Assembly (NCBI RefSeq): GCF_015354405.1
Contig: NZ_JADKYP010000031.1
Coordinates: forward strand, 19,176-83,175
Source of the DNA: Nocardia sp. BSTN01
GTDB taxonomy: Bacteria > Actinomycetota > Actinomycetes > Mycobacteriales > Mycobacteriaceae
Reading direction: 5' to 3'
DNA length: 64,000 nt
The notes under the pieces were generated by a model. That model had not been told where the DNA came from, did no database searches, and saw only the letters and a program-made list of their open reading frames with translations. Made by a program: the position numbers and the translations under genes. Shown in pieces: positions 1 to 64,000 of this stretch. Position 1 is the stretch's first letter. Each line of letters starts with the position of its first letter.

Positions 1-99
1 CCGCCGCAGCCGGTGCCGGGTACGGCGCCTCCCGGCGCGAATCCGCCGGACGCGCCCGGTGTCCCGACCGAACCTTCCCAGCAGGGTGGTGAGCGATGA
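1..99 (+). CDS. C-terminal end of an upstream Mce-family protein (partial)
   Basis: An open frame enters from the left edge and ends at TGA 97-99, overlapping the next gene's ATG by four bases (ATGA). The 32 visible residues are very rich in proline, glycine and alanine and end in QQGGER. Proline-rich tails of this kind are common on Mce proteins, and the next gene is clearly an Mce protein, so this is most likely the preceding member of the mce operon. No domain is visible in the fragment; the assignment rests on the tail and the tight coupling. Confidence 0.6.
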   Translation, partial: PPQPVPGTAPPGANPPDAPGVPTEPSQQGGER

Positions 100-1289
100 A
101 TACTCCGCTGTGGAATTGGGTGGTGCGCCGGCGCATCGCCCTGGCCAATCTCAGCCTGATCGTGGTGCTGGTGATCGGGTCCGGATATCTGGCCCGATAT
201 GTGTTGCGGTTCAATCCGATTCCGCACACGTTCACCGTCACCGTGCAACTGGCGACCTCGGGCGGCATCCTCCCGGGCAACGACGTGACCTTCCGCGGCA
301 CCCGCGTCGGCAAGGTCGCCGATGTGCGTGTCGCCGGTGACGGAATCGACGCGATCGCAGAGATCGACGACAGCGCGAAGATTCCGGTCGGCGGTGCGGT
401 GCACGTCGGCCGGCTGTCGGCGGCGGGCGAGCAGTACCTGGACTTCCGGCCCGACGCCGATACCGGTCCGTATCTGTCCGACGGCGCCGTCGTGGAGCGC
501 GCACGCACCAGCGTGCCGATTCCCGTGCAGAATCTGCTGACCGACCTGAGCGGATTCATCGGCGGACTGAATCCGGACCGGCTCACCGTCATCGTCGACG
601 AACTGGACACGGCGCTGGCCGGGGGCCCGGATCGATTGCGCAACATGATCTCCGGCATCAGTCGTGCGATGGCGGGGCTGTCCGATCTGCTGCCGCAGAC
701 CCACCAGCTGCTCGAGAACCTGCAGGTGATCGCGGAGACCACCTCGCACGCCCAGCCCGACCTGAGCACCCTCACCGCGGCGGGCAGCGCGTTGTTCCAG
801 CAGGCGACCGCCGCCGACAACGAGATTCGGAAATTCCTCGACCAGGGCCCGGGTGAGCTGGCGACACTCGGCGACGTGGTGGCGAAGAATCAGGATCCGC
901 TGACCGATCTGGTCACCAATTTCGTCGCCATCACCAAGGCGGCGAAATTGCGCCAGCCGGCGATCGAGGCACTGTTTCCCGCACTGCGCCAAGGTATTCA
1001 AGCGCTCGGGGTGCCCGCCCACGACGGCGCGTATCACACGCTCGCCGACTTCTGGCCGCGTCCGACCTGCGACTACGACACGATTCCGGTGGCACCGACC
1101 AAGATCATGACCGATACCCGGGTGCGGCTGTACAACTACTGCCTCACCGCCGATCCCGCACTGCAGGTGCGTGGTTCGGCCAATGCACCGCGGCCGAATC
1201 TCCCCGACAACGGATCCGGACCGCCGCCGGGCGTCACCGGCAACGAGATGTCGCGGCCCATCCCGTCCGGCCCCCTACCCGACAATTAG
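96..1289 (+). CDS. Mce family protein, MceF position
   Basis: The product is 397 residues. A single N-terminal membrane anchor lies at about residues 13-36 (IALANLSLIVVLVIGSGYLA). It is followed by the MCE/MlaD domain at about 40-120, recognisable from GNDVTFRGTRVGKV. A long helical stretch and a short proline-rich tail follow. Mce proteins form the cell-envelope substrate channel of ABC-type lipid or sterol importers. The start overlaps the upstream stop by four bases, and an Mce-associated protein follows. Being last before the accessory gene suggests it is the sixth subunit (MceF), but the rest of the operon is outside the window, so the letter is an inference. Confidence 0.85.
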   Translation: MNTPLWNWVVRRRIALANLSLIVVLVIGSGYLARYVLRFNPIPHTFTVTVQLATSGGILPGNDVTFRGTRVGKVADVRVAGDGIDAIAEIDDSAKIPVGGAVHVGRLSAAGEQYLDFRPDADTGPYLSDGAVVERARTSVPIPVQNLLTDLSGFIGGLNPDRLTVIVDELDTALAGGPDRLRNMISGISRAMAGLSDLLPQTHQLLENLQVIAETTSHAQPDLSTLTAAGSALFQQATAADNEIRKFLDQGPGELATLGDVVAKNQDPLTDLVTNFVAITKAAKLRQPAIEALFPALRQGIQALGVPAHDGAYHTLADFWPRPTCDYDTIPVAPTKIMTDTRVRLYNYCLTADPALQVRGSANAPRPNLPDNGSGPPPGVTGNEMSRPIPSGPLPDN

Positions 1290-1301
1290 GAAGCGAACAC
1301 G

Positions 1302-2039
1302 ATGAGCGACAAGGAAAGTGGAGGCGCCGAGGAGCGCGAACCCACGGTCGACGCCGTCGACGAAGCGGAGACCGCGGCAGCCGAGGCATCCGCGGCATCC
1401 GACACGGTCGGATCGGATGCGGCGGGGACATCCGATACCACCGAGTCGGTTCCCGGCGCAGCGGCCGCCACCGAAACGACCACCGCGGCGAAGGTTTCGC
1501 CGTTGTCGCGACTGCGTCCGGATTCCGGCGGACGCGGTATGCGGATCGGTCTGCGGGCGGCGGTGGCCGTGGTCCTGGGCGCCGCGATCGGCACGAGTAT
1601 CTACTTCTACCTGCAGAACAAGGATCACGAGGAGGTGCTGGACGCGCAGGCTCAGGCCCGCCAGGCCGCCTGCGCCTACGGTCCCGTGGTCTCGACCTAC
1701 GATTCGAAACATCTCGACCAGTACGTCCGCGATGTGCTGGCCGGAGCTTCCGGTGAGTGGAAGAAGCAGTTCGAATCCAACAGCAAGGACTTGAGCGACG
1801 TCCTGGCCAAGGGCGAGGTCGTCGCGAAGTCGACCGATGTGCAGTGCGCGATCCGTTCCGGGGACAAGAATTCCGCGGAGGCGATCGTGGTGATCGGCCA
1901 GACCATCACCAGCCTGGGCACCCAGGGCAAACCGGAACCGGGACAGCTGTCGACGGTGATGCGACTGCAGAAGCAGGGCGACCGCTGGCTGGTCGACAAG
2001 ATCAGCACGCCGCTGACTCCGCTGCCGCCGCAGTCGTAG
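1302..2039 (+). CDS. Mce-associated membrane protein
   Basis: The product is 245 residues. The first 80 or so are acidic and rich in alanine, serine and threonine, probably disordered and cytoplasmic. One transmembrane helix follows at about 85-105 (GLRAAVAVVLGAAIGTSIYF). The C-terminal domain of about 130 residues contains the pattern AACAYGPVVSTYD and the end RWLVDKIS typical of Mas/Mam proteins. These proteins accompany mce operons and are thought to stabilise the Mce complex. The gene starts 12 bases after the mce stop with AGGAA upstream, so it is in the same operon. Function is assigned by family and position. Confidence 0.8.
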   Translation: MSDKESGGAEEREPTVDAVDEAETAAAEASAASDTVGSDAAGTSDTTESVPGAAAATETTTAAKVSPLSRLRPDSGGRGMRIGLRAAVAVVLGAAIGTSIYFYLQNKDHEEVLDAQAQARQAACAYGPVVSTYDSKHLDQYVRDVLAGASGEWKKQFESNSKDLSDVLAKGEVVAKSTDVQCAIRSGDKNSAEAIVVIGQTITSLGTQGKPEPGQLSTVMRLQKQGDRWLVDKISTPLTPLPPQS

Positions 2040-2070
2040 CGGTCCTCGGCGAAAAGGATTGGCAGACAAT

Positions 2071-3324
2071 GTGAGTCGCGCACAGGACGGTCGCGCGAAG
2101 GCGACGGCGCCGGCCACGCACAACCCCGAACGCGTGATCCGCCGCCGGCCCAAGAACCGCCGGGCGCAGATCGCCTCCGCCTCGGCGGCGGCCTTCGGAT
2201 CGCTGGGCTATCACGGCGTGAGCATGGAGGATATCGCCGCCCGGCTCGGGATTTCCTCGGCGGCGCTGTACCGGCACTATCCGAGCAAGTACGCGCTGTT
2301 CCGCGAGGAGCTGCTGCGTTTGTCCGCCGCCGCGGTGACGGCGGTGACGCTGCCCGCGGAGGTGCAGGGCCACAGTGCCGAAGCGCGACTCGGACTCGTC
2401 ATCGACGCCGTCGTGGCCGATACCATCGCCAATCGTCCGACGGCCGCCCTGGCGCGGTGGGAGGCCCGCTACCTCGATCGCGACGATCGCCGGATCTTCG
2501 ACGAACGGTTCGAGACCGCGATCTCCGCGCTGCGCGCTCTGATCGGCGAACTGCGGCCGGAGTTGGCCCGCCGCGAGGGCCTGGTTCGCGCGGTCGCGAT
2601 CTTCAGTGTGGTGAGCAGTATCGGCGACCACCACGCGCATCTGCCGGCGAAATCGCTCGCGGTGGTGCTGAGCGAGGCGGCCTGGTCGTTGATCCGAACC
2701 GACCTGCCGGTAGCCGCCGACCAGCCGGAACCCGTGCGGGCGAGCGAGATTCCGCAATCGTTCAAACATCAGGTGCTGCTGAACAAGGCGGTCGAGCTGT
2801 TCCACGAGCGCGGTTACCCGAATGTGAGCGTCGAGGAGATCGCGGCGGCGGCCGAATTGTCGGCGGCCTCGGCGGTGTACCGGTACTACCGCAGCAAGGA
2901 TGCCCTGCTGGCGGCGGCCTTCCGGCGGGTGGCCGACCGGATGGCCGCCGCGATCGCACCCGCGGTGGAGGCGTCGCACACCTCCGAGGAGGCATTGGCG
3001 ACACTGATCGACCTCTATGTCGCGGGCTCGTTCGCCGAGCGTGAGCTGACGTTCGTCTACTACGCCGAATTCGGCAATGTCGGCGCCTACGAGCGGACGG
3101 TGCTGCGCAATATCCAGCGGCTGGTGGTGGCCGAATGGGTGGAGTTGCTGGTGGATGCGCGGCCGGAGCTGGCGCGGGCGCAGGCCCGCATCCTCGTCCA
3201 TGCCGGGTTCGGGCTCGTCGTCGGTCTGGGGCGGCTGTTCGGGAACAACCAGCAGATGTGTCCTCGTGCCCATGTGGTCAGACTGATGGAGATGACGTTG
3301 TTCGGACGACTCGCGGCGCGATAG
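2071..3324 (+). CDS. Tandem TetR regulator with two DNA-binding domains
   Basis: One polypeptide of about 417 residues carries two complete TetR-type helix-turn-helix regions. The first contains SMEDIAARLGISSAALYRHY (about 55-75) and the second SVEEIAAAAELSAASAVYRY (about 255-275). Each is followed by a helical ligand-type domain. It looks like a fused head-to-tail TetR pair. It starts 31 bases after the Mce-associated gene and runs the same way, so it probably controls the lipid-import operon. A GTG at 2071 is preferred because AAAGGA at 2053-2058 is well spaced for it; a TTG at 2059 directly abuts that site. Ligand and operator are unknown. Confidence 0.85.
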   Translation: MSRAQDGRAKATAPATHNPERVIRRRPKNRRAQIASASAAAFGSLGYHGVSMEDIAARLGISSAALYRHYPSKYALFREELLRLSAAAVTAVTLPAEVQGHSAEARLGLVIDAVVADTIANRPTAALARWEARYLDRDDRRIFDERFETAISALRALIGELRPELARREGLVRAVAIFSVVSSIGDHHAHLPAKSLAVVLSEAAWSLIRTDLPVAADQPEPVRASEIPQSFKHQVLLNKAVELFHERGYPNVSVEEIAAAAELSAASAVYRYYRSKDALLAAAFRRVADRMAAAIAPAVEASHTSEEALATLIDLYVAGSFAERELTFVYYAEFGNVGAYERTVLRNIQRLVVAEWVELLVDARPELARAQARILVHAGFGLVVGLGRLFGNNQQMCPRAHVVRLMEMTLFGRLAAR

Positions 3325-3685
3325 TCGTGAGGTCAACCGAATTCGCGGCAACTTAGTTGGCGGAATCAGTCCTGAAGTCTCGAATATTGTGTTGCGGACC
3401 CGTTGATCAAATGAGAATTCTGAGTAACATAGTGGGCGCCGGGCCGACCCTGAGGAGTATACGAGGGGGTGTCGCCGTGGCAGAGGGAGAAATCCGCGAG
3501 AGCGCCGGTAACCGCGCATCGGTGGTTGTCGCGTCGGCTCCGCAACGAGCCGGTCTGCCGGGTGGGCCCCCGAGCTCCCGTGTCGCATGGTGCCGCCCGA
3601 TCCCGGCGGCACCGCCCGCGCCCCGAAGCGCGGGGCCCGGCGCATCTCCGGTCGCGCCGGCGAAACGTTCCGAGAGAGGACTCGC
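3325..3685 (+). other. Upstream region of the first MpaB gene, with possible promoter and small ORF
   Basis: There is no convincing protein domain here. A sigma-70-like promoter can be read: TTGATC at 3403-3408, 16 bases, TAACAT at 3425-3430. This would give an untranslated leader of about 250 bases. Inside the leader a GTG at 3477, after a G-rich stretch, opens a 70-codon frame that ends at 3689 and overlaps the mpaB start as ATGA. Its product is rich in proline, alanine and arginine and unrecognised. It could be a coupled leader peptide or chance. Confidence 0.35.
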
Positions 3686-4693
3686 ATGACAACGGCAACG
3701 CAGCCTTGGGAGCCGAATTACACCGACCCGCACAGTGATTCCTACGTCCCGGAGGAATCCGCGCCCGTCGGGCGGGGCCGGGCGGAGGAGCGGCGAGCTC
3801 CACACTCCGACGTCGCGCAGATGCCGCCGCTGACGCTGGAGCAGACGCGCATCCACATCCCGGACTTCCATCGCTCGCCGCGCAAGCGCCCCGCGCAACT
3901 GCCCGACTCCCTGGATTTCTGGATGTTCGCGGGTGCCGCCGCCAACGTCGCGATGCAGTTCGCGCATCCCGCGGTGGCGGCCGGCGTCATGGAGAGCACC
4001 GTGGAATCCGGTGCGCTCATGGTGCATCCGTGGAAGCGACTGCGCACCACCGCCTCGTATCTGGCGGTGGCGATTCTCGGTACGCCGGAGGAGAAGAAGG
4101 AATTCCGCGAGGCGGTGAACGTCGCGCACCGGCAGGTGCGGTCCAAGCCCGGCTCGAAGGTGAAGTACAACGCCTTCGACCGGAATCTGCAACTGTATGT
4201 CGCGGCGTGTATCTACATCGGGTTCGAGGATTCCCACCAGCTGATCAACGGCAAGATGTCACCGGAGGAACTCGAGGCGTTCTATCAGGGGGCGGATACC
4301 TTCGGCACCACCCTGCAGGTGCATCCCGACATGTGGCCGAAGACGCGCGCCGACTTCGACGAGTACTGGGTCGAGGCCTGCCGGCAGGTGATCGTCGACG
4401 ACGCGTTCCGCGCGTATATCGGGGACCTGCTGCATCTTCGGATGATCCACTGGTATATGCGACTGATCTTCGGCGGGCTGCTGCGCTTTCTCACCGCCGG
4501 ATTCCTGCCTCCGCATTTCCGCGAACAGATGGGAGTGGAGTGGAGCGCGGCCGATCAGCGCCGATTCGAGCATCTGTTCCTGTTCGTGGGATTCGTGAAC
4601 CGGTTCATCCCCAAGTTCATCCGGTTCTCGGGGACGAAGATGATGATGCGGGATGTGCAGCGGCGGATCCGTAAGCAGAAGGTTCTCGTGTGA
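3686..4693 (+). CDS. MpaB-family (DUF2236) oxygenase, copy 1
   Basis: The product is 335 residues and matches the oxygenase-MpaB/DUF2236 family, histidine-rich b-type-haem proteins that include latex-clearing protein. The conserved HPAVAAG stretch (about 94-100), an HRQV motif near 150 and an aromatic, charged C-terminal region are visible. The first 60 residues are polar and probably disordered. ATG 3686 is chosen because GAGAGGA at 3674-3680 precedes it at ideal spacing; longer in-frame versions lack this. A second family member lies convergently at 4789-5688. The substrate is unknown; relatives act on hydrophobic or isoprenoid compounds. Confidence 0.85.
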   Translation: MTTATQPWEPNYTDPHSDSYVPEESAPVGRGRAEERRAPHSDVAQMPPLTLEQTRIHIPDFHRSPRKRPAQLPDSLDFWMFAGAAANVAMQFAHPAVAAGVMESTVESGALMVHPWKRLRTTASYLAVAILGTPEEKKEFREAVNVAHRQVRSKPGSKVKYNAFDRNLQLYVAACIYIGFEDSHQLINGKMSPEELEAFYQGADTFGTTLQVHPDMWPKTRADFDEYWVEACRQVIVDDAFRAYIGDLLHLRMIHWYMRLIFGGLLRFLTAGFLPPHFREQMGVEWSAADQRRFEHLFLFVGFVNRFIPKFIRFSGTKMMMRDVQRRIRKQKVLV

Positions 4694-4731
4694 ATTCACC
4701 GGTGCGGCACATCGTTTGCCGCCCGTGACAG

Positions 4732-4760
4732 GTGCGGCGGATCCGGCCGATCCGCCGCAC
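4732..4760. terminator. Hairpin between convergent mpaB genes
   Basis: A perfect 12-base-pair stem (GTGCGGCGGATC, loop CGGCC, GATCCGCCGCAC) sits between the two convergent stop codons. It could end transcription from both sides. There is no T-tract, which is usual for high-GC actinobacteria. Confidence 0.6.
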
Positions 4761-4788
4761 GGTCCGCGTTTCCGGCGGCGGTCGACAA

Positions 4789-5688
4789 CTATGTGGCAGG
4801 CGATATCGCTCTCGCCGCGTTCGTTCCGTGCGCGGTGCGGGCCTGGGGTAGATAGCGCATACGAGCGGGGAGTAGCGCCATACGGCTTCTCGTGGTCGCC
4901 GCATAGCGGCGCAGCGCGAATCGGTCGCCGCGATGCAGGTCGACTCCGAGCAACGCACGCGCCGGAGCGGCGATGAGCGCGCGGACGGCGGCGGTGGGAA
5001 GGCGCCGCGGGATCCACGCGTCGGGGCGCAGCACCTGCGGAGCCAGCGCCGCGGCGTTGTCGCCGTATCGCAATCCGGCGCAGGCATTCTCGAAGTAGGT
5101 CACGAACTCCGGCCACGTCCGCGGCATGGCGCGCGCGGAGATGCCGTGCCGCAGATACCACTCGCAGCATTCGTGATAGAGCCGCTCACGGTCGTGATCG
5201 GAGAGCGGGCGACCGAAGATGTCGACCGAGGTCATCAGCGTATCGACGTAGGTGGCGTGCTGGAAGAAGAAGATCTCCGGCTGCAGAGCGTGATACCGCG
5301 CGCCCCATTCGTCGCGCCCCTTCACGTGTTCGTGCCCGAATTGGATCACCGATCGCATATCCCGCTCGCTGTAGGCCATGTAGACCATCTGCGATACGGT
5401 GCGTTTCTTGTGCTCCCACAGCCGATTCGGCGCGTGTTGCACCAGACCGGCGGCGATACCGGGATGCAGGATCTGAAAGGCGAGCGCCCGCGGCAGGCAC
5501 AGCGCGAACCGCCGATCTCCCAGATAGCGATGCAACAACGAATCCCGCTGACCCGGCCTGGCCACTGCGCCCCGCCCTCTCCGACTCCGCTGCGAAAATC
5601 CGGGCTCGCCCCATGCGGACGGGAACTGGGGACCACGACGGAGCGAGCCCGGACAGACGGTCCGGTCGATCACACCCACGGGCACCAC
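4789..5688 (-). CDS. MpaB-family (DUF2236) oxygenase, copy 2
   Basis: The product is about 299 residues. The DUF2236 core begins near residue 50 and has HPGIAAGL, a Tyr/Asp/Arg-rich stretch YSERDMRSVIQFG and a WGARYHAL segment, plus a long C-terminal arginine- and alanine-rich tail. The first 45 residues are basic and atypical, so translation may start further in. It faces the other MpaB gene with a shared hairpin between them. Sequence identity with copy 1 is low by eye, so this looks like an old paralogue rather than a recent duplication. Substrate unknown. Confidence 0.75.
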   Translation of the reverse strand: MVPVGVIDRTVCPGSLRRGPQFPSAWGEPGFSQRSRRGRGAVARPGQRDSLLHRYLGDRRFALCLPRALAFQILHPGIAAGLVQHAPNRLWEHKKRTVSQMVYMAYSERDMRSVIQFGHEHVKGRDEWGARYHALQPEIFFFQHATYVDTLMTSVDIFGRPLSDHDRERLYHECCEWYLRHGISARAMPRTWPEFVTYFENACAGLRYGDNAAALAPQVLRPDAWIPRRLPTAAVRALIAAPARALLGVDLHRGDRFALRRYAATTRSRMALLPARMRYLPQARTAHGTNAARAISPAT

Positions 5689-5948
5689 GAGTTCGGCCGG
5701 TCGTCGTGGAACAGTACATCACCGACCGTGAATGAGCGTCAACATAATCGCGAGAAAAGATCACTTGTGGTCACGGATTGTGCGGAATAGATGCAAGTGA
5801 ACGGCTAGTTGGTGATCGTCGCGTCGGAGATCGACCTCGGTATCGCATCAGAATCCGCCGGTAACTACCGAGACTCCTTCCCGGTCGGTTGACTCGATCC
5901 GGCCCGGCTGGCCGCGCCGGAACCCGTTCACCGAGGCTGAGTGTGTGA

Positions 5949-5988
5949 TAGTGCGCTAATAGTTTGTGCACTAACTATTAGTGCACTA
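5949..5988. promoter_or_regulatory. Three phased copies of a TAGTGCACTA operator
   Basis: The 10-base palindrome TAGTGCACTA is present at 5979-5988. One-mismatch copies lie at 5964-5973 (TTGTGCACTA) and 5949-5958 (TAGTGCGCTA). The three copies start exactly 15 bases apart. The flanks also form a longer inverted repeat, AGTGCGCTAATAGTT at 5950-5964 against AACTATTAGTGCACT at 5973-5987. The site ends 25 bases before the ATG of the ohrR-like remnant and looks like a MarR-type autoregulatory operator. Confidence 0.6.
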
Positions 5989-6013
5989 GTCTGGCCTCGA
6001 CAGGAGGAGCGAC

Positions 6014-6180
6014 ATGACGACCGACGTCGAGGATCCGCTGCGGCTGGACCGGCAGGTGTGTTTCGCGGCCGTCGCGAACTGCTCGAGCACGGACTCGATC
6101 CCGAACTGGCCGATGTCGCCGAACGGCAGCGTGCGGCGGCGCAACGCGAGCAGTACGAACTGCGGCACGGGCGCGGCTGA
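6014..6180 (+). pseudogene. Remnant of an OhrR/MarR-type regulator gene
   Basis: A strong ribosome site (AGGAGGAG, 6002-6009) precedes ATG 6014. The first 18 codons read MTTDVEDPLRLDRQVCFA, the characteristic N-terminus of OhrR/MarR peroxide sensors including the reactive cysteine after the LDRQV motif. The expected helix-turn-helix and wing are missing. After about codon 19 a different frame becomes protein-like (RELLEHGLDPELADVAERQR) and ends at TGA 6180. The simplest reading is an internal deletion that removed most of the gene and joined an unrelated or frameshifted tail. If translated straight through, the original frame runs to 6289 with shadow-like composition. Confidence 0.5.
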
Positions 6181-6389
6181 CCGCCGCGCGGTCGCGGAAT
6201 GTGTGCCCGCCGAACCGATTCCGCGCCGCGACCCGGATGGCCGGTCCGGCTCGTCGCGCCCGCGGTCGGTTATCGGGGGTGTACTGTAAGTCCTGTCGGT
6301 AATCGCACAGTGCGCTGTGCGCGCGAGCGGTGCGGCCGATTCGCTGGCCGGACGGGCCGTCGATGGTGAGAATCTAAAGGACATCCGAT

Positions 6390-6545
6390 ATGAGTGAGCA
6401 GCCGAATCTGTTCAGCCACAGTCCGGTACCCATCGAGACGCCGGCGCCCGCCGGTGGGGTGGCGCATCGTCCGCTGTTTCGCAGTGCGAGTTCCTCGGCC
6501 GGACCCGAGGGCGGGGAGGCGCCCGCCGACGACGTAGCCCGGTGA
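6390..6545 (+). CDS. Small hypothetical protein (51 aa)
   Basis: ATG 6390 follows AAAGGA (6376-6381) at 8-base spacing and opens a 51-codon frame ending at TGA 6543-6545. The product starts MSEQPNLFSHSPVPIETPAP and is rich in serine, proline and alanine with an acidic tail. It has no transmembrane segment, signal peptide or recognisable domain. Codon third positions are mostly G or C, like neighbouring genes. It could be a genuine small actinobacterial protein or a chance frame; the good ribosome site favours the first. Confidence 0.4.
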   Translation: MSEQPNLFSHSPVPIETPAPAGGVAHRPLFRSASSSAGPEGGEAPADDVAR

Positions 6546-6864
6546 TCCACGCGGCGCCCGTCGCCGATCGGTCCGGGGATCTCGGACACGATCCGGCAAC
6601 GGGCGCACCCGTGAGAGACCCAGGCGCGACCTGGCGAAACGGGTGATGACACGCGGTGGCGGACGGAATTGATACGAAAGCTGTATCCGTCGCGACCGAA
6701 CCGTTAGCAAATCCTCATCGAATTGTCGTTTTTCGGGCTCTGATGCCGATCATAGGCTCGGGGAGTGTTTCCGCGCTCCGGTAGTGTCGGTCCCGCAATC
6801 ATTCGGCTAACGAATCGGCGGGGTAGTCACGCCCAGGCGTTACCTGCTGGGGACGGAGTCCGGC
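6546..6864 (+). other. Intergenic region before the unknown membrane protein
   Basis: No protein-like frame was found. A short inverted repeat GATAC-7-GTATC lies at 6671-6687. An AT-richer stretch at about 6700-6760 (TCGAATTGTCGTTTTTCGGG followed by CGATCATAGGCTC) may hold the promoter for the gene at 6865. No confident -35/-10 pair was assigned. Confidence 0.3.
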
Positions 6865-8313
6865 ATGAGTGCTGTGACTTTCGGTTCTCCGGATATCCGG
6901 GGGCACGTACAACGGTTGTCGGCCGGCATCACCGACACGCAATGGCTGCGAGTGGCCGCGGAAACCTCGGCCGCCTGCATCAGCGCCGGGGTCGCCGGGC
7001 TGGCCATGATGATGCCGATCAGCCAGTCCTGGCTCTCGCCGGGGTCGGCACTGCAGGTCGACCTGCTGATCTTCAATATGCCGCTGGCGCTGACCGCCGG
7101 CGCGCTGATCGCGGTGATCGCGGTCTCGGTATCGGCGGCGATCGGCAACAGTCGCCTCGCCTGGTGCGCCGTCTTCTGCGCGACCGCGGCGATGTTGGTC
7201 AACCACACCTTGCTCGTCCGATTGGAGACCCGGACGCTGTCGACGCTCAACTACGTCGACTCCATGCTCGCCGGCGTGGTCCTGGGCTGTCTGGCCGCGG
7301 CGGTGTGGCATCGCCGCGCCCCGGCCGGGGGTTATCTGTTCGGCGCGCTGGCCTCGATTCTGTTCGCCGACCTCACCCAGGCCCCGGATTTCGCCTCTGC
7401 CGTCCCGGGGGAGGGCATCCTGCGCGGGGCGCCTCCGGTCTGGCTGATTCTCGTCGCGCTCGGACTGATGCTGTTCACGGCCGTGCTGTTCCGGCAAGAG
7501 CGGCAACCCGAACCCGACGACAGCGCGGTGGTACCGCTGAAACCGGTGGTATCCGCGGTCGTGATCGTCTCGGCGACCCTGGCCACGTCCGTGTGGATGG
7601 CCCGCGGCGGTGCGCTCGTGTCGATTCTGGTGGGCGGGGCGATACTGCTGCTCGCCACCGCGGTGGCGGCGCTGCTGCTGCCCGAACGGGACGGAATGCT
7701 GATCGTGGTCATGGTCGCCTTCGCCTCGGCGGGGTCGGCTCTGCTCACCGTCCCGCGGCCCTCCTGGTCGACCGGGCTGGTGGTCGCGGCCGCGGGTGCC
7801 GGACTCTACGCCGGATGGCGAATCCGGCTACCGATGCCGGCCGTCGTGGGCTCGGTCGTGCTGGCGATCGCGGCCGCGGCGAGTGCCGTGCTGGTGGACG
7901 TGCCGACCGCGGCGGTGACCGTGCCGAGCTGTATCGCATTGGCCGCGATGGCGGGGTACGCCCTGGGATGTGCGATCGGCCCGCGTGCGACCAGTGCGGT
8001 CGTCGGAATCGTCATCCTCTTCGTGCCCTCCGCGGGGGTGGCGCTGCAGGGTCGCGACCTAGGCCGGCTCGAGTATTCCCACACCTGGTTCCGCAGTGCC
8101 GAGGCGGCCGTCACCGCGGTGCCGGGGATCGTCGCCGCGGGGATCGGGATCGGCTGCGCCGCCATAGTCCTGCTGATCGGGCGGCTCAGGCCGGAGGGTG
8201 CTCTCGGCCGGCGCGGGGCCGACGGTGTGGCGGGTCCCGAGCCGAATCCGGCTCAGGCGCGGCGCAATTCGCTCACCACGGCGAAATCGACGCCGTCGGC
8301 ATCGGCGAGGTAG
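6865..8313 (+). CDS. Polytopic membrane protein of unknown function
   Basis: The product is 482 residues with about ten to twelve hydrophobic helices spread from residue 40 to 435 (for example ALTAGALIAVIAVSVSAAIG and ILVGGAILLLATAVAALLLP). Short loops and a basic C-terminal tail complete it. No transporter signature, catalytic motif or binding site was recognised. The last 20 codons overlap the 3' end of the opposite-strand gene by 61 bases, so the true functional end may be the last helix. A stand-alone membrane protein with no operon partner; function not assigned. Confidence 0.6.
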   Translation: MSAVTFGSPDIRGHVQRLSAGITDTQWLRVAAETSAACISAGVAGLAMMMPISQSWLSPGSALQVDLLIFNMPLALTAGALIAVIAVSVSAAIGNSRLAWCAVFCATAAMLVNHTLLVRLETRTLSTLNYVDSMLAGVVLGCLAAAVWHRRAPAGGYLFGALASILFADLTQAPDFASAVPGEGILRGAPPVWLILVALGLMLFTAVLFRQERQPEPDDSAVVPLKPVVSAVVIVSATLATSVWMARGGALVSILVGGAILLLATAVAALLLPERDGMLIVVMVAFASAGSALLTVPRPSWSTGLVVAAAGAGLYAGWRIRLPMPAVVGSVVLAIAAAASAVLVDVPTAAVTVPSCIALAAMAGYALGCAIGPRATSAVVGIVILFVPSAGVALQGRDLGRLEYSHTWFRSAEAAVTAVPGIVAAGIGIGCAAIVLLIGRLRPEGALGRRGADGVAGPEPNPAQARRNSLTTAKSTPSASAR

Positions 8314-9329
8314 ACCGGCTGGGTGGTGTGCGCGCCGCGGACCTTCACCTCACCGCGCGGGCCGCCATAACGCACCCGGGCGGCATGGCGCTCGATATCG
8401 CGCACGTCGAGGCTGCGCGCCGCCTCCGCCAGCGAGGCGAACAGCAGCAGACCCTCGTAGCAGGATTCGCCGATGTTGTTCAGCGCCGGAGCGAAGGTGC
8501 CGTACCGGGCGGTGTAGCGGCTGCCGAATTCCATCGCCTCGGGCGATACCACGCTCTCGAAATAGCCTGAGGCGGTGAACAATCCGCGGGTGCTGTCCGG
8601 GCCGCCGGCGTACAGGACGTCCTCGCCGATCATCATGCTCAGCCGCAGCCGGTCCTCGTCGAGGCCCGCGCGGGCGAAGGCGCGATTGAACGCCGCGCAG
8701 TCGGCGCCGACCATCAGCAGCAGCACCCCTTGGGCGGACGAGCGGCGAATCAGGTCGAGGGCCGGCCCGAAGGCGCGGCTGCCGAGCGGGACGAATGTCT
8801 CGCCGACGATGTCGATATCCCCGAATGCCGCCGCCTCGCGGGTGACCCGGGCGGTTTCGCGTGGCCACACGTAATCGTTGCCGACGATGCACCACCGGCG
8901 GATGCCTTGTTCCGCGCGCAGCCAGCGCAACGCCGGAAAAAGTTGATGATCGGGCGTCTCGCCGACCATGTACACGCCGTCGGAATTCTCGCCGCCCTCG
9001 TAGAACGTGGTGTAGACGTACGGCACCCGTCCGGCCGTGCGGGGCGTCAGCACCCGGCGGGCGTTGGACAGATGCCAGCCCACCACGCCGTCGACGGCGC
9101 CGGTGCCGATCATACGATCGATGCGCTCGGCCAGCAGCGGCAGCGGCGCGCCCGCGTCGACCGTGTGCAATCGCACCGGCCGGTCCAGGATTCCGCCCGC
9201 GCGATTGATGTCCTCCGCCGCCAGCGCGGCGCACGCCTCACAGGACGGGCCGAACAGGCCCGCCGGTCCGCTACCGGGCACCACCAGCGCGATATCGACG
9301 GTGTCGCGCCCGCCGCGGGAGTTCGACAT
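8253..9329 (-). CDS. Cytoplasmic AmiC/UrtA-like periplasmic-binding-protein-fold sensor
   Basis: About 358 residues with the type I periplasmic-binding fold of the branched-chain amino acid/urea/amide family. Visible marks are VVPGSGPAGLFGPSCEACAA near the N-terminus, AEDINRAGGILDRPVRL, VDGVVGWHLSNAR and YVYTTFYEGGENSDGVYMVG. No signal peptide or lipobox precedes the domain, so it is probably cytoplasmic like AmiC or NasS. No permease, ATPase or AmiR-type antiterminator lies nearby. ATG 9329 is chosen because GAGG precedes it; an ATG at 9389 is an alternative. The small ligand is probably an amide or urea-like molecule, but this is inference. Confidence 0.7.
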   Translation of the reverse strand: MSNSRGGRDTVDIALVVPGSGPAGLFGPSCEACAALAAEDINRAGGILDRPVRLHTVDAGAPLPLLAERIDRMIGTGAVDGVVGWHLSNARRVLTPRTAGRVPYVYTTFYEGGENSDGVYMVGETPDHQLFPALRWLRAEQGIRRWCIVGNDYVWPRETARVTREAAAFGDIDIVGETFVPLGSRAFGPALDLIRRSSAQGVLLLMVGADCAAFNRAFARAGLDEDRLRLSMMIGEDVLYAGGPDSTRGLFTASGYFESVVSPEAMEFGSRYTARYGTFAPALNNIGESCYEGLLLFASLAEAARSLDVRDIERHAARVRYGGPRGEVKVRGAHTTQPVYLADADGVDFAVVSELRRA

Positions 9330-9448
9330 CACCGGAACCTCCGCGCCCGAAACATCCTTCGCCGAATAGTCGCCCCCCGAGCCGACCATGTTAACGACAG
9401 CCCGTGATCGTGGCGAGCCCCGACCTTCCGGGCAGGTGAAGTGGCCTT

Positions 9449-9476
9449 GTTTGGCATATACCCCCTGCGGGTATAT
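9449..9476 (+). promoter_or_regulatory. CsoR-type operator and overlapping promoter of the metal ATPase
   Basis: An inverted repeat ATATACCC-CCTGC-GGGTATAT at 9456-9476 matches the GC-tract-flanked operators used by CsoR/RcnR-family metal sensors. It lies 43 bases before the ATPase start. The same bases also fit a SigF-like promoter (GTTT 9449-9452, 16 bases, GGGTAT 9469-9474), so the -10 region lies inside the operator. The repressor gene itself is not in this window. Confidence 0.65.
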
Positions 9477-9518
9477 GGTCATGGTAGTCGCTCGCGCCGG
9501 TCGAGAGGAGTCGTGCAC

Positions 9519-11831
9519 ATGGTGGACAACGGTCACGCAACCGTGGTGCTGGATCTGAGTGGCCTGCACTGGGCGAGCCGCCGGCAGGTCGCCACCCGGG
9601 TCCTGCAAGCCCGTCCCGGTGTCCTCGAGGCCGCGGTCAATCCCGCCGCCCAGACCGCGACGGTCGGCTTCGACCCGGCCCGGACCTCGGTTCACGAATT
9701 GCGGGAATGGTTGCGGGACTGCGGAATCCACTGCTCCGGACTGTCGGTTCCCTGGCACGTCTGCGACCCCCTGGCCGAGCCGTCCGAACCGGCCGGCGCG
9801 CACCGGCACGAACCCGCGGAACCTCCGCACGATCATCACGGCACGCACGACCATCACGACATGTCGATGGCCGCGATGGCCGCCGATATGCGCAACCGAT
9901 TCCTGGTCGCGCTGGTCTTCTCGGTGCTCGTCATGATGTGGTCGCCGATGGCGACGGATATGTTCGGCATCGACCTGCCGGTGCCGTTCGGGCTGCGCCA
10001 GGATGTGTGGGCGTTGATCCTGAGCCTGCCGGTGATCGGCTATTCGTCGACGATCTTCTTCACCGGTGCGTGGCAGGCGCTGCGGGCGCGGACCCTCGAC
10101 ATGATGGTCCTGGTGGCCGTCGCCATCGGCGCGGGCTGGCTGTATTCACTGGCCATCACCCTCACGGGCGGCGGCGAGGTCTTCTACGAGGCGTCGACCA
10201 TGCTCGCCACCTTCGTGCTGCTCGGGCACTGGTTCGAGATGCGCGCCCGCGGCGGGGCCACCGACGCCATCCGCACCCTGCTGGATCTGGCGCCGCCGCG
10301 CGCGGTGGTATTGCGCGACGGCGCGGAGGTGGAGATTCCCACCGCCGAGGTCGCCGTCGGCGATCTGCTGCTGGTGCGGCCCGGTGCCAAGATCCCGGTG
10401 GACGGCGTCGTGGAAGACGGCGACAGCGAGGTCGACGAGTCGATGGTGACCGGAGAGAGTCTGCCGGTGCACAAACAACCGGGTGCTCCGGTGATCGGCG
10501 CCAGCATCAACGTCGACGGCACCCTGCGCGTGCGTGCGGACAAGGTCGGCTCCGACACCGCGCTGGCGCAGATCGTGAATCTCGTTCAGCAGGCGCAGAA
10601 TTCGAAGGCACCAGGCCAGAAGCTGGCCGACCGCGCGGCGTTCTGGCTGGTCCTGGTCGCGCTGATCGGCGGTGCGGCCACCCTGGCCGGATGGCTGCTC
10701 GCCGGTGCCACCTTCGCCACCGCCATGTTGTTCGCGATCACCGTCGTGGTGATCACCTGCCCCGACGCACTCGGCCTGGCCACGCCGACGGCGATCATGG
10801 TCGGCACCGGACTCGGCGCTCGCCGGGGCATCCTGTTCAAGAACGCCCTCGCACTGGAGACCGCGGCCCGCGTCGACGTGGTGGTGCTGGACAAGACCGG
10901 CACCCTGACGAAGGGGCAACCGGCCGTCACCGAATTCGTGACCGCGGCGGCCGAGCCCTCACCCCGGCTGCTCGCGGCGGTGGCCGCCGTCGAGCGGGAG
11001 TCCGAACACCCACTGGCCCAGGCGATCGTCCGCTACGCCGAGGAACGCGGCGTCGCGCCCGCGCGGGCCGAGAAGTTCGAGAACGTCCCCGGCCACGGCG
11101 CCGTCGCCACGGTCGACGGGCAGCGCGTCGTCATCGGCAACCGGCGATTGCTGGATCGCGAGGGGATCGAACTCGGCGAATTGACCGCCGCTCGGGCCCG
11201 GATCGCGGACGGCGGGCAGACCGCGGTGCTGGTGGCGGTCGACGACAAGGCGGTCGCGGTCGTCGGCATCGCCGACGCGCCCCGCGAGACCGCCGCCGCC
11301 GCGGTGCGCGACATGCACGATCTCGGCGTGGAAGTCGTGATGCTTACCGGCGACAATCGCGCGACCGCCGACCGTATCGCGGCCGAATTGGGTATCGACA
11401 CCGTCATCGCGGAGGTGCTGCCCGGTGACAAGGCCGACACCATCGCGCGATTACAGTCCGGCGGAAGGAAAGTCGCGATGGTCGGCGACGGCGTGAACGA
11501 CGCGCCCGCGCTGGCGCGGGCCGACCTCGGCATCGCGATCGGCGCCGGTACGGACGTGGCCATCGACACCGCCGATGTGGTTCTGATGCGATCGGACCCG
11601 CTCGACGTGCCCACCGCGTTGCGGATCGGGCGCGGCACCCTGCGCAAGATGCATCAGAATCTGGCGTGGGCGGTGGGTTACAACGCGGTCGCCCTCCCGA
11701 TCGCGGCGGGTGTGTTCGAGCCGGCCTTCGGATTCACCCTGCGTCCGGAGATCGCCGCCCTGACCATGTCGGGCTCCAGCATCATCGTCGCGCTGAACGC
11801 GGTGTCGCTCAAACGACTTCGCTTGCCGTAG
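9519..11831 (+). CDS. P1B-type heavy-metal-translocating ATPase with CPD motif
   Basis: About 770 residues. The N-terminal HMA-like fold (to about 85) lacks the metal-binding CxxC. It is followed by a histidine-rich segment ([11 protein letters not shown], about 105-120). Actuator TGES is near 311, phosphorylation site DKTGTLT near 458, then GDGVND and a late MSGSS helix. The transmembrane metal motif near 414 is CPD in place of CPC or CPH. The enzyme should export a soft metal, probably copper(I), across the inner membrane; the CsoR-type operator supports this. ATG 9519 has GAGAGGAG upstream; longer readings would run through the operator. Confidence 0.85.
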
Positions 11832-11859
11832 CGGCAGGGGTAGAGCCGGCCGGACGGTG

Positions 11860-13104
11860 CTACCCCTGCGGCCGGGCGATGGGCGAGCGAGGAACGACCG
11901 CCGAGATCTGTGCGCACAACCGCCAGGGCCGCTCGGTGTCCACGGTCGACTTGCCGCTGGTCAAGATGGCGCCGGACAGTCCGCGGTCGAGGTCGGCCCA
12001 GCCGTACTGGGTGGTCAGACCGCTACGGCCGAAATGGGTTTCGGTGTGATCGCCGAATTTCGACCGGCGCCCGCCCAGCTCGAATCCGGCGCGACCGACC
12101 CGGCCCGCGATGCCCGGAATCCGGGGCGCCGGGGCGATCGCGCTGTGCAGCGTGTCGGGGGACAGGATCCGCACACCGTCGAGTTCCCCACCGCGACACA
12201 ATATTTCGTAGAAGCGTGAAAGTTCCGAGGCGGTGGTCACGAGATTGCCGGAGGGCAGCTCCGCGGTGAGGAACGCGCGCACCGATTCCGCCGACGTCGA
12301 GGCGCTCATGCCGCCACCGAGCGCCTTACCGGCCACCACCGACCAGGCCCGGGATGGCCGCGGTCCGGTACGCACGCTCGGCACCACCCGGTCGACGTCG
12401 GCGGGGGCCACGCCGAAGGTGGTCCATCGGAATCCGAGCGGATTCAGCACCTGGTCGGCGAGATGGTCGCGCATCCGCTTGCCGGTCGCGCGCTGGACCA
12501 GCAGGCGCAGAATCAACCCGCTGGTCAGGGCGTGATAGACGCGGAATCGCCGGGGTGGCCAGCTCGGCCGCAACTCGATCAGCGCCCGCACCGCGAGTTC
12601 CTCGTCCACGACGGCGTCGAAGCCGCGGTAACCCGCCGGCATGAACGGCACCCCGGCGGAGTGGGACAGCACATCGGCGATGGTGATGCGGCCCTTGCCG
12701 TGCGCCGCGAATTCCGGAATGTAGTCGCACACCCGGTCTTCCGGGGCGAAGGCGCCCTGCTCGATCAGCATCGCCATCACCGTCGCGGCGACGCCTTTGG
12801 CGGTGGAGAAACCGCAGAACGGGGTGTCGACGGTGATCGGTGTGCGTTCGACGTCGGGACCGTCGCCGGGGGCGTTACCCCAGCCGTGACCGATGGCCCG
12901 GTTCAGCACGACGGCGCCGTGGCGGCGCAGGCAGATCTGGATCGCGGGAGTGGTTCCCATCCGGTACCACGCGCGGACCGACTCCCACACCGCTTCGACC
13001 TCGCCCGGCCGCAGACCCACCGCGGTGGGGTCGTCCTCGGGACCCACCGCGGTCACGGTGTCCGGATCGGCGGGGACGGAAACCATCGGGGCCACAGTGC
13101 TCAC
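11860..13104 (-). CDS. Serine hydrolase of the beta-lactamase/esterase family
   Basis: 414 residues with the class-C beta-lactamase/EstB-like fold. The nucleophile motif SxxK is seen as FSTAKG near residue 105. The tyrosine motif is YHA near 190, in RFRVYHALTSG. A late HFGRSG resembles the HxG motif. No signal peptide is present, so it is more likely a cytoplasmic esterase or amidase than a resistance enzyme. The start is placed at GTG 13104 because TATGCT lies six bases upstream, the usual layout of a leaderless transcript; ATG 13086 is the alternative. It stands alone and its substrate is unknown. Confidence 0.75.
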   Translation of the reverse strand: MSTVAPMVSVPADPDTVTAVGPEDDPTAVGLRPGEVEAVWESVRAWYRMGTTPAIQICLRRHGAVVLNRAIGHGWGNAPGDGPDVERTPITVDTPFCGFSTAKGVAATVMAMLIEQGAFAPEDRVCDYIPEFAAHGKGRITIADVLSHSAGVPFMPAGYRGFDAVVDEELAVRALIELRPSWPPRRFRVYHALTSGLILRLLVQRATGKRMRDHLADQVLNPLGFRWTTFGVAPADVDRVVPSVRTGPRPSRAWSVVAGKALGGGMSASTSAESVRAFLTAELPSGNLVTTASELSRFYEILCRGGELDGVRILSPDTLHSAIAPAPRIPGIAGRVGRAGFELGGRRSKFGDHTETHFGRSGLTTQYGWADLDRGLSGAILTSGKSTVDTERPWRLCAQISAVVPRSPIARPQG

Positions 13105-13157
13105 GGCGTCAGCATAGTGATCGGGGGCATCGGTGCAGGTCGGGGCGTCGTCGCGGC

Positions 13158-13316
13158 TCAGCTGCGCAATTCGCGAGCGAGCGCTCCCACCGCCTTGCCG
13201 AGCGCCTCGACGGCGTAGGCGAGCTCCCGGGTGGCGGTGTCGCGGGCGTAGCCGCTGGCTCGGCCCGCGCTGGCGGCCGCGGTATCGGCCCATTCGGCGG
13301 CATCGGTGGAACCCAC
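13158..13316 (-). CDS. Small hypothetical protein (52 aa)
   Basis: A GTG at 13316 follows AAGGAG at five-base spacing and opens a 52-codon frame ending at TGA 13158-13160. The product reads like one amphipathic alanine-rich helix, with segments SGYARDTATRELAYAVEALG and KAVGALARELRS. Codon bias is typical of real genes here. It lies 53 bases upstream of the serine hydrolase on the same strand. No domain was recognised; a small cytoplasmic helical protein is all that can be said. Confidence 0.55.
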   Translation of the reverse strand: MGSTDAAEWADTAAASAGRASGYARDTATRELAYAVEALGKAVGALARELRS

Positions 13317-13443
13317 GAGCTCTCCTTCATCGGTCGGTCGATCACCCTCACGGTAGGTGCCACACCGGCCTCGGGGCGAGGGGTGCGACCGCTCTACCAG
13401 GGAACTCTCAGCGGGCTCTGACCGATCTCACCCCGCCTGCGCC

Positions 13444-13620
13444 CTACAGCCCGGGCGTGACCGGTTCGACCATGCGCCATCCGACACTGGTCACCGACGG
13501 TGCCAGACTCAACCGGCTGACCGCCGACTCCATCTGCCGGTCGTCGCGTTGATCGCCGACCAGATCCGCGCGCACCTCCACCCGCCCCGCATCCTCGGCA
13601 CGGTGGCGCGCGCGACCGCG
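13444..13620 (-). pseudogene. C-terminal remnant of an MgtC/SapB-family gene
   Basis: On the minus strand a frame ending at 13444 encodes DAGRVEVRADLVGDQRDDRQ followed by a segment containing SRLSLAPSVTSVGWRMVEP. This looks like the small C-terminal domain found after the membrane part of actinobacterial MgtC proteins. No transmembrane helices or start codon with a ribosome site lie upstream, so only about 50 codons of the original 200 or more survive. The left limit is the stop; the right limit is approximate. Family assignment is from memory of the motif, moderately sure. Confidence 0.4.
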
Positions 13621-13677
13621 GGCCTGGCAAACCGTTCGGCCGGCGGACACCGGACGCCGGGGCGGAGGCATTTGCCT

Positions 13678-13702
13678 GATTCGAACCGCCGAACCCGGGT
13701 AG
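13678..13702 (+). promoter_or_regulatory. Possible SigF-like promoter before usfY-like gene and catalase
   Basis: GATT (13678-13681), 15 bases, GGGTAG (13697-13702) deviates by one base in each element from the SigF pattern GTTT-N15-GGGTAT. Transcription would start near 13709, about 57 bases before the small membrane-protein gene. Confidence 0.35.
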
Positions 13703-13765
13703 TACGCCTGCAAGCAGGGAGGAGTGTGCCCTGTGCGGCCGAAACCGGGAGACGGAGGTGCCATG

Positions 13766-14086
13766 ATGACGGACCCGCGGATGGCGCGTGGAAGCACATC
13801 GCAGGAGCAGGCGCAGCGGCGGCGGATGCTGCGAGCGCCGCGCAAGCATGCCGGTGAGGGAATCGAGGACACGTACAACATTCCGGGCATCGTGCTGTGT
13901 GCATTGAGTTTCGTCGCGCTGGCGCTCGCGCTCACCGCCGCCGGATACGGCTTCGGCGGATGGGCGATCGTGGCCGGTGTGGTGTGCGCGGTGTGCCTGA
14001 TCAGCGGCGTGGCGTGGATCGCGCTCGAGAGCAAGCGGACGCAGGCTCGCGACCAGTGGGAGCCGCATCAGCGACAGGGGCACTGA
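13766..14086 (+). CDS. usfY: UsfY-like small stress membrane protein
   Basis: 106 residues with a polar arginine-rich N-terminus, then two hydrophobic helices at about 40-62 and 66-88 (GIVLCALSFVALALALTAAG and WAIVAGVVCAVCLISGVAW) and a charged tail. The pattern AGE..D...PG before the helices and WIALESKR after them resembles UsfY, a protein encoded beside sigF in mycobacteria. GGAGG at 13754-13758 selects ATG 13766 (ATG 13763 is also possible). Catalase follows 68 bases later in the same direction. The weak SigF-like promoter upstream fits a stress role, but the molecular function is unknown. Confidence 0.5.
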   Translation: MTDPRMARGSTSQEQAQRRRMLRAPRKHAGEGIEDTYNIPGIVLCALSFVALALALTAAGYGFGGWAIVAGVVCAVCLISGVAWIALESKRTQARDQWEPHQRQGH

Positions 14087-14154
14087 TCAGGGTAGGACCG
14101 CTGGTCCGCCGCGGGGCGTGATCGCCGCGCCGATCCGGTCCGGAGAGGAGAGAA

Positions 14155-15684
14155 ATGGTCGAGAAGACTCGCGCCGGCGGTTTCACCACCGACGACGCCG
14201 GAATTCCGGTGGCCGGCGACGAAGATTCGCTCACGATAGGCCCCGACGGCCCGATCCTGCTCCACGACGCGTACCTGATCGAGAAGATGGCCGCGTTCAA
14301 TCGCGAACGCGTCCCCGAACGTCAGCCGCACGCCAAGGGCGGCGGCGCGTTCGGTGTCTTCGAGACCACGCAGGATATGAGTGCCTACACCTGCGCGAAG
14401 GTCTTCCGGCCCGGAGCGAGGACCGAGATGCTGGCGCGGTTCTCCACGGTGGCCGGTGAGCGTGGCAGCCCGGACACCTGGCGTGATCCGCGCGGATTCG
14501 CGTTGAAGTTCTATACCGAGGACGGCAATTTCGACCTGGTCGGCAACAACACCCCGATCTTCTTCGTCCGCGATCCGATGAAGTTCCAGGACTTCATCCG
14601 ATCGCAGAAACGCCGGGCGGACAACAACTTACGCGACCACGACATGCAGTGGGACTTCTGGACGCTGTCGCCGGAGTCGGCGCACCAGGTCACCTGGCTG
14701 ATGGGCGATCGCGGGATCCCGCGCACCTGGCGCCACATGAACGGCTATTCCAGCCACACCTACATGTGGGTCAACGCCGAAGGCGAGAAGCACTGGGTCA
14801 AGTACCACTTCCTCACCGACCAGGGTGTGGAGTTCTTCACCCAGGACGAGGGCGATCAGATGGCCTCGATGGATACCGACTACCACACCCGGGATCTGTG
14901 GGAGGCGATCGAGCGCGGCGACTATCCGAGCTGGACGCTGAAGGTGCAGATCATGCCGTTCGAGGCGGCCAAGACCTATCGGTTCAACCCGTTCGATCTG
15001 ACCAAGGTGTGGCCGCACGGCGACTATCCGCTCTACGAGGTCGGCCGGATGACGTTGAACCGCAACCCGTCCGACTATCACACCGAGATCGAACAGGCCG
15101 CCTTCGAGCCGAGCAGCGCGGTGCCGGGCACGGGGCCGAGCCCGGACAAGATGCTGCTGGGCCGGTGGTTCTCGTATCCGGACGCCCACCGCTACCGGAT
15201 CGGCGCGAACTACAAGGAATTGCCGGTCAACGCGCCGAAGTCGCCGTCGCATTCCTACACCAAGGACGGCCACATGCGGCACCACAATCCGGGTGACCCG
15301 GTCTACGTGCCGAATTCCAAGGGCGGTCCGCACGCCGAACCCGGCCGCGCCGGTCCGACCGCCGGCTGGTACACCGACGGCGAAATGGTGCGTGCGGCGT
15401 ACACGCTGCGCCGCGACGACGACGATTGGGGTCAGGCGGGCACTCTCGTGCGCCAGGTGCTCGACGACGCGGCGCGAGAACGGTTGGTGGACAACATCGT
15501 CGGCCATCTGCTCAACGGGGTGTCCGAGCCGGTCCTGGCACGCGCCTTCGAATACTGGCGCAATGTCGACAAGGAGCTCGGCGACCGGGTGGAATCCGGG
15601 GTCCGGGCGAAACAGGACGAGAAGGATCCGAAGGCGGCCGCGCAGGGCAACCCCGCTCGGTCGTCCGCACAGCACAAGGCCTGA
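14155..15684 (+). CDS. katA: Monofunctional haem catalase
   Basis: 509 residues, the usual length of small-subunit catalases. It decomposes hydrogen peroxide in the cytoplasm. Distal-pocket His59 ([12 protein letters not shown]), Asn132 in GNNTPIFF and the proximal haem ligand Tyr341 in [13 protein letters not shown] are all present, so it should be active. GGAGAGGAGAG lies before ATG 14155. It follows the small membrane-protein gene and may share its promoter. A strong hairpin ends the unit. A short lysine/alanine-rich tail follows the catalase fold. Confidence 0.95.
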
Positions 15685-15714
15685 GAAGAACCGGACAGGC
15701 GAATGCGGTCGAAT

Positions 15715-15744
15715 CCGCCCACCCCGCCGGTAGCGGGTGGGCGG
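15715..15744 (+). terminator. Hairpin after catalase
   Basis: CCGCCCACCCCGC (15715-15727) pairs with GCGGGTGGGCGG (15733-15744), with one bulged C and a five-base loop. It lies 31 bases after the catalase stop and before the GH15 gene. There is no T-tract. Confidence 0.65.
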
Positions 15745-15776
15745 TTGAGCGGGTCTTCTCGTGGTATGTCCCGATC

Positions 15777-17576
15777 ATGATCGCGAATTCCGCTGCCGCC
15801 CCCCATGTCCTGCGGGAGTACTCGTTCATCGCGGACGGTCAGCGCGGCGCCCTGGTCGGTCCGCGCGGTGACATCTCGTGGATGTGCCTGCCGCGCTGGG
15901 ACGGAGACGCCGTCTTCGCGAGCCTGCTGGGCGGTTCCGGCATGTACGCCGTCACGCCGTCGGGGCCGTTCGTCTGGGGTGGCTACTACGAGGACGGCAC
16001 GCTGATCTGGCGGTCGCGGTGGCTGTCCGGCAGTGCGGTGATCGAATGTCGCGAGGCATTGGCCTTTCCGGGTGATCGGCATCGGGCGGTGCTGATGCGG
16101 CGGGTGGTGGCGGTGCAGGAGGATGCCGAGGTCGATGTGGAATTGCGGCCGGTCGCGCGGTTCGGCGCCGCGCCGATACACCATCCGCGCCGCGCGGACG
16201 GGGTGTGGACGGCTCGCGCGGGCGGGCTGCGAATGCGCTGGACCGGCGCGCCCGGCGCCGAGATCGACGAGGACGGTTCCGGCCGGGGATGGACGGCTCA
16301 CCTGTCGGTACCCGCGGGCGGCTACCACGATCTGATCCTGGAAATGTCCGATCGCACCCTGCCCGATGATTTTCCCGACCCCGATACCTACTGGGAGGCA
16401 ACCGAAAACGCCTGGCGGCGCGACCGCCCGGATTTCGGTGCCACGGCCGCGCCGCGCGACAGCGCGCACGCGTTCGCGATCCTGCGCGGGATGACCGCCG
16501 ATACCGGCGGCATGGTGGCGGCGCCCACCACCAGCCTGCCCGAACGTGCCGACCGGGGCGAGAACTACGACTACCGCTACGTCTGGATCCGCGACCAATG
16601 CCTGGCCGGGCAGGCGATCGCGATCGGCGGCCCCCATCCGTTGCTCGACGCCGCGGTCGGTTTCACTGCCGCCCGCCTGCTCGACGACGGTCCTACGCTG
16701 GCGCCCGCCTACACCATCGATGGCAAGAGTGTGCCGCGGGTGCGCGAGATCGAGCTTCCCGGATATCCGGGTGCGCGGCCCGTCATCGGCAACCGGGTTC
16801 GCGGGCAGTTTCAGCTCGACATCTTCGGCGAGGCGTTGCTGTTGTTCTCCGCGGCCGCTCGGCACGATCGGCTCGGCGGCGATCACCGCCGCGCGGTCGA
16901 CATCGCGGTGTCGGCGATCGCGGACAACCATCACCGCCCGGACGCGGGGATCTGGGAGATCGAGGACCGGCTGTGGACCCATTCCCGCCTGATCTGCGCG
17001 GCCGGGCTACGCGCGGTCGCGGCCTGCCCGGACACCGGCGCCGATACCGCCTACTGCAGTTCGCTGGCCGATACGCTGGTGGCCGAGGCGGCCCGCACCG
17101 GAGTGCATCCGACCGGTCGCTGGCAGCGGGCTCCCGATCAACCGGGAGTGGACGCCGCGCTGCTCCTGCCGCTGATCCGCGGTGCGGTACCGGCCGACGA
17201 CCCGCGCTACGCGGCCACCTTCTTCGCGATCCAGCGGGATCTGACCACCGACTATTGCGTCTACCGCTACCGTCACGACGATCGTCCGCTCGAGATGAGC
17301 GAAGGCGCGTTCCTGCTGTGCGGCTTCACCATGGCGATGGCGGCCGCCCAGCTCGACCGCCCGGTGACCGCGATGCGTTTCTTCGAGCGCAATCGCGCCT
17401 CGTGCGGGACCCCGGGCCTGTTCGCCGAGGAATTCGATGTCCGCCAGCGGCAGTTGCGCGGCAATCTGCCCCAGGCGTTCGTGCACGCGATGCTGCTGGA
17501 GGCGTCGCTGCGGCTCGGACCGCTCGCGCCGGAGCTGCCGTCGGAAGCGGTGGTGCCGACGGATCGGGGCAACTAG
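15777..17576 (+). CDS. Glycoside hydrolase family 15 protein
   Basis: About 599 residues. An N-terminal beta-sandwich (to about 215) starts with REYSFIADGQRGALVGPRGD. It is followed by the (alpha/alpha)6 barrel with NYDYRYVWIRDQ near 265, EIEDRLWTHSRL near 385 and LFAEEFDVRQRQLRGN near 550. The two glutamate-containing motifs are in the positions expected for the GH15 acid/base pair. Family members are glucoamylases, dextranases or, in mycobacteria, trehalases. Given the trehalose-rich biology of this group, trehalase or an alpha-glucosidase role is plausible but unproved. No signal peptide. The stop overlaps the convergent GMC gene. Confidence 0.85.
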   Translation: MIANSAAAPHVLREYSFIADGQRGALVGPRGDISWMCLPRWDGDAVFASLLGGSGMYAVTPSGPFVWGGYYEDGTLIWRSRWLSGSAVIECREALAFPGDRHRAVLMRRVVAVQEDAEVDVELRPVARFGAAPIHHPRRADGVWTARAGGLRMRWTGAPGAEIDEDGSGRGWTAHLSVPAGGYHDLILEMSDRTLPDDFPDPDTYWEATENAWRRDRPDFGATAAPRDSAHAFAILRGMTADTGGMVAAPTTSLPERADRGENYDYRYVWIRDQCLAGQAIAIGGPHPLLDAAVGFTAARLLDDGPTLAPAYTIDGKSVPRVREIELPGYPGARPVIGNRVRGQFQLDIFGEALLLFSAAARHDRLGGDHRRAVDIAVSAIADNHHRPDAGIWEIEDRLWTHSRLICAAGLRAVAACPDTGADTAYCSSLADTLVAEAARTGVHPTGRWQRAPDQPGVDAALLLPLIRGAVPADDPRYAATFFAIQRDLTTDYCVYRYRHDDRPLEMSEGAFLLCGFTMAMAAAQLDRPVTAMRFFERNRASCGTPGLFAEEFDVRQRQLRGNLPQAFVHAMLLEASLRLGPLAPELPSEAVVPTDRGN

Positions 17577-19273
17577 GTGATGTCGACGATCGGCAACCGC
17601 AGCGCGGCGGGGGCGTCGGCGGGAACCACCGGCGCCGTGGGGGAGACCGGTGCCAGCCGCCGGTAGGGCGCGCCCAGCGGCGGACGCTGATCGGGCTCAC
17701 CCTTGTTGGGCCACAGCGCCAGCGCCCGTTCGGCCTGTGCGGTGATGGTCAGCGACGGGTTGACGCCGAGATTCGCCGAAATCGCCGAGCCGTCGACGAT
17801 ATGCAGGCCCGGATGGCCGTACATGCGCTGATAGGGGTCCACGACGCCGGTGTCCGGTGAATCGCCGATCACGCAGCCGCCGATGAAATGTCCGGTCATC
17901 GGGATGCCGAACAGGCTGGTGAAACCGGCGGTCGCGATGCCGTCGATCTTGTCGGCCACACGGTGGGCCACCTCGTGCCCGGCCGGAATGGACGTCGGAT
18001 TGGGTTGTCCCTCACCCTGTTTCGTGGTCATCCGGCGTCCGAACAGCCCGCGTTCGGTGTAGGTGGTGAGCGAATTGTCCACCGACTGCATCACCAGCAG
18101 GCCGATCATCCGCTCCGACCAGCGGCGCGGATTGTGCACCTTCGCCAGATCGCGGCGGCGCCGCCAGTTCTCGCGCAACCACAGCCGGGTGCGTGCGGTG
18201 CTGCCGTCCTCGTCGTACATCACGGTCGTCATCAGCGACAGCACATTGCTGCCCTTGCCGTAGCGCACCGGTTCGATATGGGTGTCGGCGTCGGGATGGA
18301 TCGAGGAGGTGATGGCCACGCCCTTGGTGAAGTCGGTATCGGCGCGCCGACTCCGAATCGACAGCAGCTCTTCGGAATTCGTGCGCGACAGATAGCCCAG
18401 CCGCGCGGAGATGTGCGGTAGCGAGCCGCGGTCGCGCAGCCGGTGCAGCAGCCGCTGGGTGCCGAGTGCGGCCGCGGCGAAGATCACCTGTTCGGCGGTG
18501 AAGCTGCGGCGTGCCTTGCGAACCCAGCGCCCGGTGCGGACGGTGTCGACGCGGTACCCGCCCGAGGGTAGCGGCACCACATCCACCACGGTGGTGTGCG
18601 GATGCACGGTGGCCCCGGCCTTCTCGGCGAGATACAGGTAGTTCTTCACCAGCGTGTTCTTGGCGTTGTGGCGGCATCCGGTCATACATTCGCCGCAATG
18701 GGTGCAGGTGCGCCGGGACGGGCCGACACCGCCGAAGTAGGGGTCGGCCACCTCCTGCCCGGCGCGAGTGCCGTTGCCGCCGAACAGGACTCCCACCGGC
18801 GTGTGCCGGAACGACGCTCCGACTCCCAGTTCCTCGGCGACCTCGCGCAGCACCCGGTCCGAGGCCGTGGTCGCCGGATTCGTGGTGACGCCGAGCATTC
18901 GTTTGGCCTGGTCGTAGTGCGGCGCCAGTTCGGCGTCCCAGTCGGTGATGTGGGCCCACTGCGGGTCGGCGAAGAATTTCGCGGGCGGTTCGTACAGGGT
19001 GTTCGCGTAGACGAGGGAGCCGCCGCCGACACCGGCGCCGCTCATGATGAAAGTGTCCTTCAACAGGGTCAGGCGCTGGATGCCGAAACATCCCAGGCGC
19101 GGCGCCCACAGGAATTGCCGCGCGCGCCAGGAGTTCTTCGCGAACTCGTCGTCGGCGAAGCGGCGGCCGGCCTCGAGGACGCCGACCCGGTAGCCCTTCT
19201 CGGTCAGGCGCAGCGCGCTCACGCTGCCGCCGAATCCCGACCCGATGACTACCACGTCGTAGTCGAACCCCAT
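17573..19273 (-). CDS. GMC-family FAD oxidoreductase, cholesterol-oxidase-like
   Basis: 566 residues. The FAD-binding motif GSGFGGSVSA lies at about 11-20. GAGVGGGSLVYANTLYEP sits near 85, and the C-terminal GMC motif contains GHFIGGCVIG and VNPSLTITAQAERA. The cysteine-rich TCTHCGECMTGCRHNAKNT near 190 is typical of the ChoD-type subgroup in mycobacteria. It should oxidise a hydroxyl of a sterol or other hydrophobic alcohol; true cholesterol oxidase activity is doubtful in this subgroup. ATG 19273 has AGGAAAGGG upstream. The AraC gene upstream reads the same way and may control it. Stops of this gene and GH15 share the palindrome CTAG. Confidence 0.85.
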   Translation of the reverse strand: MGFDYDVVVIGSGFGGSVSALRLTEKGYRVGVLEAGRRFADDEFAKNSWRARQFLWAPRLGCFGIQRLTLLKDTFIMSGAGVGGGSLVYANTLYEPPAKFFADPQWAHITDWDAELAPHYDQAKRMLGVTTNPATTASDRVLREVAEELGVGASFRHTPVGVLFGGNGTRAGQEVADPYFGGVGPSRRTCTHCGECMTGCRHNAKNTLVKNYLYLAEKAGATVHPHTTVVDVVPLPSGGYRVDTVRTGRWVRKARRSFTAEQVIFAAAALGTQRLLHRLRDRGSLPHISARLGYLSRTNSEELLSIRSRRADTDFTKGVAITSSIHPDADTHIEPVRYGKGSNVLSLMTTVMYDEDGSTARTRLWLRENWRRRRDLAKVHNPRRWSERMIGLLVMQSVDNSLTTYTERGLFGRRMTTKQGEGQPNPTSIPAGHEVAHRVADKIDGIATAGFTSLFGIPMTGHFIGGCVIGDSPDTGVVDPYQRMYGHPGLHIVDGSAISANLGVNPSLTITAQAERALALWPNKGEPDQRPPLGAPYRRLAPVSPTAPVVPADAPAALRLPIVDIT

Positions 19274-19358
19274 CGCCGCGCCCTTTCCTGTTACCGATCG
19301 TCCACTCGTACCGTATGGGCAGATCAGGGGGCGGACGCAGAGATCGGCGGCCAGATAA

Positions 19359-20414
19359 TCAATAGTTCCGGTCACGCCGGTAGGCGGCCGGTGTGGTTCC
19401 GGTCCAGCGCTTGAAGGCGTGGATGAACGGTGTCGCCTCCGCGTAGCCGAGCCGGATGGCGATGTCGTCGATGGTCAGCGGCGTCCCCGAGAGCATCTCC
19501 TGGGCGAGCGCCCGGCGCACCTCGTCGAGCAGCGCCCGATAACTGGTCCCGGCCTCGGTGAGGCGGCGGCGCAGCGTCCGCACGCTCATGTTGAGCTCCC
19601 GGGCCACGGCCTCGATCGGCGGCGGGGTGGTGATACCGGTCGCCCCGCTGCCGGGCAGCAGTCGTTCCCGGACCTCGGCCGCGATCCCGGTGCGCGCGCT
19701 GCGGCGTTGCACCAGATCCCGGCACTGGGCGATACAGACCGCCCAGGTCTGCTGATTCGCCTGCGGCAGCGGCTGGGCCAGGATTTCCGGTGCGACGGTG
19801 AACATGGTGTGCGCGCGCCCGAAGCGCGGCCGCGCACCGAGCACGTCCTCGAGCCGATCGGCGTACGGCGGTTCGTCGTAACCGAATTCCATCCGGGCGA
19901 AGGAGAAGTCGTGGCCGAGCAGATCGGCCATCACCCGATGCATGGCGACGATGTCGCGTTCCACCAGGAAGGTCTGCACATCCGGCGGGATGAGCTCGTG
20001 ATGAATCCAGGCGATCACATCGTCGCGCCGGTACTCGACGATCGGTGTACAGAAGGCGAATCCGAGCCGGTAGTACCGCATCGCCAGCGAAATCGCTTCA
20101 CGCAGAGTGGGACTGGTGACGCAGGCGAAGCCGAAGATGCCGAAGGTGCTCAGCCGGTACCGCCGCCCGACCTCGACGCCGAGTGCGGGTATCTCGCCGA
20201 GTTCGGCGACCAGATTGCGCACCACCGCCAATTCGGCCTCGGCCGGGATCTGTGCTCCGGGATCGGTGAGCGCGGCCGGTCCGATACCGGATCCGGTGAG
20301 CAGCCGCGCCCGGTCCACCCCGTGTTCGGCGGCGAATTCGATCATCACCGCGACGCTGGCGATCCCGCGGGGGAAGTTCCAGGTGCGGACCTCGGGCGCC
20401 TCGACGGTGTGCAT
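19359..20414 (-). CDS. AraC-family transcriptional regulator
   Basis: 351 residues. An N-terminal arabinose-binding-like regulatory domain (about 20-210, with GFACVTSPTLREAISLAMRY) precedes a C-terminal AraC DNA-binding domain. The latter contains VARELNMSVRTLRRRLTEAG near 275 and IAIRLGYAEATPFIHAFKRW near 320. This architecture is common beside lipid and sterol metabolism genes in mycolic-acid bacteria. It lies 85 bases upstream of the GMC oxidase gene on the same strand, so that gene is its likely target. The ligand is unknown. Confidence 0.85.
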   Translation of the reverse strand: MHTVEAPEVRTWNFPRGIASVAVMIEFAAEHGVDRARLLTGSGIGPAALTDPGAQIPAEAELAVVRNLVAELGEIPALGVEVGRRYRLSTFGIFGFACVTSPTLREAISLAMRYYRLGFAFCTPIVEYRRDDVIAWIHHELIPPDVQTFLVERDIVAMHRVMADLLGHDFSFARMEFGYDEPPYADRLEDVLGARPRFGRAHTMFTVAPEILAQPLPQANQQTWAVCIAQCRDLVQRRSARTGIAAEVRERLLPGSGATGITTPPPIEAVARELNMSVRTLRRRLTEAGTSYRALLDEVRRALAQEMLSGTPLTIDDIAIRLGYAEATPFIHAFKRWTGTTPAAYRRDRNY

Positions 20415-20476
20415 GGCACCATTATGGCCGAAACTATTGATCTCTCGGGACGATCCGCCCGGGATAGGGTTGTCGG

Positions 20477-21001
20477 ATGGAGCAGGCGCAGTCCGCCGGC
20501 GGCCGGGAAGACCGCGATCGGGAATGGGACCGCGAGGTCCGTGGTGAGACGGAAACCGAACAGCTGGACCGCAATCTGACCAGCTTGATTCAGGAATTGC
20601 GAGTGGTGCAGACGGGCGTGCAGCTGCTGACCGGCTTCCTGTTGACGCTGCCGTTCCAGGCCAGGTTCACCACGGTGTCCACCCCGATGCGCGGGCTGTA
20701 TCTGGCGGTCGTGACCGCCTCGATCGCGGCGACGGTCTTCCTGATCGCGCCGGTCGCCGCCCACCGCATCCTGTTCCGCCAGCATCGCCTCGGCAGCGTG
20801 GTGCGCACCGCCCACACGTTCGCGCTGGTCGGGCTGGCGCTGCTCGGCATCGCGCTCACCGGAGTCGCCGTGCTGATCTTCGACACGGTGGCCGGTGCGG
20901 TCGCCGCCACCGTCATCGGTGTGTGTTTCGCGGTGCTGTTTCTCCTGACCTGGTTCGCCCATCCGTGGCGGGAGCGCCGGCGCGGCAGCGAGACGCGGTG
21001 A
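20477..21001 (+). CDS. DUF6328-type membrane protein
   Basis: 174 residues. A charged N-terminus is followed by LQTGVQLLTGFLL-like sequence (RVVQTGVQLLTGFLLTLPFQ) and about four hydrophobic helices: near 50-65, 75-95, 110-130 and 135-150. This is the arrangement of DUF6328 proteins, common in actinobacteria and of unknown function. It is divergent from the AraC gene, with only 62 bases between the starts. It runs toward csbD, which has its own promoter. Confidence 0.7.
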   Translation: MEQAQSAGGREDRDREWDREVRGETETEQLDRNLTSLIQELRVVQTGVQLLTGFLLTLPFQARFTTVSTPMRGLYLAVVTASIAATVFLIAPVAAHRILFRQHRLGSVVRTAHTFALVGLALLGIALTGVAVLIFDTVAGAVAATVIGVCFAVLFLLTWFAHPWRERRRGSETR

Positions 21002-21038
21002 GGACGCCCACAGCGGCCCGAAATAGCGGTCGGAGGGC

Positions 21039-21063
21039 GTTTCGTGCCGGGGTCGCCGGGTAT
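21039..21063 (+). promoter_or_regulatory. SigF-type promoter of csbD
   Basis: GTTT (21039-21042), 15 bases, GGGTAT (21058-21063) is an exact match to the GTTT-N15-GGGTAT pattern of actinobacterial SigF/SigB promoters. Transcription should start near 21070. This rules out translation starts upstream of that point for csbD. Confidence 0.7.
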
Positions 21064-21106
21064 CGCGCCCGATGTCAGTGATTTCGACGCGTTGGAGGTG
21101 AATCCC

Positions 21107-21361
21107 TTGTCGGAGCACGAGAAGGGCGGAGGCCGCGAAGGCCTCGAAGGCGTCGTGGAAGGCGCGAAGGGTAAGGCCAAGGAAGCCGCCGGCCAGGTAT
21201 TCGGAAAGGACGACCTGCGCGAGGAGGGCAAGGCCCAGCAGAGCCGCGCCGAATCGCAGCGCGAGGCCGCCCAGAAGGAGGCCGAGGCCGAGAAGCATCG
21301 TGCGGAAGCCGGTGTGGAGGAGAAGCGGCAGCAGGCCTACCAAGGCAACGGCGGCTCCTGA
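21107..21361 (+). CDS. CsbD family stress protein
   Basis: 84 residues, highly charged and helical, with the CsbD signature GAKGKAKEAAGQVFGKDDLR and then a lysine/glutamate/glutamine-rich tail. CsbD proteins are general-stress proteins of unknown biochemical role; the Bacillus gene is under SigB. TTG 21107 is chosen because GGAGG (21094-21098) is eight bases upstream and the mapped-by-pattern SigF promoter lies before it. An upstream GTG at 21044 falls inside that promoter. A strong terminator follows. Confidence 0.85.
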   Translation: MSEHEKGGGREGLEGVVEGAKGKAKEAAGQVFGKDDLREEGKAQQSRAESQREAAQKEAEAEKHRAEAGVEEKRQQAYQGNGGS

Positions 21362-21384
21362 CGGTGAGGTGAGCCAACCAAACC

Positions 21385-21421
21385 GAAAGGGTGCCCGGCC
21401 GTAGCGACCGGGCACCCTTTC
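21385..21421 (+). terminator. Rho-independent terminator after csbD
   Basis: GAAAGGGTGCCCGG pairs perfectly with CCGGGCACCCTTTC around a nine-base loop, giving a 14-base-pair stem ending in a short T run. Confidence 0.85.
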
Positions 21422-21480
21422 TTCGTTCGAACATCGTGCGCGAGAATCGGATTCGTACCGGGAATTCGTGATCCTCGGTA

Positions 21481-21804
21481 TTACCGGCCGAGCGCGCTGG
21501 CGAGTTGTTTCTTCGTCATCTTCGAGCGGCCCTTGATATTGCGTTGGCGCGCTTCGTTGTAGAGCTGATCACGGGTCGGCCCCTGCGAACCCTTTCCGGA
21601 ACGCTGGCCCCCGCGGCGCTGCGGAGACGTATCGTTGGTGGAACTGCGGCTCGCGGTGCGGGTTTTGCCCGCCTGTGCGCGATTCTTGTTGACCGTGCGT
21701 GCGCCGATTTCCTCTGCGCGGCCCTTACTCGCACCCCGTTTCCGAGCCGAGGACTTCACATGTTCGTATTGGCGTTCTTCTTTGGCAGACCATTCCTTGG
21801 GCAT
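21481..21804 (-). CDS. Basic protein with Rho-N/SAP-like C-terminus (DUF3008-like)
   Basis: 107 residues and strongly basic. The N-terminus MPKEWSAKEERQYEHVKSS and the following ARKRGASKGRAEEIGARTVN are typical of small proteins annotated as plasmid-stabilisation or DUF3008. The C-terminus, TRDQLYNEARQRNIKGRSKM followed by TKKQLASALGR, has the two-helix pattern of Rho N-terminal-like nucleic-acid-binding domains. It starts 39 bases after the sigma-factor stop on the same strand, so it probably shares its transcript. A DNA- or RNA-binding stress role is inferred. Confidence 0.7.
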   Translation of the reverse strand: MPKEWSAKEERQYEHVKSSARKRGASKGRAEEIGARTVNKNRAQAGKTRTASRSSTNDTSPQRRGGQRSGKGSQGPTRDQLYNEARQRNIKGRSKMTKKQLASALGR

Positions 21805-21843
21805 GACTACACCTTTCGGTCGTGTGGATGGACGGTTCGATCC

Positions 21844-22656
21844 CTAGGTCGGCTGCGGCTCGCAGAGTGCCTGCTGCCGAAGACTTTTCAGCGTGCGCGA
21901 CAGAATGCGGGAGACGTGCATCTGAGAGATCTGCAGTTTCTCGGCGATCTGGTTCTGCGTCTTGGATTCGAAGAAGCGCATGATCAGAATTCTGCGTTCC
22001 CGGGTGGGCAGCGCGTCGATGAGCGGGCGCACCGCCATCGCGTCCTCGGTCAGCTGGTAGCACTGTTCCTCGGCGCCGAGTTTGTCCATGATCGCGCCGT
22101 CGTCGGCGTCGACGACGGCGTCGATGGAATTCGGCTGGTAGGCGTTGCCGGCGATCATGGCCTGCACCACCTGTGGACCGTCGACGTCGAGGGCTTCGGA
22201 CAGCTCGCGGGCCGTGGGCATGCGCCCGAGTTCGTGAGCCAGATGTTCGGTCGTCGGACCGATGCGCAGCCATAATTCCTTGACGGCGCGCGGGACCCGG
22301 GTCGACCAGGTGTAATCACGGAAGTGACGGCGAACCTCGCCCATCACGGTCGGCACGGCGAAGGAGAGAAAAGAATTTCCTCGTGCCGGATCGAATCGAT
22401 CGACGGCCAGGACGAGACCGAGCCTCGCCACCTGGTGCAGATCGTCGAACGTCTCGCCGCGGCCGGAGAATTTCCGGGCGATATGCTCGGCCAGCGGCAG
22501 GCAGAGTTCGATGATTTCCGCTCGGACCGACTCCCGATGCGGATCGGCATGATCCAGAGCGGCCAGTTTCTCGAACCAGGGTTCGATGTTGTCATAACTG
22601 TTGGCACCGTGGCGTGCGGCGGTTTCGGCACGCCGGGCGATCGGTTCATGTGTCAT
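21844..22656 (-). CDS. sigF: SigF/SigB-type RNA polymerase sigma factor
   Basis: 270 residues with sigma regions 2, 3 and 4. Region 2 has FDDLHQVARLGLVLAVDRFD and FLSFAVPTVMGEVRRHFRD. Region 3 has RMPTARELSEALDV. Region 4 has LPTRERRILIMRFFESKTQN and QISQMHVSRILSRTLKSLR. The lack of regions 1.1 and 1.2 places it in group 3 with SigF/SigB stress factors. ATG 22656 has GAGG upstream and lies just downstream of a SigF-like promoter; the longer frame would start before that promoter. No anti-sigma (RsbW-type) gene is adjacent, so its control must be elsewhere. Several SigF paralogues per genome are usual in Nocardia. Confidence 0.88.
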   Translation of the reverse strand: MTHEPIARRAETAARHGANSYDNIEPWFEKLAALDHADPHRESVRAEIIELCLPLAEHIARKFSGRGETFDDLHQVARLGLVLAVDRFDPARGNSFLSFAVPTVMGEVRRHFRDYTWSTRVPRAVKELWLRIGPTTEHLAHELGRMPTARELSEALDVDGPQVVQAMIAGNAYQPNSIDAVVDADDGAIMDKLGAEEQCYQLTEDAMAVRPLIDALPTRERRILIMRFFESKTQNQIAEKLQISQMHVSRILSRTLKSLRQQALCEPQPT

Positions 22657-22695
22657 TCGAGATACCTCGCTTCCAACTGATCCGACCCAGACTGG

Positions 22696-22720
22696 GTACC
22701 CGTTGGTGCGGCTCTCAAAA
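22696..22720 (-). promoter_or_regulatory. SigF-like autoregulatory promoter
   Basis: On the minus strand TTTT (22720-22717), 15 bases, GGGTAC (22701-22696) matches the SigF pattern with one change in each element. The expected start lies about 33 bases upstream of the sigma-factor ATG, suggesting autoregulation. Confidence 0.5.
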
Positions 22721-22821
22721 GACGTCGAAGGGCGTACGCCGGAATATTTGCCGATTTCCGGGCGGTGACCAGGACGTACGCCGTTTCTGATAATATCCGG
22801 CACCGGCCGGAATTTGTGTTT

Positions 22822-23655
22822 TCAGCCTTCCGGCGTGTTACCGACCCGCCGGTCGTAGTCCGCGCGGGCGGCTCGATCGACCTCATCGGTGAATATTCGG
22901 TGCACGCCCATGCGGCGGGCGGTGAATTCGCCGAACGCGCGCGGGGTGAGTTTGTTGAACGCCATCGCCACCCCGGCCAGCCTGGTCACGGTGACCCGGC
23001 GCCGCGGTCGCGCGATCAGCCGCGTCACCGCCCGGGCGACATCCTCGGGTTCGGCCAGCAGACCCATCGGCGCCTTGGTACCCACGATCAATTCGGTGCG
23101 GGTGAATGTCGGCAGCACCGCCGAGAAGTGGACTCCGCTGCCGCGGCATTCCAGCCGCATGGCCTCGGTGAAGCCGAGGACGGCCTGTTTACTCGCACAG
23201 TAGGTCGCCATGCCGGGGGTGGGATTCTCCCCGGCCAGCGACGCGATATTCACGATGTGGCCGTGCCCGCGCGAAAGCATCTGTGGCAGTGCGGCTTTGG
23301 TGCCGTTCATGACACCGAGGACGTTGACCTCGAGGATGCGGCGGGTGATGGTGTCGGATTCGTCGGTGAAGCGGCCGACGGGCATGATGCCGGCGTTGTT
23401 GATCAGGACGTCGACGGGGCCGGCCTCGGTCTCGACCGCCGCGAGGAAGTCCGCGAACGAGTCCGGGTCGGTCACGTCGAGCGCCAAGGCGGCCGCGGCG
23501 CCGAGCCGCGATCCGGCCTCGGCGACGGCGTCCGCATCGATATCGCCGAGCGCCACTCGCGCACCGGCGTCGCGCAGGTGTTCGGCGATCGAACAGCCGA
23601 TCCCCCGCGCGCCGCCGGTGACGGCGACCACCGTCCCCGGCAGTCTGGTGCTCAC
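22822..23655 (-). CDS. Short-chain dehydrogenase/reductase next to cyp51
   Basis: 277 residues. The Rossmann motif TGGARGIG lies at about 14-21, NNAG at about 87, and catalytic YCASK near 155 with a serine in IVNIASLAGE. The GTG start overlaps the P450 stop as GTGA, so the two are translationally coupled. A similar SDR sits beside cyp51 in mycobacteria. It could act on the sterol or on another hydrophobic alcohol or ketone. Unlike the mycobacterial locus, no ferredoxin gene is found here. Confidence 0.85.
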   Translation of the reverse strand: MSTRLPGTVVAVTGGARGIGCSIAEHLRDAGARVALGDIDADAVAEAGSRLGAAAALALDVTDPDSFADFLAAVETEAGPVDVLINNAGIMPVGRFTDESDTITRRILEVNVLGVMNGTKAALPQMLSRGHGHIVNIASLAGENPTPGMATYCASKQAVLGFTEAMRLECRGSGVHFSAVLPTFTRTELIVGTKAPMGLLAEPEDVARAVTRLIARPRRRVTVTRLAGVAMAFNKLTPRAFGEFTARRMGVHRIFTDEVDRAARADYDRRVGNTPEG

Positions 23656-25001
23656 CCGCGCCGCCGGTACCGGACGGTGCACGGCTGCTGCAACTGCACC
23701 ACCATCTTGGAGTGGTCGTTGCGGTAGCTGTCGGAGGGCTGCGCCATCTCGAATTCCCAGTCCCGCAACAAAATCGAGAAGATCGCCTTCAACTGCATGA
23801 GGGCGAACGCCTGGCCGACGCAGCGATGCCGTCCGGCGCCGAACGGGATCCAGGTCCAGCGGTTCACCAGATCCGCCTGATTGGGGTCGACATAGCGGCC
23901 GGGATCGAAGCGGTCGGGCTCGGGGAAGTCCTCCGCGATCCGGTTGGAGACCGCCGGTGTGGTCGCGACCAGATCGCCCGGTGCGATGCTGTGCCCGCAC
24001 ACCTCGAATTCGCCGCGCGCGACGCGCATCAAGATGATCAGCGGCGGATGCAGCCGCAGCGTCTCCTTCAATGTCGCCTCGAGCTGCGGAATCTGGCGCA
24101 GCGCATGGAAACTCACGTCCTGGCCGTCGGCGTAGAGCTCGTCGAGTTCGCCGACGACGCGGGCCAGCACCTCGGGATTGCGCAGCAGTTCGATGGTCGT
24201 CCAGGCCGCGGTACCGGAGGTAGTGTGGTGGCCGGCGAACATCATCGAGATGAAGATGCCGGTGATCTCGCTGGCGGAGAATCGCAACTCGCCCTGTTCG
24301 TCGCGGATCGAGACCAGCACGTCGAGCATGTCGCGATCCTCCTTGCCCTGCGGCGGATTCGCGATGCGGCCGTTCATGATCTCCTGGACCAGTTCCACCA
24401 GCTTCGCGCGGGCCTCGTCGCGGCGGCGGAAGCTCTCGATCGGCGCGTAGGGGTCGACGTAGCACAGCGCGTCGGTGCCGCGTTCGAGTTCGTGGTACAG
24501 GTGCGCGAACCGCTCGTCGAGTTCCTCGCGGAACTTCTTGCCGATCAGGCAGGCCGAGGAGGTGTAGATGGTCAGCTCGGCGAAGAACTCGAGCAGGTCG
24601 ATTTCGCCCTCGTCGCCCCAGCCCTCGAGGATGCGGTGCACCTCGTGCGCGATGGTTTCGGCGTGCCCGCGCATGAAGTCGCCGCGCAGGGCCTGGTTGT
24701 GCAGCATTTCCTTGCGGCGCTCGGGGCTGGCGTCGAAGACCACGCCGTCACCGAAGATCGGCTTCATGAACGGGTAGGCGGCACCCTGGTCGAGATCTTC
24801 GTCGGCCGCGCGGAAGAAGAATTCGTTCGCCTCGGCGCCCGAGAGCAGGATGACGTCCTTGTCGGCCAGCCGGAACGAGCCCACATCGCCGCACTCGGAC
24901 CGCACCCGCCGCATCAGCGCGATGGGATCGGTGCGGAACTCTTCGAGGTGGCCGTGCTCGTGTTCGCCCCCGGAGACCTGCCGCGGCTTGACCAACGTCA
25001 T
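23652..25001 (-). CDS. cyp51: Cytochrome P450 CYP51, sterol 14-alpha-demethylase
   Basis: 449 residues, almost the length of Mycobacterium tuberculosis CYP51. Diagnostic stretches are GEHEHGHLEEFRTDPI, VVFDASPERRKEMLHNQALR, the I-helix MMFAGHHTTSGTA, the ExxR motif KETLRLHPP and the haem loop FGAGRHRCVGQAF with the cysteine ligand near 395. Several long segments read nearly the same as the mycobacterial protein. It removes the 14-alpha methyl group of sterols using electrons from a ferredoxin that must be encoded elsewhere. ATG 25001 has AGGA seven bases upstream. Followed by a coupled SDR and preceded by a TetR gene on the same strand. Confidence 0.92.
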   Translation of the reverse strand: MTLVKPRQVSGGEHEHGHLEEFRTDPIALMRRVRSECGDVGSFRLADKDVILLSGAEANEFFFRAADEDLDQGAAYPFMKPIFGDGVVFDASPERRKEMLHNQALRGDFMRGHAETIAHEVHRILEGWGDEGEIDLLEFFAELTIYTSSACLIGKKFREELDERFAHLYHELERGTDALCYVDPYAPIESFRRRDEARAKLVELVQEIMNGRIANPPQGKEDRDMLDVLVSIRDEQGELRFSASEITGIFISMMFAGHHTTSGTAAWTTIELLRNPEVLARVVGELDELYADGQDVSFHALRQIPQLEATLKETLRLHPPLIILMRVARGEFEVCGHSIAPGDLVATTPAVSNRIAEDFPEPDRFDPGRYVDPNQADLVNRWTWIPFGAGRHRCVGQAFALMQLKAIFSILLRDWEFEMAQPSDSYRNDHSKMVVQLQQPCTVRYRRRG

Positions 25002-25142
25002 GAGAAATCCTTCCGCATTCCCGGATCCATCCGTGATGGACACGTGTCTGGACGGTACTACGGAAGGGTGGGCGAGGCAAGGTCCGGCACTGTTTCGGGC
25101 AGTGCCGGACCGATGTGCGGGACGGGATTCGGGTGCTGGTGC

Positions 25143-25805
25143 TCAGCGCAGGACCGGCGCCGAGCGCACGGTGCTGAGCTGCCGGATGATCGCGGCGGCG
25201 TGGTTGTCGAACCGCTCCCGGTCGATGGTGATATCGCCGATCAGATACGGGCGGTAGCAATAGGCGAGCGCGCCGAAGATGGCCATCGCGTTGAGCGTCG
25301 CGTCGGTTTCGTCGGGTGCCGGGGTGTCGGTGTCGTCGGCGGCGATCACCGACGCGATCGGCCCGGTGATCACCGCGACCAGTTCGCTGCCGCGCCGGGT
25401 CAGCGCCGGGGTGGCGATCGATTCGACGAACAGGATGCGCCCGCGCCGGGGGTCCTCGGTGAGAAAATCGGTGAACGCGCGCACCACGTGACCGAACAGC
25501 AGATCCCGGTCCTCGGGGGCGTCGGCCAGTGCGGCGAGCAGCCGATCCCGGCACTGTTCGACGGTGTTCTCGAGGACGGTGGTCGTCAAATCGTCGAGAT
25601 TGGCGAAACTCTCGTAGAAATAACGTTCGGTGAGCCCGGCCTGTCGGCATACTCCGCGCATCGAGGTCTCGGCCGCGCCGACGCCGGCCATGAGCTCGTA
25701 ACCGGCCTGCAGTAGCCGTTCACGACGTGCGGCGATGCGATCGGCCGGTTCGCGCCCACGCCAGGGGCGGCTGCCCGTTTTCGGAGTGTGCGGCGAATCG
25801 GCCAT
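25143..25805 (-). CDS. TetR-family regulator
   Basis: 220 residues. The N-terminal DNA-binding domain includes MRGVCRQAGLTERYFYESFA at about 50-70; the rest is a helical ligand-binding domain. It is divergent from the PF10118/monooxygenase operon at 25925 and lies upstream of cyp51 in the same direction. A three-half-site operator sits in the intergenic region, so it probably represses the divergent operon and itself. The inducer is likely a hydrophobic substrate of these oxygenases, by inference. Confidence 0.85.
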   Translation of the reverse strand: MADSPHTPKTGSRPWRGREPADRIAARRERLLQAGYELMAGVGAAETSMRGVCRQAGLTERYFYESFANLDDLTTTVLENTVEQCRDRLLAALADAPEDRDLLFGHVVRAFTDFLTEDPRRGRILFVESIATPALTRRGSELVAVITGPIASVIAADDTDTPAPDETDATLNAMAIFGALAYCYRPYLIGDITIDRERFDNHAAAIIRQLSTVRSAPVLR

Positions 25806-25843
25806 GGCCGTGATGCTACCGGGGGCCGCCGACGGGGCGATGA

Positions 25844-25881
25844 GTTGACATCGAGTGCTGTTGACATCCATTGATGTCAAC
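25844..25881. promoter_or_regulatory. TetR operator with three GTTGACATC half-sites
   Basis: GTTGACATC (25860-25868) and GATGTCAAC (25873-25881) form a perfect 9-base inverted repeat with a four-base spacer. A third direct copy, GTTGACATC, lies at 25844-25852. The site is between the divergent TetR gene and the operon starting at 25925. The TTGACA embedded in each half-site could also act as a -35 element. Confidence 0.7.
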
Positions 25882-25924
25882 ATTACGGTCGGAGCATCGC
25901 TTCGACCACCCGCAAGGACGCGCC

Positions 25925-26800
25925 ATGAACACCTCGGTCTACGACGACCAAGCCCACGCGATCAGGGCCCGCGATGTGCGATTCGATTTCGACTCCGTCC
26001 CCATGCACTACATTCCGGGCGAGGTCATGGCGACCCACATCATCAACGTGATGCACCTGGTTCTCCCGGAGGGGGAACGCGCGATGGCCGCGGCCCTGGC
26101 CGAGGCGCTGGCCTATATCGACGACGAGCGGCTGCGCGAAGAGGTTCAGGGTTTCATCGGCCAGGAGAATCAGCACGCCAGCTCGCACGCGCAGGCGCGC
26201 CGCCACCTGGAGTCGCTCGGACTCGACGTGGCCCCGATGGTGGAGACGGTGGCCTGGCTGGTCGATCGGATGCTCGGCGATCACGGCCTCACCGGCCGCG
26301 CCAAACACGAGTGGCTGTGCGAGCGGCTGGGCCTGTTCGCCGGGATGGAGCACTACACCGCCGTCATCGGCGAATGGCTGCTCACCAACGACGTGCTCGA
26401 GGCCAAGAACATGCATCCGGCGATGCTGGACCTGATTCGCTGGCACGGCGCGGAGGAGGTCGAACACCGCAGCGTGGTCTACGACGCGTACATGCACGTC
26501 GACGGCGGATATCTGCGCAAGGCCCGCACGGCCGTGCTGGCCAGCTCGTCGCTGCTGGTGCTGTTCGTGATCGCCGGCGGCTATCTGTTCGGCAAGGATC
26601 CCGACCCCCGCAAGGGACGGTTCTGGCCGTTGCAGTTCCTCAGCGCCTCCGCCCGCGGCGTGGTGCCGCGCATGTCGACCTTCCTGACCGAGATACCGCG
26701 CTATCTGCGGCCCGGATTCCATCCCTCCCAGCTCGGCAGTATGGACAACGCGCTGCGGTATCTCGCGCAGTCTCCGGCGGCGCGCGAGGGCCGGCGATGA
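25925..26800 (+). CDS. PF10118-type (putative metal-dependent hydrolase) protein
   Basis: 291 residues, mostly helical. Glutamate and histidine pairs are arranged as in PF10118 proteins: FIGQENQHASSHAQAR near 82-97, LGLFAGMEHYTA near 148 and HGAEEVEHRSV near 182. These Glu/His clusters suggest a two-iron ferritin-like centre despite the hydrolase label. A hydrophobic stretch near 210-228 may touch the membrane. AAGGA precedes ATG 25925. It overlaps the reductase gene by ATGA, so this may be the oxygenase or desaturase-like component served by that reductase; this is inference. Confidence 0.75.
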   Translation: MNTSVYDDQAHAIRARDVRFDFDSVPMHYIPGEVMATHIINVMHLVLPEGERAMAAALAEALAYIDDERLREEVQGFIGQENQHASSHAQARRHLESLGLDVAPMVETVAWLVDRMLGDHGLTGRAKHEWLCERLGLFAGMEHYTAVIGEWLLTNDVLEAKNMHPAMLDLIRWHGAEEVEHRSVVYDAYMHVDGGYLRKARTAVLASSSLLVLFVIAGGYLFGKDPDPRKGRFWPLQFLSASARGVVPRMSTFLTEIPRYLRPGFHPSQLGSMDNALRYLAQSPAAREGRR

Positions 26801-27888
26801 CGGCGGTGGCGTACCCGGTCGCCGCCGACCGGCCGGAGTATCGGCCGTCGCTGCCGCTGCGGGCGGTCGGCGCGGTGTTCGACCTGTATCGCCGCGGCGT
26901 CACCACGGAACCGCCGATCGAGGTGCTGTCGCGGCCGAATCCGGTGCGGCGCAGTGGTTTCGAGCGCGAGCTGATCGTGGCCCGGCGCGAGACGCAGGCC
27001 GCGGATGTGGTCGTGCTGACGCTGGTCGCTCCCTACGGCGAACGGTTGCCGAGCTGGGTTCCGGGTGCGCACATCGACGTGCTTCTGCCCTCCGGGCGCC
27101 AGCGGCAGTATTCGCTCAACGGTGACCCGGCCGATCGCGGGAGCTACCGCATCGCCGTACGCCATCTGCCCGAGGGCGGCGGTGGATCCGACGAGATCCA
27201 TCGCGACGTGGCGGTGGGGGACCGGTTGCGCGTGCGCGGGCCGCGCAACGCCTTCGGTTATATCGACGCACCGCACTACGTCTTCGTGGCGGGCGGCATC
27301 GGCATCACCCCCTTGCTGCCGATGGTGGCCGACGCCGAACGGCGCGGAATCGATTGGCGGCTGATCTATCTCGGCCGCAGCCGGGCGACGATGCCGTTCC
27401 TCGACGAGCTGTCGGCCCATCGCGGCGGACGGCTCGAGGTCCGGCCCGACGACGAATTCGGTCTCGCCGACCTCGATCTGATTCTGGCCGACGTGCCGCG
27501 CGGCACCGCGATCTACGTCTGCGGTCCGCCACCGCTGATGGCCGCCGCGCTGGACACCGAGGCCGCCCACGAGCCGACCGTCTCGGTGCACACCGAACGT
27601 TTCTCGCCGCTGCCGGTGCAGCAGGGCCGGCCGTTCCGGATCCGGTTGCGGCGCAGCGGTCACACCGTGGACGTGGCGGCCGACGAGTCGGCCCTGGCGG
27701 CCATCGGCCGGGTCCTGCCCGACGTCGCCTATTCGTGCCGGCAGGGATTCTGCGGCACATGCGCGGTGAGCGTGCACGCCGGCGCCGTCGACCATCGCGA
27801 TCGGCGGCTGAGCCCCGCCGAACGTGAGACCACCATGCTCACCTGCGTCTCGCGCGCGGCGGGCGACACTCTCGAACTCGACCTGTGA
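26797..27888 (+). CDS. Ferredoxin-NADPH reductase fused to 2Fe-2S domain (PDR/VanB type)
   Basis: 363 residues. A flavin-binding barrel with RQYSLNGDP lies near 108. An NAD(P)-binding domain has VFVAGGIGITPLLPMV near 165 and YVCGPPPLM near 245. The C-terminal plant-type 2Fe-2S ferredoxin has SCRQGFCGTC near 310 and a later cysteine in MLTC. This is the single-polypeptide reductase arrangement of phthalate-dioxygenase-reductase-type enzymes. It starts inside the stop of the preceding gene (ATGA), so both proteins are made together. It should pass electrons from NAD(P)H to that partner. Confidence 0.88.
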   Translation: MTAVAYPVAADRPEYRPSLPLRAVGAVFDLYRRGVTTEPPIEVLSRPNPVRRSGFERELIVARRETQAADVVVLTLVAPYGERLPSWVPGAHIDVLLPSGRQRQYSLNGDPADRGSYRIAVRHLPEGGGGSDEIHRDVAVGDRLRVRGPRNAFGYIDAPHYVFVAGGIGITPLLPMVADAERRGIDWRLIYLGRSRATMPFLDELSAHRGGRLEVRPDDEFGLADLDLILADVPRGTAIYVCGPPPLMAAALDTEAAHEPTVSVHTERFSPLPVQQGRPFRIRLRRSGHTVDVAADESALAAIGRVLPDVAYSCRQGFCGTCAVSVHAGAVDHRDRRLSPAERETTMLTCVSRAAGDTLELDL

Positions 27889-27941
27889 GCACGAGACCGG
27901 TTGTTTCGGGCAACGACGCCCGCACCGAAAGGAATTCGACG

Positions 27942-29459
27942 ATGGCAGTATCCGAGAGCGCCCCCGCCGAACACACCCCGATCGCGGTGATCGGCGCCGG
28001 AGTCGCCGGAATCGGCCTCGCGGTGTCGTTGCGCGCGGCCGGATTCGAGGACTTCCTGATTCTCGAACGCGCCGATGATCTCGGTGGCACCTGGCAGGCC
28101 AACACCTATCCCGGCTGCGCCTGCGATGTCCCCTCACACCTCTACTCCTATTCCTTCGCGCCGAATCCGGACTGGTCGCGCACCTACGGACGCCAGCCTG
28201 AAATCCTGGGCTATCTGCGCGATGTCGCCGAGCGCCACGATGTGGTGCGGCATATGCGTTTCGGCACCGATGTGCTGCGCGCGCAGTGGGACGAATCGCG
28301 GCGGCGGTGGCTCGTGCGCACCGATCGGGGAGTGCTCAGCGCCGATGTGCTGATCTCGGCGGTCGGCCCGTTCAGCGAGGCGAAGATTCCGAATATGCCG
28401 GGGCGCGAGACCTTCCGCGGCACCCAGTTCCACTCGCTGCACTGGAACCACGAGCACGATCTGACCGGCGAGCGCGTCGCCGTGATCGGCACCGGTGCCT
28501 CGGCGGTGCAGTTCATTCCCGAGATCGCGCCGAAGGTGCAACGGCTCACGGTCTTCCAGCGCTCCGCGCCGTGGATCGTCTCGCGCCTGGATCGGTCCAC
28601 CCTCGGCGTGGAGCGCGCACTGCTGCGCCGGATGCCGCTGCTCGGTACCGCGCTGCGGGGCGCCTACTACGCCGGTATCGAAAGCTTCGGGCTGGTCGGA
28701 TTCGTCGACCGTCGCTTCCGCCATCCGTTCCAGGCGCTGTCGGGGATGCAACTTCGCCGCCAGGTCCGCGATCCGGCCCTGCGGCGAAAATTGACCCCGG
28801 ACTACATGATCGGATGCAAGCGCGCGATCTTCTCCGACGCGTACTATCCGGCCCTCACGCGCGACAACGTCGACGTGGTGACGGAATCCATCGCCGAGAT
28901 CCGCCCCGGATCGATCGTCACCACCGACGGTGCGGAACATCCGGTCGACACCATCGTCTGGGGCACCGGGTTCGGCGCGATACCGAAACTCTACGACCGG
29001 ATCGAAGGCGTCGGCGGACTGACCGTGGCCGACCACTACCGTCGCCGGCCCAGCAGTTATCTGGGCGCGGCCATCGCGGGCTTCCCCAATATGTTCCTGA
29101 CCCTCGGCCCGTTCGGCGCCGCGGGGAACCAGTCCGCGATCTTCATGATCGAATCGCAGATCACCTACATCGTCGACGCGCTGAAAACCCTGCGCGACAA
29201 CGAGGTCGACCGCGTCGAGGTCCGGGCCTCGGTGCAGGACCGGTTCCTCGACGAGATGCGGCAGCGCAGTCGCGATACCGTGTGGCTGGGCGGCGGCTGC
29301 GACAGCTACTACACCACCGACAAGGGCGAGAACGCCGGACTGTATCCGAACTGGAGTTTCGAATACCGCCGCCGAGTCGCGAGTTTCGACGCGGACTCCT
29401 ATCTACTGTCGCGCCACGTACCGGATCCGACCACCGCAGAGATGAGCAGTATCCGATGA
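27942..29459 (+). CDS. Baeyer-Villiger-type flavin monooxygenase
   Basis: 505 residues. The FAD motif GAGVAGIG is near 19. The Baeyer-Villiger fingerprint FxGxxxHxxxW is intact as FRGTQFHSLHW near 165. The NADPH motif GTGASAVQ follows near 190. It should insert oxygen next to a ketone or oxidise a heteroatom, using NADPH. ATG 27942 has AAAGGAA upstream; a GTG at 27885 overlapping the previous stop is an alternative. Third gene of the TetR-controlled operon and coupled to the SDR that follows by ATGA. Confidence 0.88.
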   Translation: MAVSESAPAEHTPIAVIGAGVAGIGLAVSLRAAGFEDFLILERADDLGGTWQANTYPGCACDVPSHLYSYSFAPNPDWSRTYGRQPEILGYLRDVAERHDVVRHMRFGTDVLRAQWDESRRRWLVRTDRGVLSADVLISAVGPFSEAKIPNMPGRETFRGTQFHSLHWNHEHDLTGERVAVIGTGASAVQFIPEIAPKVQRLTVFQRSAPWIVSRLDRSTLGVERALLRRMPLLGTALRGAYYAGIESFGLVGFVDRRFRHPFQALSGMQLRRQVRDPALRRKLTPDYMIGCKRAIFSDAYYPALTRDNVDVVTESIAEIRPGSIVTTDGAEHPVDTIVWGTGFGAIPKLYDRIEGVGGLTVADHYRRRPSSYLGAAIAGFPNMFLTLGPFGAAGNQSAIFMIESQITYIVDALKTLRDNEVDRVEVRASVQDRFLDEMRQRSRDTVWLGGGCDSYYTTDKGENAGLYPNWSFEYRRRVASFDADSYLLSRHVPDPTTAEMSSIR

Positions 29460-30367
29460 TCACAGGACCGTTCGATATGGTGCGCACGCTGCTGGCCCCG
29501 GTGCTCGGCGGGGGTGAGCGACTCGACGTGCGCGACAAGGTCGTGGTGATCACCGGCGGCGCCGCCGGCATCGGCTACGAGCTGGCCCGGCTGCTCTACG
29601 ACCGCGGCGCCTACGTCGCGCTGTTCGACATCGACGCCGAGGCCGTGCGCGCGAGTGCGGCCGCACTCGGCATCCGGGCGGTCGCGATCACCGTCGACGT
29701 GGCCGACCGGGAGGGAGTACGGCTGGCGGTCGGACAGGTACGGGAGAACTTCGGGCGCATCGACGTGGTGGTGGCCAACGCCGGCGTCGTCCCGCGCCCG
29801 GCGACCGTGCGGCTGCTCGATCCCGAGGAATTCGACCGGGTGCTGGCGATCAACCTCACCGGCGCCTTCAACACCGTTCAGCCCGCGCTCGACGACGTCA
29901 TCGCGGCGCACGGTCACGTCGTCGTGGTCTCCTCGTGTGCCGCGTTCGCCCCCGGAATGGGCGGTTCGCCGTACATGGTGAGCAAGGCCGGGGTGGAACA
30001 GCTCGGGCGCGCGCTGCGGGTGGAACTCGGCGGAACGGGCGCCTCGGCCGGAATCGCCTATTTCGGCGTGGTGGAGACGGCGATGACCCACGACACCCTG
30101 GACGAGGACGAGCTGGGCGCCGAATTCGGCGCGCTGCTGCCCTGGCCGCTGAATCAGCGCATCACCGCCCGGCGGGCCGCCGAGGTGATCGCCGGTGCCA
30201 TCGAACGCCGGTCCGCGCGCACCGTGGCGCCCGCGGGGTGGGAGCCGTACGCGCTGCTGCGGGGCGCGGTGAACGTGGCCCTCGATCACAAGCTGAGCGT
30301 CGACGAGCGGGTGCGCTCGCTGACGCAGCGGCTCGAACAGCGCATCCTCGCAGATCGCGGCCGGTAA
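29456..30367 (+). CDS. Short-chain dehydrogenase/reductase
   Basis: 303 residues. Rossmann motif TGGAAGIGYE lies near 34, ANAG near 110, and catalytic YMVSK near 175 with a serine in VVVSSCAA. A hydrophobic C-terminal extension follows. It starts inside the stop of the monooxygenase gene. An alcohol oxidised here could supply the ketone substrate of the monooxygenase, a common pairing. Last gene of the operon; the substrate is unknown. Confidence 0.85.
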   Translation: MITGPFDMVRTLLAPVLGGGERLDVRDKVVVITGGAAGIGYELARLLYDRGAYVALFDIDAEAVRASAAALGIRAVAITVDVADREGVRLAVGQVRENFGRIDVVVANAGVVPRPATVRLLDPEEFDRVLAINLTGAFNTVQPALDDVIAAHGHVVVVSSCAAFAPGMGGSPYMVSKAGVEQLGRALRVELGGTGASAGIAYFGVVETAMTHDTLDEDELGAEFGALLPWPLNQRITARRAAEVIAGAIERRSARTVAPAGWEPYALLRGAVNVALDHKLSVDERVRSLTQRLEQRILADRGR

Positions 30368-30472
30368 CCGGATTCGCAAATCTGAGAGATTTCAAAGGAT
30401 CGGCACAGATTCCGATCAGGACCGATCGGCACCATGGATCCCGAGGACCCACTCGGCGAGATGAGGTGTGCG

Positions 30473-30823
30473 ATGGTCGATATCGAGATCACGGGTACGA
30501 CGGTCACCGTCCATGTCCGTGGCACCCACCGGTTGCTCTCGCTGTGCGAACGGGTGCGCTTCGATCTGTCCCACGTCGTGGCCGTCGCGCCCGCGGAGGT
30601 GGATCTGCGGCCGCCGTGGATGCGCGCGCCCGGCACCTTCTTCCCGGGCGTGATCGCGGCCGGCGTCTTCCGCGGCAAAGGCCGCAAGGAGTTCTGGGAT
30701 ACCCGCTTCGACGGTCGTGGGGTGCGGATCGAACTGACCGGCACCGAATTCAGCCGGATCGTCGTCGATGTGGAGGAGCCGGACGAGGTGCGCCGGATAC
30801 TGGCGCGCGCCGCCGCTGCCTGA
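30473..30823 (+). CDS. Bacterial PH-like domain protein, hypothetical
   Basis: 116 residues of mixed beta strand with a final helix. Segments TVTVHVRGTHRLLSLCERVR, APGTFFPGVIAAGVFRGKGR and VRIELTGTEFSRIVVDVEEP resemble bacterial pleckstrin-homology-like proteins of unknown function. No signal peptide or membrane helix. ATG 30473 has GAGG six bases upstream; an ATG at 30434 would add 13 residues. It follows the SDR by about 100 bases and may or may not be co-transcribed. Confidence 0.65.
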   Translation: MVDIEITGTTVTVHVRGTHRLLSLCERVRFDLSHVVAVAPAEVDLRPPWMRAPGTFFPGVIAAGVFRGKGRKEFWDTRFDGRGVRIELTGTEFSRIVVDVEEPDEVRRILARAAAA

Positions 30824-30876
30824 GCCCCCGCCCGCGAACCCCGAACGGGGTGAATCTCGCTGCCTCACAGCCCATT

Positions 30877-30917
30877 GCGACACGCCGAATCGGCGTGCCG
30901 CGCGCGACACGCCGAAT
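30877..30917. repeat. Palindrome and repeated half-sites upstream of the coiled-coil membrane protein
   Basis: CACGCCGA-A-TCGGCGTG (30881-30897) is a perfect 8-base palindrome with a one-base centre. The 14-mer GCGACACGCCGAAT occurs twice as direct repeats, at 30877-30890 and 30904-30917, giving a third CACGCCGA half-site. This looks like a regulatory site for the gene at 31041; no candidate regulator is adjacent. Confidence 0.5.
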
Positions 30918-31040
30918 AAGTCTGGCATTGGGGCTAATCCGCAGTTTCGCAGATGGCGGTTCATCGACTATGAATGGCATGTGCCGTTCCCACTTCGTGA
31001 ACACTTGCCGGCCACCGTATCTCACCGGGCGGTGGTCTAG

Positions 31041-32243
31041 TTGACCGTCGAACACCCCGGAGAAGATGAGGTCAGGCAGCTCGCGCGACGGGTCGAGAAG
31101 GCCCGCGGGCGGCTTGCGTACCAGTTCGATCCGGCGCTGACCGAGGCCCTCTCCGAGAACGAGCTGCAGGCCGAACGTGAACTCGCGGAGAAGATCCGCG
31201 AGCAGGAACGCGAACAGCGCTGGAAAAATGTACAGGCGGCGGCATCGACGTCCGACCGCGCCAGGCAGACCTCCGAAGCGATCGCGAAGGCCGATATGCG
31301 AGATCTGTTGATGGCCCGCAAGGCAATTGCGGCGCAGAGACGAGAATCCAGCCCGCACGCCAAGGTGGCGTCGCTGTATCGGCATCGCGCCTGGTCGATG
31401 CGCGCGCTCGCGGGTGTGGTCATCGCCGGCATGCTGTGGTCGGCGGTCAACGTGCAGCACAACATCGCCCCCGGTGGCGCCAGCGATCCGCTGTACTGGT
31501 TCAGCTACCTGCTCGAAGGCATGATCAGCGTCTGCCTGGTCATCATCATGATCGGCACCAACAAGGTCGCCGAATGGGGCATCCTGCAGAGCCGCCGTCA
31601 GGTCGCGCTCGCCGAACTGGCCCTGCTGGCGCTGACCGTCGGCCTCAACACCTACCCGTACCTGCGCAGCGGCGACTGGTACAACGTCGGCGTGCACGCC
31701 GTGGCGCCGGTGATGATCGGTGTGGCGCTGCTGGTCCACGACGCGGCCAGCCAGCGCTACGGCCAGGCCATCACCCAGGCCACCGATCAGATCCGCGATC
31801 TGCCCGACCCGGCCGAACAGATCCGCCGCAGCATGCCGACCTTCGTCAGCTTCATCCGGCAGTCCGCGCCCGACACCCGCCCGGCCCCGATGGCCGCGCT
31901 GCCGGGCGCCGGCGACACCACCACCGAGGCGCCGGCCACCGAATCCGCGCGCACGGTGGAGACGGTCGATCCGATCGTCGAGCCGGACATCTGGACCCCG
32001 AAGAAGTCCTCGAGTCGCCGGTCCGATACCGATGCGGCGGATTCGGTCGCCGACGGCAAGGCGAGCAAGTCCCCGAAATCCGATGCCGCCGACGACGACT
32101 CGGATCCGCTGAGCGCCTACGACACCGGCCAGTTCCGCATCGCGGACAGCCTCGAGCAGGAACTCGAACAGATCCGTGCCGAGCGGAAGGCGGCACGCGC
32201 CGCGAAGCAGCGCGCGGGCTCCAACGGCTCGATCATCGACTGA
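31041..32243 (+). CDS. Coiled-coil membrane protein, DUF2637/SpdB-like layout
   Basis: 400 residues. A charged N-terminal coiled coil (about 1-105, rich in Glu, Arg, Gln) precedes four hydrophobic helices at about 118-135, 153-173, 190-207 and 218-235. A long Ser/Asp/Lys-rich disordered tail with a final helical stretch (EQELEQIRAERKAARAAKQR) completes it. The arrangement resembles SpdB/DUF2637 proteins of actinobacterial conjugative elements, but no transfer, replication or integrase gene is nearby, so the likeness may be superficial. The start is a TTG directly after a TAG, with no clear ribosome site. A strong terminator follows. Function not assigned. Confidence 0.6.
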   Translation: MTVEHPGEDEVRQLARRVEKARGRLAYQFDPALTEALSENELQAERELAEKIREQEREQRWKNVQAAASTSDRARQTSEAIAKADMRDLLMARKAIAAQRRESSPHAKVASLYRHRAWSMRALAGVVIAGMLWSAVNVQHNIAPGGASDPLYWFSYLLEGMISVCLVIIMIGTNKVAEWGILQSRRQVALAELALLALTVGLNTYPYLRSGDWYNVGVHAVAPVMIGVALLVHDAASQRYGQAITQATDQIRDLPDPAEQIRRSMPTFVSFIRQSAPDTRPAPMAALPGAGDTTTEAPATESARTVETVDPIVEPDIWTPKKSSSRRSDTDAADSVADGKASKSPKSDAADDDSDPLSAYDTGQFRIADSLEQELEQIRAERKAARAAKQRAGSNGSIID

Positions 32244-32277
32244 TCCATACCCCGGTACGTCCCCTCGTACCGTCTGC

Positions 32278-32312
32278 ACAACAGCCCGGCGCGACCAGCG
32301 CCGGGCTGTTGT
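32278..32312 (+). terminator. Terminator after the coiled-coil membrane protein
   Basis: ACAACAGCCCGGCGC pairs perfectly with GCGCCGGGCTGTTGT around a five-base loop, a 15-base-pair stem followed by CGTTC. Confidence 0.85.
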
Positions 32313-32430
32313 CGTTCCCGACCGGCGTGGCATAGGTCACAATCGGCCGCCTCCGACTACAGTGCCTGCGGTCAGCGCAATCATCGCCGGCGTTTTCGGG
32401 TTTCGTGTGGAAGTTCGAGGAGGCGTGGTT

Positions 32431-32460
32431 TTGCTCGTCCGTGGTTCCGGATGCCGATGA
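32431..32460 (+). CDS. Possible nine-residue leader peptide of the orphan mce gene
   Basis: The only strong ribosome site here, GAGGAGG at 32417-32423, is far from the mce ATGs. It is seven bases before a TTG that opens the frame LLVRGSGCR and stops at TGA 32458-32460. That stop overlaps ATG 32457 of the mce gene as ATGA. Coupled translation of the mce gene from this leader is possible; it may also be coincidence. Confidence 0.25.
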   Translation: MLVRGSGCR

Positions 32461-33500
32461 GTATCCGCAAGCAGGCACTCGGGTTCGGCGCATTCGCCAT
32501 CGTCTCGATTCTGGTCACGGTGGTGATCTGGAATACGTTGGCGCGCACGGTGAACGGCCCGACCGACCGTTATTCGGCGATCTTCAGCGATGTGCTCGGG
32601 CTGCGGCCCAACGACGACGTGCGCATCGCCGGTGTGCGGGTCGGCAAGGTCACCGCGATCGGCTTCGACGTCAACCCCCAGACCAACAAGCATCTGGCGA
32701 AGGTGACCTTCGAGGTGCAGCGCGATCAGCACCTCTACAGCGACACCAAGGCGCTGGTCCGCTATCAGAACCTGATCGGTCAGCGGTATCTCGCGCTGGC
32801 GCCCGGTACCGCGCCGGATTCGCGCCTCCTCGCGCCCGGCGGGCGGATTCCGCTGGAACGCACCGAGCCCTCCTTCGATATCTCGGCGTTCCTCAACGGT
32901 TTTCAGCCGCTGTTCGAGAATCTGCTCCCGGAGCAGGTGAACGACCTGTCGACGACGTTGATCCAGGCGCTGCAGGGCGACGGGGTGTCGTTGTCCACCT
33001 TCATCACCCAGGCCGCCGCGCTGGCCACCGACTTCGAGCGGCGCGACGCGATCCTGAAAGACATCATCACGAACCTGTCCGGAGTGATGTCGGGCCTGGC
33101 CCGGCGCAGCGACGAACTGGAAACCCTGATCACCCAGACCCGCGCGCTGATCAGCGGCCTCTACGAACAGGGGCAGTCGCTGCTGGCCTCGACGGAGCAG
33201 ATCGCCGGTGCCAGTGACAGTTTGGTGGCGATGGTCGCGCAGGTGCAGCCGAAGCTGGCCCCCGCGCAGAACTCCACCCGGGACGCGCTGACGCTGCTGA
33301 TCGGCAACGGCGCGAAACTGGATCAGGCCGCGATCGATCTGCCCGGAATCCTGTCCGATGTCGGCAAGTTCTCCGGGGACGGGACCTACGCCGCCGCGTA
33401 TCTGTGCTCCCTCGACATCTCGCTGTACGGCATCCTGTTTCCGCGTGGATTGTTTTCGCAGATCGGCGGGCACAACCAGTCGGCGGTCTGCCGCCCTTGA
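32457..33500 (+). CDS. Orphan MCE family protein
   Basis: About 347 residues. N-terminal membrane anchor FGAFAIVSILVTVVIW is followed by an MCE domain (about 35-115) with LRPNDDVRIAGVRVGKVTAI. A long coiled-coil-like helical region (about 140-300) and a short tail with two cysteines complete it. Mce proteins normally come as six-gene sets after two YrbE permease genes; here the gene stands alone between two terminators. It may assemble with subunits encoded elsewhere, such as the operon at the left edge of this window. ATG 32451 is an alternative start. Terminators on both sides show it is its own transcription unit. Confidence 0.82.
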   Translation: MSIRKQALGFGAFAIVSILVTVVIWNTLARTVNGPTDRYSAIFSDVLGLRPNDDVRIAGVRVGKVTAIGFDVNPQTNKHLAKVTFEVQRDQHLYSDTKALVRYQNLIGQRYLALAPGTAPDSRLLAPGGRIPLERTEPSFDISAFLNGFQPLFENLLPEQVNDLSTTLIQALQGDGVSLSTFITQAAALATDFERRDAILKDIITNLSGVMSGLARRSDELETLITQTRALISGLYEQGQSLLASTEQIAGASDSLVAMVAQVQPKLAPAQNSTRDALTLLIGNGAKLDQAAIDLPGILSDVGKFSGDGTYAAAYLCSLDISLYGILFPRGLFSQIGGHNQSAVCRP

Positions 33501-33513
33501 CCCCATGACGGCA

Positions 33514-33547
33514 ACGGGCCCGGCTCCGAAGTAGGAGCCGGGCCCGT
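33514..33547. terminator. Bidirectional terminator between orphan mce and glsB-like genes
   Basis: ACGGGCCCGGCTCC pairs perfectly with GGAGCCGGGCCCGT around a six-base loop. It lies between convergent stop codons. Confidence 0.85.
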
Positions 33548-33558
33548 CGTTCGTGCGC

Positions 33559-33822
33559 TCAGGCGCGACTGCGGATCGCCTTGTAGATGACCAGAATGAT
33601 CACGGCACCGATGATCGCGCCGAGGAAAGTGTGCTGAACGGGCGGGTGGACGCTGAACTTGTGCGGGGCGAAGACCAGACTGCCCAGGGTCCCGCCGACG
33701 TAACCGCCGACGATGCCCAGCACGATGGTCAGAATCCAGCCGAAGTTCTCCTTACCGGGAACCAGGAGGCGAGCGATCGCACCGGCGATGAGGCCGATGA
33801 TGATCATCGTGATGATACCCAT
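33559..33822 (-). CDS. GlsB/YeaQ/YmgE-family small membrane protein
   Basis: 87 residues with three hydrophobic helices. The family signature GLIAGAIARLLVPG starts near residue 10, a glycine-rich ILTIVLGIVGGYVGGTLGS follows, and TFLGAIIGAVIILVIY lies at the end. These transglycosylase-associated proteins are linked to general stress. AAGGAG sits seven bases before ATG 33822. It faces the orphan mce gene and is followed upstream by the HdeD-like gene on the same strand. Confidence 0.88.
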   Translation of the reverse strand: MGIITMIIIGLIAGAIARLLVPGKENFGWILTIVLGIVGGYVGGTLGSLVFAPHKFSVHPPVQHTFLGAIIGAVIILVIYKAIRSRA

Positions 33823-33946
33823 GGTGAATCTCCTTGCGGGCAACCTGTAGGGGACCCGACGGTAGCAGGGGAAAGGGCCTGTTCGCAGGCACACGACGTC
33901 GCCCCAGGCGAATTCGCGCCCGGGGCGAAGGGGTGTGCCCGGCCGA

Positions 33947-34537
33947 TTACAGGTCGACGGGAGTCTTCTTGGCCACGCTGCGTACCTCGACGGCGTAGAT
34001 CATCTCCATCACGCCCATGAAGATCAGCCACCAGCCGACGACCAGTGCCAGCACGGTGATCGAGTGGATGGGCCAGACCACCAGTGCGATACCACCGATC
34101 AACAACAGGATGCCGAAGAAGATCGACCAGCCGCGACCCGGAACCCCTTGCGGCGTCTCGGCTCCCGCGACCATGGCGGCGATCCCGCGGAACAGCCAGC
34201 TGATGCCGATCCACAGGCCCAGCAGCACCAGGGAGTTGCCGATGCTGCGGAAGGCGAAGAAGGCGAGGATGAACGACAGGATGCCGCTGATGAGGGTCAG
34301 CACCCGGTAGCCGGTGCTGACGTGCGGGCCGAAGGCGGCGACCAACTGCAGAATTCCGGAGATCAGCAGATATACGCCGAACAGAATGCCGGCCACGGCG
34401 AGCGTCGGACCGGGCCAGACGAGCACGATAATCCCGACGATCACCGACAGCAGGCCGATGACCAGCAATGATTGCCATGCGCCACGGGCCAATTGGTGCA
34501 ATGGCCCCACGTAAACTCCCTCTTTGCTGGTTGTCAT
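33947..34537 (-). CDS. HdeD/DUF308-family membrane protein
   Basis: 196 residues with six hydrophobic helices in pairs, the HdeD/DUF308 pattern. Segments LLVIGLLSVIVGIIVLVWPG and LLIGGIALVVWPIHSITVLA are internal repeats of the same motif, reflecting the family's duplicated fold. In enterobacteria HdeD contributes to acid resistance; in actinobacteria the role is unknown, probably envelope stress. A hairpin (CGCCCC and GGGGCG flanking GCGAATTCGC, about 33900-33927) separates it from the glsB-like gene. Confidence 0.85.
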   Translation of the reverse strand: MTTSKEGVYVGPLHQLARGAWQSLLVIGLLSVIVGIIVLVWPGPTLAVAGILFGVYLLISGILQLVAAFGPHVSTGYRVLTLISGILSFILAFFAFRSIGNSLVLLGLWIGISWLFRGIAAMVAGAETPQGVPGRGWSIFFGILLLIGGIALVVWPIHSITVLALVVGWWLIFMGVMEMIYAVEVRSVAKKTPVDL

Positions 34538-34635
34538 GTGGGCAGGATAAGTCCAGTGGACTCGATAGCGGGCAATTAACCAGTATCGAACGAGTTACGT
34601 TGTGCGTGGGTGTGACCGCACGTGGGTGGGTGGTA

Positions 34636-34645
34636 CCATATATGG
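34636..34645. promoter_or_regulatory. Palindrome at the vapBC start
   Basis: CCATATATGG is a perfect 10-base palindrome ending one base before the ATG of vapB. Antitoxins of this kind repress their own operon by binding such sites. No ribosome site is visible before the ATG, so a leaderless transcript with its -10 in this palindrome is possible. Confidence 0.45.
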
Positions 34646-34646
34646 C

Positions 34647-34886
34647 ATGAACAAGACGACCGTGTACCTTCCCGAGGACTTGGAAATGCGTCTCGACGCC
34701 GAGTCCGCGGCTACCGGCGTCAGCAAGGCGGAGTTGATCCGGACCGCCATCCGGCAACTTCTGGAAGCGTCCGGCCCCCCGAAAAGGCGTGCGCTGCCGG
34801 TCTTTCGGAGCGGGCGGGTCCGTGATGCGGACTCCATGGATGACGACATTCATGCCCACATCAAGGAGCGAGCGGCCCGGCGGTGA
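34647..34886 (+). CDS. vapB: VapB-type ribbon-helix-helix antitoxin
   Basis: 79 residues. The N-terminal ribbon-helix-helix domain is clear: MNKTTVYLPEDLEMRLDAES and VSKAELIRTAIRQLLE. A basic and then acidic tail would wrap the toxin. It neutralises VapC and represses the operon. The stop overlaps the toxin GTG (GTGA). ATG 34647 is chosen because the domain begins there; earlier frames add only unrelated residues. The pair sits in a patch with a decayed gene, in keeping with mobile accessory DNA. Confidence 0.85.
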   Translation: MNKTTVYLPEDLEMRLDAESAATGVSKAELIRTAIRQLLEASGPPKRRALPVFRSGRVRDADSMDDDIHAHIKERAARR

Positions 34887-35317
34887 TCATCGTCGCGGAT
34901 ACTTCGGCGCTGTTCGCCGGATTCGATGCCGACCAGCCCGAACAGTCGCGCATCGCCGAGATATTGGACAAAGAGGTGTTGGCAATCTCTCCGCTGGTGA
35001 TCACCGAGCTGGACCATTTGGTCCACCGAGATCTGGGCTTCTCCGCGGCGATGCAGGTTGTAGACGCGTTGGCGGATCGCATGACGGAAGGGCAATACCG
35101 GCTGGCGGAGTTGAAGCCTGCCGATGTCGTTGCGGCCCAGTCCGTCCGGCGAAAATACGAGGGTTTGCGGCTCGATTTGGCCGACGGGGTCGGTGTCGTT
35201 CTGGCGGACAGGTACAAGACCGATCTGATCCTCACGCTGGACCAGCGGGATTTCCGTGCCATCGAGCCGCTGTCACCCGGTATGCGGTCCTTCCGAATCC
35301 TTCCGTTCGATATGTGA
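34883..35317 (+). CDS. vapC: VapC-type PIN-domain ribonuclease toxin
   Basis: 144 residues. The PIN-domain acidic residues are present: Asp6 in VADTSAL, Glu42 in ITELDHL, Asp98/Asp101 in LDLADGVGVVLA and Asp120 in LTLDQRDF. It should cleave a structured RNA (often tRNA or the rRNA sarcin loop in this family) when released from VapB. Translation begins at GTG 34883 inside the antitoxin stop. The active-site set is complete, so it is probably functional. Confidence 0.87.
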   Translation: MIIVADTSALFAGFDADQPEQSRIAEILDKEVLAISPLVITELDHLVHRDLGFSAAMQVVDALADRMTEGQYRLAELKPADVVAAQSVRRKYEGLRLDLADGVGVVLADRYKTDLILTLDQRDFRAIEPLSPGMRSFRILPFDM

Positions 35318-35349
35318 GGCCACCAGCCGGACTCCGTGGTCGGGCTCGC

Positions 35350-35577
35350 CGACTCCGGAGCGACCGGCATCTGCACACCCTGAGCGGGCCGCAGGCGCGT
35401 GCCGCCCTGCTCGGCGCGGGGGTCGACGAGGTGATGGCCGACGCGATCATGGCGCTACGGGCCACCGCGCTCGATTCGTTCACCTCGGTGATCCATCCGG
35501 ACGTGGAGCAGATCACCGGCCGCCCCGCCCGCACCTTCCGGGAATGGGCCCGCGACCATCGCGCCGAATTCGAATAG
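35350..35577 (+). pseudogene. C-terminal remnant of an NmrA-like NAD(P)-binding protein gene
   Basis: Directly after vapC a frame ends at TAG 35575-35577 with HTLSGPQARAALLGAG followed by residues containing ADAIMAL, VEQITGRPARTF and REWARDH. This is the last third of an NmrA/atypical-SDR protein, where the motifs LTGP, DA.. and E.TGRPARTF..W are standard. The Rossmann N-terminus is absent. The usual stretch of about 25 residues after GPQA is also missing, so there are two deletions. The vapBC pair occupies the place of the lost 5' part. The left boundary is approximate. Confidence 0.6.
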
Positions 35578-35696
35578 GCAACGGCCGCAACGGTTTCACG
35601 CCGGCCGCACCGGTCGTCGGCGGTCGGCGCGACGGCGATGGATAGGCTGGGTGCGGGTATCGACACCTGTCCACCGCTGCGCAGAATCGAGGCGTC

Positions 35697-36560
35697 ATGG
35701 AACTGAGTCTGCACTACTGGAACTTCTCGACTCCCGCCGATCCGGCGCGCACCGCCGGTGCCATCGCGGAGACCGCGCGGATCGCCGAGGAGGGCGGTTT
35801 CACCGAATTCACGGTGATGGATCACTACTTCCAGATGGAACACACCGGCGTGGCCGAGGAGCCGATGCTCGAGGCCTACACGACGCTGGGATACGTCGCC
35901 GCGCTGACCGAGCGGATGCGCCTGGCCGTGCTGGTGACCGGTGTGATGTACCGGTATCCCGGTCTGCTCGCCAAGATCGTCACCACGCTGGACGTGCTGT
36001 CGGGCGGGCGTGCGCAACTCGGTATCGGCGCCTCCTGGTACGAGCGGGAGCAGCGCGGGCTGGGTGTGCCGCTGGTGCCGATGGGGGAGCGCTTCGAACG
36101 ACTCGAGGAGACGCTGCAGATCTGCCTGCAGATGTGGAGCGACGACAACGGCCCGTACCGGGGCGCCCACTACCGGTTGGACGAAACACTGTGTGTACCG
36201 GCGCCGTTGAGCCGTCCGCGGCCGCCGATCCTGATCGGTGGTGGCGGAGAGAAGAAGACCCTGCTGCTGGTCGCCCGCTACGCCGAGGCGTGCAATCTGT
36301 TCGCCTCCTCGCCCGAGGATGTCACGCACAAACTCGACGTGCTGCGCGCGCACTGCGCGGCGGAGGGGCGCGATTACGACGCGATCCGCAAGACCGCCAC
36401 CTACATCGGCCCGGTCGTGAACGATCCCGACGCCTTCGTCGCCGACGCCGAACGCTATGCGGCACTGGGGATCACACAATTCGACATCATGCCCGACCGG
36501 GATCCGGTCGAATACGCCGAACGCGCGGCGGAGTTGGTGCCGCGGCTGCGTTCACTCTGA
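35697..36560 (+). CDS. LLM-class F420-dependent oxidoreductase
   Basis: 287 residues of the luciferase-like fold. FTEFTVMDHYFQM lies near 38, LAVLVTGVMYRYPGLLAK near 80 and LDVLSGGRAQLGIGASW near 100. RPRPPILIGGGGEKKTL near 175 belongs to the F420-binding type. It probably transfers hydride between cofactor F420 and an unknown substrate. It converges on the TetR gene with five bases between. A related gene lies at 53591-54502. Confidence 0.87.
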   Translation: MELSLHYWNFSTPADPARTAGAIAETARIAEEGGFTEFTVMDHYFQMEHTGVAEEPMLEAYTTLGYVAALTERMRLAVLVTGVMYRYPGLLAKIVTTLDVLSGGRAQLGIGASWYEREQRGLGVPLVPMGERFERLEETLQICLQMWSDDNGPYRGAHYRLDETLCVPAPLSRPRPPILIGGGGEKKTLLLVARYAEACNLFASSPEDVTHKLDVLRAHCAAEGRDYDAIRKTATYIGPVVNDPDAFVADAERYAALGITQFDIMPDRDPVEYAERAAELVPRLRSL

Positions 36561-36565
36561 TGCGT

Positions 36566-37189
36566 TCACCCCGATGCGCGGCCGTACTCGCCGAACGCCG
36601 GTTCCAGCAGATCGAAGATCCGATCGGCCTCGGCGGTGACGGTGGCCGCGACGTGGTGACGCGAGGCGCCGGACAGTTGTAGCTGCTGAATCCGCTGGAA
36701 CAGCAGTCGGCAGGCCGCCGCGAACTGGGCGGCGGCCGCCCGGCGCAGCAGGTCGTCACCGGGCAGCACCTCGGCCAAGGCCTGTTCGCGCAGCTCGTGG
36801 AGTTCGCGCACCCGCGCGGTGAGTGTCGGGCTGTCGGCGAGCATGCGGCTGAACTCCGGCCCTGAGAAGCCCTGGTCGGCGGCGTAATCCTGGGCCGCGG
36901 TCCGGAACCGGCGTCGTAGCGCGGCGAGGGCCGATTCGTTCGCGGCGCGGGCGGTCACCGCCGCGGCGAGGGCGCCGACGAACTGCTCGTGATGGTCCAG
37001 TGCCAGATCCTCCTTGCGCGGGAAATAGTTGGTCACGGTTTTCTTCGCCACCCGTGCGGCCTCGGCGATCTCGGCGATCGTGGTCGCCTCGAATCCGCGC
37101 TCGATGAACAGCCTGGTCGCGGTGTCGGAGATCTCCTGGCGGGTCTGCTGCTTCTTGGTCTCCCGCAGTCCCGGGGATGCGCTGGTCAC
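36566..37189 (-). CDS. TetR-family regulator
   Basis: 207 residues. The N-terminal helix-turn-helix is TIAEIAEAARVAKKTVTNYF near 38-58, followed by a helical sensor domain. A GTG at 37189 is used as start. It is divergent from the MDR gene at 37355, with an operator-like repeat over the likely promoter start, so it is the probable repressor of that gene. Confidence 0.85.
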   Translation of the reverse strand: MTSASPGLRETKKQQTRQEISDTATRLFIERGFEATTIAEIAEAARVAKKTVTNYFPRKEDLALDHHEQFVGALAAAVTARAANESALAALRRRFRTAAQDYAADQGFSGPEFSRMLADSPTLTARVRELHELREQALAEVLPGDDLLRRAAAAQFAAACRLLFQRIQQLQLSGASRHHVAATVTAEADRIFDLLEPAFGEYGRASG

Positions 37190-37221
37190 GGAAGAAGATT
37201 ACCACCAACATAAAAATCGCC

Positions 37222-37265
37222 TTGACGTACGTTGAGGTGGCTGTCTAATTTTACGTCGGTCGTAA
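37222..37265 (+). promoter_or_regulatory. Promoter and TetR operator of the MDR gene
   Basis: TTGACG (37222-37227), 16 bases, TCTAAT (37244-37249) makes a good sigma-70 promoter. An inverted repeat TTACG-TCGGT-CGTAA (37251-37265) covers the expected transcription start. This layout fits repression by the divergent TetR protein. Confidence 0.6.
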
Positions 37266-37354
37266 GTATTTGATCGGGTTGCCTGGCAACAGCTGCCGAG
37301 TCATCCGGGTTTCCGTACGCGGCGGCATGCCGCCCAGGTCGAAAGGCGCTGTCA

Positions 37355-38284
37355 GTGCGCGCAATTCAGTTCACACCCGCCGCGGATCGCATAGCCGGCG
37401 CCCGGATCGTGGAGATCGCGCGTCCCGTGCCCGCTCCCGGGCAATTGCTGGTCCGCACCGAGTTGACCGGGGTGAGTATCGGCCTGGTGCGGATGCTGCG
37501 GGCCGATGCCACGGCGAATCCCGGCGGGGAGATGGTCGGAACGGTGGTCGCGGTGGGTTCCGGCCTCGAAGAATCCTGGATCGGCACCCGGGTGGGCGGG
37601 GTGGTGTTCGCCTCGGTGTATGCCGAATACGTCTGTGCCACACCGGCGATGGTCACCGAGGTCCCGGCCGGTGTGCCGGCGGCCGACGCCCTGGCCGTGG
37701 TGCGTGGTGGCCTGGTCGCGATGGGCGTGGTGCGCGCCGCGAAATCCGTTGCGGGCAGCTCGGTTCTGATCACCGCCGCCGCCTCCGGAGCCGGCCATCT
37801 GGCGCTGCAGCTCGCCCGGGCGGCCGGAGCGACCCGGGTGGTCGCCGCGGTCGGATCGGCCGACAAGGCCGATTTCGCGCGGGAGTGCGGCGCCGATGCC
37901 GCGGTGACCTACGACCGTCCGTGGTCCGAGACCTTCGATATCGTGCTCGACGGTGTCGGCGGTGACGTGGTGCAGCGCGGGGTGGACAGCCTGGGACCAC
38001 ACGGCACGCTGGTCGCCTTCAGTGCCGGCGGCGGCGCGGTCGACACCTCCACGTTGCTGGGTGAACTCAAAACGGTCACCGGTTTTTCGATGGGATTGCT
38101 GTCGCGGACCGAGCCCGAACTCATCGAGCGGTATCGCGCGGAATTGTGGAAGCTGTTGGCGCAGAACGAGTTACGGCCACACGTGGAGGTGCGTGACTGG
38201 ACCGAACTGGATGTGGTCGTCGATCTGATCGCCGCCCGCCGCACCGTGGGGCGGATGGCGATCAGCACCGGACCCGGCGTGTGA
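37355..38284 (+). CDS. MDR-superfamily quinone-oxidoreductase-like protein
   Basis: 309 residues of the medium-chain dehydrogenase fold without the zinc ligands of alcohol dehydrogenases. The GroES-like part has GGEMVGTVVAVGSG near 57. The Rossmann part has VLITAAASGAGHLALQLARA near 140 and DIVLDGVGGD near 195. Such NADPH-dependent reductases act on quinones or reactive enones. GTG 37355 follows AAAGG. Divergent from its likely TetR repressor. Confidence 0.85.
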   Translation: MRAIQFTPAADRIAGARIVEIARPVPAPGQLLVRTELTGVSIGLVRMLRADATANPGGEMVGTVVAVGSGLEESWIGTRVGGVVFASVYAEYVCATPAMVTEVPAGVPAADALAVVRGGLVAMGVVRAAKSVAGSSVLITAAASGAGHLALQLARAAGATRVVAAVGSADKADFARECGADAAVTYDRPWSETFDIVLDGVGGDVVQRGVDSLGPHGTLVAFSAGGGAVDTSTLLGELKTVTGFSMGLLSRTEPELIERYRAELWKLLAQNELRPHVEVRDWTELDVVVDLIAARRTVGRMAISTGPGV

Positions 38285-38299
38285 CGAGCACGCTCGCGC

Positions 38300-38701
38300 T
38301 CACAACACCGCCTGGGTCTGGGTGACCTTGCCGACGAGTTTGCCGGCGTCGTCGTGGATTTCGGTTTCCACCACGATGAAACTGCGCCCCGCGTGCAGCG
38401 GCGTCGACGAGGCCACCGCGTAACCGGACCGTACCGCCCGCAGGAAGTTCGTCTTCGACTCCACGGTCGTGGTGCCCTGTTTGCCCTCCGGCAGATTCAG
38501 GTACGCGCATACCGCGCCGGTGGCGTCGGCCAGCGACATCAGCACCCCGCCGTGCAGGACACCGCCGAGCGTGCACAGGCTCTCGTCCCAGGCGAGCCGG
38601 CTGCGCACCAGCTTCGGCCCGTGCTCGAGCACCTCGACGCCCAGTTTCTCGGTGAACGGCATGGTGCTGTGGAACAGCCGGGTTCCTTCGGTATCGATCA
38701 T
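38300..38701 (-). CDS. PaaI-type hotdog thioesterase
   Basis: 133 residues of the hotdog fold. The PaaI-family motif LGGVLHGGVLMSLADATG lies near 46-63, and KTNFLRAVRSGY near 84. It should hydrolyse an acyl-CoA or acyl-carrier thioester. Its ATG overlaps the stop of the MmpL gene (ATGA), making it the last gene of the nlt-type cluster. It may recycle CoA or release an acyl intermediate. That cluster role is inference from position. Confidence 0.85.
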   Translation of the reverse strand: MIDTEGTRLFHSTMPFTEKLGVEVLEHGPKLVRSRLAWDESLCTLGGVLHGGVLMSLADATGAVCAYLNLPEGKQGTTTVESKTNFLRAVRSGYAVASSTPLHAGRSFIVVETEIHDDAGKLVGKVTQTQAVL

Positions 38702-40842
38702 GATGTCGAGCTTGCCCGGACGCGTGCGCGAGGTCCATTACCTTCGGGGTAACGATCGCGGGCGGGGCGCATCGGCCACCAGTTCAGCGGGCCCATCAAT
38801 CGCACCAGCGCCGGCACCAGCAGCATTCGCACCAGCGTGGCGTCGATGATCAGCGCCAGGATCATGCCGAGGCCGAGGAATCGCATCGGGGTCAGCGGGG
38901 ACAGCGTGAAGGCGCCGGTGATGAACACCAGAAGCGTTGCGGCCGAGGTGATCACGCGGGCGGTGCGGACCGTGCCGGTGCGGATCGCGGACACGGTGTC
39001 GCAACCGGCGTGGCGGGCCTCGACCATGCGCGAGAGCAGGAAGACCTCGTAGTCGGTGGAGAGCCCGAAGACGACGGCGATGATCAGCACCATCATCCCC
39101 GCCGAGAGCGGTCCCACGCTCACGTGCAGCAGATCGGCCAGATTGCCCCGGCAGAAGATCCAGGTCAGGATGCCGAAGGTCGCCGCGAGGCTGAGGAAGG
39201 CCAGCAGTACCGCCTTGACCGGCAGCACCGCCGAGCGGAACGCCGCGCCGAGCAGGATCAGCGTGGCGAGCACCATCACCGCGATCATCAGCGGCATCCG
39301 GGAGGTGATGGCCGCGACGCTGTCCACGGTGGCCGCGGTGTCGCCCCCGACCTGGATCTTCACACCATCGGGTGGGTCGAATTCCCGTATGCGCGTCACG
39401 GTTTCGGCAGCGCCGGGGGAGCGGTCGGGGTCGTCCAGCGCCGCGTGCAGTACGACCGCGTCGTCCACCGTGGCGAGTCGCTGCACGTCGTGCACACCCG
39501 GGATCGTGCCGAGCGCGCGGATCGCGGCGGCGGTGGGCCGGGAGTCGGGTGGTGCGCCGTCACCGCGCAGCAGAACCGTCGCGCCGCTGCCGGCCTCCGG
39601 GAAACGGGTGGCGAGTTCGTCGACGCCCGCGCGCACGGCATTGCCCGCCGGAAGCGCCGTGTGGTCGACATCGCCGAGCCGGACGCCCAGCACCGGTGTG
39701 GCCAGCACGAGCAGCAGCCCGCCTACGGTGACGGCCACGAGACCGGGCCGGCGCACCACCGCGTCGACCACCCGGCCCCACCATCGCTCGGCGCGCCGCT
39801 GTCCGCGGTCGAAGGCGTCGCGGCGCCAACTCCAGGCGCCGACGCGGTGACCGAGCAGCGCGAGCGCGGCCGGCAGGACGGTCAGCGACAGCCCCGCGGC
39901 CAGCAGCACCGCCGCGATGGCCCCGAAGCCCAGCGACCGCAAAACGGCCTGCGGGAAGACGAGCGTTCCGGCGAAGGCGCAGGCCAGCAGCAGCGCAGAG
40001 AATCCGACGGTGCGACCGGCGGTGGCCAGGGTGCGGGTCACCGCCTCGGAGACCGCGGCCCCCGCGGCGAGTTCCTCCCGGAATCGGGTGACCACGAACA
40101 ACCCGTAGTCGATGGCCAGGCCCAGCCCCAGCAGCGAGGCCACGTTCACGGCGAACACACTCACCTCGGTGGCATGTGCGATCGTTCCGACCGCACCCAG
40201 TGAGCCCACGACGGCGAGCACACCCACCAGCAGCGGCAGGCCGGCGGCGACCACCCCGCCGAATACCAGCACCAGAATCGCCGCGGTGATCGGCAGCGAG
40301 ATGGATTCGGCGAGAACCAGATCGTGCCGGGACTGGCGGTCGATCTCGTCGGCGAGTGCGCTGTAGCCGGTGAAGCGCACCGAGACGCCGGGAACGGTCA
40401 GCGCCGCGGCGATGTCGTGGTAGGCGGCGATGCGCTGATTGTCGTCGCCGGCGGCGAACACCACGGCCAGCCCCTGCCGGCCGTCCGCCGACCGCAGGAA
40501 GCCCTGGCGCGGTGGGGCGTTGTTCCAATAGGTCTGCACCGGCTGGGCCAGCAGTGCCGGATCGATGTGGTCCACCGCCTGCTGGACGCGCGGGCCGAGT
40601 GCGGTGAGGTCCTGTCCGTCGGGCGCGGTGTAGATCGCGATCACATCGGGGTTCTGCCGGCCCAGATGCGCGGTGACCACCCGGTCGACGAGCGCGGATT
40701 CGCTGCCCGGATCGGCGAATCCGGCCGCGCTCACTCGCTGCTGGACGTCGGCGCCGAACAGTCCGCATACGATCGCGACACCGATGGCCGCCAGTAGTAC
40801 CAGTGTCGGGCGGGTACCGACGAGCCGCGCCCAGCGTGTCAT
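38698..40842 (-). CDS. MmpL/RND-type lipid transporter
   Basis: 714 residues with the MMPL plan: one helix near the N-terminus, a periplasmic loop (about 40-170), five helices (about 180-340), a second helix and loop (about 370-500), and five more helices. LASLLGLGLAIDYGLFVVTRF-type sequence (near 240) and VVFGLSTDYEVFLLSRMVE (near 595) carry the conserved Asp-Tyr pairs of the proton relay. It should export a lipid using the proton gradient. It starts inside the stop of the acyltransferase gene and belongs to the nlt-type cluster, so the beta-lactone product is its likely cargo. It is shorter than typical mycobacterial MmpL proteins. Confidence 0.87.
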   Translation of the reverse strand: MTRWARLVGTRPTLVLLAAIGVAIVCGLFGADVQQRVSAAGFADPGSESALVDRVVTAHLGRQNPDVIAIYTAPDGQDLTALGPRVQQAVDHIDPALLAQPVQTYWNNAPPRQGFLRSADGRQGLAVVFAAGDDNQRIAAYHDIAAALTVPGVSVRFTGYSALADEIDRQSRHDLVLAESISLPITAAILVLVFGGVVAAGLPLLVGVLAVVGSLGAVGTIAHATEVSVFAVNVASLLGLGLAIDYGLFVVTRFREELAAGAAVSEAVTRTLATAGRTVGFSALLLACAFAGTLVFPQAVLRSLGFGAIAAVLLAAGLSLTVLPAALALLGHRVGAWSWRRDAFDRGQRRAERWWGRVVDAVVRRPGLVAVTVGGLLLVLATPVLGVRLGDVDHTALPAGNAVRAGVDELATRFPEAGSGATVLLRGDGAPPDSRPTAAAIRALGTIPGVHDVQRLATVDDAVVLHAALDDPDRSPGAAETVTRIREFDPPDGVKIQVGGDTAATVDSVAAITSRMPLMIAVMVLATLILLGAAFRSAVLPVKAVLLAFLSLAATFGILTWIFCRGNLADLLHVSVGPLSAGMMVLIIAVVFGLSTDYEVFLLSRMVEARHAGCDTVSAIRTGTVRTARVITSAATLLVFITGAFTLSPLTPMRFLGLGMILALIIDATLVRMLLVPALVRLMGPLNWWPMRPARDRYPEGNGPRARVRASSTS

Positions 40843-42032
40843 GCGAGTACCGAATCCGGCTGCGGTAGTTCGCTTTCCAAGGTATCCGCGATGCGGTCCA
40901 GCAGCGCTTCGAGCCGATCCTCGATACCGTGGCCGTTGCGCGCGGAGACCGTCAGCTCGGTGCGGCCGCCGGCCTCGACCATCGCGAACAGCAGCGGCAT
41001 CGCGACGCTGTGCTGCGGCAGCACCCGCACCGACGTGGGCGACCAGCCGGGCACCGCCAGTTCGCCGAGATCGAAGCGGCCCATGTGCGAGACCGTCGCC
41101 GAGGCGAGGTTGCGTCCGAAGCGGGCGCCGAGCGCGTTGGTGGTGCGCAGAATGATGCGGCCGACTGCATGTGGAGCGTTGGCGATCGCGCTGGCGGCCA
41201 GCTGGTTGAGTTCCGTGCGTTCCCGCAGACCCGCGCGCATGTGTTCGCGCACCTGCCGCCAATCCTGGCCGGGACGGATGTCGAGGAACAGCGGCAACGC
41301 CAGATTCGCCGTCGACCGCAGCTGTGGGTCGTGGCGGCGCAGATCGACCGGCACCATGATCCGCTGCGTAGTGCCCGCGGCATCGGCCAGCAGTGCCGAC
41401 ACCCGCGCCACCGCACCGGGACCGGTGGCCGCGATACTGCGGTGCCGCAGCAGATGCCGGGGGCTGCCCACCTCCTGACGGCCGTGGCCGACCGCCGCGC
41501 GGAAGCGGGGAATCATCGCGGTGGGACGTCCGGGTGCGCCGAGGCGCCGCACCAGTTCCCGGTCGGCGACCGGGTCGCGAAGTTCCTCCGGCTGTTCACC
41601 GCGTAGCGCGGCGAGGACGTTGCGGGTCCACAGCACCATGCCCATCCCGTCCATGACGCCGTGGAACACCCGGAAGATCACGGTGACCGGGTCGCCGGTC
41701 AGCAGCAGCACCTCACAGGTGGTCTCCGGGGTCGGGCCGATCGCCGACGCGAGGACCGGATCCGCCTCGAGGCGGGCGTAGTTCACGACGTGACCGGGAA
41801 GCTCGCGCACGGCGGGCGGCACGCCGGTGTCCACCCAGTATGTGCCCTCGCGCCGCAGCCGCGCGCCCGGGCAGGCGGCGGCCGCGACCGCGACAGCCCG
41901 GCGCAACCGCTCCGCGTCGAGGGTTCCGGTTCCCGGAATCGCCAGTTGCATCAGAAACGGCGGCGCCATATCCCGCATGGGAAAATACATGCGCTCGGTG
42001 GGCGAGATCCGCCGCCGGAAGACGGTACTCAT
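40839..42032 (-). CDS. PapA/WS-DGAT-like acyltransferase with HxxxD motif
   Basis: 397 residues of the condensation-domain-like acyltransferase superfamily. The catalytic HxxxD is present as FHGVMDGMG near 141. A later segment SHMGRFDLGEL near 340 matches the second conserved region. Relatives (PapA proteins, wax-ester synthases) form esters between an activated acyl group and an alcohol. ATG 42032 follows AGGAG at six bases. It overlaps the MmpL start by four bases and lies 20 bases after nltD. It could esterify a hydroxyl on the beta-lactone product or a partner lipid. Confidence 0.75.
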   Translation of the reverse strand: MSTVFRRRISPTERMYFPMRDMAPPFLMQLAIPGTGTLDAERLRRAVAVAAAACPGARLRREGTYWVDTGVPPAVRELPGHVVNYARLEADPVLASAIGPTPETTCEVLLLTGDPVTVIFRVFHGVMDGMGMVLWTRNVLAALRGEQPEELRDPVADRELVRRLGAPGRPTAMIPRFRAAVGHGRQEVGSPRHLLRHRSIAATGPGAVARVSALLADAAGTTQRIMVPVDLRRHDPQLRSTANLALPLFLDIRPGQDWRQVREHMRAGLRERTELNQLAASAIANAPHAVGRIILRTTNALGARFGRNLASATVSHMGRFDLGELAVPGWSPTSVRVLPQHSVAMPLLFAMVEAGGRTELTVSARNGHGIEDRLEALLDRIADTLESELPQPDSVLA

Positions 42033-42052
42033 GATCGGCTCCTGACTGTGCG

Positions 42053-43093
42053 TTACCGCAGATCGCGGGTGAGTTGCTCGATGCCGCCCTCGGATTCGAG
42101 CCACGACAGGAACCCGGCCAGGCCCTGTTCGCGGTCGACGATCGGCGCGTAACCGAAATCCCGTGCCGCCGCGCCGGTGTCGTAGGTCGCGGTGCGGGTC
42201 AGCAACGCGACCACATAGCGCGACAGCGGTGGCGACCAGCGCCGCGCGATCGCCGGTACGCGCCAGACGGTTTCGAGCACCGAGACGGCGACCGCCAGCA
42301 CCCGCGGATCGGGCCGCCGGCTGGGCGCCGGGTAGCCGAGCCCGCACGCCACCTCGGCGAGGAAGGCCCACACGTCGGTCTGCTCCGCGTCGGCGACGAA
42401 ATAGGCCTTGCCACCGACCCGGTCGGTGCCGGCGGCGCCCAGGCAGGCGTGCACGATGTTGTCGACATGGCACAGCGACGCCCGGACCGAGCGGCCGAAC
42501 GACAGATCGGGCAGGCGCCCCTGCGCGGTCCGTCCCAGCAGGCGCACGATCGGCCCGGAGCGGTCGCCGGCTCCCCAGATCGCGCGCGGCCGCAGCGCGC
42601 AGGTGGTGAAACCCGCGGTGTCGGCGGCCAAGACGGCGCGCTCGGCGGCGGCCTTGGTCTCGGAGTAGAAGTTCAGATAGTGGCGCGGATACGGCACCGA
42701 TTCGTCGATGTCGATCTGATCGCCGCCGTCGCGATCCATCAGCGCGCTCGGACTCGAGATGAACACGAAACGCGTCGCTCCCGCGGCGCGGGCCGCGCGC
42801 AGCAGGACTTCGGTGGCGCGCAGGTTCTCGGCGCGAAACTGCGCGCGGGTGCCGCGCTCGTCGACGCGGGCGGCGCTGTGGAACACGACATCGACTCCGG
42901 CGCAGGCACTTTCGAGCGAGCTTTCATCGGTGAGGTCGCCGAAGGCGACCCGCACACCGTCGAGATCGGGCAGATCACCGAGGTTGCTGGTGCGCCGCGC
43001 GAGCACGGTCACCTCGTGGCCGCCCTCGCGTACCAGGCGGCGGACCAGCGCGCCGCCGAGAAATCCGGATGCGCCCGTGACGAGCGCCTTCAC
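42053..43093 (-). CDS. nltD: NltD/OleD-like 2-alkyl-3-oxoalkanoate reductase
   Basis: 346 residues of the extended SDR (epimerase/3-beta-HSD) type. TGASGFLGGALVRRL lies at about 6-20, ISSPSA near 113 and catalytic YSETK near 139. OleD-type enzymes reduce the beta-keto acid made by OleA to a beta-hydroxy acid. The gene follows nltC and the small membrane protein, as expected for a beta-lactone pathway. GTG 43093 overlaps the stop of the small gene. Symbol assigned by homology and context with the nocardiolactone cluster. Confidence 0.8.
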   Translation of the reverse strand: MKALVTGASGFLGGALVRRLVREGGHEVTVLARRTSNLGDLPDLDGVRVAFGDLTDESSLESACAGVDVVFHSAARVDERGTRAQFRAENLRATEVLLRAARAAGATRFVFISSPSALMDRDGGDQIDIDESVPYPRHYLNFYSETKAAAERAVLAADTAGFTTCALRPRAIWGAGDRSGPIVRLLGRTAQGRLPDLSFGRSVRASLCHVDNIVHACLGAAGTDRVGGKAYFVADAEQTDVWAFLAEVACGLGYPAPSRRPDPRVLAVAVSVLETVWRVPAIARRWSPPLSRYVVALLTRTATYDTGAAARDFGYAPIVDREQGLAGFLSWLESEGGIEQLTRDLR

Positions 43094-43377
43094 CGTTGCT
43101 TCTCCTCGAAAGACGCCGTGCTACCGGCTGTTTCGGTACGCCACCAGGTGAGACCGAACAGCTGCGTCATGACGGCGGTGTACAGGCGGGACCGGCCGCT
43201 GCCTCGTGCGGCGCGCAACGCGACCGGAATCTGGGCGGCGTGCACACCGATGCTGAGCATCGCGTCGATCCACCACAGGGCTCGCAGCCAGCGGCGGCCG
43301 GAGTGCCGGATTGCCGGACCGGCCAGCAGAAACAACCAACCGGCAATCGGAATACTGCGTAGTGCGACAACTTTCAC
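43090..43377 (-). CDS. Small membrane protein between nltC and nltD
   Basis: 95 residues. Two hydrophobic stretches are visible (SIPIAGWLFLLAGP and LWWIDAMLSIGVHAAQIPVA), with basic segments between and an end TQLFGLTWWRTE. The GTG start overlaps the nltC stop (GTGA), and its own stop overlaps the nltD GTG (GTGA), so it is locked into the pathway at both ends. No catalytic motif or family was recognised. It may anchor the soluble enzymes to the membrane or present substrate; this is inference. Confidence 0.7.
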   Translation of the reverse strand: MKVVALRSIPIAGWLFLLAGPAIRHSGRRWLRALWWIDAMLSIGVHAAQIPVALRAARGSGRSRLYTAVMTQLFGLTWWRTETAGSTASFEEKQR

Positions 43378-45047
43378 CGTCGCACCGCCTTCGCGGTCTG
43401 CCGGGCCGCCCATACCGCGAGCTGTTCGCGCCCGATCTTGGCGTTGTGCCGGATGTCGACCGGGAAGTTCGGATGGAACAGGAACTCCGAGATCTTCGTG
43501 GTGAGCTCGAATTCCGCGCCACGCGCACGCAGCGCGGCGGTCACGTCGTCACGATCGGCGCCCGCGCCCAGTTCCACACACAGCACGGGGCGCTGGGCTC
43601 CGGCCGGGCCCACCCCGACCAGCGCCGTGCGCGCCACACCGGCGACGGCGTTGAAGATCTGTTCGACCTGGACCGTGAACATCGGCCCGTCGGCGGTGCG
43701 TACCCGCTGAGATTTGCGCCCGCAGAACCAGATTCGTCCCTGATCGTCGATCCGTGCCAGGTCGCCGGTGCGATGCCAGACGGTCTCGCCGTCGATGATC
43801 TTGCCCGTCGCGTTCGCCGCGGCGGGCCAGTAATAGCGGGTGCTCACATTCGGCCCCGCCACCACCAGTTCGCCGATGCCGCCGGTGGTCGCCACGTCGT
43901 TCTCCCGGGCCTGGGCGTCCGCCCAGGTAGGCAGCGGGTCGTCGGTGATCGCCACGACGCGCGCCCGCACCCGGTCGGCGGGGCGGCCGATGCAGGTGCC
44001 CGCGCCGGCGCGGGCGCGTTCGGACAGGCCGTCCAGCAGTTCACGCGATTCGATCGTCGACATCGGCAGCGCCTCGGTGGACCCGTATCCGGCGTAGACC
44101 AGCACATCCTCGTCGAGCACCGCGCGCAGGCCGGCGATACACCAGTCCGGGACCGGTGCGCCCCCGGAGTAGATACTGCGCAGCGTCGGTAGCCGGGTGC
44201 CGGTCTGTTCCAGGTGGCGCAGCAGCGGGATGAGCGCCGCGGGAGAGGCGAACATGGTGCGTACCCCGAATCTGCCGATGGCGTCGGCCACGTGCGCCGG
44301 ATCGGTCGAACCCACCTTGCTGGGGATCAGCGGCGGCAGGACGCACTGGGAGCCGAGCAGCAGATCCAGGATGCCGACCAGCGGCAGCGTGATCAGCGAG
44401 GTCTGCGGCGGTACGTGGCCGCGCGCGGCGTGGACCTGCTCGACCATGGCCGACAGATTGCCGTGGGTCATCTCCACGGCCTTGGCGGGTCCGGTGCTCC
44501 CGGTGGTGAAGGCGATCATCAGCGGGTCGTCGTCGGGCGCCGGAGTGCGCTCCGGCGCCGTGCCGGACGGGCGGCGGCCCCAGCTGTCGAAGGTCGCTCC
44601 GCCCCAGAACCAGCGCCGCCCGACCGTGACCGCGACCCGCACCCCGCGGAAGTAGCGGCGGAACAGCACTCGCGCCGCATGCGCCTGCGGAATGCCGATG
44701 AACGCCTCGGCGTCGGCCGCCCGCAGGCACCGCAGCATCCGGCGCAGGCCCATGCCCGGATCGATGACCACCGGCACGGCACCGATCTTCAACAGGCCCA
44801 GCATGATCGCGTACAGCTCCGGCCCGGGCAGCACCAGCACGATGGTGCGGGTTCCGCTGCCCACGCCCGCGGCGGTGAGCCGCTCACCGACCGCGTCGGA
44901 CCAGCGATCCAGGTCGGCGTAACTCAGCCGCCGATAGTGCGGCGTGGGCGTGGGTCCGGCGTCGGCGAAATACACCGCGGTGCGGTCCGGTTCGGCGGCG
45001 GCGACCACGCGGAACCGGTCGACCGCGCGCCAGTAGGTACCGCTCAC
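43374..45047 (-). CDS. nltC: NltC/OleC-like beta-lactone synthetase
   Basis: 557 residues of the AMP-forming (ANL) superfamily. The phosphate-binding motif is IAFTTGSTGPAKAVEMTH near 190. YGSTEALP lies near 340 and the hinge motif VWHRTGDLARI near 445. OleC-type enzymes convert a beta-hydroxy acid to a beta-lactone with ATP rather than making an acyl-CoA. The neighbours NltA/B and NltD support that assignment over an ordinary ligase. The GTG start overlaps the nltB stop. Near the C-terminus DIRHNAKIGREQLAVWA holds a conserved lysine. Confidence 0.82.
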   Translation of the reverse strand: MSGTYWRAVDRFRVVAAAEPDRTAVYFADAGPTPTPHYRRLSYADLDRWSDAVGERLTAAGVGSGTRTIVLVLPGPELYAIMLGLLKIGAVPVVIDPGMGLRRMLRCLRAADAEAFIGIPQAHAARVLFRRYFRGVRVAVTVGRRWFWGGATFDSWGRRPSGTAPERTPAPDDDPLMIAFTTGSTGPAKAVEMTHGNLSAMVEQVHAARGHVPPQTSLITLPLVGILDLLLGSQCVLPPLIPSKVGSTDPAHVADAIGRFGVRTMFASPAALIPLLRHLEQTGTRLPTLRSIYSGGAPVPDWCIAGLRAVLDEDVLVYAGYGSTEALPMSTIESRELLDGLSERARAGAGTCIGRPADRVRARVVAITDDPLPTWADAQARENDVATTGGIGELVVAGPNVSTRYYWPAAANATGKIIDGETVWHRTGDLARIDDQGRIWFCGRKSQRVRTADGPMFTVQVEQIFNAVAGVARTALVGVGPAGAQRPVLCVELGAGADRDDVTAALRARGAEFELTTKISEFLFHPNFPVDIRHNAKIGREQLAVWAARQTAKAVRR

Positions 45048-45949
45048 GCCGCCGCACCGGCGGCGACCGGCAGGCGGTACACCGCGGCCGCCGCCGACGG
45101 TCCCGCGCCCGCCGCGACGAACAGCACGGTGTCGAAGCCGACGAGCGAATCTTCTTCCACCGCACGGTGATAGGCCAGCGGCAGCGAGGCGGTGTGCGGA
45201 TCGCCGGCGGACAGATCGGGGGTGCGGACCGCGCTCATACCGAGGGTGTCCGCCAGCAACCGCGGGAACTTCGGGGTGGGCGTGGACGCGATGAGAACCG
45301 TTGCGGCGGGATCGATGTCGTCGGCGTCCAGGGCGCGCCGACCGGCGTCGGCCGCGATCTCGAGCAGCCGATCCTCGAATCCGGGTTCGCGTTCCACCGT
45401 CATCAGTCGGCGTCCGGCCGTACCCATCGTGGTGACGTCGACATACGACTGCACCGCGGGGGAGCCCGAACCCGCGACGGTGTGCACGCGGCCGAAGCCG
45501 ACCGGCTCGTCGGTGTGCTCGAGCAGCAGCGCGGCACCGGCGGTGGCATAGGGGAATTCGTCGTCGGCGGCCGATCGGGCCAGCGACGGATGGGTGTCTC
45601 CGGAGACGATCAGGACATGGCCGGACCCGGCGGTCTCGAGAATCGACTGGGCGACCTGGACCGCGTTGAGCACACCGGTGGCGCCGTTCATCAGGTCGAA
45701 GGAGAACGAGCGCGGATCGCCGAACCGGTAGTCCAGTCCGATCCCCGCCTCCTTCTGGATCAGCGCCGACACCGCCGGTTCCACGGTGTTGGAGTCGCGG
45801 AAGATGCCCGCGTTGATGAGCACGCCGACCTGCTCCGGCGCCACACCGGCGCGTTCGAGGCTCCGGCGCGCGGCCCGGCCACTGTGTTCGACGATGCTGA
45901 ACGTGTCGCCCTCGCGACTGATTCCGGTGGATGTGATGGCAACGCCCAT
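45044..45949 (-). CDS. nltB: NltB-like OleA paralogue lacking the catalytic cysteine
   Basis: 301 residues of the thiolase/KAS III fold. At the active-site position the sequence is DLMNGATGVLNA, where the cysteine of the NACAG motif is missing, so it cannot do the acyl-transfer step itself. Glu57 (SNTVEPAV) lies where the partner subunits of two-subunit OleA systems, such as LstB of lipstatin, supply a catalytic base. It probably forms a heterodimer with the product of the next upstream gene. ATG 45949 lies ten bases after that gene's stop. The A/B lettering follows the nocardiolactone set and is not certain. Confidence 0.78.
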   Translation of the reverse strand: MGVAITSTGISREGDTFSIVEHSGRAARRSLERAGVAPEQVGVLINAGIFRDSNTVEPAVSALIQKEAGIGLDYRFGDPRSFSFDLMNGATGVLNAVQVAQSILETAGSGHVLIVSGDTHPSLARSAADDEFPYATAGAALLLEHTDEPVGFGRVHTVAGSGSPAVQSYVDVTTMGTAGRRLMTVEREPGFEDRLLEIAADAGRRALDADDIDPAATVLIASTPTPKFPRLLADTLGMSAVRTPDLSAGDPHTASLPLAYHRAVEEDSLVGFDTVLFVAAGAGPSAAAAVYRLPVAAGAAA

Positions 45950-45959
45950 GACCAGTACC

Positions 45960-47009
45960 TCAGACCTTCAGAGACGAAATCGTGGTGGACAGGAAGCCGC
46001 CGACCACACCGGAGGCGGCCGGAACCATCAGCAGTTTCGAGCCGGCCGGGATCTCTCCGCGGCTCAGATGGTCGTGCAGCACGATGAAATGCGAAGTGCT
46101 GGAAGTGTTCCCGTATTCGGTCAGCACATTGAGGTCGGGCGGCATCGGTGCGCCGAATTCCCGTTCGGCGATGGCGTTCATGTACGGGATCGCCGCCGCG
46201 CCGAACTGATGGTGGATGACGAAGTCGAAGTTCTCCTCGGCGAATGTGGTGCCGCGCTTGTCGTAGAACATGCGCTGGGTGTCGGTCCACAGCAGGAAAC
46301 GCGCTTCGTTGTGCATCTTGCGGTTGTCGGTGTAGAGCGCGACGCCCTGGCTTTTGTCACTGGGCATGCCCAGGCACAGGTGGGAGAACTCCGAGGCGGT
46401 GACCAGTTCGATGTAGTCGATGCGGTCGGCCTCGTCGACGGAGCGGTCGAGCACCACCGCGGCCGCGGAATCTCCCACGGTGAGCGACGCGAATTGCAGA
46501 TCGTATTTGTCGGAAATTTCGCGCACTGCGGTATCGGCGATGGGAGTAATGGCCTCGCCGCTCACCACGATGCCGTTGCGCACCATTCCGGAGCGAATCA
46601 TGCGATCGAGAATGTAGGTTCCGCTGAGCATTCCCGCGCAGGCGTTGGAAAGGTCGAAGGTTATCGCGTTCTCCGCACCGATCCGTCGGGCCAGAGCCGA
46701 GGCGAACGACGGCTCCATATATATCTTGTCGGCGTCCTTACTGCGGGTGATGGAGGTGGAGATGACCACCTCTATCTCTGATCCGGAGTACTGTGACCTG
46801 GATAAACACTCGTCCAGCGCCTTGCCGGCCAGGACGAACGAGTCCTCGTAGGATTCCGGGCGGGTATCGTGAACGCGGCGTTCGCGCACGCCTGTGATCT
46901 TTTCGAGATCGAAGGCGGGCGGTACGGCGAGGCGCGATATCAATTCCTCGGTGGTGACCCTTTTTTCGGGTAGATATGCGCCGATCGCTTCGAAACGAGA
47001 ATGCGGCAC
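45960..47009 (-). CDS. nltA: NltA-like OleA condensing enzyme (thiolase fold)
   Basis: 349 residues of the thiolase/KAS III fold with a full catalytic set: Cys124 (LSNACAGMLSG), His267 (FVIHHQFG; His266 is adjacent) and Asn301 (TEYGNTSS). It should join two long acyl chains head to head in a non-decarboxylative Claisen condensation, giving a 2-alkyl-3-oxo acid. First gene of an eight-gene unit with nltB, nltC, nltD and tailoring/export genes. GTG 47009 has AGGAGG upstream. No OleB-type alpha/beta hydrolase is present, which argues for lactone rather than olefin as product. Confidence 0.82.
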   Translation of the reverse strand: MPHSRFEAIGAYLPEKRVTTEELISRLAVPPAFDLEKITGVRERRVHDTRPESYEDSFVLAGKALDECLSRSQYSGSEIEVVISTSITRSKDADKIYMEPSFASALARRIGAENAITFDLSNACAGMLSGTYILDRMIRSGMVRNGIVVSGEAITPIADTAVREISDKYDLQFASLTVGDSAAAVVLDRSVDEADRIDYIELVTASEFSHLCLGMPSDKSQGVALYTDNRKMHNEARFLLWTDTQRMFYDKRGTTFAEENFDFVIHHQFGAAAIPYMNAIAEREFGAPMPPDLNVLTEYGNTSSTSHFIVLHDHLSRGEIPAGSKLLMVPAASGVVGGFLSTTISSLKV

Positions 47010-47275
47010 GCCGCCTCCTGAATTGGCATGACGAATGCTTGCGGAATTTGTTCGTGACGTGATGCTACCCGAGAGTAACTAGCGCATTCTTGATCCGCAT
47101 CTCGACGCTTCGGCGGAGTGGGTGCGCGGACGATGTATTTGTGACAGCAAGTCGCGGCAAGTAGTAACTATTCGGCTATCGATAGCTATCGCCTCTACGG
47201 CGGCACATTGCCGGGCGCGGGTGTGCACATCGAGCACTCCGCTAACTCGCAGAGTGTCGGATTATTGGTGAAACT
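47010..47275 (-). promoter_or_regulatory. Upstream region of the nlt-type cluster
   Basis: This non-coding stretch is richer in A and T than its surroundings. It contains the 12-base perfect palindrome GCTATCGATAGC (47175-47186) and two near copies of AGTAACTA (about 47073-47080 and 47163-47170). These are candidate operator sites for the cluster starting at 47009. No clear -35/-10 pair was fixed. Confidence 0.4.
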
Positions 47276-47560
47276 TCATATCGGCCGGGGCCATCGATTG
47301 TGAGAGACCTCACCGAGTGCGGGGCTGCCCGACCCGGGTCGGCCCAGCCGTGCCACGACCGCGCGCGGCAGCCGCGGCCACACGAGGTTCAGTGCGCGCC
47401 AAGGCCATTGCGGCACACAGGCGCGCACCGGCTCGGCCTCGATCGCGGCGACCATCGCGGCCACACCGCGCTCGAGCGGAACGACCAGCCGGGCATCGTC
47501 GGCGCGCGCGGACATCTCGGTGGCGATGAAACCCGGCTGCACGGTGGCATTCCACCCTAG
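47276..47560 (-). pseudogene. C-terminal remnant of a short-chain dehydrogenase gene
   Basis: A frame ending at TGA 47276-47278 begins ALGWNATVQPGFIATEMSAR, the segment that follows the catalytic YxxxK in SDRs. About 80 residues then resemble an SDR C-terminus. The Rossmann domain, NNAG and YxxxK regions are all absent; only 20 bases separate its left part from the galK stop. It is a truncated leftover rather than a working gene, although a start at an internal codon cannot be excluded. Confidence 0.5.
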
Positions 47561-47578
47561 TGCGGCCCGGCCACGTGA

Positions 47579-48681
<1,103 letters not shown>

Positions 48682-48685
<4 letters not shown>

Positions 48686-49779
48686 CCCACCTCCCGCAAC
48701 TCGGCGGCCACGGTCTCGGGGGTGGTGTCACTGATGAACACGTTCATCCCCGATTCCGAACCGGCCAGATACTTCAATTTGCGCGCCGTCCGCCGGATCG
48801 AGAACAGCTGCAGGTGCAGCCACCAATCATCGCCGGGCACACCGGATTTCGGTGCCTGGTTCCACGCCGCGACATAGGGCATGGGGGTGTCGAACCGGCG
48901 CGCGAAGCGATGCTGCACATCCAGGTAGAGATGTGCGAAACCGTCGCGCTGGGCATCGTCGAGATCGGGGATGTCGGCCACCCGGCGGTGCGGATAGAGC
49001 TGGACCTCGTAGGGCCAGCGGGCGAACGGCGGTACGAAGGCGGTCCACTCCTCGTTCGCCGCGACCACCCGGATACCGGCGGCTCGCTCGGCGCCCAGCA
49101 GATCGCCGAACAGATTGCTGCCGTGCGCTTTTCGATGGCGCGCCGCGTTGGCGACCATCGTCGCGGTGCGCGGGGTGGGGAAGGGGTAGGCGTAGATCTG
49201 GCCGTGCGGATGCGACAGCGTGACGCCGATCTCCTCACCGTGATTCTCGAAGCAGAACACCTGGGCGACGCCGTCGAGCGCTCCGAGTTCGGCACTGCGC
49301 TGGGCCCACGCGTCCACCACCAGCCGTGCCCGGCCCGGATCGAGCCCGGCGAACGAACTGTCGTGTTCGCTGGTGAAACACACCACCTCGCAACGGCCGA
49401 ACCCGTTGCGCAGCAACGTCTCCGGTGACCCTTCGACATGGTCGGGAAGTTCGGCGCGGCCGGTCGACAGCGACGGAAAGCGGTTCTCGAACACCACCAC
49501 CTGGTAGTCGGCCTCGGGGACCTCGGTGGGATGGCCGGGACGCGAGGGGCACAGCGGGCACAGATCCGCCGGTGGCAGGAAGGTCCGGCTCTGGCGGTGC
49601 GAGGCGATCACCACCCACTCGCCCAGCAGGGGATCGAAACGTGCCTGGGAATGCGTGCTGGTCCGGGGCAGGTCCCGGGTGTCGGTGGCGGTGCGCGGCA
49701 CCGGCTCGCTGTCGAAGTAGATGATTTCGCGTCCGTCGGCCAGCGACCGACGACTCATCACCGGACTCGGCCGCGCCAT
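48682..49779 (-). CDS. galT: Galactose-1-phosphate uridylyltransferase
   Basis: 365 residues of the HIT superfamily. The nucleophile motif is VTLSHPHGQIYAYPF near 200. Cysteines in LCPLCPSRPG near 75 and a histidine in WNQAPKSG... WWLHLQLF suit the metal sites of this enzyme. It swaps uridylyl between UDP-glucose and galactose-1-phosphate. GGAGGG lies before ATG 49779. Together with galK it forms a two-gene operon for galactose use or cell-wall galactan supply. Confidence 0.93.
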
Positions 49780-49898
49780 CGCATCCCTCCGCTCGATCCA
49801 CCGGATCTCAGCGGGACAGTAACACCGCGGCCGCGGCAGGTGGCGGGTGCCGGATCCGGCGCGGCGCATCCGATCGGACGAACCGCGCCGGATCGGCC

Positions 49899-50303
49899 TC
49901 AGTACTCGCTGCCGAACAACCCTCCCGGCCCGTAGGAACCGGTCGGCGGCGGCGCCGGCATCAATACCCAGCCGCCGCAGTTGGCCGAGGCGAAGGCGAC
50001 ATCGGACGATTTGATCAGCACCCGCACCGGAGTGGTGTGGGTGCGGTCGCTGGCGACGATGGCGGCGTTCGGGTCCGGCGGATCACCGGGTTCGGGAATC
50101 TTCCACAGGCGCTCCCAGGAACAGTCGTGCGCCGGGTTCGCCGGCCCCGCGGACTGATAGATACCGGGCGCGATATCGACCCCGACCCGGTACATCCCGT
50201 CCCCGGGAATGGTTGTCGCCGGATCGGCGGCCGCGGTGCCTGATCCGAGCATCGTCACCGCGGACGCGACGGTCCCGGCGATCACAAACGTGCGTCCACG
50301 CAC
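49899..50303 (-). CDS. Secreted hypothetical protein
   Basis: 134 residues. A typical signal peptide (FVIAGTVASAVTMLGSGTAA, cleavage likely after AAA) starts just after the GTG at 50303, which has GAGGAGGA upstream. The mature part contains GMYRVGVDIAPGIYQSAGP, HDCSWERLWKIP, and ends with a glycine/proline/tyrosine-rich tail; two cysteines may form a disulfide. The pattern of a short extracellular beta domain resembles a family of secreted actinobacterial proteins of unknown function. It stands alone. Confidence 0.7.
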   Translation of the reverse strand: MRGRTFVIAGTVASAVTMLGSGTAAADPATTIPGDGMYRVGVDIAPGIYQSAGPANPAHDCSWERLWKIPEPGDPPDPNAAIVASDRTHTTPVRVLIKSSDVAFASANCGGWVLMPAPPPTGSYGPGGLFGSEY

Positions 50304-51000
50304 GGCGGTCCTCCTCGATCTCGCAGACGGCCGTCGACTATCGGGCGGCCGGAGAAGATCCCCGCGTCTTCCGGGGCCTTGGTCTATCAGAATTCCGATA
50401 GGCGCGGACCGGATCGTGGAAATATCTGGAGATTCGACAAACGCCCCAGGAGCGGCGGGCGGAAGGTCCGGAAATGCCGTCGCTGAACGTCCCCGCGGGA
50501 TCCCCTCGCGCCCACGGGGACGGCACCCGCAGGCGGTTCGACCGCCGAGGTGCGAGATGGGAACGTACTGCAGCGTCGGCGGCGAGTGCAACACAGCGGT
50601 ATTTCAGGATTAAATTACTATGGCTAATCATTCGGATTCAGCATTCCGGCTTTTTCACTCACGGGCCTGGATATCGACGGATTACGCGGAATCGCACGGC
50701 GGCAGCGACATTCGGGCAATGATGCGCATTCGGTTCGGGTCCCGCCCCTGTGTGGTCAGCGACACAAACCTGCCGGTTGTTCCGCGACGTCGGTAGGTGG
50801 GGCGGCGGCGAGGTAGCTCTGAAATGTTTGTTTCTCGCCTGACTTGACGTCGGATTCGCCGTACGACCGGCGTGTCTGCGGAAATGACGTGCCGGCACTG
50901 CTCTGATTGGGGTAACGGTTCAGTAACTGAGCTTGCGCATGTGATGCTGCCGTTGCAACAGTGAACCACTGGGTTTGATGTTACTAGTGGGAAGGGAGGG
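50304..51000 (+). other. Long intergenic region before the amidase gene
   Basis: Seven hundred bases without a convincing gene; small frames here have shadow-like composition. An AT-rich patch (about 50605-50690, with ATTAAATTACTATGGC) contrasts with the surroundings. Near the amidase, TTCAGTAACTGAG (about 50921-50933) holds a short palindrome CAGT-A-ACTG. No known riboswitch motif was recognised, but a long leader for the amidase is possible. Confidence 0.35.
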
Positions 51001-51030
51001 GTGTGCCCATCCCGGGTGCGCCGTCCGAAC

Positions 51031-52461
51031 ATGAACCATCCAGGCATCATCAAGACCGGAGTCAGGCTCGCCGTCGCCGCGGTCACCACGGCCGGTGTGC
51101 TGGCGCCCGCCGCCGCTCTCGCCGCGCCGGCCGCGCCCGCAGAACCCGATATGTCGACCAAGTTGGCGGGTAAGACGGTATTTCTGGACCCGGGCCATCA
51201 GGGCACGAACCACTCCGAAGACCTCAATCGTCAAGTGAACGATGGGCGCGGCGGCACGAAGGAGTGCCAGACCACGGGTATGACCAGCCGTGGCGGCGTG
51301 CCCGAGCACACCATCAACTGGAATGTGGCGCAGCTGGTCCGGCAGTCGCTCGAGGCGCTCGGCGCGCATGTCGTGATGAGCCGTCAGGACGACACCGGCT
51401 GGGGCGGATGCGTCGACGAACGCGCGGCGGCCGCCAACAGCTCCGGCGCCGCGGTGGCCGTCAGCATCCACGCCGACGGCGCACCGGAACAGGATCACGG
51501 ATTCCACCTGATCGTGCCGCAGTTGCCGGTCCCGGACGCCAAAGCGAATCAGGCACAATCCGGTCCCGGCCAGGTCGCCACGAACGCCGTGCGCGACGCC
51601 TACAGACAGGCCGGGTTCACGCCCGCGAATTACGCCGGCGCGGTCGACGGTCTGCAGACCCGGTCCGATATCGCGGGTCCGGCGCTGACCGAGGTGCCCG
51701 ATGTCTTCATCGAAATGGGCAACGGCGCGAATGTCGACGACGCGAGAATGCTCGAGTCGCCCGACGGGCAGCTCAAACACGCCATCGCGATCACGACCGG
51801 GCTGGTGAGTTATCTGATCGGAGTGGCCCCCGGCGCTACGTCACCGGCCGCATCGCCGGCCGACAGCGCCGCGAGCGCGCCGCAGACCGGTGCCTCGGAG
51901 AGCACGTCGCCGAGCGCCACCCCGCAGAGTCCGGCACCGCAGACCGGCGCGCCGGAGAGTGCGTCCCCGCAGGGATCGACGACGCCGAGTCCGGATGCCC
52001 AGAACTCCGGTACACAGAATTCCGGCACACCGAACTCCGGCGCCCAGAATTCGGTTGCACCGCAGCAGAATTCGGCGACCGACGCGTTGCGTGGCACGCC
52101 CGGCTCCGGCACCACGCAGTCCGCGCCGGCGTCCACCTCGCCGTCCGCGCCGGCCACGACGCAACCGGGTTCGAATCCGGCGGGCGCTCCGGCCGGCACC
52201 TATCACACGGCGCCGGGGACCTATTCGTCGACCGATCCGAGCACGTCCGGGGCCTCGCCGCAGACCTCGACCGCACCCGGAACCAACGGCACCCAGAAGA
52301 CACCGCAATCCGGTTCCGCCGCGGGTAATCTCGCCACCACCGCGATGCGGTTGCTGCTGCCGCTGGCGAAATCGCTCGGTCTGGGCGACGGTGCGCTCGA
52401 TTCCGAACTGGTGAATCTCGCCTACACCCTGGTCTCCACCCTCCTGGGGCCGAGCAAGTAG
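51031..52461 (+). CDS. Secreted N-acetylmuramoyl-L-alanine amidase
   Basis: About 476 residues. Signal peptide LAVAAVTTAGVLAPAAALAA is followed by an Amidase_3 domain (about 45-255). Zinc ligands are His in FLDPGHQG, Glu in GGVPEHTINW and His in VSIHADGA; the catalytic Glu is in DVFIEMGN. It should cut the peptide from muramic acid in peptidoglycan, like Rv3717. A long Ser/Thr/Pro/Gln-rich linker with repeats of NSGT/NSGA (about 315-345) ends in a hydrophobic helix region LLLPLAKSLGLG. ATG 51031 starts a normal signal peptide; a GTG at 51001 is the alternative but sits directly on its ribosome site. Confidence 0.85.
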   Translation: MNHPGIIKTGVRLAVAAVTTAGVLAPAAALAAPAAPAEPDMSTKLAGKTVFLDPGHQGTNHSEDLNRQVNDGRGGTKECQTTGMTSRGGVPEHTINWNVAQLVRQSLEALGAHVVMSRQDDTGWGGCVDERAAAANSSGAAVAVSIHADGAPEQDHGFHLIVPQLPVPDAKANQAQSGPGQVATNAVRDAYRQAGFTPANYAGAVDGLQTRSDIAGPALTEVPDVFIEMGNGANVDDARMLESPDGQLKHAIAITTGLVSYLIGVAPGATSPAASPADSAASAPQTGASESTSPSATPQSPAPQTGAPESASPQGSTTPSPDAQNSGTQNSGTPNSGAQNSVAPQQNSATDALRGTPGSGTTQSAPASTSPSAPATTQPGSNPAGAPAGTYHTAPGTYSSTDPSTSGASPQTSTAPGTNGTQKTPQSGSAAGNLATTAMRLLLPLAKSLGLGDGALDSELVNLAYTLVSTLLGPSK

Positions 52462-52472
52462 TCGGTCCCGTT

Positions 52473-52506
52473 CGTGCCCGCCCCTCCGCACGAAGGGGCG
52501 GGCACG
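52473..52506 (+). terminator. Terminator after the amidase gene
   Basis: CGTGCCCGCCCCT pairs perfectly with AGGGGCGGGCACG around an eight-base loop, a 13-base-pair stem starting 11 bases after the stop codon. Confidence 0.8.
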
Positions 52507-52537
52507 ACCTCGTCCGGGCCTGGGTAAGCTCGGCCGA

Positions 52538-53587
52538 ATGGATCGGCGCATACCTGTTCTGGTGGTCGCGGGATTTCTGGGAGCCGGTAAGACCACGCTG
52601 CTGAACCATCTGCTGCGGCGACGCGAGGCCCGGATCGGGGTCGTGGTCAACGATTTCGGCGCGGTGAACATCGACGCGATGCTGGTGGCGGGCCAGGTGG
52701 ACGCCATGGTCTCGCTGGGCAACGGCTGTGTGTGCTGCGCGGTGGACGTGACCGAACTCGACGAGATGTTCGCCAGGCTCGCCGAGCCGCGCCACGGCAT
52801 CGACGTGATCGTGGTGGAGGCCAGCGGCCTCGCCGAACCTCGCAATCTGATCCGCATGGTCATCGGCAGTGACAATCCGCGCATTCGCTACGGCGGACTG
52901 ATCGAAGTCGTGGATGCCGAGCATTTCGACGACAGCCGCGCCCGCCATCCCGAACTGGCCAAACATCTCCGCCTGGCCGATCTGATCGTAGTGAACAAGT
53001 CGGACCGGGTACCGGCCGCGCGGCTGGAGGCATTGCGCGCCGAGATCGGGCGGATCACCGCCGGTGCGCCGGTCTATGCCACCGCGCACGGCCGCATCGA
53101 TCCGCCCCTGCTGTTCGATGTGCCCGAACGTGGCGAATCGACGGTCGCCCGCCAGTTGTCGTTCGACGAACTGCTCGACGATCACGACCACGACGCACCC
53201 GGCCACCACCATCTGCACGACGGCTACGACTCTGTATCCTTCACCACCGCAACCGATCTCGACCCGCGCCGCCTGGTGGGTTTCCTGGAGGATCCGCCGC
53301 CCGGGTTGTTCCGCGCCAAGGGCGCTACCGCCTTCGGCGTGGGCGGTGAGAGCCGAAAGTTCCTGCTGCACATGGTCGGCCGGCATGTGATCTTCGAGCC
53401 GGCGGCGTGGTCGCGGGGCGAAACCCGCGAAACCCGTATGGTGCTCATCGGATCCGGACTCGATACGGAATCCGCGACGGCTCGTCTGCACGCCACCGCT
53501 CATACCGGGCCCGAACCGCTGGACGAACAGGCGTTGCTGCCGGTGTGGCGGTATGTGCCGAGGGAGGACTCGGATCGGAGCGCCTGA
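52538..53587 (+). CDS. CobW/ZNG-family GTPase (COG0523)
   Basis: 349 residues. Walker A is GFLGAGKTTLLNH near 13. The metal-binding GCVCCAVD (CxCC) is near 65, and NKSD near 150. A histidine-rich loop (DDHDHDAPGHHHLHD) lies near 210-225, followed by the CobW C-terminal domain. These GTPases deliver metals, often zinc, to client proteins. No Zur box was seen upstream, so metal regulation is not shown. The gene is between a terminator and the convergent LLM gene, with three bases between the two stops. Confidence 0.88.
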   Translation: MDRRIPVLVVAGFLGAGKTTLLNHLLRRREARIGVVVNDFGAVNIDAMLVAGQVDAMVSLGNGCVCCAVDVTELDEMFARLAEPRHGIDVIVVEASGLAEPRNLIRMVIGSDNPRIRYGGLIEVVDAEHFDDSRARHPELAKHLRLADLIVVNKSDRVPAARLEALRAEIGRITAGAPVYATAHGRIDPPLLFDVPERGESTVARQLSFDELLDDHDHDAPGHHHLHDGYDSVSFTTATDLDPRRLVGFLEDPPPGLFRAKGATAFGVGGESRKFLLHMVGRHVIFEPAAWSRGETRETRMVLIGSGLDTESATARLHATAHTGPEPLDEQALLPVWRYVPREDSDRSA

Positions 53588-53590
53588 AAA

Positions 53591-54502
53591 TCAGAGCGCG
53601 TGGATATCGGGCGCCATCTCGATCAGGCGTTCCAGGCGCGGTGGGGTCCACGGCCCGTCCGGTCCGAGGATCACATGGTCTATTCCGGTGGCGGCCAGAG
53701 TTTTCAGGTGCTCCAGCACCGGTCCGTGATCCGCGTCGATATCCAGGGCCGTGGTGACGGTCTTCTCGATCGTGGAATAGTCGCGGCCGATCTCGTCGCA
53801 CCGTCGCCGCAGCACCGTGAGTTTGTGCGCCAGATTGTCGGCGTAGCCGGTACCGGGGAGGTCGAAGAGATTGCAGGCGTCGGCATAGCGCGCCACCAGC
53901 GGCAGGGTTTTGCGTTCGCCACTGCCGCCGATCAGGATCGGCGGATGCGGGCGCTGGATCGAATTCGGTGAATTGAGCGGCCGCGCCAACTCGTAATGGT
54001 GGCCCCGATAGGGCGTCTCGTCCTCGCTCCACATGCGGTGTGCGATCTGCAGGAGTTCCTCCAGCTGTTCGAAGCGTCGCGGCAGGCGCGGGAACGGAAT
54101 GCCCAGGCCCTCGGCCTCGAAGGTGGTGCGTGGTCCCATCGGTTCCGGATCGAAGGGCGCCCCGGCGCCGACGCCGAAGATCAGGCGGCCGCCGCTGAGT
54201 ACGTCGAGGGTGGTCGCGGATTTGATCAGCACGCCGGGGTGGCGATACGGCACCGCCGTGACCAGGGTGCCGAGCCGGATGCGGTCGGTGATTCCGGCGA
54301 GAAATCCCAGCGCGGCGTAGGCCTCGAGCATCGGCGACTCCGGCGGATGCCCGCTGATGCCGATCTGGAAGAAGTGGTCCATCACCCAGAGGCTGTCGAT
54401 TCCCGAGGCGTCGGCGGCCTGCGCGAGTTCCGTGACCGCCGAACCGATGCCGCTGCCCGGGACGGGCCAGGAGAAGTCGGTGAGTGCGATGCCGATTTTC
54501 AC
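53591..54502 (-). CDS. LLM-class F420-dependent oxidoreductase
   Basis: 303 residues of the luciferase-like fold. KIGIALTDFSWPVPGSG lies at the start, IDSLWVMDHFFQIG near 38, VTAVPYRHPGVLIKSATTLD near 85 and RPHPPILIGGSGERKTLPL near 190. It is clearly related to the product of 35697-36560. GTG 54502 has GGAAG upstream. It is divergent from a MarR regulator with an operator-like inverted repeat between them, so MarR probably represses it. Substrate unknown. Confidence 0.86.
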   Translation of the reverse strand: MKIGIALTDFSWPVPGSGIGSAVTELAQAADASGIDSLWVMDHFFQIGISGHPPESPMLEAYAALGFLAGITDRIRLGTLVTAVPYRHPGVLIKSATTLDVLSGGRLIFGVGAGAPFDPEPMGPRTTFEAEGLGIPFPRLPRRFEQLEELLQIAHRMWSEDETPYRGHHYELARPLNSPNSIQRPHPPILIGGSGERKTLPLVARYADACNLFDLPGTGYADNLAHKLTVLRRRCDEIGRDYSTIEKTVTTALDIDADHGPVLEHLKTLAATGIDHVILGPDGPWTPPRLERLIEMAPDIHAL

Positions 54503-54524
54503 GTATGTCTTCCGTTCAAAGTTA

Positions 54525-54559
54525 TTAGCCGGGCAACGACTATAACGTGAGTCGGCTAA
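54525..54559. promoter_or_regulatory. Candidate MarR operator between divergent genes
   Basis: TTAGCCG (54525-54531) and CGGCTAA (54553-54559) form an inverted repeat with a 21-base spacer in the 87-base gap between the LLM and MarR genes. It would let one regulator cover both promoters. Confidence 0.45.
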
Positions 54560-54589
54560 CGAAAACAACACCTCTACGCTGAACACACC

Positions 54590-55051
54590 ATGACCGACGA
54601 CGACTTCCAGACCGCGTTCTGGTCCACCAAACACGCCCTCGCCGTGGCGGCGGCCGCCGCCTACGCCCGGCACGGGGTGTACGAGGGCCAGCAGTTCATC
54701 CTGCGACAGCTCTGGCAGGAAGACGGTCTGACGCCCGGTCAGGTGGCCAAACGACTGGGCCTGGCGACGCCCACGGTCACCCGGGCGACCACCCGGATGG
54801 AAGCGGCCGGACTGGTCCGGCGCGAACCGCATCCCACCGACCGCCGACTGGTCCGCCTGCACCTGACCGCGCGCGGGCGCGACCTGGAGCACGAGATCGA
54901 AGCCGAGAGTGCGCGGCTGACCGAACGGGCGCTGACATCGTTCAGTACCGCCGAACGCGCCGCCCTCTTCCGTGCGCTGCGCCGCATCGAAGCGAATCTC
55001 ACCGAGTCCGCGCCCGCCACCGAGGCGAACCCCGGCCGGGCCGCACGCTGA
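54590..55051 (+). CDS. MarR-family regulator
   Basis: 153 residues. The winged helix has LTPGQVAKRLGLATPTVTRA near 44-63 and the wing EPHPTDRRLVRLHLTARG near 80-97. Dimerisation helices are at both ends. It is divergent from the F420-dependent oxidoreductase gene and likely its repressor. No sensing cysteine of the OhrR type is present, so a small-molecule ligand is expected. Confidence 0.87.
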   Translation: MTDDDFQTAFWSTKHALAVAAAAAYARHGVYEGQQFILRQLWQEDGLTPGQVAKRLGLATPTVTRATTRMEAAGLVRREPHPTDRRLVRLHLTARGRDLEHEIEAESARLTERALTSFSTAERAALFRALRRIEANLTESAPATEANPGRAAR

Positions 55052-55061
55052 CTCCGCCGGC

Positions 55062-55487
55062 CTAACCGCAGGCGTTGACCCACTCGGACATGCCATCGGC
55101 GAACAGCTGGCGCTTCCAGATCGGCACCTCGTGTTTGATGCGGTCGACCAATTCCGCGCACGTCTCGAAGGCCTCGCGGCGGTGCGGCGCGGCGACCGCC
55201 ACCGTGATCGCGAGATCCCCGACGGTCAGCGCGCCCACCCGGTGCACCGCCGCGACCGGCAGGCCGGCGGACTTCCCGACCTCGGCGCACACCCGGGTCA
55301 AGAACCTCTCCGCCTCGGGATGAGCCGAATACTCCAGGGCCGAAACCGCCTGTCCGCCATCATGATCGCGTACCTTGCCGGTGAAGACGACGACCGCGCC
55401 GTGTTCGGGTCCGGTGACCGCGCGCTCGACCTCGTCGGGCTGCAACGGCTGATCGCTGATGCGGGTGAGCGGCGTGTACTCACTCAT
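55062..55487 (-). CDS. moaE: Molybdopterin synthase catalytic subunit MoaE
   Basis: 141 residues of the MoaE fold. VVVFTGKVRDHDGGQAV lies near 35, LEYSAHPEAE near 52, HRVGALTVGDLAITVAVAAP near 85 and IKHEVPIWKRQ near 117, with the conserved lysines. It transfers sulfur from MoaD to precursor Z to make molybdopterin. ATG 55487 has GGAGGAGG upstream and overlaps the end of the MoaC-MoaB gene by eight bases. Its partner moaD is at 59262-59504. Confidence 0.92.
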   Translation of the reverse strand: MSEYTPLTRISDQPLQPDEVERAVTGPEHGAVVVFTGKVRDHDGGQAVSALEYSAHPEAERFLTRVCAEVGKSAGLPVAAVHRVGALTVGDLAITVAVAAPHRREAFETCAELVDRIKHEVPIWKRQLFADGMSEWVNACG

Positions 55488-56754
55488 GGCGGCCTCCTCC
55501 GGCGACCTGGGCCAGCAGATGATCCAGCAACGGTTCCAGGACCGCGATCCCGTCGCGGACCCCACCCGGTGAACCGGGCAGATTCACGACCACCGTAGTG
55601 CCGGACAGGCCGGCGACGCCACGGCTCAGGGCGGCCAACGGAAAGGCGGCCGTGCCACGCTGGCGGATCAGCTCGGCCACGCCCGGCAATTCCCGATCCA
55701 GCACCGCCAGCGTCGCTTCCGGAGTGGCATCGGAGGGCGAGGCACCGGTGCCGCCGGTGGTGATCACCAGTCCCGGCGTGCCGTCGAGCGCGTCGCGCAG
55801 GCCGGCCTCGATCTCGGCATCGGCGTAGACCAGCGGTCCGCGCACGGAAAAGCCCAGTCCCGCAAGCCACTCCGTCAGAACCGGACCGGTCTTGTCGACC
55901 CGGGTACCGGCCGCGACGCCGGTCGAGGCGACGACCACGACCGCGGTCCGGGAGCCCTCACCGGAGCGCGTCGCGCGGTGTGCCGCATCGCCGTGTCGCC
56001 CGCCGGGGGCGGTGTGCGCGCTCTCGGGCGATTCCGCCTGGTGCCGGGCCGGCTGAACGTCGGGCGTCCGGTGTGCCTGGTGTTGCCGGTGTGGCGTGGG
56101 CGCCACAGCTTTCGGTTGCGGCGGAGCTCCGGCCGCGTGGTGACCGGTGTGGGCGCGGTCGTGTGGACCGTCGGTGGCCGGCCCCCGGTGTGCGGGCACG
56201 TCGAGATCCGGTGCGGGTGCGGCGGACGAATCAGCCGATACCGCAGCATCTTCGGGCCGGGTGGCATCCGGCCGTTCCCAATGACCGCGCTTACCACCGT
56301 CTTTGGTCAGCAGGCGCACACCGTCCAGGACGGCCGCCGGATCCACCGCCTTCACCATGTCGTGCAGTGTGAGGCCGGCGATGGCGACCGCGGTGAGCGC
56401 CTCCATCTCGACGCCGGTGGGGCCCTTCGTCTTCGCGCGCGCCTCGATCGTGATCGCGGCCTCGGTGAAACCGAAGCGCACATCCACCGACGACAGCGCC
56501 AGCTGATGGCACAGCGGAATCAGCTCAGAGGTCTTCTTCGCCCCCGAGATACCGGCGATGCGGGCCGTCGACAGCACATCCGCCTTCGGCAGGTCGTCCG
56601 CGCGCACCAGCGCCACCACCTCGGGCGTCGTCCGCAACAGGCCGGCCGCAACCGCCACGCGTGTCGTCTCCGCCTTGGCGCTCACATCGACCATGCGTGC
56701 CCGGCCTTCCGCATCGACATGCGACAAAGCCGCGGCATCGGGCAGTTCGTTCAC
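55480..56754 (-). CDS. Bifunctional MoaC-MoaB fusion protein
   Basis: 424 residues. Residues 1-160 are MoaC: MVDVSAKAETTRVAVAAG, PLCHQLALSSVDV and GVEMEALTAVAIAGLTLHDM, followed by KAVD. Residues about 270-424 are MoaB/MogA: VVVASTGVAAGTRVDKTGP, ITTGGTGASPSDATPEAT and LPGSPGGVRDG. A 110-residue histidine-, proline- and alanine-rich linker joins them. MoaC makes cyclic pyranopterin phosphate with MoaA; MoaB adenylates molybdopterin. The gene starts inside the stop of moeA (ATGA). Such fusions occur in actinobacteria; the long histidine-rich linker is notable. Confidence 0.88.
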   Translation of the reverse strand: MNELPDAAALSHVDAEGRARMVDVSAKAETTRVAVAAGLLRTTPEVVALVRADDLPKADVLSTARIAGISGAKKTSELIPLCHQLALSSVDVRFGFTEAAITIEARAKTKGPTGVEMEALTAVAIAGLTLHDMVKAVDPAAVLDGVRLLTKDGGKRGHWERPDATRPEDAAVSADSSAAPAPDLDVPAHRGPATDGPHDRAHTGHHAAGAPPQPKAVAPTPHRQHQAHRTPDVQPARHQAESPESAHTAPGGRHGDAAHRATRSGEGSRTAVVVVASTGVAAGTRVDKTGPVLTEWLAGLGFSVRGPLVYADAEIEAGLRDALDGTPGLVITTGGTGASPSDATPEATLAVLDRELPGVAELIRQRGTAAFPLAALSRGVAGLSGTTVVVNLPGSPGGVRDGIAVLEPLLDHLLAQVAGGGRHE

Positions 56755-57953
56755 AGTTCGCGCACCCTCACCAGCGAACCGGCCGCCACCGTCGTGACCT
56801 CGGCCGGAATTTCGATCAGAACATCGGCCTGGGCCATCGCCGCCACCAGATGCGACCCGGGCCCCGACACCGAACGCACCCCCGCACCTTCGCGCCGGCC
56901 CCGCAGGAACTGGCGCCGGCCCGCCGGGGAACGCACCGGATCCAGCAGCGCCACATCGTAATTCGGCACCGGAGCCAATCCGCTCAGCTGCCGCAGGATC
57001 GGCCGGGCGAACACCTCGAACGACACCATCGTGCTCACCGGATTACCCGGAAAACTCAGAATCGGAATCCCGTCGACCACGCTGACGCCCTGCGGACCGC
57101 CGGGCTGTACGGCCACCGAACCGAATTCGCCGCCGAAATCGGCCAGCACCTCCTTGACCACTTCGAAATCGCCCTGCGATACCCCACCCGACGTGAACAC
57201 CACATCCGCGGCCGCCGTCGCGATCGACAACTTGCGGCGGAACTCGCCCGGATCGTCGCGGCTGTGCGACACGTCCACCACATCGATCCCGTTGGCGCCC
57301 AACGCCGCGGCCAGCGCGATGCCGTTGGAGTTGTAGATCTGCCCCGGGCGCAACGCGACACCCGCCGACACCAGCTCGTCGCCCGTCGTCAGGACGGCCG
57401 CCCGGATCCGCCGCGCCGCCGTCACCGAGCTGATGCCCACCGCCGCCAGCGCCGCGATCCGATGCGGCGACAACAACGACCCGGCCGCCATCAGCAACTC
57501 ACCGCGCCGAATATCGGTACCCGCCTCGCGCACGAAATCGCCCGCGTTACGGCCGCGTTCGATCGACACCCCGCCGTCGACGGCGCGGGTGTCCTCCACC
57601 GGCACCACACAATCGGCGCCCGGCGGAATCGGCGCACCCGTCATCACCTTGACCGCCGCCCCGTCCGGCAATCGGTCCGGGCCGCCCTGACCGGCGGCCA
57701 CCACACCGGCCACCGGCAGCGTCACGGGCGTCACCGCCACCGACTCCGCCCGGACCGCATATCCGTCCATCCCCGAATTGCGGAACACCGGCAGGTCCAA
57801 CGGCGACCGCACATCCTCGGCCAGCATCCGCCCCCGAGCCCCGTGCAACGCCAACTGCTCCACCTGCCGCGTCGCCAGCGGTCGCAGCAACTGTTCGATC
57901 CGCTCCCGATGATCCTCGACGGACCGAGCCACAGTCTTGGCAGGCTGACTCAT
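56751..57953 (-). CDS. moeA: Molybdopterin molybdotransferase MoeA
   Basis: 400 residues. Family motifs are PVFRNSGMDGYAVRAESV near 55, VKVMTGAPIPPGADCVVPVE near 100, TGDELV near 190, TSGGVSQGDFE near 255 and SFPGNPVST near 300. It inserts molybdate into adenylated molybdopterin. First gene of the minus-strand molybdenum-cofactor operon moeA, moaC-moaB, moaE, which is divergent from moaA-moaD. Confidence 0.93.
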   Translation of the reverse strand: MSQPAKTVARSVEDHRERIEQLLRPLATRQVEQLALHGARGRMLAEDVRSPLDLPVFRNSGMDGYAVRAESVAVTPVTLPVAGVVAAGQGGPDRLPDGAAVKVMTGAPIPPGADCVVPVEDTRAVDGGVSIERGRNAGDFVREAGTDIRRGELLMAAGSLLSPHRIAALAAVGISSVTAARRIRAAVLTTGDELVSAGVALRPGQIYNSNGIALAAALGANGIDVVDVSHSRDDPGEFRRKLSIATAAADVVFTSGGVSQGDFEVVKEVLADFGGEFGSVAVQPGGPQGVSVVDGIPILSFPGNPVSTMVSFEVFARPILRQLSGLAPVPNYDVALLDPVRSPAGRRQFLRGRREGAGVRSVSGPGSHLVAAMAQADVLIEIPAEVTTVAAGSLVRVREL

Positions 57954-57997
57954 ACGGTCAGCCTAGCTGTGTATATGGCCTTCGCTTCGCTCCGGCG

Positions 57998-58090
57998 GGT
58001 CTCGGCCCCCTGGGCCTCGATTTTTCACTCCTCCGGTCAGTCGCTGCGCTCCCTCCCTCCGTCGCTGCAAAATCGACGCGGGCCGAGACC
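57998..58090. repeat. Imperfect long inverted repeat between moeA and moaA
   Basis: GGTCTCGGCCC (57998-58008) pairs with GGGCCGAGACC (58080-58090), and TCGATTTT (58017-58024) pairs with AAAATCGA (58069-58076). Short mismatched parts separate the two paired blocks. The loop is a T/C-rich segment with repeated CGCTCC/CCTCC units. The symmetric placement of both blocks suggests a folded RNA or a small non-autonomous repeat. Confidence 0.6.
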
Positions 58091-58198
58091 TTGGGGGGAC
58101 ACCGTTGCGGGGGTGATCGGCCTCCGCGTTCGCTTGCTCCGGGGTGCTCGGCTACCTCACAGGTGGTGACTTGCGGGACGTGAGGTGGGGGTGGCCCC

Positions 58199-58204
58199 CA
58201 TAAT
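58199..58204 (+). promoter_or_regulatory. -10 element of a leaderless moaA transcript
   Basis: CATAAT (58199-58204) is six bases before GTG 58211, the standard geometry for actinobacterial leaderless transcripts. It supports that GTG as the moaA start. A small hairpin TGGGGG-TGG-CCCCCA directly precedes and overlaps it. Confidence 0.5.
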
Positions 58205-58210
58205 GGAGGA

Positions 58211-59269
58211 GTGACCGTCGTTCTCATGGGGATTCCCGCCGTCCGGGGCGGGCGGCCCTCGCTGGACGGACGGCCCGACACGGACCTGCTCATCGACAGA
58301 TTCGGGCGTACGGCCCGGGATCTGCGCGTGTCGATCACCGAAAAGTGCTCGTTGCGTTGCACGTACTGCATGCCGGAGGAGGGGCTGCCGGCCATTCCGG
58401 CCGACGAATTGCTCTCGGCCACGGAGATCGTGCGGCTGGTGGAACTCGCGGTGCGTCGGCTGGGTGTCCGGGAGGTGCGCTTCACCGGCGGCGAGCCGCT
58501 GATGCGGCGCGATCTCGAGCAGATCGTCGCCGGATGCCATGCCGCGGTTCCCGAGACACCGCTGGCCATGACCAGTAACGGCGTCGGGCTGGAACATCGC
58601 GCTCGCGCGCTGGCGGCCGCGGGGCTCGGGCGGGTCAATATCTCTCTCGATACCGTCGACCCTGCCGGATTCGCGCGGCTCACCCGCCGGGACCGGCTCG
58701 GTTCGGTGTTGACCGGCATCCGTGCCGCCCATGCCGCCGGCCTCTACCCGGTCAAGGTCAATGCGGTGCTGATGCGCGAAACGCTTTCGGGTGCGGTCGA
58801 TCTGCTGCGATGGTGTCTGAACGAGGGATGCGAACTGCGTTTCATCGAGGAGATGCCGCTCGACGCCGATCACGAATGGGCGCGGACCAACATGGTCACC
58901 GCGGCCGAACTGCTCGACGTTCTCGGCACGGCCTTCACCCTCACCGAGGCCGGGCGCGCCGATCCGTCCGCCCCGGCGGAGACCTGGCTGGTGGACGGCG
59001 GTCCGGCCACGGTCGGCATCATCGCCTCGGTCACCCGCCGATTCTGCGGCGACTGCGACCGCACCCGCCTGACCGCCGACGGCATGATCCGATCCTGCCT
59101 GTTCAGCGATCAGGAATACGATCTGCGTTCACTGCTGCGCGCCGGCGCGAGCGACGACGACCTGGCGCAGCTGTGGCGCGGCGCGATGTGGAACAAATGG
59201 GCCGGGCACGGCATCGATGCCGCCGATTTCGTCCCCCCGGAACGCACGATGGGAGCCATCGGTGGTTGA
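58211..59269 (+). CDS. moaA: GTP 3',8-cyclase MoaA
   Basis: 352 residues. The radical-SAM motif is CSLRCTYC near 51. The second 4Fe-4S cluster ligands are in [19 protein letters not shown] near 280-298. The C-terminal double glycine (MGAIGG) needed for catalysis is present. It rearranges GTP in the first step of molybdenum-cofactor synthesis. GTG 58211 is favoured by a -10 element six bases upstream; ATG 58226 would remove five residues. The stop overlaps the moaD start region by eight bases. Confidence 0.93.
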
Positions 59270-59504
59270 GGTCAGATATTTCGCCGCGATCGCCGACGCG
59301 GTCGGCAAATCCAGCGAACATCTCGACCTGCCCGAGTCGGCGACGGTCGGTGACCTGCGCTCCGCGTTGCGCTCGGCCTACGGCGCCGATCTGGATCCGA
59401 TGCTGAAGGTCTGCGCCTATCTCGTGGGCGAGGAACTCACCCGCGACGACAGCACGCGCCTGACCGCCCGCGTCGACGTACTACCACCGTTCGCGGGCGG
59501 CTGA
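59262..59504 (+). CDS. moaD: Molybdopterin synthase sulfur-carrier subunit MoaD
   Basis: 80 residues of the ubiquitin-like beta-grasp fold ending in the essential Gly-Gly (LPPFAGG). [20 protein letters not shown] at the start and [13 protein letters not shown] are typical. It carries the thiocarboxylate sulfur for MoaE. GTG 59262 lies inside the last codons of moaA, so translation is coupled. It converges on nadE with only six bases between the stops. Confidence 0.92.
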
Positions 59505-59510
59505 CGGAGA

Positions 59511-60356
59511 TCAGCTCTCTTTCCACCACGTGTCCAGCGGCGACACCGGAACGGTGCGCTTGTGCCGGGTGTTGCGATAGATCTCCTCGACGCGCTCGGC
59601 GACCTCCGGTGAGACGTCCTTACCTTCGAGGTAGTCGTCGATCTGGCTGTATTTCAGGCCCAGCGCCTCTTCGTCCGGCAGGGCCGGGCGGTCGTCTTCG
59701 AGGTCGGCGGTGGGAACCTTCTGCCACAGCCGCGGCGGCGCGCCCAGTTCCTGCAACAGCGCCGCACCCTGCCGCTTGGTCAGGCCGGTCAGCGGAGTGA
59801 TGTCCACGCCGCCGTCGCCGTACTTGGTGAAGAATCCCGTCACCGCTTCGGCGGCGTGGTCGGTGCCCACGACCAGCAGATTCAGCTGTCCGGCAACCGC
59901 GTACTGGATCACCATGCGTTCGCGGGCCTTGATATTGCCGCGCACGAAATCGCGTAACTGGGCCTGCTCACCGAGCAGCTCGCGCACACCCTCGGCGGTG
60001 GCGGCCGCCACCGCGTCGGCGCCCGGCTTCACATTGACCTCGACCGAGCGGTCGGGCCGGATGAAATCCAATGCCACCTCGGCATCCTCGGCATCGGCCT
60101 GGGTGCCGTACGGGAGCCGGACCGCGACGAACGTCGCCTCCCGGCCGCGGGCCCGCAGTTCCTCGGCGGCGAGCTGGCACAGCTTGCCGGTGAGCGTGCT
60201 GTCCTGACCACCGCTGATGCCGAGAACGAAACCCGTTGCCGGGGTGGAACTCAGATAGTCGGCCAGGAATTCGACACGGCGCCGCACCTCGACCTTCGGC
60301 TCGATCCCGGCCGCGACACCCAATTCGGCGATGATCTGTTCGCGCAGGTTCCCCAT
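59511..60356 (-). CDS. nadE: Ammonia-dependent NAD synthetase
   Basis: 281 residues, the length of single-domain NadE enzymes. The PP-loop [14 protein letters not shown] lies near 46-59. [20 protein letters not shown] near 150 and [16 protein letters not shown] near 185 are conserved. It amidates deamido-NAD to NAD using ammonia, with no glutaminase domain. A TetR gene lies ten bases upstream on the same strand and may be co-transcribed. Confidence 0.93.
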
Positions 60357-60365
60357 GGGGCCACT

Positions 60366-61100
60366 CTACTGGGCGGGCGCCACGAGCGCGCGCACCACGT
60401 TTTCCCAGTGGTCGGCGATCTGTTCGGGCCGATAACCCAGGACGCGCATTTGATGCAGGACCAGGCCGGCGTCGAGGATGGCCAGCAGTGTGTCGGCCGT
60501 CAGCGCGATATCGCCACCCACTTCGAGCTGCCGAAGCAGCAGCGAGACATGGGTTTTCGAGATGTTGTACGGTGCGCTGGCGTAGCGGCCGGATTCGTCG
60601 GCGGCGCGGCGCATTTCGCCCTCCACCTCGATGCCGGCCAGACGGGCGCGTCCGTAGGCGATCAGCCGTTGCAGCGCCGGGGCGCCCGGGCCCAGCGGCG
60701 GCGGCCCGAACATGAACGCCGCCTGCAGTTTCTGCTCGGACTGGTCGAGCAGCGCCAGCATGAGACCGGAACGATTGCCGAATCGCCGGAACACGGTGCC
60801 CTTGCCGACGCCCGCGCGTTTGGCGACGGCGTCCATCGTGACGCCGTCGGCGCCGAATTCGCGGACCAGTTCCTCGGCGGCGTCGAGCAGCAGTTGCCGG
60901 TTGCGTACCGCATCGCTGCGCTCGGAGTGTTCGGCTACCGGCAGTGCGGTGGTGATCGCGGACGGCGGCAGTTCGACGGACACGGCCTCCAGCGGCAGTG
61001 TGCCGGGACGCGGCGCGGCGGGGAAGACCGGATCCGAGGTGTGCGGATCGGACGAATGGGATGAATTCGACGGCGGCGAATCCGGAGTGTCGCAGTTCAC
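60366..61100 (-). CDS. TetR-family regulator
   Basis: 244 residues. A disordered Ser/Pro-rich N-terminus of about 60 residues precedes the helix-turn-helix TMDAVAKRAGVGKGTVFRRF near 88-108 and a helical sensor domain. It is divergent from the FMN-reductase gene at 61203, and the gap holds similar blocks CGGTTTACC (about 61103-61111) and CGGTTAACG (about 61146-61154). It is therefore the likely repressor of that gene. It runs into nadE on the same strand. Confidence 0.84.
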   Translation of the reverse strand: MNCDTPDSPPSNSSHSSDPHTSDPVFPAAPRPGTLPLEAVSVELPPSAITTALPVAEHSERSDAVRNRQLLLDAAEELVREFGADGVTMDAVAKRAGVGKGTVFRRFGNRSGLMLALLDQSEQKLQAAFMFGPPPLGPGAPALQRLIAYGRARLAGIEVEGEMRRAADESGRYASAPYNISKTHVSLLLRQLEVGGDIALTADTLLAILDAGLVLHQMRVLGYRPEQIADHWENVVRALVAPAQ

Positions 61101-61202
61101 AGTTCGGTTTACCCCATGACCCGGGAATGAAAGCGGACCGTAGTCCGGTTAACGTGTCGTGAAAGCGGAAGCCACCGCCGCCCCACCGCACAAGGAGTGA
61201 TC

Positions 61203-61766
61203 ATGTCACAGACTCGCATTCTGGCTCTCGTCGGCAGCTTGCGTGCCGGTTCGATCAACCGGCAGCTGGCCGAGGCCGCCGCCCAGACCGCACCGGAAGG
61301 TGTCGAGGTCGATATCTTCGACGGTCTCGGGAATATTCCTTTCTACAACGAGGACATCGACGTAGCGGGTCAGGTGCCCGCGCCGGCGCAGGCGCTGCGG
61401 GACGCCGTCGCCGCCGCCGACGCGCTGGTGCTGTTCGTCCCCGAATACAACGGCACCATCCCGGCCGTGCTCAAGAACGCCGTCGACTGGGCCTCGCGTC
61501 CCTACGGCGCGGGTTCGATCAAGGACAAGCCGGTCGCCGTGATCAGCGCCTCGATCAGCCAGAACGCCGCGAAGTGGGCGCACGGTGACACGGTGAAGGC
61601 GGTCGGCGTGGCCGGCGGCGCCGTCGTGGAGAGCGCGCACCTGCACTTCGGCACCATCGGCCAGCGCTTCGGCGAGGCGCATCCGCGCGAGGACGCCGAG
61701 GCTCTGACCCAGCTCGCCGCCGCGATCACCGAACTGGTCGCCGCGCGGGAATCGGTCAACGCCTGA
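61203..61766 (+). CDS. NADPH-dependent FMN reductase
   Basis: 187 residues of the flavodoxin-like fold. LVGSLRAGSINRQLAEAAA near the N-terminus and PEYNGTIPAVLKNAVDWASR near 83 are family signatures for FMN binding. Such enzymes reduce flavin, quinones or chromate-like compounds with NAD(P)H. AAGGAG (61190-61195) is seven bases before ATG 61203. It is divergent from a TetR gene that probably controls it, and a hairpin ends it. Confidence 0.88.
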   Translation: MSQTRILALVGSLRAGSINRQLAEAAAQTAPEGVEVDIFDGLGNIPFYNEDIDVAGQVPAPAQALRDAVAAADALVLFVPEYNGTIPAVLKNAVDWASRPYGAGSIKDKPVAVISASISQNAAKWAHGDTVKAVGVAGGAVVESAHLHFGTIGQRFGEAHPREDAEALTQLAAAITELVAARESVNA

Positions 61767-61795
61767 GCATGAGGCGGTAACCGGCTCGAGCTTTC

Positions 61796-61825
61796 GAGGG
61801 GTCGCACCCGACGGTGCGGCCCCTC
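61796..61825 (+). terminator. Terminator after the FMN reductase gene
   Basis: GAGGGGTCGCACC pairs with GGTGCGGCCCCTC with one G-T pair and a four-base loop. Confidence 0.75.
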
Positions 61826-61895
61826 TGTGGCGTCGGCCGGTGACCGGTCGGGCGTGACGTGACGGGCGTCCTGACGGCTGCGGCACAGGACTCTA

Positions 61896-61920
61896 TAGGA
61901 TATGAAAACCATTTCCATTA
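61896..61920 (+). promoter_or_regulatory. Zur box and promoter of rpmJ
   Basis: TATGAAAACCATTTCCATTA (61901-61920) matches the Zur operator pattern TNATGAAAATGATTTTCATTA closely and is an imperfect palindrome. The -10 element TAGGAT (61896-61901) overlaps its left edge, so zinc-loaded Zur would block transcription. The box ends directly before the GGAGG of rpmJ. Confidence 0.75.
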
Positions 61921-61930
61921 GGAGGTCGTC

Positions 61931-62053
61931 ATGAAGGTGCGGAACTCGCTACGTTCGCTCAAGGACAAGCCGGGCGCCCAGGTGGTGCGACGCCGCGGCA
62001 AGACCTATGTGATCAACAAGAAGGAGCCGCGGTTCAAGGCTCGACAGGGCTGA
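61931..62053 (+). CDS. rpmJ: Zinc-free ribosomal protein bL36 paralogue
   Basis: Forty residues: [19 protein letters not shown], then [20 protein letters not shown] and a final glycine. It is the YkgO-type bL36 without any of the zinc-binding cysteines of the standard copy. Under zinc shortage it would replace the zinc-containing protein in the large ribosomal subunit and free zinc. GGAGG at 61921-61925 is five bases before ATG. The Zur box upstream fits this role exactly. A terminator follows. Confidence 0.93.
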
Positions 62054-62088
62054 TCCGGTTCGGCGCCGACACGCCGAAGAAGGATGGC

Positions 62089-62127
62089 GGGGTGCCGCGT
62101 TCGTTCTCCGGAACGGGCGCGGCACCC
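62089..62127 (+). terminator. Terminator after rpmJ
   Basis: GGGTGCCGCG (62090-62099) pairs with CGCGGCACCC (62118-62127), with a second inner pairing CGTTC/GAACG in the loop. Confidence 0.75.
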
Positions 62128-62308
62128 GGCTGTTTCGGGGGTGTCGCAGTGGGCGAGTTGAGGTCGGCGTGACCGGTGTGACTCGAGGTGTCAGTGGGTT
62201 TGCTGAGAAAGAGCTGGACATAAAATCGTGATCTGCGCCACTGCCGTGTCGGGTTGCGAATCGACTGTCCTGGTACTTACGGCCGTCGAATTTCATGTTT
62301 GTGGTTCG

Positions 62309-62353
62309 CAACATGTCGTGTTGTATGAATCTGTCGGCCACTAGGTGTAGTGT
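62309..62353 (+). promoter_or_regulatory. Pair of NrdR-like boxes upstream of nrdHIE
   Basis: CAACATGTCGTGTTG (62309-62323) and CCACTAGGTGTAGTGT (62338-62353) are imperfect palindromes with centres about three helical turns apart. That is the usual arrangement of paired NrdR boxes at ribonucleotide-reductase genes. TATGAAT just after the first box could be the -10 region. Confidence 0.55.
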
Positions 62354-62389
62354 CTTGAGCGCTGGAAGGGAGACGAACTCCGAGCCGAT

Positions 62390-62430
62390 CACCACCGTGT
62401 GATCGCCGGTGGTGCCCCTACTTCCAGGGG
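62390..62430 (+). other. Structured leader of nrdH
   Basis: Two adjacent hairpins can form in the nrdH leader: CACCACCG (62390-62397) with CGGTGGTG (62407-62414), and CCCCT (62415-62419) with AGGGG (62426-62430). They lie about 100 bases before the ATG. No known riboswitch was recognised. The rest of 62128-62531 holds no protein-like frame. Confidence 0.4.
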
Positions 62431-62531
62431 TTTGCGCAGTACCAGATGGATCGTGCTCAGTACGGATGCTCACAGCAGATGGCGTACCGATTCAAGGCTG
62501 CATCGGATAAGGCAAGGAGAGAGGGTCACCC

Positions 62532-62765
62532 ATGAGTATCACGGTCTACACCAAGCCCGCTTGTGTCCAGTGCAACGCCACCTACCGCGCGCTCGACAAG
62601 GCCGGTGTGGAGTACGACGTCGTCGATATCTCCGAGAACCCCGAGGCCCGCGACTACGTGATGGCGCTGGGATATCTGCAGGCCCCCGTCGTCGTCGCCG
62701 GCGACGAGCACTGGTCCGGTTTCCGTCCGGACCGCATCAAGTCCCTGGTGTCCGCCGCGGCCTGA
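62532..62765 (+). CDS. nrdH: NrdH glutaredoxin-like redoxin
   Basis: 77 residues. The redox motif is CVQC near 11-14 in [15 protein letters not shown]. The NrdH signature [12 protein letters not shown] lies near the end. It reduces the class Ib ribonucleotide reductase and is itself reduced by thioredoxin reductase. AAGGAGAGAGG lies upstream of ATG 62532. First gene of nrdH-nrdI-nrdE. Confidence 0.95.
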
Positions 62766-62809
62766 TCCGCTTCGGTCACCGTTCGTCCGATGTGGGAAGG
62801 GGGAGTGGG

Positions 62810-63313
62810 ATGGCTGGGTTGTCCGGGGAAGGGACCCAATCGACGCCCGCTCTGGTCTACTTCTCGAGCGCTTCGGAGAACACGCACCGCTTCGTCGAAC
62901 GGCTGGGTTTGCCGGCCGTTCGCATTCCGCTCCACACCGCCGATTCGCTGCGCGTCGACACGCCCTATGTGCTGATCTGCCCCACCTACGGTGGCGGCCG
63001 GCACGTGTTCGACGCGCAGCGCGGCGAGGGGGCAGCCGGGCGTTCGGACAAGGAATTCGTCCCCAGGCAGGTGGCGAAATTCCTCAACGATCCGCATAAT
63101 CGTGCGCTGTTGCGCGGGGTGATCGCGGCCGGCAACACGAACTTCGGCGATACGTATTGCTATGCGGGAGAGGTGATCTCGCGCAAATGCGGGGTGCCGT
63201 ACCTGTATCGCTTCGAACTGATGGGAACCGCCGAGGACGTCGAGCGCGTCCGAGAGGGATTGGGATTGTTTTGGCAACGACAACAGCACCGGCCGGAAAG
63301 ACGGCCCGCCTAG
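62810..63313 (+). CDS. nrdI: NrdI flavodoxin
   Basis: 167 residues. [18 protein letters not shown] near 16 and [10 protein letters not shown] near 55 form the FMN-binding fold. [20 protein letters not shown] near 105 is the NrdI signature. It supplies the oxidant to build the manganese or iron cofactor of NrdF. GGGAGTGGG lies before ATG 62810. Its 3' end overlaps the likely nrdE start by 43 bases. Confidence 0.94.
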
Positions 63314-64000
63314 AGCGCCCGGTCAGCACCGAGACCTCGACCGAGGGCTTGGACTATCACGCGCTCAACGCGATGCTGAATCTGTACGGACCCAACGGTG
63401 AGATCCAGTTCGACAAGGATGTCGCCGCCGCCCGGCAGTACTTCCTGCAGCATGTCAACCAGAACACCGTCTTCTTCCACAACCTCGACGAGAAGCTCGA
63501 CTACCTCGTGGAGGAGAACTACTACGAGCCCGAGGTGCTCGACCAGTACAGCCGGGCCTTCGTCAAGAAGCTGTTCCAGCAGGCCTACGCCAAGAAGTTC
63601 CGGTTCCCGACCTTCCTCGGCGCCTTCAAGTACTACACGTCCTACACGCTGAAGACCTTCGACGGGAAGCGCTACCTGGAGCGGTTCGAGGACCGCGTCT
63701 GCATGGTCGCGTTGACGCTGGCCGCCGGTGAAGAGATCCTCGCGCAGCGGCTCGTGGAGGAGATCATCGACGGCCGCTTCCAGCCGGCCACCCCGACGTT
63801 CCTGAACTCGGGCAAGAAGCAGCGCGGCGAACCGGTCTCCTGCTTCCTGCTGCGTATCGAGGACAATATGGAGTCCATCGGGCGCTCCATCAACTCTGCG
63901 CTGCAGCTGTCCAAGCGTGGTGGCGGAGTCGCGTTGCTGCTGAGCAACATTCGCGAGCACGGCGCGCCGATCAAGAAGATCGAGAACCAGTCCTCCGGTG
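63271..64000 (+). CDS. nrdE: Ribonucleotide reductase class Ib alpha subunit NrdE (partial)
   Basis: The frame is open to the window end, giving 243 residues of a protein usually near 700. [20 protein letters not shown] and [20 protein letters not shown] near the start, and [20 protein letters not shown] near 180 with the first active-site cysteine, identify NrdE. It reduces ribonucleotides for DNA synthesis with NrdF. The likely start is TTG 63271 inside the nrdI 3' end, because no ATG or GTG lies in the right place before the conserved region. This makes nrdI and nrdE overlap. Confidence 0.93.

Follow-up and report, generated by a model that had tools for sequence, protein, structure and literature searches.

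An operon of Nocardia sp. BSTN01 appears to join a nocardiolactone-type beta-lactone core to a lone condensation-domain protein, P, that probably derives from an LstE-type NRPS module, and to an MmpL transporter, M. The core is already known; the new part is the proposed derivation of P from a lipstatin-type module. Taken as a whole, the reading that this is a nocardiolactone-type operon of lipstatin-type descent, in which P still works and M exports a lipid, has in our estimate an even chance of being right.

Operon layout and conservation

The locus lies at positions 38300..47009 of the window, by which we mean the whole 64,000-nt stretch analysed from contig NZ_JADKYP010000031.1, and comprises eight minus-strand genes in the order A-B-C-X-D-P-M-T (Table 1). 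As read from the sequence, five of the seven junctions (B/C, C/X, X/D, P/M, and M/T) are 4-base overlaps and the other two are gaps of 10 bases (A/B) and 20 bases (D/P), which agrees with the first-pass annotation of eight same-strand genes with 4-base overlaps at most junctions. Because the gene order recurs across the genus, this synteny rules out a grouping of chance neighbours. A palindrome upstream of nltA, GCTATCGATAGC, was considered as an operator and rejected, as it occurred in the window only and in 0 of 15 other loci tested.

Table 1. Features of the operon and its upstream region, with positions in the window
Feature	Position	Strand	Description
A, nltA-like	45960..47009	-	Catalytic KAS-III/OleA-type subunit; Cys124, His267, Asn301
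B, nltB-like	45044..45949	-	Partner subunit; Ala90 at catalytic Cys place, Glu57 kept
C, nltC-like	43374..45047	-	Beta-lactone synthetase, OleC/LstC-type ANL enzyme
X, small protein	43090..43377	-	95 aa; two hydrophobic segments, one clear, the other weak
D, nltD-like	42053..43093	-	2-alkyl-3-oxoalkanoate reductase, OleD/LstD type
P	40839..42032	-	Lone condensation-domain protein; His124 in FHGVMDG motif
M	38698..40842	-	MmpL transporter, MmpL3-related branch; Asp-Tyr pairs at 245 and 597
T	38300..38701	-	Hotdog (4HBT) thioesterase
Leader/promoter region of nltA	47010..47110	-	Strong conservation in the N. nova group (8 aligned sequences)

Judged by protein family and gene order, genes 1–5 correspond to the known nocardiolactone type of gene set, nltABCD together with the small ORF X, putatively a membrane protein. 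A and B both carry ACP synthase III domains, with B barely over one Pfam cut-off and barely under the other, and they make up an OleA-type pair of one catalytic subunit (NltA) and one Cys-less subunit (NltB, with Ala at the Cys place); an OleC-type synthetase and an OleD-type reductase are present within the same operon. C is an AMP-binding protein with 591 bits to PRK09274, over the cut-off. Against strict equivalog models that derive from Xanthomonas and Shewanella proteins, C reached 505 bits (Xanthomonas olefin beta-lactone synthetase, cut-off 900) and D 206 bits (OleD, cut-off 580), both under the cut-offs. PMC7413640 links Nocardia clusters to nocardiolactone and does not mention MmpL, and PMC12141560 describes LstAB chemistry, with motif residues C128/H271/N305 in LstA and a need for E60 in the activity of LstB. 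The order A-B-C-X-D-P-M is found in both N. brasiliensis loci examined (L026 and L029), and together with the families of A–D it bears out the earlier assignment of a nocardiolactone-type core.

OleB is a beta-lactone decarboxylase, and its absence from the operon, also noted in the first pass, extends to the genome in a search with one candidate (L080, chosen by its position in an ole-type cluster), which found no orthologue. The three best matches were 31–35% identical, and the best scored only 105 bits at 32% identity, compared with 60% between two OleB candidates from different phyla. The alpha/beta hydrolase of a second cluster type was also rejected as OleB, since it matches the OleB candidate at only 26% identity across 116 residues.

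The acyltransferase, MmpL, and thioesterase genes had been described as a trio attached to this core. Among the testable type-1 loci, which take in a Rhodococcus locus (L056) where P is fused, P was present in 56 of 56, M in 52 of 54, and X in 57 of 58. P and M are thus genuine members of the unit, while the trio is really a duo, because T, located after M and confined to some Nocardia clades, occurred in only 10 of 52 testable loci; this also rules out T as a core gene. Lone P is found in 103 of 151 Nocardia genomes (12 first-look candidates scored per genome for this count; 4, 9 or 12 across the genome searches), and 102 of the 105 lone copies in the genus sit 1.1–1.6 kb downstream of nltC. 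Beyond the genus, the counts were at least 13 of 397 in the order and at least 7 of 394 in the class, with the own genus included in both. These results mark three conserved genes (X, P, and M) in the pathway. No role for any of the three was found in the searched literature, which excluded Robinson 2020 on the nlt cluster of Nocardia and Bai 2014 on the lipstatin operon. T exceeds the cut-off of the hotdog model TIGR00369 and falls well under that of the PaaI equivalog (34.0 bits against 118.9), so that in the label "PaaI thioesterase" the hotdog thioesterase part holds and the PaaI part does not. We infer the roles of X and T.

Identity and descent of P

P ends at residue 397, with adenylation and carrier domains absent, and the genome holds one match to it at E 1e-10. 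No Pfam family matched P at E up to 10, a profile search of the PDB gave zero matches at E 0.1, and a single-sequence PDB search gave three matches, all above E 0.05, including the amide synthase 1l5a (E 0.26). The AlphaFold model of P (pLDDT 90) matched condensation domains and related acyltransferases in structure. On these sequence and model comparisons, the label "lone NRPS condensation domain" suits P better than "acyltransferase-like". The earlier label "PapA-like" fits the fold, and it is probably wrong for the lineage because the relatives found are lipstatin-type and other NRPS condensation domains. The FHGVMDG motif of P keeps the second His, the Asp, and the Gly of the PapA motif HHxxxDG, with Phe in place of the first His.

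In 16 relatives, a condensation-adenylation-carrier protein begins with the P homologue, and in 8 of these the gene stands beside a formyltransferase, an arrangement that resembles LstE-LstF of lipstatin. For example, the Rhodococcus locus encodes a P-like domain followed by AMP-binding and PP-binding domains, with a formyltransferase next and then M, and a homologue N-terminal to adenylation-carrier was also found in L147. Two lipstatin-like clusters (L158 and L159) read A-B-C-X-D-E, where E has a P-like first domain, with F also present in L158; X, a separate gene in the window, is homologous to the segment that extends the beta-lactone synthetase at its C-terminus in these two clusters, where it forms the end of C. 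Fused homologues were detected in 7 of the 151 Nocardia genomes. In a tree that took 23 of the 55 lone P from the loci plus the window's P, and that was built without PapA, AzeD, or named S. toxytricini LstE sequences, the 24 lone Nocardia P formed one clade (support 100/99) nested within fused P. A search for LstF in the genome gave four weak matches, the best with 31 bits over 85 residues, and no orthologue was found. Most simply, a lipstatin-type operon would have lost the adenylation domain, the carrier domain, and the formyltransferase and kept P beside an exporter, because the lone P clade nests within fused P, several of which stand beside formyltransferases.

The dN/dS of P (0.11–0.18) is similar to that of M and C and indicates that P is under purifying selection. 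Among the 56 lone P aligned, the motif reads FHGVMDGMG in 55 and FHGVMDGVG in 1. The low dN/dS and the fixed motif rule out P as a decaying relic, and P most likely still works because purifying selection acts on it and the catalytic-type histidine is kept.

Transporter, proposed pathway, and alternatives

M belongs to the MMPL family and is nearer to MmpL3 than to MmpL4/5 (406 versus about 107 bits). Its score against the equivalog model of the MmpL3 trehalose monomycolate exporter was 481.7 bits, under the cut-off of 1400, while a genomic paralogue (L082) reached 958.8 bits over its matched 697 aa. In a tree, the 13 nlt M proteins (12 locus proteins plus the window's M) grouped apart from 6 of the 11 other genome matches, with support of 87/92, under the 95/80 mark; this separate group and the sub-cut-off score rule out M as MmpL3 itself. 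Since M also has matches of 38–40% among five other MmpLs in this genome, its likeness to MmpL3 says little on its cargo. PMC7064751 does not mention MmpL, an acyltransferase, or a condensation domain, and literature joining beta-lactone, MmpL, and biosynthetic gene cluster consisted, by title, of drug reviews.

In the pathway that we propose, NltA-NltB would condense two fatty acyl-CoAs in a head-to-head manner, the ketone would be reduced by NltD, and the beta-lactone would be closed by NltC, which X probably tethers to the membrane. P would transfer an acyl group to the beta-lactone or to its precursor from a donor other than a carrier domain of its own, and M would export the lipid towards the mycomembrane. 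We infer the activity and donor of P and the cargo of M. PapA acyltransferases pair with MmpL exporters in mycobacterial lipid pathways. Acyl transfer by P ahead of MmpL export is our best guess. A bolder form of this pathway, which we put forward tentatively and consider rather unlikely, is that nocardiolactone is not the end product and that P either O-acylates the lactone with an acyl-CoA donor or opens it onto an alcohol, yielding a mycolate-like ester, after which the MmpL places the lipid in the mycomembrane. If so, losing two domains and one gene would have turned a lipstatin pathway from an amino-acid ester to a cell-envelope lipid. The first-pass idea that the unit decorates its lipid stays conjectural: in its title, the isolation paper describes nocardiolactone as a dialkyl-substituted beta-lactone, with no word of an acyl group.

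Other roles for P have to be weighed against acyl transfer. It could be a condensation-domain protein without transfer activity, for example a dehydratase-like one (AzeD is named as such a protein), and could act on the chain either ahead of ring closure or following it, with nocardiolactone as the final product exported unchanged. We hold this possible at perhaps one chance in a few, since P shares only 19% identity with AzeD and its nearest relatives in sequence are modules of the condensation-adenylation-carrier kind, which probably form esters or amides and in several cases adjoin formyltransferases. A distinctly less likely role is one in which P has lost catalysis and serves only to dock or carry the hydrophobic lactone and pass it on to M. 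The P/M overlap (median 4 bases across 53 loci) and the loss of the expected donor with the adenylation and carrier domains would suit such a part, whereas the low dN/dS and the motif His and Asp, conserved in all 56 aligned lone copies, speak for a working enzyme. It is established chemistry that a 2-alkyl beta-lactone yields the mycolic acid motif when its ring opens, and the beta-lactone might be an activated intermediate that P opens with an alcohol to give 2-alkyl-3-hydroxyacyl (mycolate-like) esters for export by M. The greater nearness of M to MmpL3 than to MmpL4/5 is in line with such a cargo, but with the matches of the five other MmpLs and no known acceptor, we regard this as the most improbable of these roles. 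Acyl transfer by P followed by export remains the reading that we prefer, and the purpose of nocardiolactone becomes a knock-out question of whether it is a product or an intermediate.

Comparison with known systems

Lipstatin is the parent of a marketed anti-obesity drug, and the descent proposed here would link two known natural products of the beta-lactone class by a simple evolutionary route. In lipstatin-type relatives, LstE esterifies the beta-lactone skeleton with an amino acid, which LstF formylates. The window operon shares the A, B, C, and D logic of the lipstatin operon of Streptomyces toxytricini; unlike that operon, it has an MmpL and no LstF orthologue that we could find, and its P is without the adenylation and carrier domains that LstE has besides its condensation domain. 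The motif residues of NltA (Table 1) are the same as those given for LstA in PMC12141560. With the OleABCD olefin pathway, the chemistry of A, C, and D is common, but no OleB orthologue was found and A has a separate partner, B. The best structural match of P is AzeD of Pseudomonas aeruginosa (8s6l). Compared with PapA, P has neither a Pfam match nor a significant PDB sequence match, and its sequence relatives are NRPS condensation domains. A close parallel is nlt of N. brasiliensis, whose proteins in the two loci are 60–76% identical to those of the window, while the window and its close relatives carry the extra T.

An nltABCD-type operon with an LstAB-like pair

The eight genes that the first-pass annotation had placed on one strand were confirmed at their positions, and the 4-base overlaps it had reported for most junctions were found at five of seven, with gaps of 10 and 20 bases at the other two. 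We infer that the genome (completeness 99.65%, 206 contigs) belongs to the N. nova group of Nocardia, as the best named matches of its NltC, at 95–96%, come from species such as N. aobensis, N. cerradoensis, N. kruczakiae, and N. mikamii. The approximately 100 bases before nltA were strongly conserved within this group and likely represent a promoter or regulator site; they include CTAGTTACTCTC-GGTAGCATCA, nearly shared by the more distant locus L010. Between galK and nltA, an 88-aa stretch resembles, by eye, the end of a short-chain dehydrogenase (PGFIATEM). Three related loci (L003, L005, and L006) align with it over its full length (86–88%) and carry about 580 extra bases between this match and galK, and the stretch may be the remnant of a longer gene.

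Coordinates of the features discussed
Feature	Location	Strand
Eight-gene operon	window 47009–38300	minus
Conserved region before nltA	window 47010–47110
88-aa dehydrogenase-like stretch	window 47276–47542
2OG-Fe(II) oxygenase gene	L131:8484–9320	divergent from fused P gene
Type 2 loci	L017, L019, L020, L025, L032, L036, L041–L044, L046, L047, L062, L067, L069, L073

The proposed nltABCD-type core was also supported. NltA carries the KAS-III catalytic residues Cys124, His267, and Asn301, while NltB has alanine at the place of the NltA cysteine and keeps Glu57; NltC is related to OleC-type enzymes and NltD to OleD-type reductases. For the lipstatin pair, a 2025 review (PMC12141560) describes a heterodimer whose activity requires LstA C128 and H271 and LstB E60, and whose solubility as a complex depends on N305. 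Judged by these residues, NltA–NltB looks like an LstAB-type pair. OleB had been called absent, and no orthologue was found when one of two candidates, chosen from different phyla by their position in ole-type clusters, was searched in the window's genome: its highest-scoring match there was 32% identical along most of the length (shorter partial ones reached 42%), against 60% between the candidates themselves. The genome also held no second NltC (next match, 79 bits). The cluster is of a known kind: PMC7413640, citing Robinson and coworkers, links Nocardia clusters to nocardiolactone and counts 36 homologous clusters, six of them first assigned as lipstatin-type by antiSMASH.

Gene order across relatives

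We compared 80 of the 93 NltC loci found, which comprised 59 arranged like the operon of the window (type 1; 56 Nocardia and 3 Rhodococcus), 16 with nltA and nltB divergent from nltC (type 2), and five distant ole-type loci. Where enough sequence was available to judge, type 1 loci contained nltA and nltB (54/54), the small ORF X (57/58), nltD (58/58), the condensation-domain gene P (56/56), and the MmpL gene M (52/54), with X and M missing in L055 and M in L054; the thioesterase gene T was present in only 10 of 52. Gene content downstream of M varied by clade, and two N. brasiliensis loci (L026, L029) read A-B-C-X-D-P-M. Across the genus, P occurred in 103 of 151 genomes (102/148 among good ones); searches for NltC at E 1e-100 were positive in 113 of the 151. 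Nearly all lone P copies (102/105) followed a same-strand nltC match at a distance of 1078–1579 bases, the exceptions being G079 and G130, with the match on another contig, and an extra unlinked copy in G085. Therefore, of the acyltransferase/MmpL/thioesterase trio that had been linked to nltABCD, P and M are members of the operon, whereas T is an extra gene of certain clades.

NltC-like copies with one in-frame stop and no P downstream were seen in three genomes (G087:C228, G114:C1, G007:C6), possibly broken genes or sequence errors. In the clade of L063–L066, NltC matches were split or late-starting, which suggests an insertion within the first third of the enzyme.

The small ORF and the transporter

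X encodes 95 residues with a hydrophobic start and a weaker second segment; its predicted structure is helical at moderate confidence (pLDDT 75.9), and Pfam gave no significant match. In the lipstatin-like loci L158 and L159, its counterpart forms the C terminus of the beta-lactone synthetase, a protein read there as 653 and 634 residues, respectively. X would tether NltC to the membrane.

Against MmpL structures, M came out closer to MmpL3, at 406 bits, than to MmpL4/5, at about 107. However, five other MmpLs of the same genome match M at 38–40%; with the MmpL3 model, two of these scored 959 and 782, well above the 482 of M. Thirteen nlt M proteins grouped together in a tree (support 87/92). 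The absence of M from the stretch of L158, versus its presence in 52 of 54 testable type 1 loci, fits export towards the mycomembrane, the M-less side being this one locus with sequence on both sides.

Descent of P and lipstatin-type relatives

P had no match in Pfam, and its profile retrieved nothing from PDB sequences at E 0.1. In Rhodococcus qingshengii (L056), a 988-residue protein opens with a P-like part (49%) and continues with adenylation (TIGR01733, 393.7 bits, above cut-off) and carrier domains; its gene is followed by those for a formyltransferase-type protein and for M. We take this fused protein and formyltransferase to be the lipstatin LstE-LstF arrangement. With E the fused protein and F the formyltransferase, L158 reads A-B-C-X-D-E-F, L159 reads A-B-C-X-D-E before its contig runs out, and L147 is ordered E-F-A-B-C-X-D, M being cut by the edge of its stretch. 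L056 and L147, from R. qingshengii and another genus of the family, are lipstatin-type sets with MmpL. Four loci of the order (L148–L151) and L160 have fused P and no formyltransferase match; in L148 and L149 it adjoins C and D, with X absent, and in L150, L151, and L160 it stands without any other cluster gene. In all, 16 fused proteins were found, eight with formyltransferase and six beside C and D.

In a 43-protein tree (midpoint root; weak forks 83/76, 87/78, and 88/51), the 24 lone Nocardia P proteins formed one clade (support 100/99), surrounded by fused proteins of Nocardia, Rhodococcus, L147, and L158/L159. The simplest reading for Nocardia would be a single loss that removed the adenylation and carrier domains along with the formyltransferase from between D and M; a less simple alternative would be that the wider superfamily had a lone ancestor. 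Three lone proteins of other genera fall outside the Nocardia clade: L152 groups among the fused ones, and L153 and L161 sit at the root.

In seven of the 151 Nocardia genomes, an additional P copy was fused (open frame 1027–1104), with the adenylation-carrier part in all seven and an adjoining formyltransferase in five; nltABCD was near none of them within the stretches examined. Six such Nocardia loci (L127–L132) carry unlinked lipstatin-like C-A-T genes, five adjoining a formyltransferase; the oxygenase of L131 is possibly a hydroxylase of the lipid chain. The type 2 loci, in which A and B point away from C-(X)-D, represent a second beta-lactone-type cluster in Nocardia. The two annotated ones (L017, L047) have a LuxR/TPR regulator lying past B, and in both D is followed by an alpha/beta hydrolase that is not OleB-like. 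This cluster type occurred in 6/7 genomes with a fused P copy versus 15/144 others (Fisher p 2e-5, uncorrected for kinship), and the two may cooperate on a lipstatin-like product.

Beyond the first reading, our comparison adds an optional T, an X found elsewhere as the synthetase end, and a P, first named PapA-like, that is probably what remains of a lipstatin-type NRPS, given its fused relatives and the tree.
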